A DNA stretch of 35,180 nt. It comes from Chthonomonadaceae bacterium (GTDB lineage Bacteria; Armatimonadota; Chthonomonadetes; Chthonomonadales; Chthonomonadaceae). The position numbers were made by a program, and so were the translations under genes. The stretch is taken from assembly GCA_025352825.1 (NCBI GenBank), contig JANXSG010000161.1:1-35180 (forward strand). The letters run 5' to 3'. Within the stretch, counting starts at the first letter, position 1. Each line of letters begins with the position of its first letter. The notes beneath the pieces are model-generated. The model searched no databases, had not been told where the DNA came from, and saw nothing but the letters and a program-made list of their open reading frames with translations. Shown here one piece after another: positions 1 to 35,180 of the stretch.

Positions 1-2565
1 CCCGATCCTGCCAAGAAGCCTTACTGTATTACCATCCCGCCGCCCAACATCACCGGCAGCCTGCATATGGGGCACGCTCTCAACAACTCCATCCTAGACT
101 GCATGACACGCTGGCATCGGATGCGAGGTTTCGCGGCGCTCTGCCTGCCTGGGACTGATCACGCCGGTATCGCAACGCAGAACGTGGTAGAGCGCGATCT
201 CGCGAAAGAAGGACTTACTAGGCACGACATCGGACGCGAGAAGTTTATCGAGCGATGCTGGAAATGGCGTGAAGAATACGGCACACGTATCTATCATCAG
301 TTCGAGAAGCTGGGATGCTCCTATGATTGGGAACGAGTGCGATTCACCATGGACGATTCCTACGTAGAAGCGATTATGGAGGAGTTCAGGAGCTGGTATG
401 AGCGCGGCTTGATCTATCGTGGAACCCGGGTGGTGAACTGGGATGTGCGCTACCAGTCGGCAGTCTCCGATATCGAAGTGAACACCGAACCACGCATGGG
501 CAAGCTCACTCACTTCCGCTACCCGTTCGCGGATGGCAGTGGGTATATCACCATCGCTACCACCCGGCCCGAAACGATGCTGGGAGACACCGCAGTAGCC
601 GCCAACCCGAATGACGAGCGTTACCAGGCACTATTCGGCAAAATGATCAAACTCCCGCTGACGGATCGTGATATTCCCCTTATCGCGGATGACTACGCAA
701 AGCCTGAGTTCGGATCGGGAGCCGTAAAGGTGACTCCGGCGCATGACCAGGACGACTTCGAATGCGGACAGCGCCACAATCTGCCCCAGATTATCGTTAT
801 CGGCAAAGACGGCTGTATGACTGAGGCTGCAGGCGCAGGATTTGTAGGTCTGGATCGGTTTGAAGCGCGTAAAAAAGTGGTATCGGCGATGGAGGCGCTT
901 GGTCTGTTCGAAAAAGCCGAAGACTATCTTATTCAGACACCTATCTCGGACAGATCCGGCGAAGTCATCGAGCCTCTGCTCTCCGATCAGTGGTTTGTAG
1001 ACATGAAACCGCTCGCCCAGCCCGCTATCGACGCCGTAAAGGACGGTAGAATCAAGTTCATTCCGGATCGTTACCAGGGGATATATCTCTACTGGATGGA
1101 GAACATCAGAGACTGGTGTATCAGCCGCCAGCTATGGTGGGGGCATCGTATTCCAGTCTGGTGGACTGATGAAGGAGGGTCGAAACGACACGCCTTCGCG
1201 CGCTCTAAAGAGCAGGCAGTGGCTGCTCTGGGTACGGAAAACTGCTGGCAGGACGAGGATGTTCTGGATACATGGTTCTCGTCCGCGCTGTGGCCGCAGG
1301 CGACTCTCGGATGGCCTGAGAAGACAGAAGATCTCAGTTACTTCTATCCTACGAATCTACTCTCGACCGCTCAGGAGATTCTCTATCTCTGGGTGGCGAG
1401 GATGATTATGACTGGGCTGGATTTCGCGGGGGATATCCCTTTTCACGATGTCTATGTGCACGCTACCGTGCTGGATGAACATGGACAGCGTATGAGTAAA
1501 TCGAAGGGAAATGGAATCGACCCACTGAGTCTAATAGATCAGTACGGGGCGGACGCTACCCGGTTCTCGCTTCTGCAGCAGGCCGGTAAAAATCAAGACA
1601 TAAAATACAGTGAACAGCGTACCGAACTGGCGGGTCAGTTCTGCAATAAACTGTGGAACGCCGCCCGATTTGTGCTGATGAACCTGGATGATTCAGTAAC
1701 TGGAGTTCTGCCGGATACGTCGAAGCTCACTCTCGCAGATCGATGGATACTCCATCGGTTCAATCTCACAGCTGCCTCGGTAGCAGATTCTTTTCAGACT
1801 TACGATATGGATGATGCATGCCGCACGATCTATCAGTTCTTCTGGAACGACTTCTGTGACTGGTATGTGGAGATGGCGAAGGTGCCTCTGCGCACAGAAG
1901 GCGAAGAGAAACGAACGGCACAGAACGTACTCGCCTGGGTTCTGGAGTCCACTCTGCGCCTGATGCATCCGATGATCCCTTTCATCACTGAGGAGATATG
2001 GCAGGCGCTGCCCCATCAAAGTGATACCATAAGCCTTGCAGAGTATCCACTCTCTCATCCTGTTACAGCGGATGACGAGGCGGCGGAAGAGGCGATGACG
2101 GCGACCATTGAGGCGACCCGTGCCTTCCGAAATATGCGGGCTGAACTGGCAATTGCGCCGAGTATCAAACTAAAAGCGGTATTTCTCTCCACCGATGGTC
2201 AGACCTCCCAATCTATTCGAGCAAATGCGGGGCTGATTGCAAGCCTGGCGAGACTAAGTTCTCTCGATTTAACTGTTTCTACACCTGCCAGAGAAGGCGA
2301 GAAGTGGGTGGGAACCCCGATTGTTGGGGCGGAACTATTCCTGGAGATTGGTGAAACACTGGATGTCGGCAAAGAACTGGAACGCATCGATAAGGAACTA
2401 ACCGTCATCGCTAAACAGATCGAGCGATCTCATGGAATGCTCAACAACTCCAACTTCATCGAACGCGCAAGCCCGGAGAAAGTACAGGAAGAGCGCAATC
2501 GGCTAGTCGAGTGGAAAGAGAAAAAATCTCGCCTTACGGAGCAGCGAAAAACCTTCGAGAAGTAG
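1..2565 (+). CDS. valS: Valine--tRNA ligase, 5'-truncated by window edge
   Basis: Class I aminoacyl-tRNA synthetase that charges tRNA-Val with valine in the cytoplasm and edits misactivated threonine. The frame is open from base 1, so the start lies outside; probably only a few tens of residues are missing. The HIGH-type signature reads PPPNITGSLHMGHAL at codons 13-27. The editing (CP1) domain follows, with TTRPETMLGDTAV and a GSGAVKVTPAHDQDD segment. The KMSKS-type loop RMSKSKG lies near base 1490, next to DPLSLIDQYGADATRF. An anticodon-binding domain comes next, and the last 65 or so residues form the charged coiled-coil arm typical of ValRS. The length matches bacterial ValRS. It has no close downstream partner; the next gene has its own -10 box. 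Family identification is certain. Confidence 0.98.
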   Translation, partial: PDPAKKPYCITIPPPNITGSLHMGHALNNSILDCMTRWHRMRGFAALCLPGTDHAGIATQNVVERDLAKEGLTRHDIGREKFIERCWKWREEYGTRIYHQFEKLGCSYDWERVRFTMDDSYVEAIMEEFRSWYERGLIYRGTRVVNWDVRYQSAVSDIEVNTEPRMGKLTHFRYPFADGSGYITIATTRPETMLGDTAVAANPNDERYQALFGKMIKLPLTDRDIPLIADDYAKPEFGSGAVKVTPAHDQDDFECGQRHNLPQIIVIGKDGCMTEAAGAGFVGLDRFEARKKVVSAMEALGLFEKAEDYLIQTPISDRSGEVIEPLLSDQWFVDMKPLAQPAIDAVKDGRIKFIPDRYQGIYLYWMENIRDWCISRQLWWGHRIPVWWTDEGGSKRHAFARSKEQAVAALGTENCWQDEDVLDTWFSSALWPQATLGWPEKTEDLSYFYPTNLLSTAQEILYLWVARMIMTGLDFAGDIPFHDVYVHATVLDEHGQRMSKSKGNGIDPLSLIDQYGADATRFSLLQQAGKNQDIKYSEQRTELAGQFCNKLWNAARFVLMNLDDSVTGVLPDTSKLTLADRWILHRFNLTAASVADSFQTYDMDDACRTIYQFFWNDFCDWYVEMAKVPLRTEGEEKRTAQNVLAWVLESTLRLMHPMIPFITEEIWQALPHQSDTISLAEYPLSHPVTADDEAAEEAMTATIEATRAFRNMRAELAIAPSIKLKAVFLSTDGQTSQSIRANAGLIASLARLSSLDLTVSTPAREGEKWVGTPIVGAELFLEIGETLDVGKELERIDKELTVIAKQIERSHGMLNNSNFIERASPEKVQEERNRLVEWKEKKSRLTEQRKTFEK

Positions 2566-2610
2566 TGATGTGTTCAGCAATCTTTTGGTGTGTCGATCTT
2601 CCGAATGTTG

Positions 2611-2616
2611 TATAAT
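2611..2616 (+). promoter_or_regulatory. -10 box (TATAAT) for the 2652-3286 pair
   Basis: A perfect TATAAT lies 35 bases upstream of the ATG at 2652. No good -35 hexamer sits 16-18 bases upstream, so this is either a weak promoter or one relying on other contacts. It separates the small gene pair from valS transcription. Confidence 0.45.
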
Positions 2617-2651
2617 ACTTATAAGAATTCGTAGGATATGAGGGGTGTATT

Positions 2652-2930
2652 ATGCCGCACGCACGGTTAAGTAACGAAGAAATAGATCGACGCGGACTGG
2701 ATATATACAAGAATATCATACAGGCAAAAGTTGAGACACCGGAAAATATTGGCAAACAAATCGTTATCGATGTAGAAACCGGTACATTTGAAATTGACCA
2801 GGACGGCCTTAAAGCAAGTCGCCGTATTCTGAAATCGAACCCAGGTGCTGCTTTTTTCGGTCTGCGTATAGGCTACAATGCGGTTTACACCATTGGAGGT
2901 GTATTAACCCGAACGGCAAAACCATGTTAG
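2652..2930 (+). CDS. Small hypothetical protein, upstream partner of a retropepsin-like gene
   Basis: A soluble protein of 92 residues with no signal peptide or membrane segment. The start is supported by AGGGG six bases upstream. Residues 36-60 (VIDVETGTFEIDQDGLKASRRILKS) are the type of sequence seen in small proteins encoded directly before clan AA aspartic proteases in cyanobacteria and other bacteria. That pairing is from memory, not a search. The end overlaps the start of the next gene by seven bases (2924-2930), so the two are probably translationally coupled. A toxin-antitoxin-like arrangement is possible but unproven; I do not assign a function. Confidence 0.75.
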   Translation: MPHARLSNEEIDRRGLDIYKNIIQAKVETPENIGKQIVIDVETGTFEIDQDGLKASRRILKSNPGAAFFGLRIGYNAVYTIGGVLTRTAKPC

Positions 2931-3286
2931 GATATGTGAGCGCCCATCAAGCACTTCTAAATGTCACGTTTCGTCTGATGGACCAAACTGACGAAGTGAT
3001 CGAAAGCGTAATTGATACTGGATTTATAGGTTTCATGACGCTTTCGATGGACACAATCCAAGCCTTGAACTTACTATTTATCCGACGGACGCCTGCAAAT
3101 CTGGCGGAAGACAGTACTATATTCGTGGAAGTTTACGCAGCGAATATTTCATGGAACGGCGAACATCGTGAGATAGAAGTTCTTGCGACTGGCAGCCGCC
3201 CTCTAATCGGTACATTATTGTTGGAAGGAAACAGTCTAAATGTTCAGTTTGCAAAAGGGCTCTTAGTAAACGTTGATTCGCAGTAG
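2924..3286 (+). CDS. Clan AA (retropepsin-like) aspartic protease family protein
   Basis: A 120-residue single-domain protein. The motif VIDTGFIGFMTL near residues 30-41 contains the D-T-G triad of aspartic proteases. The C-terminal stretch RPLIGTLLLEGNSLNVQFAKG matches the flap-distal 'LIGxxLL' strand of the bacterial clan AA family (TIGR03698-like). Such proteins are half the size of pepsin and would act as homodimers, as retroviral proteases do. Most bacterial members have no known substrate. The ATG overlaps the previous stop by seven bases, and the only Shine-Dalgarno-like sequence (GGAGGTG) is too far away, which favours coupling to upstream translation. Family call is good; proteolytic activity is inferred. 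Confidence 0.8.
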   Translation: MLGYVSAHQALLNVTFRLMDQTDEVIESVIDTGFIGFMTLSMDTIQALNLLFIRRTPANLAEDSTIFVEVYAANISWNGEHREIEVLATGSRPLIGTLLLEGNSLNVQFAKGLLVNVDSQ

Positions 3287-3440
3287 TGTTATTTCATATG
3301 TATATCTTGCTCTCGTAACATTGAGGTGCCTCCACCATCTTACGCACGTTAGGTGAAGGCGAGATCCTCCTACTCTCGTGAATAACGTACATCTGGGCGA
3401 GGGTTGAGGTGAGGTAAAAACATTTGCTAAGTGATATTCA

Positions 3441-3471
3441 GGCCCGCTCCCTTGATATACGGGAACGGGCC
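3441..3471. terminator. GC-rich hairpin between convergent genes
   Basis: GGCCCG and CGGGCC, then TCCC and GGGA after one mismatch, form a ten-pair stem around a nine-base loop. It lies between the ends of the + gene at 3286 and the - gene at 3543. There is no clear T-run on either side, so its role as a terminator is inferred. The rest of 3287-3542 holds no gene; 3325-3415 carries a GAGGTGAGG-rich stretch that may be a decayed copy of the GC-rich repeat family. Confidence 0.45.
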
Positions 3472-3542
3472 AGTGTGGTTACTGTTTCAGGATTACTATA
3501 ACAATTTTCTATAGGAGCAACGGGTACTAATGTTTGTAACTA

Positions 3543-3800
3543 TCAGGGAATCGGAATGTGGGAACTGTATACATACTTTTCCGGGTTCAGCCAGAATTTT
3601 TTCGGGCATGGGTTACAGCAGAAGTAGTACCTGTTGCCTTTGTAGTCGGCATAGAGTTTCGCTTTAGTAGATCCGCCTATATTTACTCTGAACGTGGTAA
3701 GAGGACATCTCATCACAACAGCGTTATTTTTCGGCGGTAAAGCATTTGTACACACCGTTAGAGATAACAGCCCAGAACACAAAAATAGTGTCCGTTTCAT
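3543..3800 (-). CDS. Secreted YHS/TRASH-type cysteine protein, copy 1
   Basis: An 85-residue protein with an N-terminal signal peptide (MKRTLFLCSGLLSLTVCTNA) and a small domain built like YHS/TRASH metal-binding modules. It has one Cys after the mature N-terminus (VMRCPL), then ADYKGNRYYFCCNPCPKKFWLNPEKY. The FCCxxC cluster and the 'F..NPEKY' ending are typical. Such domains bind heavy metals or act as metallochaperones outside the cytoplasm. AGGAGGA precedes the ATG by six bases. It is a diverged paralog of the neighbour at 4005-4295, ending in the same 'SHIP.P' motif. The terminator at 3928-3960 lies between them, so this copy should have its own promoter. The metal is unknown. Confidence 0.8.
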   Translation of the reverse strand: MKRTLFLCSGLLSLTVCTNALPPKNNAVVMRCPLTTFRVNIGGSTKAKLYADYKGNRYYFCCNPCPKKFWLNPEKYVYSSHIPIP

Positions 3801-3927
3801 TACATGTTCCTCCTGAATAATCGCCTAACTTCCCTTGTTGGCGACTTGGTTAGACTCATAATTGGAAGAAATTGTTCCGAGCATCAGCAGGCAAACATTT
3901 ACAAAAAGTCATTTTCACTGTTTATGC

Positions 3928-3960
3928 AAAAAGACACGCTGCAAATCTGTGCAGCGCGTC
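3928..3960 (-). terminator. Rho-independent terminator after the second YHS gene
   Basis: On the minus strand GACGCGCTGC and GCAGCGTGTC pair fully over ten bases, with one G-U pair, around an eight-base loop. Five T residues follow directly. It lies 44 bases past the stop at 4005, so it ends that transcript before the gene at 3543-3800. This is the clearest intrinsic terminator in the window. Confidence 0.85.
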
Positions 3961-4004
3961 TATTATAAATACATCTAGCCAACAATAGCCAATCTTATGA
4001 AGGC

Positions 4005-4295
4005 TTATGATGCAGTTTTCGCCTTCGGTGTTGGAATATGCGGGCTTTTTGCAAACTTAGCCGGGTCCTTTTTAAAGGCTTCCGGGCATCCGCCACAGCA
4101 GAAGAAATATCTATTTCCCTTGTAATCTGCAAACATTTTGGATGTTGTGGCCTTGGAAATGCTTACGTTATTGCTCTCCATGACCGCGCATTTAATACTG
4201 TCTGAAGTCTTTTTGACATTTTTCTTAGGTGGGGCTGCAAAAGCTGATACAGCAAGAAGCATAATTGCTGCACTGAAAAGCGTGGTTTTCTTCAT
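4005..4295 (-). CDS. Secreted YHS/TRASH-type cysteine protein, copy 2
   Basis: A 96-residue protein with a clean signal peptide (cleavage after AVSAFA), a lysine-rich linker and a YHS/TRASH-like domain. That domain reads IKCAVMESNNVSISKATTSKMFADYKGNRYFFCCGGCPEAFKKDPAKFAKSPHIP. The cysteine spacing (one early C, then CC..C) matches copy 1. GGAG lies nine bases upstream of the ATG. A possible promoter is TTGTAC (4340-4345), 18 bp, TAATAT (4316-4321) on the minus strand. It probably binds a soft metal ion in the periplasm or outside the cell. No efflux pump or P-type ATPase lies near, so the partner is unknown. Confidence 0.82.
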   Translation of the reverse strand: MKKTTLFSAAIMLLAVSAFAAPPKKNVKKTSDSIKCAVMESNNVSISKATTSKMFADYKGNRYFFCCGGCPEAFKKDPAKFAKSPHIPTPKAKTAS

Positions 4296-4315
4296 GATTG
4301 ATGTCTCCTGTAGTG

Positions 4316-4345
4316 ATATTAAACGAGTGAGTAGAGTTAGTACAA
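4316..4345 (-). promoter_or_regulatory. Possible promoter of the second YHS gene
   Basis: Minus-strand TTGTAC, an 18-base spacer and TAATAT, about 20 bases upstream of the ATG at 4295. Each hexamer matches the consensus at about four of six positions, so this is moderate evidence only. Confidence 0.35.
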
Positions 4346-4385
4346 TTTATTTACCAGACTGAAGCGTCGAATAGTTCCCGACACA

Positions 4386-5123
4386 TCACTGTCCATATCG
4401 AAAATCGTTGTGATCGACTATCGACTGCGCTTTTTGTATGCGGGCTGTGGTGACAGGGTGCGTTCTGAGCCACTCCGGGTCGCCTCTTCCATCTCTCTTC
4501 TCCGTGCGGGAGAGTTTATTGAAGAAACGGATCATTCCATCCGGATTATAACCAGCAAAGTGAGCATAACTCAAACCTCTTCGGTCAGCTTCATACTCAT
4601 CATCACGGCTGTATTTCAATCCGGCTAATTCGGAACCCAGGCCAGCAATATTTTGACCCGTGGAATTAGGTATCGCTACCGCTATCACGATATTGTTAAG
4701 CATGTTTGAGGAGAGCTGTTTCGCAGCGTGTCGCCCGTTGACATGCCCCGCTTCATGGCCCAGGATACAGGCGAGGGCATCGTCATCACTGCCGATCATA
4801 TCCAGCAAGCCGCGATACACATATATCGGGCCACCCGGAAGCGAGAAGGCGTTTATCTCCTTGCCATCGACTACTTTAAATGTATAAGGTACATCCCGCC
4901 TATCCATATGATCCAGCAGGCTGCGCCCTATCCTTCTCACCCTCTCAGCATCAGCGGAGGAGGTATCTATTTTCAGCTCCTGCTCTACCTGTCTCGCACC
5001 CTCTTTGCCCAGGCCAATCTCTTGACGTGTCGAAAGAAAACTACGGGTGCGGCAGCCAGTAGACCCGCCACTAAGAACGAGCACCATCAAAGCAAACAGA
5101 TATCGCTTCCTCTGAATCGGCAT
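4386..5123 (-). CDS. M48 family metallopeptidase, exported
   Basis: A zinc endopeptidase of 245 residues related to BepA/LoiP and the Oma1 group, likely acting in the periplasm on misfolded envelope proteins. The zinc motif HEAGH lies at residues 123-127, and the downstream glutamate ligand at 178 is in DEYEADRRG. NAFSLPGGPIYVYRGLL at 91-107 and the closing THP at 221-223 are further M48 hallmarks. The N-terminus is a hydrophobic export signal ending in STGC at 21-24, a poor but possible lipobox. It has no TPR domain, unlike BepA. AGGAA precedes the ATG. The next gene upstream (5148) ends 24 bases before this start, so it is the last gene of a three-gene run. Confidence 0.92.
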   Translation of the reverse strand: MPIQRKRYLFALMVLVLSGGSTGCRTRSFLSTRQEIGLGKEGARQVEQELKIDTSSADAERVRRIGRSLLDHMDRRDVPYTFKVVDGKEINAFSLPGGPIYVYRGLLDMIGSDDDALACILGHEAGHVNGRHAAKQLSSNMLNNIVIAVAIPNSTGQNIAGLGSELAGLKYSRDDEYEADRRGLSYAHFAGYNPDGMIRFFNKLSRTEKRDGRGDPEWLRTHPVTTARIQKAQSIVDHNDFRYGQ

Positions 5124-5147
5124 CTTACACTTCCTTTCAATATCACT

Positions 5148-5525
5148 CTATTTTGCCATCTGTTTGTGCAGATCGTCAATCTGATGATGCAGCCAGTCGA
5201 ATGCTTTTGTCGAATGCGTTCCTGCAGATATTTTCATTTCATTTAGCGGGCCGCGAGCCTCTTGAAGCAGTGTTTTCGCTTTAGAGTAGTCCGCATTCTG
5301 GATGGCCGCACGCGCCTTCTCTAGCAGAGGTGCAGCTTCTTTTAAAAGCGCGTCCTGAGTTGGATCACTCACAGGTGGAGGAGTATTGCTGTACGGAATA
5401 ATATTGGCTGCAGATTGAGCCTGGAGCTGTGACACTCTTGTTTCAAGAGCATTAAATTTTAGATAGAGCAATCCATTCGCCGCAATAACACTCATCAGGA
5501 GTATGGCGATAATGAGTTTCATCAT
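5148..5525 (-). CDS. Membrane-anchored helical protein of unknown function
   Basis: A 125-residue protein with one N-terminal membrane helix (residues 1-22), a short coiled-coil segment (LETRVSQLQAQ), a proline-rich linker (NTPPPVSDPTQ), and a second helical region. The second region, LEKARAAIQNADYSKAKTLLQEARGPL, resembles a single TPR-like hairpin. I do not recognise a family. The start ATGA overlaps the stop of the acyltransferase gene upstream by four bases (5522-5525), so the two are translationally coupled. It lies between that gene and the M48 peptidase, suggesting an envelope role. Confidence 0.75.
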   Translation of the reverse strand: MMKLIIAILLMSVIAANGLLYLKFNALETRVSQLQAQSAANIIPYSNTPPPVSDPTQDALLKEAAPLLEKARAAIQNADYSKAKTLLQEARGPLNEMKISAGTHSTKAFDWLHHQIDDLHKQMAK

Positions 5526-6709
5526 CGAACTGCTTCTTCCTTGTTCAGTTCGTTTTTAACTGGTGGAGATTCTTTCAAATCCTTACTGCTCTGCTTCTCG
5601 GAGTATAGTTTTGCACGATGGGCGACATATCTTTCCATTCGATTGACGGCATAGCCGGCTTTACCCGGAATAATTCCCAACCTGCCCAGCCCTTCTCGTT
5701 CACGAAGAATAAGCAAGCGGTGATTCCATCGCTCAGTTGAAGTCCACTTATATTTATACGCTTCGTCACCCCGCAGAAAATCGAACTCGGTGCAGCCATC
5801 ATCGATAGCGTTTTGGATCGCTTTCGCGGTGAGCAGCGTTCCAATGCTGTACTTAGAGAGCTCCAGTGAAAACCCACCCAGATAGTAGTAAGTTTTATGA
5901 TGATATCGAAAGCAGTACAAGGCGGCTTGCAGCGTCTCATCTACTTTAAGAAGATGCAGGCGGAGCCATCCTTGTTCAAGAAAATGTTCTGCTGTGTCAC
6001 GATGGAACGCCTGGACTTTTTTGCTGCCGAGTACACCTGGAAGCCATCTGGCATTCCATCTACTTTGGTGCAGCGCAAAAAAGGCCGTCATCCCAGCGTC
6101 CAATGTCTCTTTATCAGCACAGAAAAAATGCGAATCCTCATAGTTTTTCAGAAGCAATCGTTCGTAGTATCTGATGTTGGAGCGCATTTTTTTGCCGAGG
6201 CTTTTTGCAGTCTCTTCCCAGCAAGGCTCCAGCAACAAATAAGGGCATGGTTCCATCGGAATCTTCGAAAATGTGTTGTTGACTTCTTCTGGTAGAGTGC
6301 GGTGCAACAGCTTACTGTCATCCCGCATCTGCTGAAGGTCTGCGATATCCCAACCTCGAATTTTGTTGGTTATCATCGTTAGAAATGCATGAGTAATCTG
6401 GTTTTTATGTTCAGGATCTGCGAGTATTTCAAGATAGTCGCTGGATCCGGTTCCTATCCATGCTAAACGGCGCATGGGGAGGTTCAGATGCCAGCTCGTG
6501 TATAGTGGTGCCACTCCTACGAGCGTACTGTCATCACTATAAAAAAGCAGAATTTTAAGCCGTTTTCGAGTGCCGAAGTGTTTCCACCAGGTAGAGTTCC
6601 ACTCCCAAGTCTGGAAAGGCGTGGAATCCGGACATCGCTGCTGAAGCGCTCTCCAGGATGCTTGGATCCGCTCAAATATCTGCTCGTCTCTAACTTCTAC
6701 TATCTTCAA
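5522..6709 (-). CDS. CelD/BcsL-type GNAT acyltransferase
   Basis: A 395-residue protein of the CelD/BcsL (GNAT-like, FemAB-related) group found in exopolysaccharide gene sets. The N-terminal part has the typical PFQTWEWNSTWWKHFG (near residues 31-46), followed by LVGVAPLY. The C-terminal GNAT half has WNARWLPGVLG, AALYCFRYHHKTYYYLGGFSLELSKYSIGTLLTAKAIQNAIDDGCTEFDFLRGDEAYKYKW, the family's best-conserved block. The predicted role is acyl transfer to a polysaccharide or lipid-linked sugar. The start is a TTG at 6709; the next in-frame ATG would remove the conserved WEWN block. A promoter with TATAAT at 6752-6757 lies just upstream. It faces away from the surface-polymer genes at 6887-10142, which may share its pathway. 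Confidence 0.85.
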   Translation of the reverse strand: MKIVEVRDEQIFERIQASWRALQQRCPDSTPFQTWEWNSTWWKHFGTRKRLKILLFYSDDSTLVGVAPLYTSWHLNLPMRRLAWIGTGSSDYLEILADPEHKNQITHAFLTMITNKIRGWDIADLQQMRDDSKLLHRTLPEEVNNTFSKIPMEPCPYLLLEPCWEETAKSLGKKMRSNIRYYERLLLKNYEDSHFFCADKETLDAGMTAFFALHQSRWNARWLPGVLGSKKVQAFHRDTAEHFLEQGWLRLHLLKVDETLQAALYCFRYHHKTYYYLGGFSLELSKYSIGTLLTAKAIQNAIDDGCTEFDFLRGDEAYKYKWTSTERWNHRLLILREREGLGRLGIIPGKAGYAVNRMERYVAHRAKLYSEKQSSKDLKESPPVKNELNKEEAVR

Positions 6710-6751
6710 TGAGCCGCAGCCCTTTCAGGGGAACATCTATTGCTATTAAGG

Positions 6752-6781
6752 ATTATAACAGAATCTTGATCAGCTTGTCCA
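6752..6781 (-). promoter_or_regulatory. Promoter of the acyltransferase/M48 run
   Basis: Minus-strand TGGACA (6776-6781), an 18-base spacer and perfect TATAAT (6752-6757). It lies about 45 bases upstream of the TTG start at 6709 and back-to-back with the + promoter at 6802-6830. Confidence 0.6.
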
Positions 6782-6801
6782 ATTGGTTACAGTTGTCCAG
6801 G

Positions 6802-6830
6802 TTGACGCAACTCTTCTTCTCTGTTATACT
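6802..6830 (+). promoter_or_regulatory. Promoter of the lolA-like/wecA/wecB block
   Basis: TTGACG (6802-6807), a 17-base spacer and TATACT (6825-6830), each hexamer five of six to consensus. Transcription would begin near 6837, which places the ATG at 6839 at the very 5' end of the RNA. This supports the later start at 6887 for the first gene. Confidence 0.7.
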
Positions 6831-6886
6831 GATACCTGTTGAACTCTGAGTTCACCCCAAGATTGATTCGTCCAGATGAGATAACT

Positions 6887-7789
6887 ATGCTAATTCGTCA
6901 CTCAAAACACTATCCGAAGAATCTCAAGCTTTGTGGTCTGCACAACCAAAATCGATCAAAGCTATTCATTGTACTAGTATTATCGCTCTCAGGTTTCAAT
7001 TCCGCCTCAGCACGTGCCGAAGATGGCCGTGCTATCCTTCAAAAATGCCTGTCAGCCTATCAGCATCTCTCCAGTTATGAAGGTAAATCGGTGCTTAAGA
7101 CTCAGGTAAAGTCTGATGGAAAGGTGGTTCAGTCTGCTGCACTTTCCCTGACGATGGAGATGAAACGCCCTAATAAATTGCACATCACTATCATGAGTCC
7201 CAGAGGGTCGAGTCAGATATTCAGCGACGGCCAATCGCTTATAGTATTCGATGCTTCCGCAAACCAGTATACAAAAGGCCCGTCTGCAGCAACTATGGAA
7301 GCGATGCTGCCCGAGCTCTTCAAGCGGGCACGAGTGCTTGCTTTGATAGATCCTCTGGGATTTATGAGCCGTCCTCAGCTTCCAAAAGAGCTCACTAATA
7401 TCCTGTCTCTCCCTGATTCTACTTTTAACGGACACACAGTTTATGTGATTTCAGGACAGACGAAAACACCAGCCCATACCCTTAAAAACACCGTAGGTAA
7501 ATCAGTAACTATTCCTGCGACATTTCAAAACTGGAAATGGTGGATAGATAAATCAACACTCCTTTTTGATAAAATCGAGATTGAAAACCCAAATATCATG
7601 CTGCGAAGATTCAAGCGTGAAGGGAAAAAAATATCTTCTGTCATGAAGAAAGCTGTCTCCATGATGAAAAATACTCTGGCCGATTGCAAACCAGATGCTC
7701 CTGTACCAGACCAGCGGTTTACATTTACGATTCCTGCTGGCGCCAAGGAACATCGCAGTGCAGAGGAAATATTGAAGGGCGCCAAATGA
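6887..7789 (+). CDS. LolA/DUF2092-like exported protein
   Basis: A 300-residue protein with a signal peptide after a long basic N-terminus (hydrophobic core LFIVLVLSLSGFN, cleavage probably after SARA). The body, ILQKCLSAYQHLSSYEGKSVLKTQV...MEMKRPNKLHITIMSPRGSSQIFSDGQSLIVFDASANQYTKGP, follows the fold and order of DUF2092/LolA-like proteins, which bind lipids or lipid anchors in the periplasm. The frame is open to an ATG at 6839, but the promoter start point lies there, so I take the ATG at 6887. The wecA-type gene follows after 24 bases. A role in carrying a lipid-linked product is inference. The C-terminal ~60 residues, including a basic KKISSVMKKAVSMMKN stretch, are not obviously part of the family. 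Confidence 0.72.
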   Translation: MLIRHSKHYPKNLKLCGLHNQNRSKLFIVLVLSLSGFNSASARAEDGRAILQKCLSAYQHLSSYEGKSVLKTQVKSDGKVVQSAALSLTMEMKRPNKLHITIMSPRGSSQIFSDGQSLIVFDASANQYTKGPSAATMEAMLPELFKRARVLALIDPLGFMSRPQLPKELTNILSLPDSTFNGHTVYVISGQTKTPAHTLKNTVGKSVTIPATFQNWKWWIDKSTLLFDKIEIENPNIMLRRFKREGKKISSVMKKAVSMMKNTLADCKPDAPVPDQRFTFTIPAGAKEHRSAEEILKGAK

Positions 7790-7813
7790 TAATGTGGTTA
7801 AGGGCCTGAGACT

Positions 7814-8830
7814 ATGTTCGGAATAATAGTCGCTGCGATTGTTGCCGCACTCGTTACGAGTTCGGTTACCCCGAGTATTCTGCGCTGGTCGGTTAAAGTC
7901 GGTCTGGTAGATATTCCAAGTGCGCGGCGAGTAAATACAGAGCCGATGCCTCGTGCTGGTGGTATTGCCATCTTTCTCGGCTTCCTGATTGCAGTACTGC
8001 TGACGGTAACAGTGCGCCAATTTAGTAAATCCGGCCAGCACACCTGGACTCCGCAGGTACTCGGAGTGCTGGCAGCATCTAGTTTTGCGGCACTCGTGGG
8101 GCTGATGGATGATTTCAAGAATCTCTCTGCAAAAGTACAGATACTGGCAATGGCAGCAGCGGGCTGTATTCTCGCAGTTTCGGGAGTGCGGATCGAGGGA
8201 ATAACGAATCCTCTTGGCGGGACATTCGGAACTACCTACAACCCACTCATCAATTGGCATCCACTGGGAATTGCAGCCTCGATTTTAATTACGATCGTGT
8301 GGGTTTTTATCGTCACTAAAACCGTCGATGCTATCGATGGAGTAGATGGGCTGGCAGCGGGTGTTTGTGCAATTGCCGCTGCTACACTGGCGCTTATGGC
8401 GACACTACTTCACACCAAAGAAGGACCTACTGTAGCTCTTATTGCCGCTGCGCTCATGGGAAGCTGCCTCGGTTTTCTGCGATTCAACTATCATCCTGCA
8501 AAGATTATTATGGGAACTGTGGGTGCGTGGGTACTAGGTGTAGTTCTAGCCGCTATATCGATTCTAGGTGCATTCAAGCTAGCTGCAGCAGTCTCCGTGC
8601 TAGTGCCGGTTCTTGTTCTAGGCGTCCCTCTATTCGATTTTACGCATGTGTTAGCGCGAAGGCTTCTCGCTGGAGCTCCACTCACTGTAGCAGATAAGAG
8701 GCATCTGCACCATCGTTTGCTCGAAAGAGGGTGGAGCCAGCGTCAGATTGTCTGGTTTATCTATAGTCTTGCTACCCTGCTTTGCATTACTGCCTTTGCC
8801 ATTTTTCATATGGGACGCGGCGGGAATTAG
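7814..8830 (+). CDS. wecA: Undecaprenyl-phosphate sugar-1-phosphate transferase (WecA/TagO type)
   Basis: Polytopic inner-membrane enzyme of the MraY/WecA family that moves a HexNAc-1-phosphate, usually GlcNAc-1-P, from its UDP donor to undecaprenyl phosphate. This begins O-antigen, teichoic acid or capsule synthesis. All family motifs are present: PSARRVNTEPMPRAGGIAI at 35-53, LVGLMDDFKNL with the Mg-binding DD at 99-100, KTVDAIDGVDGLAAG at 169-182, and HLHHRLLERGWSQRQ near 297-311. The histidine-rich loop separates WecA/TagO from MraY. About ten hydrophobic helices are visible. AGGG lies nine bases before the ATG. The UDP-GlcNAc 2-epimerase gene follows, as expected for a GlcNAc/ManNAc-based polymer. 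Symbol given by family; tagO is equally fitting. Confidence 0.93.
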   Translation: MFGIIVAAIVAALVTSSVTPSILRWSVKVGLVDIPSARRVNTEPMPRAGGIAIFLGFLIAVLLTVTVRQFSKSGQHTWTPQVLGVLAASSFAALVGLMDDFKNLSAKVQILAMAAAGCILAVSGVRIEGITNPLGGTFGTTYNPLINWHPLGIAASILITIVWVFIVTKTVDAIDGVDGLAAGVCAIAAATLALMATLLHTKEGPTVALIAAALMGSCLGFLRFNYHPAKIIMGTVGAWVLGVVLAAISILGAFKLAAAVSVLVPVLVLGVPLFDFTHVLARRLLAGAPLTVADKRHLHHRLLERGWSQRQIVWFIYSLATLLCITAFAIFHMGRGGN

Positions 8831-8832
8831 TA

Positions 8833-8911
8833 AGACACGGTACTAAAGTACCGGACTGGATGTGCAAAGCCCATCTCCGGTCGCTTAGACTCCCTGCATG
8901 GGCTAAATTCT
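8833..8911. repeat. 79-bp dispersed element, copy 1
   Basis: About nine bases in ten match the reverse complement of 34717-34795. It starts three bases after the wecA stop. It contains two inverted repeats: CGGTACT/AGTACCG separated by AA, and AGCCCAT/ATGGGCT separated by 23 bases. It encodes no protein in this context. It may be a non-autonomous mobile repeat or a structured RNA element. Confidence 0.85.
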
Positions 8912-8920
8912 CGATTGATG

Positions 8921-8963
8921 TACCCCTCTCCTGTTTTTGGGAGAGGGGCTGGGGGGTAAGGAC
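8921..8963. repeat. GC-rich palindromic repeat, copy 1
   Basis: CCCCTCTCC (8923-8931) and GGAGAGGGG (8940-8948) pair over nine bases around an eight-base loop containing TGTTTTTG, followed by a G-rich tail GCTGGGGGGTAAGG. Copies in other orientations lie at 13521-13563 and 13657-13705. Sequences of this kind are abundant between genes in Planctomycetota and some other phyla, from general knowledge. Confidence 0.8.
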
Positions 8964-9008
8964 TTATGAGGGTCAAAGTGTATCAAATTTTCAAATTAGG
9001 TACTATGC

Positions 9009-10142
9009 ATGTCCAATAGGTTAAAAACTCGGGTTCTGTGTATCTTCGGTACACGTCCGGATGCTGTCAAGATGGCACCAATTGTACTGGAGTTGAAAAG
9101 GCAGTCGGAATTTTTCGATACTCGCGTCGTGGTGACTGGCCAGCATCGTGAACAGCTTGATCAGGTTCTGAAAGTGTTCGATATCGATCCAGATCACGAT
9201 CTTGCGATTATGCAGCACGGGCAGACTCTTCCGGAGATTACCACTAGAGCGCTCACGGGGCTGGATGCTGACCTACAGCTTCACTCTGCTGATATCTGCC
9301 TTGCTCAAGGTGACACCACCACTACTTTCGTGGCTGGACTGGCTGCCTTCTATCATAAAGTACCATTTGGGCATGTGGAAGCGGGGCTGCGTACAGGAAA
9401 TATGTACGATCCTTTCCCCGAAGAGATGAATCGCAGACTGGCTGCTTCACTGGCCAAATGGCATTTCGCGCCGACACCCGAAGCACGACAGAACCTTCTC
9501 AAGGAAGGAATCGAAGAGTCGACAATCCATGTCACAGGTAATACTAGCATCGATGCGCTATCCTCGGTTGCATCGCAGGATTTTCGTTTTCCTGAAGGTG
9601 CGTTGCGAAACATCGTAGAAGGCGATAGGCGACTTATCCTTGTGACTGCCCACCGACGTGAAAACTGGGGTGAGCCAATGAGCGATATTGCGCGTGCGGT
9701 TGCTGCTCTTGCAAACGAGTTTTCCGATTGCGAAATAGTGGTGGCTCTGCATAAAAACCCGGTGGTTCGGGAGAGTCTTGTTCCCATACTCGATATATTG
9801 AAAAGAGTTCACCTTATTGAACCTCCAGAGTATGTCCCTTTTGTGAAGCTGATGCAGCGCGCCACTTTGATTCTCACAGATAGTGGCGGAGTACAGGAAG
9901 AAGCGCCTACACTTGGAGTGCCGATACTAGTGCTCCGACAGACCACAGAGCGCCCAGAAGGTGTGGATGCCGGCACTGCCAAGCTGATCGGTACCAACAC
10001 AGACGTGATCGTATCTGAGGCACGAGAACTTCTTACCAACCCGGCAGCACATGCCGCTATGTCTCATTCAGCAAATCCTTACGGCGATGGCAGTGCCGCA
10101 GAAAAGATCGTTCATATTTTGAAAAGCAGTGACCATGTGTGA
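9009..10142 (+). CDS. wecB: UDP-N-acetylglucosamine 2-epimerase (non-hydrolysing)
   Basis: Cytoplasmic GT-B-fold enzyme interconverting UDP-GlcNAc and UDP-ManNAc for surface polysaccharide synthesis. The 377 residues match the family length. Signatures are FGTRPDAVKMAPIVLEL near the start, VTGQHREQLDQVL, HVEAGLRTGNMYDPFPEEMNRR near residue 120, TAHRRENWGEP near 212, and the UDP-binding LTDSGGVQEEAPTLGVPILVLRQTTERPEGVDAGTAKLIGT near 289-329. The Glu of HVEAG and the ERPE segment are conserved active-site positions. It probably belongs with the wecA-type gene 180 bases upstream, with two repeat elements lying between them. Confidence 0.96.
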   Translation: MSNRLKTRVLCIFGTRPDAVKMAPIVLELKRQSEFFDTRVVVTGQHREQLDQVLKVFDIDPDHDLAIMQHGQTLPEITTRALTGLDADLQLHSADICLAQGDTTTTFVAGLAAFYHKVPFGHVEAGLRTGNMYDPFPEEMNRRLAASLAKWHFAPTPEARQNLLKEGIEESTIHVTGNTSIDALSSVASQDFRFPEGALRNIVEGDRRLILVTAHRRENWGEPMSDIARAVAALANEFSDCEIVVALHKNPVVRESLVPILDILKRVHLIEPPEYVPFVKLMQRATLILTDSGGVQEEAPTLGVPILVLRQTTERPEGVDAGTAKLIGTNTDVIVSEARELLTNPAAHAAMSHSANPYGDGSAAEKIVHILKSSDHV

Positions 10143-10295
10143 GGCAAAAATGTGATAAAAATACGAAGTCAACAGTACCAAAACTGATTCATACCGAAAC
10201 TTATTTCGCTTATATTTCGTATTAGACTGATTGTCTTCCTCGTGGTGAGTATTATCACTTACAAAAATTATTAGGAAGCTTGTGTGGAGGCGACT

Positions 10296-12155
10296 ATGAC
10301 ACAGAAAATCCGATTATTTCCAATATTGATATCATCACTCCTATTCATTCTATCTAGTCCTACTATTCAATCCGCATCATCAGCGGAATTAGTGGTCTCA
10401 TCGATCAAAGATATATCTTTCACCGATCTGTCCGGAAAGTCTTACACACACGATTCAATCATTCATAATAGAGCTTCTGTGTTTTTCTTTGTATCAAGTC
10501 AGTGCCCAATTTCGAACATATACACTCCACGCATGATCGCCATCTCGCATGACTATTCCGCAATAGGAGTGCAGTGTTTTCTCGTGGATTCCAATGCCGA
10601 AGATACCATGATAGTGTTTAAAAAATATTCTTCGGATAGAAAATTCCCGTTTCCTGCCATTAAGGATGATGGAACTAAGCTCGCTGACTTGCTTCATGCT
10701 CAAACTACCCCTGAAGCTATTGTGATCGATAGTGCTGGGGATATTAGGTACCTGGGCCGAATTGATGACAATCAGGATATTTCCAAAGTGGCCCGAAAAG
10801 ATGTACGGGACGCGCTCAACGCAATTCTTGCCGGGAGAGCAGTCCTCCGCACTAGGGGACTTCCTTTTGGCTGCGCGATATTTCGGGATAAAAGCGCTCC
10901 CACATCCCATTCAAATACAAAATACACCTACACGAGAGATATTGCACCCATACTGAACGCTAACTGCGTGGTCTGCCATAGAAACGGTGAAGTAGCCCCA
11001 TTTGCTCTGGAAACCTATCCCCAGGCACGAACCTGGGCTGCAGCTATTAAAGATTACACTACGCGTAAGCTAATGCCGCCGTGGAAACCTGTGGCCGGTT
11101 GGGGCGATTTTCACAATGCAAGATCTCTTTCGCAGGCTCAACTCCTGGCGATATCTTCCTGGGCCGATCAAGGAGCGCCGCAGGGCGATCTGAAATATTT
11201 ACCTGCATTACCAAAATTTCCTCCGCCCGGTCAATGGGCTCTCGGAACTCCCGATCTGATTCTTAGTCCGCCTAGGCCATACCACCTATCTGCTGAAAGC
11301 CCGGATGTCTATCGCAACTATGTACTTCCCGCCGATTTCAAAGAAGATCGCATGCTGAACGCCACCGAGTTCCAGCCCGGAAACCGTGCCATAGTGCATC
11401 ACATCGTGACATATATCGATACTTCCGGCATCGCTGAAAAGCTAGATGGACACGAGTCGGAGCCAGGCTATTCAGTACCTGGTACTTCCATAGGTGCGCT
11501 GGACGCAGAATGGGGTGATGTATGGGTTCCCGGAAGTGATCCGCGCCGACTGCCGTCGGGAATAGGTATTAAAATTCCAAAAGGTTCAAAACTGGTGATG
11601 CAGGTACACTACCATTGTGATGGGAAACCAGAATCGGATCTCAGTAAAATGGCGCTCTACTTCTCCAAAGAGCCCGTTCGTCAGCAGCTTATAACCATAC
11701 CAATAGGAAATATGACTTTTCGGCTCAAGCCAGACGATTCCCATGCGGTAGTCAAAGCCTTTTTGGGGATGTTTAGCTCCGGTCTCCCTAGAGCAGTAAA
11801 ACTGTGGAGTATCTTTCCTCACATGCACATGCTTGGCCGAGATATGAAAGTAGTAGCAACGCTGCCTGACGGGACCAAGAAACAACTGATATGGATCGAC
11901 AACTGGGATTTTAACTGGCAGGCGACCTATTTTTTTAAAGAGCCTATTGATCTTCCCAAAGGAACAAAGATAGTGATGGAAGCTGTCTATGATAACAGTG
12001 CTCAAAATCCCAGGCAAACCTCTCATCCTCCCAAGGAAGTGTATTTTGGAGAGCAGACAACCGACGAGATGTGCTTCGCATTTCTAGGGTTGACATTTGA
12101 AGATTCTGGTAAAAAACCATCTAAAAGATCTATAGGCATCTCTAGAAAACCTTGA
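10296..12155 (+). CDS. Exported redoxin / cytochrome c / copper monooxygenase-like fusion
   Basis: A 619-residue exported protein with three modules. Residues 1-33 are a signal peptide. A redoxin (AhpC/TSA-like thioredoxin fold) domain follows at about 35-185, with FFVSSQCPISNIYTPRM near 62-78; only one cysteine of that site remains. A c-type haem site, NCVVCHRNGEVAPF, lies near 222-235. The C-terminal half resembles copper type II ascorbate-dependent monooxygenases (PHM/DBH-like), with IVHHIVTYID, MQVHYHCDG and FPHMHMLGRDMKV as probable copper ligands. The substrate is unknown. The open frame begins at a GTG at 10284, but GGAGG sits five bases before the ATG at 10296, which I use. This domain order recurs in Planctomycetota, Acidobacteriota and Armatimonadota. 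Confidence 0.88.
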   Translation: MTQKIRLFPILISSLLFILSSPTIQSASSAELVVSSIKDISFTDLSGKSYTHDSIIHNRASVFFFVSSQCPISNIYTPRMIAISHDYSAIGVQCFLVDSNAEDTMIVFKKYSSDRKFPFPAIKDDGTKLADLLHAQTTPEAIVIDSAGDIRYLGRIDDNQDISKVARKDVRDALNAILAGRAVLRTRGLPFGCAIFRDKSAPTSHSNTKYTYTRDIAPILNANCVVCHRNGEVAPFALETYPQARTWAAAIKDYTTRKLMPPWKPVAGWGDFHNARSLSQAQLLAISSWADQGAPQGDLKYLPALPKFPPPGQWALGTPDLILSPPRPYHLSAESPDVYRNYVLPADFKEDRMLNATEFQPGNRAIVHHIVTYIDTSGIAEKLDGHESEPGYSVPGTSIGALDAEWGDVWVPGSDPRRLPSGIGIKIPKGSKLVMQVHYHCDGKPESDLSKMALYFSKEPVRQQLITIPIGNMTFRLKPDDSHAVVKAFLGMFSSGLPRAVKLWSIFPHMHMLGRDMKVVATLPDGTKKQLIWIDNWDFNWQATYFFKEPIDLPKGTKIVMEAVYDNSAQNPRQTSHPPKEVYFGEQTTDEMCFAFLGLTFEDSGKKPSKRSIGISRKP

Positions 12156-12460
12156 ACGAATCTGATGACATCTTGCAAAATATTTGATATGATGAGAAAT
12201 GTCGGAATATTCGATAGATTACCCTAATGAAAGAATCTGAACTTCCCGACAATATGAATTGTACGATGATGCAAAAGGCAAACTCACAGAAATGTGAGGA
12301 CGCAAAGCCATGGGCCTTACAGGAAATGAATAACTGCGCCAAGAGCTATCCGCTGCAGCGCACTATTCCTACTTCAGTTCCTCCTGTTGGCTGCCAGGTT
12401 GCCGTCCTCGACGTAGGGTAATGTTACCGACATTGCTTTTAACGCTCAGGAGGCAAAATT
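12156..12460. other. Region between the fusion gene and flgM
   Basis: 305 bases holding one possible small reading frame (12227-12421, listed separately). I see no convincing promoter pair or terminator. A flagellar sigma-28 promoter was looked for and not found. Confidence 0.4.
12227..12421 (+). CDS. Possible small cysteine-containing protein before flgM
   Basis: A 64-codon frame with four cysteines (MNCTMM, QKCED, NNCAK, VGCQVAV) and no membrane segment. It ends 39 bases before the flgM-like start. There is no Shine-Dalgarno sequence before the ATG, and I recognise no family. The codon use looks like that of neighbouring genes, which is the only support. It may be a real small gene or chance. 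Confidence 0.3.
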   Translation: MKESELPDNMNCTMMQKANSQKCEDAKPWALQEMNNCAKSYPLQRTIPTSVPPVGCQVAVLDVG

Positions 12461-12781
12461 ATGAAAATTTCAAACGAAGAAGTGAGCCGATTGCTTGCTT
12501 TCTCGCCGTCGGATCGCGGTACTACCCATTCACACTCTGCGAATTCGACAGCACTGGCCGACACCAATACGCACCCTTCGGATGCTGCGACGGTACATGT
12601 TTCACCGTCCGCTTATGAGGTGCAGCAGATAAAGAATCTTGTGAACTCTCTGCCAGATCAGCGCGTCGATAGGGTTCAGGCTCTCAAAGCGCAGATCGAC
12701 AATGGTTCCTATAAAGTTAGCGGCGAGGATATCGCCGAACTCATTATTCGCCGTGTGTTGGCGGATAACACAGCCATCTAA
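12461..12781 (+). CDS. flgM: FlgM-like anti-sigma-28 factor
   Basis: A 106-residue protein with a disordered, Ser/Thr/His-rich first half and a conserved C-terminal FlgM domain (about 55-103: VQQIKNLVNSLPDQRVDRVQALKAQIDNGSYKVSGEDIAELIIRRVL). FlgM binds the flagellar sigma factor FliA and is released by export through the hook-basal body. AGGAGG lies seven bases upstream of the ATG, a strong site. No other flagellar gene is in the window, so the gene is apart from its usual flgN/flgK neighbours, as in several phyla with scattered flagellar genes. Confidence 0.85.
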   Translation: MKISNEEVSRLLAFSPSDRGTTHSHSANSTALADTNTHPSDAATVHVSPSAYEVQQIKNLVNSLPDQRVDRVQALKAQIDNGSYKVSGEDIAELIIRRVLADNTAI

Positions 12782-12882
12782 CAAACCATTTATATCTGTA
12801 CCGAGAAGTATTCCGCAGCCGATGGCGTTTCTAACGACGCACCATCGGCTTCTTGTTGTTAAAAGCTATTCAGGAAGTTACC

Positions 12883-13476
12883 ATGGCGCCATATATAAAG
12901 ATTGCAGCATTATTCGTGATCGGGGGTGTTATGGCTGGGTGCCACGCTTCGCAGGAAAAAGCTTCGTTACACTTTCTTCATTTGACTACAGATAATGTAA
13001 ATGGCAAGTTAATTCGTGCAGTAGAACACACTGATGTCAGTGAATTAAAGTATAATGGCCGAGGAATGCAGCTGCAGGTGCATCATTTCGGCGATGTGCC
13101 TCTCAATTTATACGCCGAACAGTCTTCTGATAAAGGGAAGCACATCGAACTTGTGGAACTAAGTTCGACTCTCGATTTAACACATGATCAATGGAAACCA
13201 GTCTTTGAGGCTTGGTTTCACAAAGAGGCAGCTATTCCCGCAAACCAGTCTCTGCATCCTACGGTTGTGACGGTCAACAAGCACCAGGTATGGCAGTATA
13301 CTTCTGCGATGGCATCAACATCTTCTGTATCTCGTTATATGCGTGCCTATCTTATTCCAGAATGCAAACACGCGATCGTCATTCAAAGCCGAGGATGGGC
13401 TTCTACGGATACTTCTTCCTACAACCCATACTTGGATGAGTTGGCTTCTTCAGTAGATTTCGAAGAATCGCACTGA
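12883..13476 (+). CDS. Hypothetical lipoprotein
   Basis: A 197-residue protein with a lipoprotein signal peptide (MAPYIKIAALFVIGGVMAGC); the lipobox VMAGC puts the lipidated cysteine at residue 20. The body is hydrophilic, with a possible beta-rich C-terminal domain (VWQYTSAMAS...RYMRAYLIPECKHAIVIQSRGWAS). AGGA seven bases before the ATG at 12883 favours this start over the longer frame from 12853. I recognise no family. Confidence 0.75.
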   Translation: MAPYIKIAALFVIGGVMAGCHASQEKASLHFLHLTTDNVNGKLIRAVEHTDVSELKYNGRGMQLQVHHFGDVPLNLYAEQSSDKGKHIELVELSSTLDLTHDQWKPVFEAWFHKEAAIPANQSLHPTVVTVNKHQVWQYTSAMASTSSVSRYMRAYLIPECKHAIVIQSRGWASTDTSSYNPYLDELASSVDFEESH

Positions 13477-13520
13477 TGACCGTGTGAATTCAACATCTCT
13501 CTAAATACTCATATTTTAGC

Positions 13521-13563
13521 CATCACCCCCTGACCCTTCTCCCAAAAACAGGTGAGGGGTGAC
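13521..13563. repeat. GC-rich palindromic repeat, copy 2 (inverted)
   Basis: The reverse complement reads CACCCCTCACCTGTTTTTGG then GAGAAGGGTCAGGGGGTGA, clearly the same element as 8921-8963, including the TGTTTTTGGGAGA core. It lies just downstream of the lipoprotein gene. Confidence 0.75.
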
Positions 13564-13656
13564 GTTAAATCGTTGATTTCCAATCTCCCCCTTCGTGGGA
13601 TTAACCCCACTATTTAGATCAAAACCTTAACCGTTTTGGAAAAACCGATGCCATAG

Positions 13657-13705
13657 TCACCCCCTCCCTCTCCTGTTTATAGGAGAAGGAGACGGGGGGG
13701 GGTGA
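13657..13705. repeat. GC-rich palindromic repeat, copy 3
   Basis: CACCCCCTCCCTCTCCTGTT, then TATAGGAGAAGGAGAC and a run of nine G. Same plan as the copies at 8921 and 13521: C-rich arm, CTCCTGTTT core, AGGAGA arm, G-rich tail. It ends six bases before parS. Confidence 0.72.
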
Positions 13706-13710
13706 AATTT

Positions 13711-13726
13711 TGTTTCACGTGAAACA
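13711..13726. promoter_or_regulatory. parS: parS centromere site
   Basis: TGTTTCACGTGAAACA is a perfect 16-base palindrome identical to the Bacillus subtilis parS consensus bound by chromosomal ParB. It lies 12 bases past the end of the nudix gene, the last gene of the parA-parB-nudix run. It is the only copy I found in the window. parS sites cluster near oriC in most bacteria, so this suggests origin proximity. Confidence 0.97.
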
Positions 13727-13737
13727 TATTCGCGGGT

Positions 13738-14211
13738 TCATCGCAGGAAAACTTGAGAACTATTTGCCCAGGCATCCAGAGCGTTTAGTCTGCTATCCGG
13801 AATGAGGCGGATGGAATCGATCTCGCCTGGAGAAAGCCATCGAAAACCTGCCGACTCGCTGCTCTCTTGAAGATGCCCGCCTACCTGGCGCACTTCGAAA
13901 CACAAAACAAAACTTTGATGCACGTTACCATCGGGATATGAACAGACTGATAGCGGTGATGTATTTACAGCAATGAGCCGGACAATCTCAGTGTGAAGAC
14001 CAGTTTCCTCGGCCATCTCACGCACACAGCAGTCCTGGGCAGATTCACCAGAGTCCATTCTACCACCCGGCAGGCACCACCAATCACCCTGTGTGCGCTT
14101 CATGAAGAGAATTCTTTGGCACTCATCAAACAGAATTGCGGAGACGCCCGGGCTCACAGCGACGTTCGGTTTGGGGGCATTTGGATCATTGTAGTAGAAC
14201 TGCTCAATCAT
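13738..14211 (-). CDS. Nudix hydrolase
   Basis: A 157-residue pyrophosphohydrolase with a complete Nudix box at residues 50-72: G50, E56, R64-E65, E68-E69, G71, matching Gx5Ex7REUxEExGU. These enzymes hydrolyse nucleoside diphosphates linked to another group; the substrate cannot be read from the sequence. The flanking WCLPGGRMDSGES is typical of the MutT/ADP-ribose pyrophosphatase-like majority. The ATG lies two bases after the parB stop, and its GGGAGG site is inside the parB end, so it is co-translated with parB. A link to chromosome segregation is possible but unproven. Confidence 0.92.
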   Translation of the reverse strand: MIEQFYYNDPNAPKPNVAVSPGVSAILFDECQRILFMKRTQGDWWCLPGGRMDSGESAQDCCVREMAEETGLHTEIVRLIAVNTSPLSVCSYPDGNVHQSFVLCFEVRQVGGHLQESSESAGFRWLSPGEIDSIRLIPDSRLNALDAWANSSQVFLR

Positions 14212-14213
14212 GA

Positions 14214-15113
14214 CTACCTCCCATTCCTAAGTGTATTGACCAGCCGCTCAAGATCATCGGAAGTGTAGAATTCGATCTCTATTTTACCGCCAGTTCCGAT
14301 GGATGATTTAATGGTAACCTTTGTGCCCAATATCTGCTGAAGTTCTTCGATCACAGACGTTAGATTGGGATCGGGAACTATGGAATGAGTACTAGACTGT
14401 TCAATGTTATTCTGTGTTTTTGGCGGGGCAGCAGAGGATCGATATGATGATTGATGTGCATCTCTTGCTAGCCGTTCCGTATCGCGAACGGAAAGCTGAC
14501 GATTGCGGATTTGCTGATAAATCAACATACGATCAGAATCATTCTCACATACAAGCAATGCACGGCCATGACCTTCACTAATTTCACCCTGTTCTATACT
14601 CGTCTGAATAATCTCTGGCAGCTGCAATAGTCGCAGAGTGTTTGCTACTGCACTTCTACTTTTACCAACCCTGAGGGATACTGTCTCTTGAGTCATTCCG
14701 AACTCATCGATAAGACGTCGGTAGGCGCGTGCGGCCTCAAGTGGACCAATATCTTCACGCTGAAGATTTTCAACCACCGCAATTTCAAGCTGAACTTTGG
14801 ATTCAAGCTCCCGAATGAGGGCGGGTGCAGTCTGAAGCCCGGCGGCACAGGCAGCCCGGAACCTGCGTTCGCCAGCAACTAACTCATACCTATCCAACCC
14901 AACCCTGCGCAATAGTATTGGCTGCAGAATTCCGAATTCACGTACACTCGCAGTAAGTTCATCCAGTTTATCAGAATTGAATCGAGTGCGGGGTTGATAC
15001 GGATTAGGCACTATCTGGCTGACCGGAACCATCTTGACCTGACTGGACTCTTCAGGTGAAATTGTATCGGAGATAAGCGCCGCTAAACCTCTACCCAGTC
15101 CTCTTTTTTCCAT
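14214..15113 (-). CDS. parB: Chromosome partitioning protein ParB
   Basis: CTP-dependent DNA clamp that loads at parS and spreads to organise the origin region. From the ATG at 15113 it has 299 residues, the usual size. It opens with MEKRGLGRGLAALI, the ParA-stimulating N-terminus. The ParB/Srx domain follows with VPNPYQPRTRF, FGILQPILLR and the CTP-binding LVAGERRFRAA at 79-88. Then come ENLQREDIGPLEAARAYRRL, the helix-turn-helix TQETVSLRVGKSRSAVANTLRLLQLP, and a C-terminal dimerisation domain. The open frame runs 55 codons further upstream, but those lie inside parA; GGAGG before 15113 marks the real start. It overlaps the end of parA by 23 bases. Confidence 0.96.
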   Translation of the reverse strand: MEKRGLGRGLAALISDTISPEESSQVKMVPVSQIVPNPYQPRTRFNSDKLDELTASVREFGILQPILLRRVGLDRYELVAGERRFRAACAAGLQTAPALIRELESKVQLEIAVVENLQREDIGPLEAARAYRRLIDEFGMTQETVSLRVGKSRSAVANTLRLLQLPEIIQTSIEQGEISEGHGRALLVCENDSDRMLIYQQIRNRQLSVRDTERLARDAHQSSYRSSAAPPKTQNNIEQSSTHSIVPDPNLTSVIEELQQILGTKVTIKSSIGTGGKIEIEFYTSDDLERLVNTLRNGR

Positions 15114-15873
15114 CTTCCAGAACCTCCATAGCAATATCGTAGTAAGCGCGGGCTCCGCGTGATCGAGGATCGTAGAGAGCGACCGGAATTCCGTGGCTGG
15201 GAGCCTCCGAAAGGCGCACATTGCGGGGGACAATAGTCGGAGACACTTTATCAGAAAAAAATTTTTTAACCTCTGCAACTACCTGCTGAGCCAATCGAAT
15301 TCGGTTGTCGTACATGGTGAGTATCACTTTTGCAACGCCAAGATTGGGATTTAACTGCTGACGTACCAGATCGAGAGTCTTTAGAAGCTGACTGATGCCT
15401 TCAAGTGCATAGTACTCTGTCTGAATAGGAATAATCACAGAATCGCATGCCACAAGGGCATTGAGAGTAAGTAAGCCAAGTGAGGGAGGAGCGTCGATAA
15501 GTACATAGTCGAAGTAAACTCGGGCAGGTTCGAGAGCAAGGCGCAGAACATGTTCACGATCCGGTTGAGATAAAAGGAGCATATCCACCCCGGCAAGATC
15601 GATTGTGGATGGCAGCAGTGCGAGATTAGCAACCTTAGTGGGAATTACAGCGTCGGCAACGGGTTTGTGTTCGGCGAGAACATCGTAAGTGGAGACGCGG
15701 ACACTTCGTTTATCTATACCAAACCCGCTGGTGGCATTTCCCTGTGGATCGAGATCTACCAGCAGCACTTTTTTGCCAGCGAGCGCCATGTAGGTGGCCA
15801 GATTGACTGCGGTGGTCGTTTTACCCACTCCACCCTTCTGGTTCACTACAGCAAACACGGTCGCTCTGGCCAC
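15091..15873 (-). CDS. parA: Chromosome partitioning ATPase ParA/Soj
   Basis: Deviant Walker-type ATPase that binds DNA non-specifically as a dimer and positions ParB-parS complexes. The Walker A motif KGGVGKTT lies at residues 13-20 from the GTG at 15873. VDLDPQGNATSGFG and VLIDAPPSLGLLTLNAL (Walker B region) follow. The 260 residues match Soj. The GTG is preceded by GGGAG at six bases; an ATG at 15906 is possible, but it lacks a site and would add a non-conserved extension. It leads the parA-parB-nudix run, divergent from the restriction-modification genes. Confidence 0.95.
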   Translation of the reverse strand: MARATVFAVVNQKGGVGKTTTAVNLATYMALAGKKVLLVDLDPQGNATSGFGIDKRSVRVSTYDVLAEHKPVADAVIPTKVANLALLPSTIDLAGVDMLLLSQPDREHVLRLALEPARVYFDYVLIDAPPSLGLLTLNALVACDSVIIPIQTEYYALEGISQLLKTLDLVRQQLNPNLGVAKVILTMYDNRIRLAQQVVAEVKKFFSDKVSPTIVPRNVRLSEAPSHGIPVALYDPRSRGARAYYDIAMEVLEDGKKRTG

Positions 15874-16154
15874 ACTACTCTCCCAAATAGAATCAAGACT
15901 AAACATAGAGTTGTGCAGAGGCCATCCACAATCCTGCCGAGTTTTGAGTTTGGGACTTGTCCCGATAAGATTTACTGCGCAACGATTATTTCGTACCGAA
16001 ATCCATAAGTGCAATAGAATATGTATCTGCACATTATTCTACTATACTAGAAGAAGATAGAGAGGACAAAGCATTTCAAATGAAGAAGTTATTAGTATGG
16101 TATTTTACTTTCTGTAAGTACGTCGGAGTTTTGTAACGCGATAGGAGCTAGAGA
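15874..16154. other. Divergent intergenic region, parA / restriction-modification
   Basis: 281 bases, AT-rich toward the methyltransferase. It must hold promoters for both directions; AATAAT-like -10 sequences are present but no clear pair with a -35. I see no separate controller (C) protein gene. Confidence 0.4.
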
Positions 16155-17456
16155 TTGAGTAGTTCACTTACTAAAGAAGAAAAGCGTCTAATTTACTACG
16201 CATCAAACACTATTCCAACGAAAGCTGAGGAAGTCACAAATACTACTCCATTAGACGACTTCAATCTAAATTGGCGAGAACAAGATCTGCCGGAAAATGA
16301 ACGTACGAGGCATGTTCATCGATTGCATCCTTATCTTGGTAAATATATCCCTCAACTAGTAGAAATTTTCTTACGGAAATACTTCGCACCTGGTCAAACA
16401 GTTGTAGATCCCTTTGCGGGCTCAGGGACTACACTTGTTCAAGCGAATGAGCTTGGTATTCATTCAATTGGATGTGATATATCAGCTTTTAATGTGATGT
16501 TGTGTCGAGCAAAAACCGCACGTTATGATTTGAATCTAGTTAAACAAGAAATCCTTTCCATCTTAGAAAAGGTACGCCAACTAAGACATTTTACTGAGTA
16601 TCAGGAGGAGTTTAAGAAGGGATACTTAAAGGAACAATTAAGTTTTTGGGAAGTCGCTCCAACAGATTTGCTTTCAACCAACCCAGTTGCAGATGTACCA
16701 GAAATTTCCCTTAGTGAGACAAGTTCTTCCTACCTTGAAAAGTGGTTTGCACCGCAAGCATTAGAGGAGCTGATAGACTATCGCAATTTGATTGAGACTA
16801 ATTATCATTATCAAGATATTCTCAAGGTCATTCTTTGTCGGTCTGCTCGGTCTGCACGTTTGACCACCCATTATGATCTTGATTTCCCAAAACAGCCTCA
16901 GACAGAGCCATATTATTGCTACAAACATTCTCGAGAGTGCCGACCGACAAATGATGCATTTAAATTTTTGGAGCGATATAGTTTGGATACAATTAAACGC
17001 TTAGAACAGTTTTCTACCGTGCGCAGCGATGCAACCATTGAGGTATATCATGACAATAGCCAAACTGTCACTTTGCCATCTATAGATGGTGTGCTTACTA
17101 GCCCACCTTATGTCGGATTAATAGATTACCACGATCAACATGCGTACGCCTACCATCTTCTAGGACTAGATGATCGCCGTTCTGACGAAATTGGTCCTGC
17201 TGCAGGTGGATCCAGCATAAAGTCAAAAGCGAAGTACCAGAAAGAAATCGCTTGTGTATTTTCCCGCCTTGCCAATGTAATACCAAGCGGTGGAAGAATA
17301 ATCGTAGTAGCTGCAGACAAAGCCAATCTATACCCAGATATCGCCAAAATGATAGGGTTGGAAGAAGAAGCAGTCGTTCAGAGACATGTAAACCGTCGTA
17401 CAGGGCGAAGAAGCGGCGAGTTCTATGAGTCCGTATTTGTTTGGCGTAAAATGTGA
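16155..17456 (+). CDS. Type II DNA methyltransferase (amino-group, SPPY type)
   Basis: A 433-residue S-adenosylmethionine-dependent DNA methyltransferase. HPYLGKYIPQLVEIFLRKYF at 58-77 (motif X region) is followed by VVDPFAGSGTTLVQANELG with motif I FAGSGT at 87-92 and GCDIS at 107-111. Motif IV is SPPY near 316-319 in GVLTSPPYVGLIDYHDQHAY. SPPY is most often seen in N4-cytosine enzymes, but N6-adenine is not excluded. The start is TTG with AGGAG seven bases upstream. It ends 11 bases before the nuclease gene and would protect host DNA from it. Base composition is visibly more AT-rich than parAB or valS, suggesting transfer. Confidence 0.9.
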   Translation: MSSSLTKEEKRLIYYASNTIPTKAEEVTNTTPLDDFNLNWREQDLPENERTRHVHRLHPYLGKYIPQLVEIFLRKYFAPGQTVVDPFAGSGTTLVQANELGIHSIGCDISAFNVMLCRAKTARYDLNLVKQEILSILEKVRQLRHFTEYQEEFKKGYLKEQLSFWEVAPTDLLSTNPVADVPEISLSETSSSYLEKWFAPQALEELIDYRNLIETNYHYQDILKVILCRSARSARLTTHYDLDFPKQPQTEPYYCYKHSRECRPTNDAFKFLERYSLDTIKRLEQFSTVRSDATIEVYHDNSQTVTLPSIDGVLTSPPYVGLIDYHDQHAYAYHLLGLDDRRSDEIGPAAGGSSIKSKAKYQKEIACVFSRLANVIPSGGRIIVVAADKANLYPDIAKMIGLEEEAVVQRHVNRRTGRRSGEFYESVFVWRKM

Positions 17457-17467
17457 AGTGATTATAG

Positions 17468-18322
17468 ATGGATAAAAGTCGGAACATGTCTGATGCTTTG
17501 CGAATGAAAGCTGCAATTCAAGCAGTTATAAAGTCTATGATGGATAGGGTAATGAACAATGTACTTGTCAAAGACCCATTTCTCGCAGATAAGCATCATG
17601 CTGCCAGGCCGTTATATGCCGCTCTTGTCCCGGATGAAATATTTAAGGCATCGCATTTTGAGCGACGATTTGTTACTCCGTTTGGAACTGTATGGGAAAA
17701 ACTTGCTGAGATTGCTGCCATAGAAGGAATGGGATATGGGAAACTAGGACAAACAATTCATGGCACAATTAAAGCAGGGAGACTTCAAAGGATTGCCAAA
17801 GTGTTAAATGATTTAGAGCATCCAGAATTGGGACAGAAAACCCGAATTAGACCGGATTGGGAAAATGAGATAGTTTATGTGCTTAAAGGTAAGGGTGTAG
17901 AGATTCCCGTTCAAGTCGTTTGTGATCTCTATGCGGTAAACAAATCTACAGGTGAGAAATACGCCTTCGAACTAAAAGCTCCACTTCCCAATAGTGACAT
18001 AACAAAAGTAAGTAAAGAGAAAATTCTAAAATTATACAGTATGGAGCCGCGTCCAATAGATGGAGCATATTATGCTTTACCGTATAACCCGTATGGAGAG
18101 CGAAAAGATTACGCATGGACTTTTCCAGCACGATGGTTTAACATGATAGAAGACGAGGTTGTCCTTATTGGGAATGAATTTTGGGATAAGATCGGCGGTG
18201 CTGGAACCTATCAAGCCTTCATATCCGCAATTAATGAAATCGGAGAAGTGTATCGAGATCGCATATATCGAGAAGTTTTAAAAATTGAACCGCCTGAAAG
18301 TGAAATAGTCAAACTCAAATAA
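17468..18322 (+). CDS. Type II restriction endonuclease, TdeIII-like
   Basis: A 284-residue protein downstream of the methyltransferase. LVPDEIFKASHFERRFVTPFGTVWEKLAEIAA at 53-84 and the catalytic-looking segment QVVCDLYAVNKSTGEKYAFELKAPLPN resemble the TdeIII restriction enzyme family, whose type member cuts GGNCC. The likely PD-(D/E)xK residues are D153, E168 and K170, giving D-x14-E-L-K. The family name is from recognition, not a search, and the recognition sequence here is unverified. The start could be 17468 or the ATG at 17486; neither has a strong ribosome site, and translation probably couples to the upstream gene. AT-rich like its partner. It looks intact. Confidence 0.78.
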   Translation: MDKSRNMSDALRMKAAIQAVIKSMMDRVMNNVLVKDPFLADKHHAARPLYAALVPDEIFKASHFERRFVTPFGTVWEKLAEIAAIEGMGYGKLGQTIHGTIKAGRLQRIAKVLNDLEHPELGQKTRIRPDWENEIVYVLKGKGVEIPVQVVCDLYAVNKSTGEKYAFELKAPLPNSDITKVSKEKILKLYSMEPRPIDGAYYALPYNPYGERKDYAWTFPARWFNMIEDEVVLIGNEFWDKIGGAGTYQAFISAINEIGEVYRDRIYREVLKIEPPESEIVKLK

Positions 18323-18374
18323 AATATTGAGCGGACATTGTTAAAAAAATTGATATTCAGTTTCCTACAGCGCA

Positions 18375-18402
18375 CATTCTATGCAACTCATTATATAGAA
18401 TG
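18375..18402. terminator. Hairpin between convergent genes
   Basis: CATTCTAT (18375-18382) and ATAGAATG (18395-18402) form an eight-pair stem with a 12-base loop, between the nuclease end (18322) and the Spy-like gene end (18439). No T-run follows, so termination is inferred from position. Confidence 0.35.
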
Positions 18403-18438
18403 CGTGCCTTCGATTACCAGTATGTATGAAAATCAAAC

Positions 18439-19461
18439 TCACTGCAGAATCCGGAATGTAAATGGCCTACCTGTGAGCAACATCCACTGTTTGTAGTGTT
18501 CTGGAGTGATTAAGGTTAAAGCCTTCTTGCCAATATTTTTGCGAGATTTTTCCGCTTCAACCTTCGCTTCGGCCATTTTTGCCTGCATGGCCTGAGGATC
18601 GAATGGCAGAGGTGTCCGCCCGAGTGATGGTCCGCCTTGAATGGAAGGCTCACCTGGTGAACCCGGCGCTGTGGGAGCGGTCGGTGTGGGGTTTGCTTGA
18701 GGTGGTGGAATAGGTCGCTGCAACCCTCGCATCGCATTCGACATCACTTTGAGCTGTGCAGACTGATACTCGGATCCAAGCTGGTCCAGTTTCTCTCTTT
18801 CGAGAGGAGTGAGGCCGAGTATATCCGATATTTTAGGGTCGATCATTGCAAGGGGTCCACGCATCTGAAGATCGAGTTCGTGAAGACGAGTGATCTGTTT
18901 TGATTTGAGGATTTTTTCAAGTTTTGCATCTAGATCATCGAGCATATGTGTCATCAATCCCTGCATTTTGCTCTGAGAATCCTCCATGCGCTGACGGCGG
19001 TCCGCGGGAGTTAGAGATTCTCCTGGAGAGGATGGATCATCCGGAATAATCGGATTTACGGAGGATGCGGGAGCGCTTTTTTTCCGAACTGAGCCAATCA
19101 GTTCCTGAATCTGAGTCCGCATGGTACTCATCATGTTCTGTCTGGAGGAAGTTTCAATCTCCTCTATCTGCTCACGCTGCTGTGCGGATATCAGGAGCTC
19201 GGTACGCACATCATCCCGCATAATAAGAGCAGGAATGCTGGATCGAAGAGGATTGATATCCATCATCTGCCGACCCGGTCCACCCATCAGAAAACCGCCC
19301 ATACCCATCAGTCCAGCACCAGGGAAGTTAGGGCGTCCGATTCCTGGTGAGCCTGGTTTTGCTGGTGGAACAGAGTTCTGCTTTGTCATAGCAGGTACAA
19401 GCAAGGCTGTGGTAAATGTAACTGCTGCCAGTAGAACAAACTGATTTTGTGCAAACCTCAT
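18439..19461 (-). CDS. Exported Spy/LTxxQ-like helical protein, Pro/Gly-rich
   Basis: A 340-residue exported protein from the ATG at 19461, with AGAGGG six bases before it; the longer frame to 19488 has no site. A signal peptide is followed by a Pro/Gly/Met-rich segment (PPAKPGSPGIGRPNFPGAGLMGMGGFLMGGPG). Two helical LTxxQ-like units come next: ISAQQREQIEEIETSSRQNM, and KILKSKQITRLHELDLQMRGPLAMIDPKISDILGLTPLEREKLDQL. The second unit is a pattern common in planctomycete periplasmic proteins. A second proline-rich linker (PPPQANPTPTAPTAPGSPGEP) precedes a helical C-terminus. CpxP/Spy-type proteins act as periplasmic chaperones or stress sensors; that role is inferred. Last gene of the run from 20388. 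Confidence 0.75.
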   Translation of the reverse strand: MRFAQNQFVLLAAVTFTTALLVPAMTKQNSVPPAKPGSPGIGRPNFPGAGLMGMGGFLMGGPGRQMMDINPLRSSIPALIMRDDVRTELLISAQQREQIEEIETSSRQNMMSTMRTQIQELIGSVRKKSAPASSVNPIIPDDPSSPGESLTPADRRQRMEDSQSKMQGLMTHMLDDLDAKLEKILKSKQITRLHELDLQMRGPLAMIDPKISDILGLTPLEREKLDQLGSEYQSAQLKVMSNAMRGLQRPIPPPQANPTPTAPTAPGSPGEPSIQGGPSLGRTPLPFDPQAMQAKMAEAKVEAEKSRKNIGKKALTLITPEHYKQWMLLTGRPFTFRILQ

Positions 19462-19481
19462 AATAACCCTCTTACTGCAAG

Positions 19482-19982
19482 CTACCAAAGAATCCAGCCT
19501 GGCCGCTTGCGAGCCAGAATGGCATCTAAACCAAAAACTCTACCAGCACCTGAGATGAGAACTGCAAACTCCATCGCTAAAAAAGACTCATTCAGTCCCT
19601 GCGATATTGGACCGTCCAGCCAGGTGGCAAGAAGATAGTTGATATTCATAACTATCGCCAGAAGCACGGAGATCCGTGTACATAGCCCTACAATAAGAAG
19701 TAATCCCACTCCAATCTCACCGAATACTACTAAATACGTAAACAGCGAGCTGTGTGGCAGCACCGTATGCATCAGGAAATGATGGTACGTTCCTTCAGCC
19801 ATTGCAGAAGTCCATTGAAGCACGGTAGTTTTGAGTTGCGATGTACCTATCCAGTCCCATTTCTGAAGTCCCGCCAAGAGCAGTTTAACTCCTAAAAATA
19901 GTCGGATAATTACCACCGCCGCACCTACGGAAGATCGATATGCTGGGGAGATCCCTTTGGAACTGTCAGACCTCCGCGGCAT
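19482..19982 (-). CDS. DoxX family membrane protein
   Basis: A 166-residue protein with four hydrophobic helices: VVIIRLFLGVKLLLAGLQKW, LFTYLVVFGEIGVGLLLIVGLC, ISVLLAIVMNINYLLATW and a C-terminal helix (SFLAMEFAVLISGAG). The GE.GVG.LL.GL.TR pattern of helix 2 is the DoxX/TQO-small-subunit signature. DoxX proteins are often linked to thiosulfate oxidation or redox stress complexes; the function here is open. The ATG at 19982 overlaps the end of the CoA-binding gene by 17 bases. The longer frame to 20129 lies inside that gene and is not used. Confidence 0.85.
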   Translation of the reverse strand: MPRRSDSSKGISPAYRSSVGAAVVIIRLFLGVKLLLAGLQKWDWIGTSQLKTTVLQWTSAMAEGTYHHFLMHTVLPHSSLFTYLVVFGEIGVGLLLIVGLCTRISVLLAIVMNINYLLATWLDGPISQGLNESFLAMEFAVLISGAGRVFGLDAILARKRPGWILW

Positions 19983-20388
19983 ATCGAGCCTTTGCCTGAG
20001 CGGCCGCAACCATAATACAGGGTCCACCAGAAATAATTTCCATTGCGAAACTCCGTGCCAGATTAAAAACTGCCAGCGATTCAGAACCTGGCTGCATCCA
20101 TAAATAAGGAATATGGAGATGTCCGGCAATGGTTACAAGTTCTTCAGTTACTTGTGGCGGTGTAACAGTCACCAGACAATCAATTTCACCTGGAATATTA
20201 TCCAAAGACGGATAGCATGGATCGCCATCGATGCTGTCGGTTTCCGGGTTGATTGCATAGACCTCATAACCGGCAGATTTCAGAGATTGATAGACTTTGT
20301 ATCCGTATTTTTCAGAATCACGCGATACACCTGCTACCGCGAACCGCTTTTTACTCATAATAGTTTCGATCATCGCACGTGTAGACAA
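19966..20388 (-). CDS. CoA-binding domain protein (YccU-like)
   Basis: A 140-residue Rossmann-fold protein of the CoA-binding family: FAVAGVSRDSEKYGYKVYQSLKSAGYEVYAINPETDSIDG near the N-terminus, then CYPSLDNIPGEIDCLVTVTPPQVTEELV and LWMQPGSES. These short proteins resemble the N-terminal domain of succinyl-CoA synthetase alpha, but lack the catalytic half; their roles are unclear. The start is a TTG with AGGAG four bases upstream; the ATG at 20373 is an alternative. First gene of a three-gene run (with DoxX and the Spy-like gene) behind the promoter at 20441-20469. Confidence 0.9.
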   Translation of the reverse strand: MSTRAMIETIMSKKRFAVAGVSRDSEKYGYKVYQSLKSAGYEVYAINPETDSIDGDPCYPSLDNIPGEIDCLVTVTPPQVTEELVTIAGHLHIPYLWMQPGSESLAVFNLARSFAMEIISGGPCIMVAAAQAKARYAAEV

Positions 20389-20440
20389 AGGGCTCCTGCT
20401 TTCTCGTTAAAGTTCAAAGGACGATTCTTGTTATGTTGAT

Positions 20441-20469
20441 AGTTTAGCCCTTTTGAAGTAACTTGTCAA
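20441..20469 (-). promoter_or_regulatory. Promoter of the CoA-binding/DoxX/Spy-like run
   Basis: Minus-strand TTGACA (20464-20469, perfect), a 17-base spacer and TAAACT (20441-20446, four of six). It lies about 50 bases upstream of the TTG start. Confidence 0.6.
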
Positions 20470-20624
20470 TGGAGTTACGTCGCGAGTTGATCAGGGCCTC
20501 GTATCGTTTAAGGCGCTGTTTCTACCGTTAGAAGGGATAGGCGGACATAATATCGAATAGTAGTTAAGTATAAATAGAATGAATTAAGTTGTTGGTTTGT
20601 TTGAATATTGATTGGAGACTTGTC

Positions 20625-22055
20625 GTGAACTCGATTCTGCAGGGATTGTTATCTTTGATGCCGGGAACTCAACTGCTGTGTATTGTGATATCCGCTATTG
20701 TAGCCACTGCCGCCATCGCAAACAACAGTCATATTAACGAAAAACAGATGACTCGTGGCGCCCTGCATAAAGATTTGGATAACAATATAAATTTTTCGCC
20801 AGATGGTACCCGTCTCGTGTTTGATTACAGGGGTGAGGGTGGAATTAATACAAATACTCGCGTAGGCATTCTCGATCTTCGGACAGGAAGAGATCGGCTT
20901 TGCTATGAAGAAAAGCCTCCGATAAAAGGTATCGGCGCTACGAGTTTTATTAGCAACTCCGAAATCGTGGCTATTCATGCCCTTACTTCAGGGTTAACCT
21001 ACGATCTGACCGTACGAGGGGGCATGATCATTGCAGCGGATGGAAGCGGAAAAATACGATGGCTCGACAGCCGTAATGTTATCCCACCATACACTGCAGG
21101 CGCGCTCAGAGGCGGCACTCATAAGCATGAACCAGATTCCACGGGGCAATGGATAGGGTTCACCTATAACGATCTGATTATGAAAACACGTAACCACTCC
21201 GACCTTCGAAATGTGGGAGTGTGTAAACGTGGGATTAAAGTCGAAGTACCTGAAGATGCAAAAGGGCAAAACTTCACGGGGGAGAGCTTTGCGGTTTTAC
21301 TAACGGCGTGCGTCGATAATCCCTCTCCTGGTACGGATGAGTATCAGCGCGCAGAGGCTGATTGCTGGGTTGGCAAAGAAGGCTATCCAATATCAAATGG
21401 CGGCCATCAGCGTGCGAGGGCATTTAGAGGGGCAGTAGCATCAAAAAATGGCGATAAAATAGAGATGGTGGGCGATCTCTTCGTGGTAGATGTACCAGAG
21501 GATATTACAGTGCCCGGTCCACTCGGCCCTCTTCAGGGAACAGATACCGACTATCCCAAACCGCCAAAAGGCGCTGTTGTTCGTAGAATCACGCATACAG
21601 CATCAGACCCTGATCCGGAATTGCGTGGTATCAATGGGCAGATTCGGGGCAGCGACGATGGAAGATGGGTGGCATATCTAGGCAAAATCAAAGTTGATGG
21701 GCATTTTGAAAATCAGATATTTGTCGCTTCGCCTGGCACCGGTGAGGTACGCCAACTCTCTTCTCTTCACGGAGGTGTGATGGATGGTGTGCGATCGCCA
21801 AATCGAGGCGTGATGGATGGCCTGCGTTTTGCACCTAATGGCCGGTATGTGGCGGGTGTTACGGGAATAGGTGAGATTGTTGTTTTCAGCACGGATTCTG
21901 ATAACTGGGGAGCATCTACGTTTCTTACAAAGCCGAACAAACACATGGCAATAAATGTGGTGATATCGCCGGATTCCACTCTCATCGTGTATAATCGTGT
22001 GATTAATGGAATCAGCCAGATTTTCTCAACGACCTATCCTCAGGCAATAAAATAA
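20625..22055 (+). CDS. DUF3748 (YidR-like) exported beta-propeller protein
   Basis: A 476-residue protein from the GTG at 20625, with GGAG seven bases upstream; the longer frame to 20589 has no site. An N-terminal hydrophobic signal is followed by TolB/WD-like propeller repeats: NINFSPDGTRLVFDYRGEGGINTNTRVGILDLRTGRD, GGTHKHEPDSTGQWIGFTYND, GQIRGSDDGRWVAYLGKI, LRFAPNGRYVAGV and VVISPDSTLIVYNR. The sequence matches what I recall of DUF3748, the family of E. coli YidR, which has no assigned function. A short internal duplication (GVMDGVR then GVMDGLR) lies near 21775-21825. The planctomycete-type cytochrome gene begins 21 bases later, so the two are probably cotranscribed. Confidence 0.82.
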   Translation: MNSILQGLLSLMPGTQLLCIVISAIVATAAIANNSHINEKQMTRGALHKDLDNNINFSPDGTRLVFDYRGEGGINTNTRVGILDLRTGRDRLCYEEKPPIKGIGATSFISNSEIVAIHALTSGLTYDLTVRGGMIIAADGSGKIRWLDSRNVIPPYTAGALRGGTHKHEPDSTGQWIGFTYNDLIMKTRNHSDLRNVGVCKRGIKVEVPEDAKGQNFTGESFAVLLTACVDNPSPGTDEYQRAEADCWVGKEGYPISNGGHQRARAFRGAVASKNGDKIEMVGDLFVVDVPEDITVPGPLGPLQGTDTDYPKPPKGAVVRRITHTASDPDPELRGINGQIRGSDDGRWVAYLGKIKVDGHFENQIFVASPGTGEVRQLSSLHGGVMDGVRSPNRGVMDGLRFAPNGRYVAGVTGIGEIVVFSTDSDNWGASTFLTKPNKHMAINVVISPDSTLIVYNRVINGISQIFSTTYPQAIK

Positions 22056-22076
22056 GAAAGCTTTTTGAAACACAAT

Positions 22077-24626
22077 ATGAAACTTTTCTATTTCTCAGGA
22101 AAAAATACAAGGATAGCACTCGCAATATTTGGTTTTGGATTGGTGATCAGCAATGCACAGGCGCAATCTTCCGTTTCACCACTTAAGCGCGACTTCTTTA
22201 CGCCAGAACAGATGCAGTTCTACAATGAACAGGTCGAGCCAATTCTGAAGCAGAGCTGTTTTAGTTGTCATGGGGATGGCGCTGATCTGAGTGGCAGACT
22301 CAACCTGATGTCGAGAACAGCAATCTTAAAAGGCGGAAACTCTGGATCTGCAATATCCCTTAGCAAACCAGGTGAAAGCCTGCTGCTCCGCGCAGTGAAC
22401 TATCAGGGCAGGCAGATGCCTCCTTCTGGAAAGCTGCCGCAGTCCCAGATAGATATCCTCACTCGCTGGGTTGAAATGGGACTTCCATTATCGCCAGAAA
22501 AGGGATCGAAAAGTGCGCTGACTCCTAAAAAAGGTCCCCCACCAGTCAACGTTCAGAATAAGCGATTTTGGTCTTTCCAGCCAGTTAAGCGGCCTTTGGT
22601 ACCTTCTGCTAAAAATTCTTTATGGGTGAAGAATCCGATTGACGCCTTTATACACACCAAAGTCCTATCCAGAGGTTTGAAACCCGCCCCACCCGCCAGT
22701 AAGAATGTACTTCTGCGAAGGGTCACCTACGACCTGATTGGTCTTCCTCCAACCCCAAAAGAGGTACAAGCCTTTATGGACGATCACAGCCCATTCGCAT
22801 ATGAAAAAGTGGTTGATCGACTATTGGCATCACCACAATACGGGGAGCGTTGGGGGCGCCACTGGCTCGATCTGGTGCGGTATGCCGAGACCAATAGCTT
22901 CGAACGAGATGGCGCGAAACCATTTGTTTGGCGATATCGAGACTATGTAATTCGATCATTTAACGAAGATAAGCCATACGATCAATTTATCCGAGAACAG
23001 CTTGCTGGTGACGAACTGCACAAGCACAATATTGATTCTCTGATAGCGACTGGATACTACAGGCTTGGCACCTGGGATGATGAACCATCGGATACATTGC
23101 AGGCAAGATACGATGAACTGGACGATATTGCAGCTACCACGGGGCAAGTATTTTTAGGACTAACGGTGAACTGTGCACGCTGCCACGACCACAAACTGGA
23201 TCCAATACCGCAGAAGGACTACTATCGGCTTCTATCTTTCTTTCAGGGATTGAATCGATATGGGAATGGCGGTGGAGATTCCGTGACTACAAGCTCTCTG
23301 CGCCCGATCTCATCTGCTTCGGAACAGGCCAAGCACTCATTGGAAGAGTCGGTCTACAATGAGAAATTGAAGAACTGTGAGTCTGCTTTGAAGCAGATTG
23401 AAGATACTGTGCGGTCTAGCTTTCAGCCAGTTGAAAAAGAAGAGTTCGCTCATGAGGATCGTCGTATTCCAATCCTGCAAAAACGTGTACCAGCTTTACT
23501 CAGTCAGGAAACGGTAAATAAGTACGCCGATCTCATAAAACAACGTGATCTTCTCCGGAAAAATCCACCCGTCGGTCTGGAAATGGCACTCTGTGTCACC
23601 GAAGCCAGCAAGACACCTCCCCCAACCTATGTTCTGTTAAGAGGCAGCCCTCATGCACAGGGTGATCAGGTAGAGCCTGCTTTCCTCTCGATTCTTTCTC
23701 CGCCTGCTCCAATAATTAGTCCACAACCGCATGATGTTCAATCAAGTGGAAGACGTTTAGCGCTTGCAAACTGGATCGCCAGCAAAGATAATCAACTTAC
23801 GGCGCGAGTGATGGTCAATCGTATCTGGCAGCATCATTTTGGGCGAGGACTGGTACGATCAGCCAATAACTTTGGCTTTCAAGGAACTCCGCCTACGCAT
23901 CCAGAACTGCTTGATTGGCTGGCTTCGGAGTTTGTGCGCAATGGATGGAAAATCAAGCCTCTGCATAAACTTGTCCTGATGTCGGGTACATACCAGATGT
24001 CTTCTAAAACAGACTCGGCAGCGTTGAAGATCGATCCGGAAAATGATAGTTTCTGGCGATTCGATATGCGGCGTCTGGATGCGGAGGAGATTCGAGATTC
24101 GATATTGGCTGTGAATGGCAGTTTGAACCCTAATATGGGAGGGCCGAGTATTTTCCCTGAAATACCTAAAGAGGTGCTTGCCGGCCAATCGATACCAGGC
24201 AATGGCTGGACGGTCTCGACGCCTTCGGAGCAGATTAGGCGAAGTATCTATGTCCATGTTAAACGCTCCATGGCGCTTCCTATTTTGGCCAGCTACGATG
24301 TCGCCGATACCGATTTCACATGTCCGGCGCGTTTCTCCACCACCCAACCGACCCAAGCTCTTGGAATGCTGAACAGTGTTTTTATGAACGATCAGGCAAA
24401 GATTTTTGCTGAATATGTGCGGCATATCGCAGGAACAAACCTGAAAACGCAAGTTACGCTCGCACTCACACGAGTACTCCAGCGAGAACCCACAACGAAG
24501 GAGATAGAACGAGGTATAAAGTTTATGCATCAAATCAAAGGTCGTGATGGAATCAGCTCGGAAAGTGCCCTGCAATATTTTTGTGTGATCGCGCTTAGTC
24601 TGAACGAGTTCGTCTATTTGGATTGA
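22077..24626 (+). CDS. PSCyt1-DUF1549-DUF1553 protein
   Basis: An exported protein of 849 residues. After a signal peptide (cleavage near ISNAQA), a planctomycete-type cytochrome c domain (PSCyt1) carries CFSCHGDG near residue 60 and GRQMPPSGKLP as the axial methionine region. DUF1549 (PSCyt2) follows from about 185 with RRVTYDLIGLPPTPKEVQAF, YGERWGRHWLDLVRYAETNSFE and YDQFIREQLAGDEL. CARCHDHKLDPIPQKDYY adds a second CxxCH haem site. DUF1553 (PSD1) closes it, with LANWIASKDNQLTARVMVNRIWQHHFGRGLV and LDWLASEFVRNGWKIKPLHKLVLMSGTYQ. Function is unknown, often discussed with DUF1501 partners and polysaccharide use. The start could also be TTG at 22065; neither has a clear site. Confidence 0.94.
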   Translation: MKLFYFSGKNTRIALAIFGFGLVISNAQAQSSVSPLKRDFFTPEQMQFYNEQVEPILKQSCFSCHGDGADLSGRLNLMSRTAILKGGNSGSAISLSKPGESLLLRAVNYQGRQMPPSGKLPQSQIDILTRWVEMGLPLSPEKGSKSALTPKKGPPPVNVQNKRFWSFQPVKRPLVPSAKNSLWVKNPIDAFIHTKVLSRGLKPAPPASKNVLLRRVTYDLIGLPPTPKEVQAFMDDHSPFAYEKVVDRLLASPQYGERWGRHWLDLVRYAETNSFERDGAKPFVWRYRDYVIRSFNEDKPYDQFIREQLAGDELHKHNIDSLIATGYYRLGTWDDEPSDTLQARYDELDDIAATTGQVFLGLTVNCARCHDHKLDPIPQKDYYRLLSFFQGLNRYGNGGGDSVTTSSLRPISSASEQAKHSLEESVYNEKLKNCESALKQIEDTVRSSFQPVEKEEFAHEDRRIPILQKRVPALLSQETVNKYADLIKQRDLLRKNPPVGLEMALCVTEASKTPPPTYVLLRGSPHAQGDQVEPAFLSILSPPAPIISPQPHDVQSSGRRLALANWIASKDNQLTARVMVNRIWQHHFGRGLVRSANNFGFQGTPPTHPELLDWLASEFVRNGWKIKPLHKLVLMSGTYQMSSKTDSAALKIDPENDSFWRFDMRRLDAEEIRDSILAVNGSLNPNMGGPSIFPEIPKEVLAGQSIPGNGWTVSTPSEQIRRSIYVHVKRSMALPILASYDVADTDFTCPARFSTTQPTQALGMLNSVFMNDQAKIFAEYVRHIAGTNLKTQVTLALTRVLQREPTTKEIERGIKFMHQIKGRDGISSESALQYFCVIALSLNEFVYLD

Positions 24627-24641
24627 TCATAAAAATTAGTC

Positions 24642-25361
24642 ATGAATATACAACATAAACATGCTGATTGGGCCTGGGCAAACTTTGATTCTCAGGTGGT
24701 TGAAATTGCATCGCGACCGGAAGTGCGCAGCATTTGCGAGCTTGGAGCAGGCGCAAATCCAACTTTTCCACTTGAATTCATCCGTGAACATAATCTGGAA
24801 TACTCTATTTTAGATATTTCAGAATCAGAGCTTAAGAAAGCTCCTGATGGATATCACAAAATAAACGCAGATATTGCATCGCCAGATTTCGTATCAGCAG
24901 AGAAGTTTGATTTTGTTTTCAGTCGGATGCTTGCGGAGCACGTTACCGATGGAAGAGCTTTTCATAGCAACTGTAATAAAATTCTGGCGAAAAATGGCAT
25001 TGCATTTCACTGGTTTCCAACCCTTTTTAATGTACCTATGTTTGCGAACTATTTGATGCCAGACAACCTATCTGCTGGCATTTTGAAACGAACTTCAGAT
25101 GTCGATAGAAGCACGGAAGGATTTCATGGCAAATTTCCCGCCAAATATAGCTGGTGCAGAGGACCCACTAAGAAACAGATACGTATGTTTGAAGAGATTG
25201 GGTTTGAAGTAGAGGAGTATTTTGGCTTTTGGGGACACAACTACTACTTGAAAATTCCACCACTTCATAAACTGCAGAGTATGACTACAAGATATTTTCT
25301 AAAGCATCCAAAACCGATGTTTACAATCGCTGCCTGGATCGTACTGAAACGTCGGGATTAG
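24642..25361 (+). CDS. Class I SAM-dependent methyltransferase
   Basis: A 239-residue protein with the Rossmann methyltransferase pattern: motif I SICELGAGANPTFPL near 30-44, the acidic end of strand 2 in YSILDIS, and FDFVFSRMLAEHVTDGRAFHSNCNKILAKNGIAFHWFPTLF as motifs III-IV. The C-terminal part, KKQIRMFEEIGFEVEEYFGFWGHNYYLKIPPLHKLQ, suggests a small-molecule or glycan substrate, not DNA. It lies between the PSCyt1/DUF1553 gene (15 bases upstream) and the DUF1501 gene, which usually are direct neighbours. Some sequence is AT-richer than its flanks. The substrate is unknown. Confidence 0.85.
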   Translation: MNIQHKHADWAWANFDSQVVEIASRPEVRSICELGAGANPTFPLEFIREHNLEYSILDISESELKKAPDGYHKINADIASPDFVSAEKFDFVFSRMLAEHVTDGRAFHSNCNKILAKNGIAFHWFPTLFNVPMFANYLMPDNLSAGILKRTSDVDRSTEGFHGKFPAKYSWCRGPTKKQIRMFEEIGFEVEEYFGFWGHNYYLKIPPLHKLQSMTTRYFLKHPKPMFTIAAWIVLKRRD

Positions 25362-25619
25362 TTTAATTAAACCAGATCGAGAACCTAACCGTTTCGAACT
25401 AGGCCGTATACGAACCACACAAACCAAGCCGTGAACGACCTGTCTGAGAGGCCTGCGGCCAACCGTCCTCCGACGGGTATTCGTCAAGGTGTGAAACTGA
25501 TGCCGAAGAGTCTAGAATTTACTTTTAATGAATATATCAAAATACGTGCCAGGTGGTGCACGGTATGGTTCGAATGTATGGCATTAAATTGAGCGCGTAT
25601 TTTTTTTGGGAGCACGATA
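25362..25619. other. Intergenic region before the DUF1501 gene
   Basis: 258 bases with no gene. A short palindromic stretch CCGTC-CTCC-GACGG lies near 25465-25480 without a T-run. I see no convincing promoter pair. Confidence 0.4.
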
Positions 25620-27086
25620 ATGAATAATGGCGGACGAGGCGAATTTTGCGGACGGACACGCAGAGAGTTCATATGGCAGGCTGGTGCCGGTTTCACATCG
25701 GCCGCAATGGCCGCAATGCTGGGCGATGACGGTTTTTTGGATTCACAAGCATACGCGGCAGATGGTGTAAGCCGATTTACAAATCCGCTAGCCCCAAAGA
25801 AACCTCATTTCAAGCCCAAAGCCAAGAGTGTAATATTTCTCTATATGTACGGCGGCCCTAGCCAGATCGATACTTTCGACTATAAACCAAAGATGAAAGG
25901 AATGGATGGCAAAACCATCGAGGTCAAAACATTTGGCCGCGGAGGGCACAAAAACCAGGGGCGAATTGTCGAGCCTAAATTCGATTTTAAGCAGTATGGA
26001 AAGTCCGGAAAGTGGGTATCTTCACTATTTCCACATCTTTCAGGATGTGTCGATGATATCGCCTTCATTCACTCCATGACAGCCGATTCCCCCATCCACG
26101 GCTCTGCAATGATCCAGATGAACACCGGAAAAATTCAGAGTGGGAGCCCATGCATTGGCTCCTGGATGAACTATGGCCTCGGCACAGTCAACCAGAATCT
26201 ACCCGGCTTTGTAGTGATGCTGGATCCTCGAGGAGGCCCTATTAGTGGCGCGAAAAACTGGAGCAGCGGATATATGCCCGCCTCCTATCAAGCAACTGTT
26301 ATTAACGCCACAGATACCCCAATTCTAAACCTAAAGCGCCCAGAAGGCGAGAGTCAGCAGCTCCAGAGAGAGATGCTGGATACTCTTCATGATTACAACT
26401 CGGAGCACGAAGTACTTAGAAGCGATAACTCCAATCTCTCTGCACGCATTGCAAGCTATGAACTAGCATATCGTATGCAGTCGGAAGCGCCAGAAGCTAC
26501 TGACTTGAACCATGAATCCGAGTCGATCAAAGCGCTTTATGGCATCAATGATAAGCGAACGGAAGTGTTCGGCCGGCAGTGCCTGATGGCGCGACGTTTG
26601 GTGGAACGTGGTGTGCGTTTTATTCAGCTATACTCTGGTGGTAACCATGTCGAGAGTACGTGGGATGCGCATAACGATATCATTGTAAACCACACCCTTC
26701 ATGCGGGAGAGACCGACAAACCGATCGCGGGACTGCTCAAGGATTTGAAACAGCGTGGATTGCTTGATAGCACTCTCATTGTGTGGGGTGGTGAGTTTGG
26801 CCGCCAGCCAACAGCCGAATATGCAGAGGGAACCGGTCGTGACCACAATGCCTATGGTTTCACCATGTGGATGGCTGGAGGAGGTGTGAAAGGCGGCATA
26901 AGCGTGGGCCAGACCGATGAACTCGGAAGCCAGGCGGTGGAAGATCCATTCAAAGTCAAACATCTCCACGCGACAATTCTGAATCAGATGGGAATGAATC
27001 CCAACCGCCTATCCTATTTCTACGGTGGCCTTAACCAAAGACTTGTCGGTGTAGAAGAGACAGAACCAATTCACCAGATTATCTAA
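25620..27086 (+). CDS. DUF1501 protein, Tat-exported
   Basis: A 488-residue protein of the DUF1501 family, related in fold to alkaline phosphatase/sulfatase-like enzymes. The twin-arginine signal TRREFIWQAGAGF at 13-25 indicates folded export. Body motifs are KSVIFLYMYGGPSQIDTFDYKPKM (family hallmark), SPIHGSAMIQMNTGKIQSGSPCIGSWMNYGLG, VERGVRFIQLYSGGNHVESTWDAHNDI, LIVWGGEFGRQPTAEYAEGTGRDHNAYGFTMWMAGGGVKGG and DPFKVKHLHATILNQMG. The conserved D, H and GEFGR residues suggest a metal site. GGGAG lies seven bases before the ATG. DUF1501 genes commonly pair with DUF1549/DUF1553 genes, here one gene upstream. Its 3' end overlaps the tail of the convergent PIN pseudogene by eight bases. Confidence 0.95.
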   Translation: MNNGGRGEFCGRTRREFIWQAGAGFTSAAMAAMLGDDGFLDSQAYAADGVSRFTNPLAPKKPHFKPKAKSVIFLYMYGGPSQIDTFDYKPKMKGMDGKTIEVKTFGRGGHKNQGRIVEPKFDFKQYGKSGKWVSSLFPHLSGCVDDIAFIHSMTADSPIHGSAMIQMNTGKIQSGSPCIGSWMNYGLGTVNQNLPGFVVMLDPRGGPISGAKNWSSGYMPASYQATVINATDTPILNLKRPEGESQQLQREMLDTLHDYNSEHEVLRSDNSNLSARIASYELAYRMQSEAPEATDLNHESESIKALYGINDKRTEVFGRQCLMARRLVERGVRFIQLYSGGNHVESTWDAHNDIIVNHTLHAGETDKPIAGLLKDLKQRGLLDSTLIVWGGEFGRQPTAEYAEGTGRDHNAYGFTMWMAGGGVKGGISVGQTDELGSQAVEDPFKVKHLHATILNQMGMNPNRLSYFYGGLNQRLVGVEETEPIHQII

Positions 27087-27492
27087 TTATGAGCACAGTA
27101 AAGCCTTCCTGAGTGAAGTGATGATCATTGGTAAGGATTTCAGTAATGCCTTCCATTCGGCAAGCATTCATCGAGATACAATCTGTGAGGCTGTAACCTG
27201 TATCTAGTCTACTTTTATACAATTCTAAACCCTGTAGGAATGAGAAATGCGTTTGTAGCAGAACTCTCACATTTTCAGTAGATATTATATCTTCAACTGC
27301 CAAGGCCGCCTGAAGCCGATAGTGCGCTCCTGCGCCAGCGAGGGCAGTAAGAAATTCTGTTAGAACTTCGTCAGTTGTTACAAGCTGAATATCATGCAAT
27401 CTATTACGAGCTTGTTAGGCTGCCAAGTACCAGGCATCTTCCGGCCAAGTTCGTGCTATCCAATATAAGGTATCTACAAAAACCAGTCTCAT
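27079..27492 (-). pseudogene. PIN-domain (VapC-like) toxin, broken by one in-frame TAA
   Basis: Read through from the ATG at 27492 this is a 137-residue PIN protein: MRLVFVDTLYWIARTWPEDAWYLAA, stop, QARNRLHDIQLVTTDEVLTEFLTALA...GYSLTDCISMNACRMEGITEILTNDHHFTQEGF. Codon 26 (27415-27417) is TAA and the frame is otherwise intact on both sides. The acidic residues of the PIN active site are all present: D7, E42/E46 region, D in SLTDC, D in TNDHH. The start overlaps the antitoxin stop by four bases (ATGA). A 106-residue fragment could start inside at 27399, but it would lack the first aspartate. PIN toxins are Mg-dependent RNases; this one is probably inactive. Confidence 0.85.
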
Positions 27493-27755
27493 TTCTTTGG
27501 TGTACCGTAAATATAGTGATCTAGGTTATCCGTAAGATCTGCCGGCACTTTTGATCTTTCTTCAGCGGGGATCTGACTGAATCGAGCTAGAATCTTTTCT
27601 TCGATAGTCTGTTGAATCGGTGACTTGACCAAGTCGAGTTCATCAGCTACATCTGCAGATGTAACCACGATATGAAGTCTCTGTTCGCCAAAATCTGGTA
27701 GTTTGGCTTTTATCTCTTCAGTTGTTCCCTCGAGTTCGAGCAGTGGTATCGACAA
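27489..27755 (-). CDS. Antitoxin-like protein of the first PIN module
   Basis: An 88-residue acidic protein directly upstream of the broken PIN gene, overlapping it by four bases, the usual antitoxin-toxin order. The start is TTG with GGAGG six bases upstream, a strong site. The N-terminal half (IPLLELEGTTEEIKAKLPDFGEQRLHIVVTS) looks like a small beta domain, and the C-terminal IEEKILARFSQIPAEERSKVPADLTDNLDHYIYGTPKK is the toxin-binding type tail seen in cyanobacterial antitoxins. The family is unnamed to me. It appears intact. Confidence 0.8.
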   Translation of the reverse strand: MSIPLLELEGTTEEIKAKLPDFGEQRLHIVVTSADVADELDLVKSPIQQTIEEKILARFSQIPAEERSKVPADLTDNLDHYIYGTPKK

Positions 27756-27956
27756 TCTCCACCTCCAGAATTAAGTTCGTTAACCAACAAAATATCGCCA
27801 TATATTTATACTGTTCGGCATGACATTTAGTCGGGAATGCAATTTGCACGTCCGACCGATGACTCCACCTCTGAATTATTTACATTATACCATGGCGGGA
27901 CAAGCGAAAAAATATCTTAACTCTCCGGAAGATATCAAATGTCCGTTAAGGCGAAA
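27756..27956. other. Intergenic region between the two PIN modules
   Basis: About 200 bases, AT-rich near 27780-27825, where a promoter for the first antitoxin is expected on the minus strand; only a TATAAA-like -10 is visible. No gene or repeat recognised. Confidence 0.35.
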
Positions 27957-28385
27957 TCATACGGACCAATCTTCAACTTTGAGATCAGGAACTTTACTGA
28001 AATCGGAGAGGTTGCGAGTGAGAAGGGTGGCGTCGTTGGCAAGAGCGATCGCTGCGATTTATAAATCCATCGTTCCAATGCGTATTTTGGCCTGCTTAAG
28101 ACGTTCAAAAACTTCAGCGGCTCTCTCATCGTACTGGACAACTGCGAATTTACCGTAAATATCAAGGTGTCGTTTTAGTCTCAGATATGCAGCAATCTGC
28201 ATCGACTGAGTTTGTGCTTGTGCTGAGACCGACAGCCAGCCTCTTGTTTGTTCTTCATAACTCACTATAGTTGTGGCAATATCATCTTGTGGAATTGCAG
28301 ATAGATGTGATTCGAGGCGCCGACATTCCTGGCTTTGCCTCTCAAGAATGGACATATGGTTCGTATCAAGCAGGCGAATCGGCAT
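27957..28385 (-). pseudogene. Second PIN-domain (VapC-like) toxin, broken by one in-frame TAA
   Basis: From the ATG at 28385 the frame reads MPIRLLDTNHMSILERQ...IVSYEEQTRGWL...EVFERLKQAKIRIGTMDL, stop, then [33 protein letters not shown] to a normal TGA at 27957. The internal TAA is codon 109 (28059-28061), directly after the third acidic residue of the PIN site. It replaces what is usually a lysine or arginine in 'DLKIAAIAL'. No frameshift is needed. The truncated 108-residue product would lack the last strand and the LLTRN motif, so activity is unlikely. It overlaps the antitoxin gene upstream by 20 bases. Confidence 0.87.
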
Positions 28386-28593
28386 GATCATCATACTCCA
28401 TTCGTTGTGACTCCCGCCATTCCCGCCCTAGTTTTTCAGCCTCATCAAAGAGAAGATCATCCTTAAATATACCGATTATCTGTTTCCAGGGTGGTTCAGA
28501 ATCGTCCTTTTTATCTACTTGTATTTGCTCTTTTAGTTTTGCAAGTTCTTGTTCAACGATTGTCATGCGTTCTTCCAGAGATTGTACCGCCAT
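28366..28593 (-). CDS. Antitoxin-like protein of the second PIN module
   Basis: A 75-residue protein from the ATG at 28593: AGGAG lies nine bases upstream, and the longer frame to 28674 lacks a site and conserved sequence. It has an N-terminal coiled coil (VQSLEERMTIVEQELAKLKEQIQ), then PPWKQIIGIFKDDLLFDEAEKLGREWRESQRMEYDD, the standard C-terminal 'F.dDp.fdEA..lGREWRes' tail of small antitoxins paired with PIN toxins in cyanobacteria and Chloroflexota. It appears intact while its toxin is not. Confidence 0.82.
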   Translation of the reverse strand: MAVQSLEERMTIVEQELAKLKEQIQVDKKDDSEPPWKQIIGIFKDDLLFDEAEKLGREWRESQRMEYDDHADSPA

Positions 28594-28673
28594 ATTAGCA
28601 TTCTCCTGCATACTTGATATCCAAATTATACCATAGCTGCCGAATACACTTTTCGGTAGTGCCAAATGAATCA

Positions 28674-28702
28674 TTGACGTATTTCACTAAATCTGATATG
28701 CT
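28674..28702 (+). promoter_or_regulatory. Promoter of the HELLE metallopeptidase-like gene
   Basis: TTGACG (28674-28679), a 17-base spacer and TATGCT (28697-28702), about 75 bases upstream of the ATG at 28777. Five and four of six matches with optimal spacing. Confidence 0.6.
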
Positions 28703-28776
28703 TGATGTATAAAGTTCGATTCAGATGTAGACTTCGGCAGGTAGATAAACATTTTGCATTTATGGAGGAAATGGAT

Positions 28777-29574
28777 ATGGCAAATATCAGTATTGCTGTG
28801 TTGAACTCCAGCACGGTTTTGAAAGACGAAGAAGTCGCTCCCGTAGTGGCAGCTCTTCAAATTCAGGTCGCTCGTGACTTTGCCCCCATATGGGGAATAG
28901 ATGCAGCCCTTACGTTTATTCCAGCGGGAAATGTACCGCCACCGAGCTCATGGCAGCTTGTTATCCTTGATAATTCAGATCAGGCAGGTGCCCTCGGCTA
29001 TCACGATCTTACCCCGCTTGGATTTCCGCTGGGAAAGGTGTTTGCCGGTACAGACAAGCAGTATGGTATTTCCTGGAGTGTCACCGCCAGCCATGAGCTG
29101 CTCGAGATGCTTGCCGATCCGGATATAAATTTAACCGCTTTCGTGCAGAGCACTGTTCATGCTGGCCGACTCTATGCCTATGAAGTCTGTGATGCTTGTG
29201 AGGACGACAGCTACGGCTATACGATCGACAATGTTCTAGTATCGGATTTTGTCTATCGATCCTGGTTCGAATCGTTCTGGCAGAAGGGCGCAGCACAGTT
29301 TGACCATGCCAATCGTATCCAGAATCCCTTTGAACTTCTTCCGGGAGGATACATCGGTGTTTTCGATGTGAGTAAGGGTTCTGGATGGCATCAGCTTCAT
29401 GCCGATCTCACACAGATGAGGTATCAAAACAGGGCACACGTGGGAAGCCGCGTCGAACGGAGATCGATTCCACGAAACCAGTGGATGCGAAGTCGGGGTG
29501 AGAACTTCTATAAGGATATAGCTGTTGTAGATCTAACGACTCGCCAAGGAGCGGAATTCTCTGCAGCAAGATGA
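28777..29574 (+). CDS. Metallopeptidase-like protein with HELLE motif
   Basis: A 265-residue protein with no signal peptide, from the ATG at 28777 (GGAGG eight bases upstream). The central block YGISWSVTASHELLEMLADPDINL (about residues 89-112) resembles the zinc helix of metzincin-like peptidases, but reads HExxE, not HExxH. YEVCDACEDDSYGYTIDNVLVSDFVYRSWF follows, conserved in my memory of similar bacterial and phage-linked hypothetical proteins ('EV.D..E.DSY.I....VSDFV...WF'). Then come a GGYIGVFD segment and a basic C-terminus (RVERRSIPRNQWMRSRGENF). It could be an active zinc protein with altered ligands or a binding protein. It is a single-gene unit with its own promoter and a downstream terminator. 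Confidence 0.75.
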   Translation: MANISIAVLNSSTVLKDEEVAPVVAALQIQVARDFAPIWGIDAALTFIPAGNVPPPSSWQLVILDNSDQAGALGYHDLTPLGFPLGKVFAGTDKQYGISWSVTASHELLEMLADPDINLTAFVQSTVHAGRLYAYEVCDACEDDSYGYTIDNVLVSDFVYRSWFESFWQKGAAQFDHANRIQNPFELLPGGYIGVFDVSKGSGWHQLHADLTQMRYQNRAHVGSRVERRSIPRNQWMRSRGENFYKDIAVVDLTTRQGAEFSAAR

Positions 29575-29758
29575 ATATTTGATTGAGGCTATCGTAAAAA
29601 ATCAAGATTTTCAGAAATGTGCTGCGAGCGCTAGAGCTTAACTATTCTGAGGCCTTAGGATTTTGGCGTGAATATTAAAAGCCACCCTCGCTGGGAATAG
29701 CCCAGAAGAGGGTATAGTTTAGCTCCAGTCTGGCTGGCAAGCAATTTTGGAATAAAAT

Positions 29759-29790
29759 TAAGCCCCTCTCCAGAGCAGGAGAAGGGCTTA
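29759..29790. terminator. Bidirectional terminator between the HELLE gene and rpoD
   Basis: TAAGCCC and TCTCC on the left pair with GGAGA and GGGCTTA on the right over twelve positions with one mismatch, around a six-base loop (AGAGCA). It lies between the + gene end at 29574 and the - gene end at 29819. The remaining sequence from 29575 shows a weaker CCCTC/GAGGG hairpin near 29685-29717 and no gene. Confidence 0.6.
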
Positions 29791-29816
29791 GAGAAGGGCT
29801 TAGAAAAAGACTTAGA
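29781..29816. repeat. Three tandem 12-bp units
   Basis: GAAGGGCTTAGA, GAAGGGCTTAGA and AAAAGACTTAGA in direct succession; the first two are identical and the third differs at three or so positions. The first unit is the right arm of the terminator hairpin, so the array looks like slippage from that arm. Confidence 0.7.
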
Positions 29817-29818
29817 AA

Positions 29819-30940
29819 CTAACGAGCGGCGGTAGCGATGAGTTCGGTGGGGCCGATATGACGAAGTTTCTTCAAGGCGCGAAGCTCAATCTGTCGCACT
29901 CGCTCCCGGGTGACATGCAGCCTGCAACCCACCTCTTCCAAAGTTCTTGCATATCCATCGTCAAGCCCGAAGCGCATTCGGAGAACCTCTTTCTCCCTCA
30001 GAGTCAGCTTGTTCAGCACCTCTTCGATCTGTTCTCGCCGAATTAGATTAAGAGTTGCTTCTGATGGAGAGATCGCGGTATGAGACTGAATGAAATCAGA
30101 AAGCTGACTATTGTCCTTTTCACCTACCGGGGTTTCCAGTGAGAGTGGCTCCAGTGCAATGCGCATGATCTCATTTACTCGTTCGACAGGCACTTCGAGT
30201 TCTCGAGCCACTTCCTCAACGGTAGGATCGCGTAGAAGCTGCTGACGAAGCCTGCTGGAAGCTTTCACAAGTTTATGAATGATTTCAGCCACATACACCG
30301 GAATGCGAATAGTGCGCCCCTGATTGATTATGGCACGTGCAATTGCGCGCCGAATCCACCAGGTGGCGTAGGTGCTAAAGCGATATCCTTTGCTAGGATC
30401 AAACTTTTCGACAGCCCGGATAAGGCCTATATTACCTTCCTGAATAAGATCAGGAAGCGGAATACCGCGAACACTGTATTTTTTGGCTATACTTACTACC
30501 AGCCGAAGATTAGCTTCAGTTAATTTATCTTTGGCTTGTTTATCACCACGTTGGACTGCTCTAGCAAGCCGAATCTCTTCATCTGCCGTTAAAAGCTGAG
30601 CGCCGCGAGCTCGGCTCATCCAGATTTGAAGGCTCTCCTCGTTTCGAGGACTATCATCACGTGGGGACAGCAGCCGATTGACCGTGACAGCCTGCATACT
30701 TCCTATTTCGGGATCATCGAGATGATTTGGTTCAGGTATCTCTTCACGCTCTTCATGAAAAGCACCACTAGCGGCCACAATCGTGCTATCATATAATTGA
30801 AGCAGATCGTCATTCGGCTCGTGTTCGAAGGACTCTTCAACGTCTTCTTCCGGCAAATCAGTTTGCCGAGATCTGTCGCTGGCAGCGTCAGCGAGGGTTT
30901 GGCTCGTCGGTCGTTCCAGCACAGCAGGTCTGTTACTCAT
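29819..30940 (-). CDS. rpoD: RNA polymerase primary sigma factor (RpoD/SigA)
   Basis: A sigma-70 family factor of 373 residues directing RNA polymerase to TTGACA/TATAAT promoters. An acidic, divergent N-terminal ~100 residues replaces region 1.1. Region 1.2 is [30 protein letters not shown]. Region 2 is [62 protein letters not shown], including the 2.4 helix. Region 3 is [13 protein letters not shown]..., and region 4 is [50 protein letters not shown]. Completeness of all regions favours the primary sigma factor over a minor one. GGAGG lies about seven bases before the ATG at 30940; GTG at 30946 is an alternative. Confidence 0.94.
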
Positions 30941-31447
30941 CAACACCCCTCCTCTTTACAGATAGTTCAGGGTTACCGCACACCGCATCAGTTGGAATAT
31001 ACTAAGTGCATTATTTCACAGTCTTTGCTTGAATACAATGCATTTCCAACTACTTTAATTCTAATATTCGCATTAAAAGGGCATGTATTCTCCTAAAATG
31101 CTAAGCACATAGGATGATTTGATGAATACAATACAAATGATGCGATAGAACAGATCACCTTAACGCGCATGTTATTGCAAAAAATGCCAAAAAAAGCAAA
31201 ATTGGTACAAAAGGGGATATTCAATTAGTGCTTAAAATTAAGACATCACAGTAAACATGCTAGGTACTCTCTGTTACTTTGTTCACAATGTAGTGTGTTA
31301 CGAGTGCATTTTACAACTATCCATAGATATTATAAGGTAGTACGCACAGTTTGTCAAGCGGTTTCTGCATAGATATCAAGAATTTATTAATTTGTCCCAA
31401 AATTCCACCTATTCGCAAAATCGCCACAAATAGCATTCTAATTGGTA
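30941..31447. other. Long leader region upstream of rpoD
   Basis: 507 bases without a sizeable gene, AT-rich. It carries a perfect minus-strand promoter (31329-31357) that would give an RNA leader of about 380 bases before the rpoD start. T-runs near 31181-31197 could end a short RNA of about 130 bases. A three-codon frame, ATG CCC TTT TAA (31073-31084, minus), has AGGAG five bases upstream. A weaker promoter-like pair (ATACAA/ATTATT in + orientation) lies at 31010-31038. No protein-coding gene is supported. Confidence 0.5.
31329..31357 (-). promoter_or_regulatory. Perfect-consensus promoter upstream of rpoD
   Basis: Minus-strand TTGACA (31352-31357), exactly 17 bases, TATAAT (31329-31334): all twelve positions match. 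The start point would be near 31322. It is the strongest promoter-like site in the window and lies about 390 bases upstream of the rpoD start codon, after the iscS stop at 31448. Confidence 0.8.
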
Positions 31448-32620
31448 TTACGTTGCATATCTCTGAAACGTTCCACTTAGCTTGCGAAGATCGAAAACAG
31501 TACGGCTTAGTATGTCCAAAGTAAATTCGAGAGATGCCAGATTTGTAGATTTCCCCAGGGTTAGCCGCAGCGCGCCTTGTGCTAATTCGCGCGGGATTCC
31601 GATCGCTTTTAAAACATGGGAAGGTTCTGTCGCACCCGTACTGCATGCCGAACCTGCTGCGGCACATATTCCTGCCGCATCCAGCGCGAGAAGCATCGAT
31701 TCCCCGGCTACGCCTTCTACGCAGATATGAACATTATTTGATAGTCGTCTGCTTCGACTTCCACTAATGGCTAAACAGGGAATACTATTTTCAAGTGAGG
31801 TGATAAACCAGTCGCGAAGTGCCGAAAGGCGTACTATTTCCGATTCCATATCTCTGGATGCAAAGAGAGCTGCCTTGCCTAGCCCTACTATTCCTGGAAC
31901 ATTCAGAGTGCCTGCTCTTCGGCCGTGTTCTTGTTCTCCACCGAGCTGAAAAGGGTTTAATGGAGTTCCCCGCCGAATATACATTGCACCAACTCCCTTG
32001 GGGCCGTATAGTTTGTGGGCAGATATGCTTAGCATATCTATATTCATGGCGCGAACATCGATAGGGAGTTTCCCAAAACTTTGAACTGCATCCGTGTGAA
32101 ACAATACGCCTCGTTCCCGGCAAAGTGCGCCGATTTCCTGAACATATTGCACGCTCCCTATTTCATTATTGGCATGCATCACTGTAATTAATAGAGTATC
32201 TTTACGCAGACGTTTTTCCACTTCTCTAAGGTCTACTATCCCGTCTTTACCTACAGGCAGTGTTTCGATCTCATATCCTGCCCTGGTAAGACGTTCCAAT
32301 GGTGCTGAAATCGCATGATGCTCTATCGGGCTTGTCAGGATGTGCCGACTTCGATCTTGAAATGAAGATTGAACTCCAAGCAAGCAGGTGTTATCTGACT
32401 CAGTGCCTCCCGATGTAAAATAGATTTCGTCGGGAGAGGCGCATAATACGTTGGCGACCTCTTCACGAGCCGTCGTGACAGCTTCATTTGCCATCATTCC
32501 CAGGTTATAAAGAGTGGCGGGATTGCCATACGATTCTGTAAAATAGGGAAGCATCGCTTCCAGCACTTTGGGGTCTAAGGGAGTGGTGGCGGAATGGTCG
32601 AGGTAGATCGGAAACTGCAT
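31448..32620 (-). CDS. iscS: Cysteine desulfurase (NifS/IscS family)
   Basis: PLP enzyme that removes sulfur from cysteine and passes it as a persulfide to Fe-S cluster or thio-tRNA pathways. The 390 residues match the family. IYLDHSATTPLDPKV opens it, FTSGGTESDN at 68-77 contacts PLP, and SPIEHHAIS at 98-106 and HTDAVQSFGK at 175-184 follow. The PLP lysine is K203 in SAHKLYGPKG. The catalytic cysteine is C326 in AAGSACSTGATEPSHVL, in a short loop as in the NifS/IscS (group I) type. AGGAG lies eight bases before the ATG. Last gene of the pspA run; no IscU or IscR gene follows. Confidence 0.95.
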   Translation of the reverse strand: MQFPIYLDHSATTPLDPKVLEAMLPYFTESYGNPATLYNLGMMANEAVTTAREEVANVLCASPDEIYFTSGGTESDNTCLLGVQSSFQDRSRHILTSPIEHHAISAPLERLTRAGYEIETLPVGKDGIVDLREVEKRLRKDTLLITVMHANNEIGSVQYVQEIGALCRERGVLFHTDAVQSFGKLPIDVRAMNIDMLSISAHKLYGPKGVGAMYIRRGTPLNPFQLGGEQEHGRRAGTLNVPGIVGLGKAALFASRDMESEIVRLSALRDWFITSLENSIPCLAISGSRSRRLSNNVHICVEGVAGESMLLALDAAGICAAAGSACSTGATEPSHVLKAIGIPRELAQGALRLTLGKSTNLASLEFTLDILSRTVFDLRKLSGTFQRYAT

Positions 32621-32645
32621 GCATGAAACTCCTGCGATATAGAAC

Positions 32646-32939
32646 TTAAGAATCGAAAAGGGAATTTATTGCGGTCGCCAGATTCACATCCAACGCAGTA
32701 ATCCCATTTGCATCGTGAGTGGAAAGGTCGACTCGAACGGTGCTGTAAACATTAAACCATTCTGGATGATGATCCATCGACTGGGCTACAAGAGCCGCAC
32801 GAGACATGAAACCCCATGCTTCGATAAAATCTGCAAATTTGAATTCTCGGTGGAGTTTATCTGCTGCCAAACTCCAACCTTTGAGGCTGTGCAGCGCATT
32901 TTGAATCTCACTATCGGAGAGTTTGAGAGGTCTGGGCAT
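32646..32939 (-). CDS. phhB: Pterin-4a-carbinolamine dehydratase
   Basis: A 97-residue enzyme of the PCD/DCoH family that dehydrates 4a-hydroxytetrahydrobiopterin formed by aromatic amino acid hydroxylases, or acts in molybdopterin-related pathways where no hydroxylase exists. The motif MDHHPEWFNVYSTVRVDLSTHDANGITALDVNLA at about 55-88 contains the active-site histidines. GWSLAADKLHREFKFADFIEAWGFM is the first half. It lies 25 bases upstream of iscS and 23 bases downstream of the J-like gene. No hydroxylase gene is in the window. Confidence 0.95.
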   Translation of the reverse strand: MPRPLKLSDSEIQNALHSLKGWSLAADKLHREFKFADFIEAWGFMSRAALVAQSMDHHPEWFNVYSTVRVDLSTHDANGITALDVNLATAINSLFDS

Positions 32940-32962
32940 GGTCTTTTCCTGTCTGGGTTGTA

Positions 32963-33529
32963 TTATTTCGCAGGTTTCGCATCGTCAAACTCTAACAAAT
33001 CAAAACGGCGTGAAGTGGGATCGATGGCTTCACGCAGGATTTTATATGAAGCCTCCAGCCTGGCTTGAATGTCTCTGGCCTGTCTCTCTTCGTCTGATCC
33101 CGCAGGAAATCTGCTTGGCTCACTGCGGGAATAGAGGCGGCTGTAGGCAGCCTGCACAACGATAAAGTCATCTCCAGACTGCACACCCAGGAGACGGTAG
33201 TGGAAGTCGAGTGGATCGGGCGTACCAGGCGTCATCGCAGATGCTTGTGGCGCGGGCGGAGCTGATACCGTGGGACGGGCAGGAACTGACCCTTGTGCGA
33301 TCTCCTGGGGAGTTCGACGGCTTGTTTTGCTAAGCTTCGAATCCAGCCCATCTTTGAGGCTGTCCAGTAGTTCCTGGTGTGCATCTGCCTGGCTTCTGCT
33401 GATACCGCCGCTTCCGTCCGGGACAGAATTACGCTCATCGTCCCAGCGGTCGATTCGCTCCCGAATTTCAGTTGCGGTGCTTGATAGTTTTGATTTTGCA
33501 ATCCGAAAGAATCGTTCCGGAATACTCAT
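32963..33529 (-). CDS. J-domain-like protein lacking HPD
   Basis: A 188-residue protein with a charged helical N-terminal segment, a Pro/Ala-rich linker (RPTVSAPPAPQASAMTPGTPDP) and a C-terminal degenerate J-domain. That domain reads FHYRLLGVQSGDDFIVVQAAYSRLYSRSEPSRFPAGSDEERQARDIQARLEASYKILREAIDPTSRRFDLLE. The DnaJ HPD tripeptide is absent, so it probably does not stimulate DnaK. Similar J-like proteins are known in cyanobacteria. It starts 18 bases after pspA, so it is likely cotranscribed and may work with PspA at the membrane. Confidence 0.78.
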   Translation of the reverse strand: MSIPERFFRIAKSKLSSTATEIRERIDRWDDERNSVPDGSGGISRSQADAHQELLDSLKDGLDSKLSKTSRRTPQEIAQGSVPARPTVSAPPAPQASAMTPGTPDPLDFHYRLLGVQSGDDFIVVQAAYSRLYSRSEPSRFPAGSDEERQARDIQARLEASYKILREAIDPTSRRFDLLEFDDAKPAK

Positions 33530-33547
33530 AGACAGGCTCCATGGAGG

Positions 33548-34366
33548 CTATTTCTGGCCGCCTAATTTTGATTCCAGTTCACGCAATTGCCTATCGAGGT
33601 CACTCTCGGGTGCTCCGCCAGCTCCATTATTCGAAGCAGAACCCACCGTCTGTACCTGTTGCGTGGTTGTGGTGTTGTAGTTTGCAGCAGGAGAAGTCCC
33701 TAAAGACATCTTGGCTTCGAGCTCCGCAAGCTGACGATCGGCTTCGACATCCATCTGAGACACTTCCATCTCGCGAATTCGCGAGTCGATGCTGGTGTTC
33801 AGGATTTCACCGCGTGCGGAAGCTTCTGACTGCAGATTCTGAATGCGCTCTTGCACTCCGCCCCAGGAAGTTTCGTTATCACTGAACTGGAAGGAGTCGA
33901 GAGCTTTGTTGATCTTGATCTGGATCTGCGCCTGCTTCATATTGGCTTTCATAGCCAATGCTTCTGAAGTACGAACTCTGAAGCGTTCTTCTTCACCTTT
34001 GATCGCAGTCTTAACTTTTTCCGATGCTTCCTGCGCAGCAATAAGGTTAGTGCGCATACTAGTCAGGGTCTGGTCGTGCAGAGCTTTCTCTTTCAAAAAC
34101 TGTTTGGCCAGTTCCCGATTTCCAGCCTGCAGCGCTACCGTTGCCTTGCGCTCCAGTTCTGCTACCAGGCGCTCTTCCTTGTCCACCACTCCCTGCAGAT
34201 TATTTTTCTGGGTGATAGCCTGCACCGCAAGCTCACGGTTTTTAACCTGGTTTTCTCGCATTTCGCGAAGTGCTTCGTTAAGGATTATTTCTGGGTCCTC
34301 AATCTGATCCAGCTTACCGTGCAGTAAAGCCCGGATATAGTTCATCCACCTTTTCAACACCCCCAT
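33548..34366 (-). CDS. pspA: PspA/IM30 (Vipp1) family protein
   Basis: A 272-residue ESCRT-III-like coiled-coil protein that assembles on stressed inner membranes. GVLKRWMNYIRALLHGKLDQIEDPEIILNEALREMRENQ at the N-terminus is the amphipathic membrane helix plus helix 1. Long coiled coils follow (residues 40-150: VDKEERLVAELERKATVALQAG...). The C-terminal extension is low complexity (SLGTSPAANYNTTTTQQVQTVG), then a terminal helix (ESDLDRQLRELESKLGGQK), longer than E. coli PspA and reminiscent of Vipp1's C-terminal tail. GGAG precedes the ATG. It is the first gene of a four-gene run with two promoters upstream; no PspF or sigma-54 site was seen. Confidence 0.93.
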   Translation of the reverse strand: MGVLKRWMNYIRALLHGKLDQIEDPEIILNEALREMRENQVKNRELAVQAITQKNNLQGVVDKEERLVAELERKATVALQAGNRELAKQFLKEKALHDQTLTSMRTNLIAAQEASEKVKTAIKGEEERFRVRTSEALAMKANMKQAQIQIKINKALDSFQFSDNETSWGGVQERIQNLQSEASARGEILNTSIDSRIREMEVSQMDVEADRQLAELEAKMSLGTSPAANYNTTTTQQVQTVGSASNNGAGGAPESDLDRQLRELESKLGGQK

Positions 34367-34394
34367 GAGAACCCGTCTCCTTTCGCATCGGCAA

Positions 34395-34423
34395 TTTATC
34401 AGATATCAAGAGCTATAGGTCAA
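34395..34423 (-). promoter_or_regulatory. Proximal pspA promoter
   Basis: Minus-strand TTGACC (34418-34423), 17 bases, GATAAA (34395-34400). The RNA would start about 20 bases before the pspA ATG. Confidence 0.45.
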
Positions 34424-34587
34424 CTCTGATGCTGGTGGAATCGCCGAGCCGGCACATCTGTTCATAACGAATAAATTTGCTGCCGGGTATCCGGCTTGAA
34501 CACGCTACTACTACTGTTTTAGAAACGTAGAAAGTTTCGTAGATCAGGCAGATCAAAATAACTCAGTTTTACTTTCCCTGAATCTGT

Positions 34588-34616
34588 ATTATCACACTTT
34601 TCTCTAAGCTTGTCAA
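34588..34616 (-). promoter_or_regulatory. Distal pspA promoter
   Basis: Minus-strand perfect TTGACA (34611-34616), 17 bases, GATAAT (34588-34593, five of six). It gives a leader of about 215 bases. Confidence 0.65.
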
Positions 34617-34650
34617 CGGTTATGGTTACGAGGGCTGTTTTCTGTTAGGT

Positions 34651-34672
34651 GACTGGTATAGAATTACCAGTC
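34651..34672. terminator. Perfect hairpin after the partial acetyltransferase-like gene
   Basis: GACTGGTA and TACCAGTC form an eight-pair perfect stem around the loop TAGAAT. It lies downstream of the minus-strand gene ending at 34835, beyond the 79-bp element. No T-run is present, so termination is only suggested. Confidence 0.35.
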
Positions 34673-34716
34673 TGGAGAGCCTTGGGCCAACCGATATATG
34701 AATAGCATTCCAAATA

Positions 34717-34795
34717 GAAATCAGCCCATGCAGGGAGTCTTGAGCGACCGGAGATGGGCTTTGCAAATCCAGACCGGTACTTTAGTGCCGTGTCT
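34717..34795. repeat. 79-bp dispersed element, copy 2 (inverted)
   Basis: The reverse complement matches 8833-8911 at about nine in ten bases with a single one-base gap. The AGCCCAT/ATGGGCT arms are unchanged. In the small hairpin one base has changed, so that the + strand RNA here (CGGUACU/AGUGCCG) keeps a G-U pair while the other strand loses the pair. Confidence 0.85.
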
Positions 34796-34834
34796 CTGCT
34801 GTAATACTCTAAAATCCCACTCTTACCTGGGTCT

Positions 34835-35180
34835 CTAACTTGTCTCCGGTATGAAGGTAGGCATGACGACGCCATTGGGAGGCTGCCAGGCGCCACGCAC
34901 CTGTGAAAAATGGAACTGGCAATTTTTTGCCCCGGCGCGATACATCTCGGCTACTAGCTCTGCACAATCCACCGGGATAACGAATACGGGTTGACAGCCT
35001 TTGTGAACTTGCCATTCAGCATAGATTAGCGCTGCCATGCCCGTCTGAGTTTTGCAAACACCTGGGCCAAACATATTGCTGCCGGGGTGATTGATAGAGC
35101 AGAGAAACCCTTCCAGTTCTCCTGCCGCATCTTCCAGCACGGAAACATGCCAGATTCCCATTTTGTTCTCAAGAAAGTAT
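34835..35180 (-). CDS. Acetyltransferase-like (GNAT) protein, C-terminal part
   Basis: The frame is open to the right window edge, so only the last 114 or so residues are seen. NKMGIWHVSVLEDAAGELEGFLCSINHPGSNMFGPGVCKTQTGMAALIYAEWQVHKGCQPVFVIPVDCAELVAEMYRAGAKNCQFHFSQVRG resembles the end of a GNAT-like domain. A strand with 'GFL', a small-residue-rich helix, then a 'VPVDC.ELV.EMYRAGAKNC' helix-strand follow the usual 'N..A..LY...GF' position. The acetyl-CoA-binding loop is not clear. The assignment is by pattern only. Confidence 0.6.
   Translation of the reverse strand, partial: YFLENKMGIWHVSVLEDAAGELEGFLCSINHPGSNMFGPGVCKTQTGMAALIYAEWQVHKGCQPVFVIPVDCAELVAEMYRAGAKNCQFHFSQVRGAWQPPNGVVMPTFIPETS

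Follow-up and report, generated by a model that had tools for sequence, protein, structure and literature searches.

The described systems closest to the locus analyzed here are the REPs with their class 2 TnpA_REP transposases (RAYTs), the TIRtrons with their TIRYT transposases, the CGTC-tagged REPs, the REPINs, and the IS200/IS605 elements. TIRtron repeats can form moderately abundant families of single and dimeric copies (PMC3733652), and the TIRYTs belong mostly to class 2, with 20 of 26 in subclass 2.1 (PMC6006769). The CGTC-tagged REPs have been reported without a known transposase (PMC3733652). Subclass 1.2 of the TnpA_Y1 proteins, as delineated by Quentin et al. in 2018, is characterized by the motif Y---Q--HH and a length of ~148 aa, occurs mostly in Cyanobacteria and Bacteroidetes, and was listed without REPs and generally without IS-type ends (PMC6006769). 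Searches of an open-access literature collection for later work on this subclass returned only the 2018 paper, and a search with the Bacteroidetes palindrome sequence returned nothing relevant. With REPs and RAYTs already known, what is notable in the present analysis is a repeat family probably tied to a subclass that was described without any.

The window, i.e., the whole 35,180-nt stretch of Chthonomonadaceae DNA that was analyzed, carries two copies of a 79-bp repeat, referred to here as family A, at positions 8833-8911 on the plus strand and 34717-34795 on the minus strand (Table 1). A whole-genome search followed by alignment gave 91% identity between the two (E = 3e-25), and their inverted arms, 8833-8885 and 34743-34795, are 94% identical, so that the repeat in opposite orientation ~26 kb apart, as reported in the preliminary description, is real. 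Both the long-loop stem and the short stem of that description are found in each copy. Copy 1 starts 2 to 3 nt after the stop codon of a wecA-like ORF (7814-8830), and copy 2 is located ~40 nt past the stop codon of a minus-strand ORF (34835-35161). Elsewhere in the window, a c-di-GMP-I-GGC riboswitch aptamer (12268-12407, 62.6 bits) is found upstream of a small ORF (12461-12781), and two small paralogs that look secreted and carry CCxxCP-type motifs are encoded next to each other on the minus strand (3543-3800 and 4005-4295).

Table 1. Coordinates of family-A and family-B features in the window and around the two Y1 transposase genes of the host (positions without a contig name are those of the window)
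Feature	Position	Strand	Basis or remarks
Copy 1, whole family-A element	8833-8908	+	Covariance-model match, 97 bits
Copy 1, hairpin 1, CGGTAC-TAAA-GTACCG	8838-8853	+	Sequence; covariation over 94 copies
Copy 1, body hairpin, AGCCCAT ... ATGGGCT, inner segment CGGTCGCTTAGACTCCCT	8868-8904	+	Sequence
Copy 2, whole family-A element	34719-34795	-	Covariance-model match, 98 bits
Copy 2, hairpin 1, consensus form with C.A / G.T position	34775-34790	-	Sequence
Copy 2, body hairpin, AGCCCAT / ATGGGCT	34723-34760	-	Sequence
Possible family-B remnant adjoining copy 2	34652-34692	+	ACTGGTA-TAGAAT-TACCAGT (7-bp hairpin), then CTGGAGAGCCTTGGGCCAACC
Y1_Tnp gene	C294:13361-13699		137-aa product with DHVH, WQ, and YIYNQKQHH
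Family-A copies flanking the C294 Y1 gene	C294:13237-13309 and 13770-13842	+ and -	Convergent, few base differences
Family-B inverted repeats bracketing the C171 Y1 gene	C171:2782-2838 and 3332-3386		L151

The statement that the repeat is present twice holds within the window but not genome-wide. The host draft genome comprises 4.87 Mb in 298 contigs; a DNA search of it returned at least 40 full matches among 109 candidates, and with a covariance model built on 28 copies the matches number 104 genome-wide (E ≤ 0.01) and 94 in a set of fetched contigs totaling 1.21 Mb (E ≤ 0.001). These contigs, mostly picked for containing matches, are the basis of the family-A statistics given below. The search for further copies had been set beforehand as one test on which the description of the repeat could fail, and ~100 copies turned up. 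Full-length copies are absent from all 40 related genomes sampled, one same-phylum genome has the outer 25 nt alone, and an exact-pattern scan of named genomes gave 0 matches to the family-A core. Copies on contigs C160, C17, C41, and C294 are 99 to 100% identical over 71 to 73 nt, suggesting recent copying of this subgroup. Many of the 94 copies, in turn, are diverged, with covariance-model scores down to ~45 bits, so the amplification is partly old.

The family-A consensus, GACGCGGCACTAAAGTACCGGTCTGGATTTGCGAAGCCCATCTCCGGTCGCTTAGGCTCCCTGCATGGGCTGA, is ~76 nt long (75 to 79 nt) and includes two hairpins: hairpin 1, on the outside, has a TRAA loop and is joined through the linker GTCTGGA to the larger body hairpin. 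Hairpin 1, CGGCAC-TAAA-GTACCG, is extended by GAC/GTC and occurs on the constant body in several versions (CGGCAC/GTACCG, CTGCAC/GTACAG, CCGGGT/ACCCGG, and GCGGGGT/ACCCCGC). Its structure is supported by covariation, with double changes in all 4 modeled pairs. The double-change cells number 46 versus 8.5, and the whole-structure covariation score of 0.134 (versus 0.074 ± 0.004) is reached by none of the 500 shuffles and by no slid control, a result that is supportive rather than a probability, as the shuffles ignore the relatedness of the copies. The body stem, AGCCCAT/ATGGGCT, shows hardly any variation (95.5% of its cells are paired), so that its pairing is only weakly tested. The folding energies (MFE) of single copies are modestly below those of shuffles (z of -1.2 to -2.3). 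Among the loops of hairpin 1, TAAA (62 copies) is far more frequent than TGAA (9 copies). At the fourth position of the stem, 62 copies have C.A, which corresponds to G.T on the other strand; the reverse wobble never occurs. At this position copy 1 has the rare T-A form, and in the short stem of copy 2 the T is replaced by C, so that the pair becomes C.A in the element strand but G.U in the complementary one. The preliminary description took this asymmetry as a hint that RNA is read from the minus strand at copy 1 and from the plus strand at copy 2. The asymmetry is real and family-wide, but RNA is not needed to account for it, as a strand-specific transposase acting on single-stranded DNA would suffice.

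Further repeats were also observed. An Abditibacterium genome (G042; loci L131, L133, and L135 at ~1501) carries repeats with the common inner segment CGGTCGCTTAGGCTCCCT and an outer stem, CATTCTGAA/TTCAGAATG, that is wholly different from that of family A, suggesting that across phyla a common core has had its stems exchanged. Another family of dispersed inverted repeats, the third, with the sequence CCCCTCTCC ... GGAGAGGGG, is found at 8922-8964, 13518-13560 (reverse), and 13666-13698. In 1.21 Mb of host sequence it has 102 BLAST matches, and its members are often separated by ~20 to 30 nt from the inner ends of family-A elements, as if both moved together as one composite.

The host genome encodes two Y1_Tnp proteins. 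The gene on contig C294 is located between two family-A copies that form 83-nt inverted arms (score of 156 versus a shuffle maximum of 25), with the right-hand repeated sequence starting ~8 to 15 nt past the stop codon. This is the single intact transposase gene found between family-A copies, and its link to the repeat is one of position and of parallels in other genomes. The C294 protein has the HUH motif, catalytic Tyr, and Y1_Tnp domain (E = 9e-27) of the IS200/IS605 superfamily, scores 72 bits against a cutoff of 55 on the NCBIfam model of the IS200 transposase, and matches solved structures of the IS608/ISDra2 type. On the REP_Tyr_transpos model, with its cutoff of 80 bits, the C294 protein and the second host protein score 29 and 33 bits, respectively. 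Both proteins lack the Y---NP motif of class 2, carrying YIYNQKQHH and YIENQKTHH instead, and in the tree both fall inside a 47-protein subclass 1.2 group (96/91), apart from class 2 (100/99). Judged by the subclass motifs (DH[VI]H, WQ, and Y---Q--HH) and tree position, both are TnpA_Y1 proteins of subclass 1.2.

The second Y1 protein, encoded on contig C171 (151 to 163 aa, with a DRIH variant, WQ, and YIENQKTHH), has inverted repeats of its own, referred to here as family B. Families A and B have in common the outer TAAA hairpin and the GTCTGGA sequence and differ in the body. Family-B-like matches are also dispersed (73 in all), some of them being merely the hairpin common to family A. The possible family-B remnant next to copy 2 was called by eye, in comparison with the inverted repeats flanking the C171 gene, and blastn detected no further copy of its exact form.

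Family-A copies are biased toward intergenic regions, as 85 of the 94 are located outside ORFs of at least 100 aa, where 21% of random points would be expected. With greedy ORFs, rather than the output of a gene finder, used as gene calls, divergent gaps are avoided (5 of 75 copies versus 20% expected) and convergent gaps are favored (24 of 75 versus 19% expected). REPs are known to follow a like distribution (PMC3733652). The median distance to a gene 3' end is 46 nt, and avoidance of promoter regions accounts for the nearness to 3' ends that had been reported for both window copies. Orientation relative to codirectional neighbors (28 versus 18, p = 0.18) shows no significant bias.

Of the pairs formed by copies within 1.1 kb of each other, 8 are convergent, with their GAC ends pointing outward, 2 are same-strand, and none is divergent (p = 4e-4), against a chance expectation of 0.5 convergent pairs and ~2 pairs of any kind. 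Three of the convergent pairs are just 136 to 174 nt apart, and some pairs span 450 to 940 nt, ORFs included. The convergent pair on C261 (730 bp), which has unrelated genes on both sides, encloses a 164-aa ORF (C261:5448-5942; L150) that matches the BPTD_3080 restriction endonuclease model over positions 847-967 of its 970 residues, i.e., a C-terminal fragment. The ORFs inside the C41 and C64 pairs have no Pfam match, and the C53 pair spans an ordinary dehydrogenase-like gene. A search with joined flanks yielded no clean empty site, just ambiguous matches inside other repeat arrays. Contig C255 (L259) has five family-A copies in 5.5 kb (at 7658, 9209, 10950, 11163, and 13006), separated by ORFs that by eye look phage-structural, possibly from a decayed prophage.

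By a valyl-tRNA synthetase fragment, the phylum of the host is probably Armatimonadota: the fragment is equally close (59%) to a named Armatimonadetes genome and to one same-phylum genome, versus 52 to 55% for other named phyla, although a second same-phylum genome gives just 53%. Of the best 80 relatives from named genomes, almost all belong to subclass 1.2, many of them from metagenome bins, with records from Bacteroidota, Chloroflexota, Armatimonadota, Abditibacteriota, Omnitrophota, and Pseudomonadota. Flanking inverted repeats, counted when the two 300-nt flanks of a locus scored above all 100 dinucleotide shuffles, were found at 10 of 14 subclass 1.2 loci of the host phylum (a set that leaves out 12 of 31 loci, where no ORF with the motifs was recognized) and at 25 of 78 loci outside the host-phylum set. 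Shuffles were chosen as the control because different Bacteroidetes genomes carry the same palindromes, which inflates pairing between loci. Hairpins with a TNAA loop and a mismatch-free stem of 7 bp or more were found within 400 nt of the gene at 66 of 79 named subclass 1.2 loci and in 3 of 65 control blocks 800 to 1,200 nt away; this test is not an independent one, the loop signature having been noticed in these data beforehand. For all subclass 1.2 loci, after removal of proteins more than 60% identical, the numbers are 17 of 40 versus 1 of 29 controls (p = 2e-4); class 2 genes have such hairpins at 2 of 20 loci (p = 0.017 versus subclass 1.2). The conserved C.A position makes the host's own hairpin escape the rule of a perfect 7-bp stem; when one mismatch is tolerated, the host phylum gives a weak signal (7 of 17 versus 2 of 14 control blocks), that of Bacteroidota being stronger. 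The flanking repeat is dispersed in one Armatimonadetes genome (G041, 53 matches) and in a genome of the same phylum as the host (G064, 41 matches, including close convergent doublets), and six of eight Bacteroidetes genomes have 1 to 6 copies only.

These observations are best explained, with a probability of about 0.8, by the 79-bp repeat being a REP/MITE-like nonautonomous mobile element moved by the C294 Y1 HUH transposase, in agreement with the miniature mobile element that figured among the original suggestions. We infer movement from the copy number, the lineage restriction, the near-identical subgroups, and the bracketed transposase gene. Acting on single-stranded DNA, the enzyme would recognize one of the two strands in its folded form; this is probably the G.T strand, whose loop reads TTTA, as the fixed G.T position suggests. 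By analogy with the biochemistry of IS200/IS605 and TnpA_REP, the catalytic Tyr would cut and rejoin single-stranded DNA near the hairpin via a 5'-phosphotyrosine, so that either a copy by itself or a convergent pair together with the enclosed DNA would be inserted at a new intergenic site, and selection would purge the copies landing in genes or promoters. In a speculative extension, which we consider rather unlikely, convergent pairs would pick up and move host DNA, gene pieces included, and would represent gene-fragment capture by an HUH system in bacteria, with an outcome like that of Helitrons or Pack-MULEs; the enclosure of the last 120 endonuclease residues by the C261 pair and of ORFs by the C41 and C64 pairs argues in its favor.

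The covariation of hairpin 1 and the location of copies near gene 3' ends could also point to a structured noncoding RNA or a 3'-UTR module (a terminator, an mRNA stabilizer, or a small RNA) whose copies arose through chance events or host recombination and persisted for their function. Both had been among the initial suggestions and now appear improbable: the site matches no Rfam family, orientation relative to genes shows no significant bias, divergent gaps are avoided, the hairpins are not followed by the T run that a terminator requires, and the family is species-specific and brackets a transposase gene. Transcribed copies may have a secondary role, as is known for REPs. A classical DDE transposon MITE with terminal inverted repeats, with the Y1 gene between copies by chance, would account for convergent pairs whose outward GAC ends look like such repeats and for the unrelated ORFs inside other pairs. 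It is quite improbable, given that each of the two host Y1 genes has a bracketing family of its own, that subclass 1.2 genes of other genomes are bracketed too, that the copies are hairpins, which Y1 enzymes need, and that the proposed check for target-site duplications found none around family-A copies. The least probable alternative is a repeat that benefits the host as the site of a DNA-packaging or repair protein, similarly to the E. coli BIMEs, with either the repeat or a RAYT-like gene having captured the other and with no mobility at present; intergenic placement and a partly old amplification with many diverged copies would agree with it, and the 99 to 100% identity of the C160, C17, C41, and C294 copies speaks against it.

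Seen as a mobile element moved by the C294 transposase, family A is a candidate substrate, in one genome, for subclass 1.2, which is widespread and previously had neither a partner repeat nor a role. A TRAA-loop hairpin, often in the form of inverted repeats, is a recurring signature around many of the sampled genes of this subclass, whose range is extended to the host phylum, Chloroflexota, Omnitrophota, and others. The substrate of an orphan HUH enzyme thus becomes testable in vitro with defined oligonucleotides, and the versions of the outer hairpin, exchanged on an unchanging body, provide a naturally occurring variant series for mapping recognition.

With the IS200/IS605 elements, the locus shares the transposase fold and motifs and the hairpins at element ends. 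The ends of IS200 are not long terminal inverted repeats. The locus further differs from IS200/IS605 in the absence of tnpB and in having one gene copy per family versus ~100 nonautonomous copies. Family A reads CGTC at one end on one strand, as the CGTC-tagged REPs do (PMC3733652), but assignment to these was rejected: those REPs have an unpaired CGTC at the 5' end and a CCA tail at the 3' end, an order that is reversed for the tag and CCA-like tail of family A, and the first pair of family A is C-G, unlike the A/T pairs that begin the stem of those REPs. Convergent pairs, three of them closely spaced, resemble REPINs (PMC3116915), whereas most family-A copies are singletons and some pairs are far apart and include ORFs. 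The TIRtrons (PMC3733652) likewise have a Y1 gene between long inverted repeats unrelated to GTAG REPs, and the difference from TIRYTs is that the enzyme here belongs to subclass 1.2 and the repeats have TRAA-loop hairpins. In common with the REP/RAYT systems (PMC2817692, PMC6006769, PMC8266576), family A consists of dispersed short extragenic hairpins in intergenic locations, has an imperfect stem with a conserved mismatch, and includes a REPtron-like arrangement of a single-copy Y1/HUH transposase gene between inverted copies. It differs from them in lacking, by inspection, the GT[AG]G guide motif on either strand of the consensus, in having two hairpins in 75 to 79 nt as opposed to one in 20 to 40 nt, and in the C294 enzyme, which as a subclass 1.2 protein is located outside class 2 in the tree.
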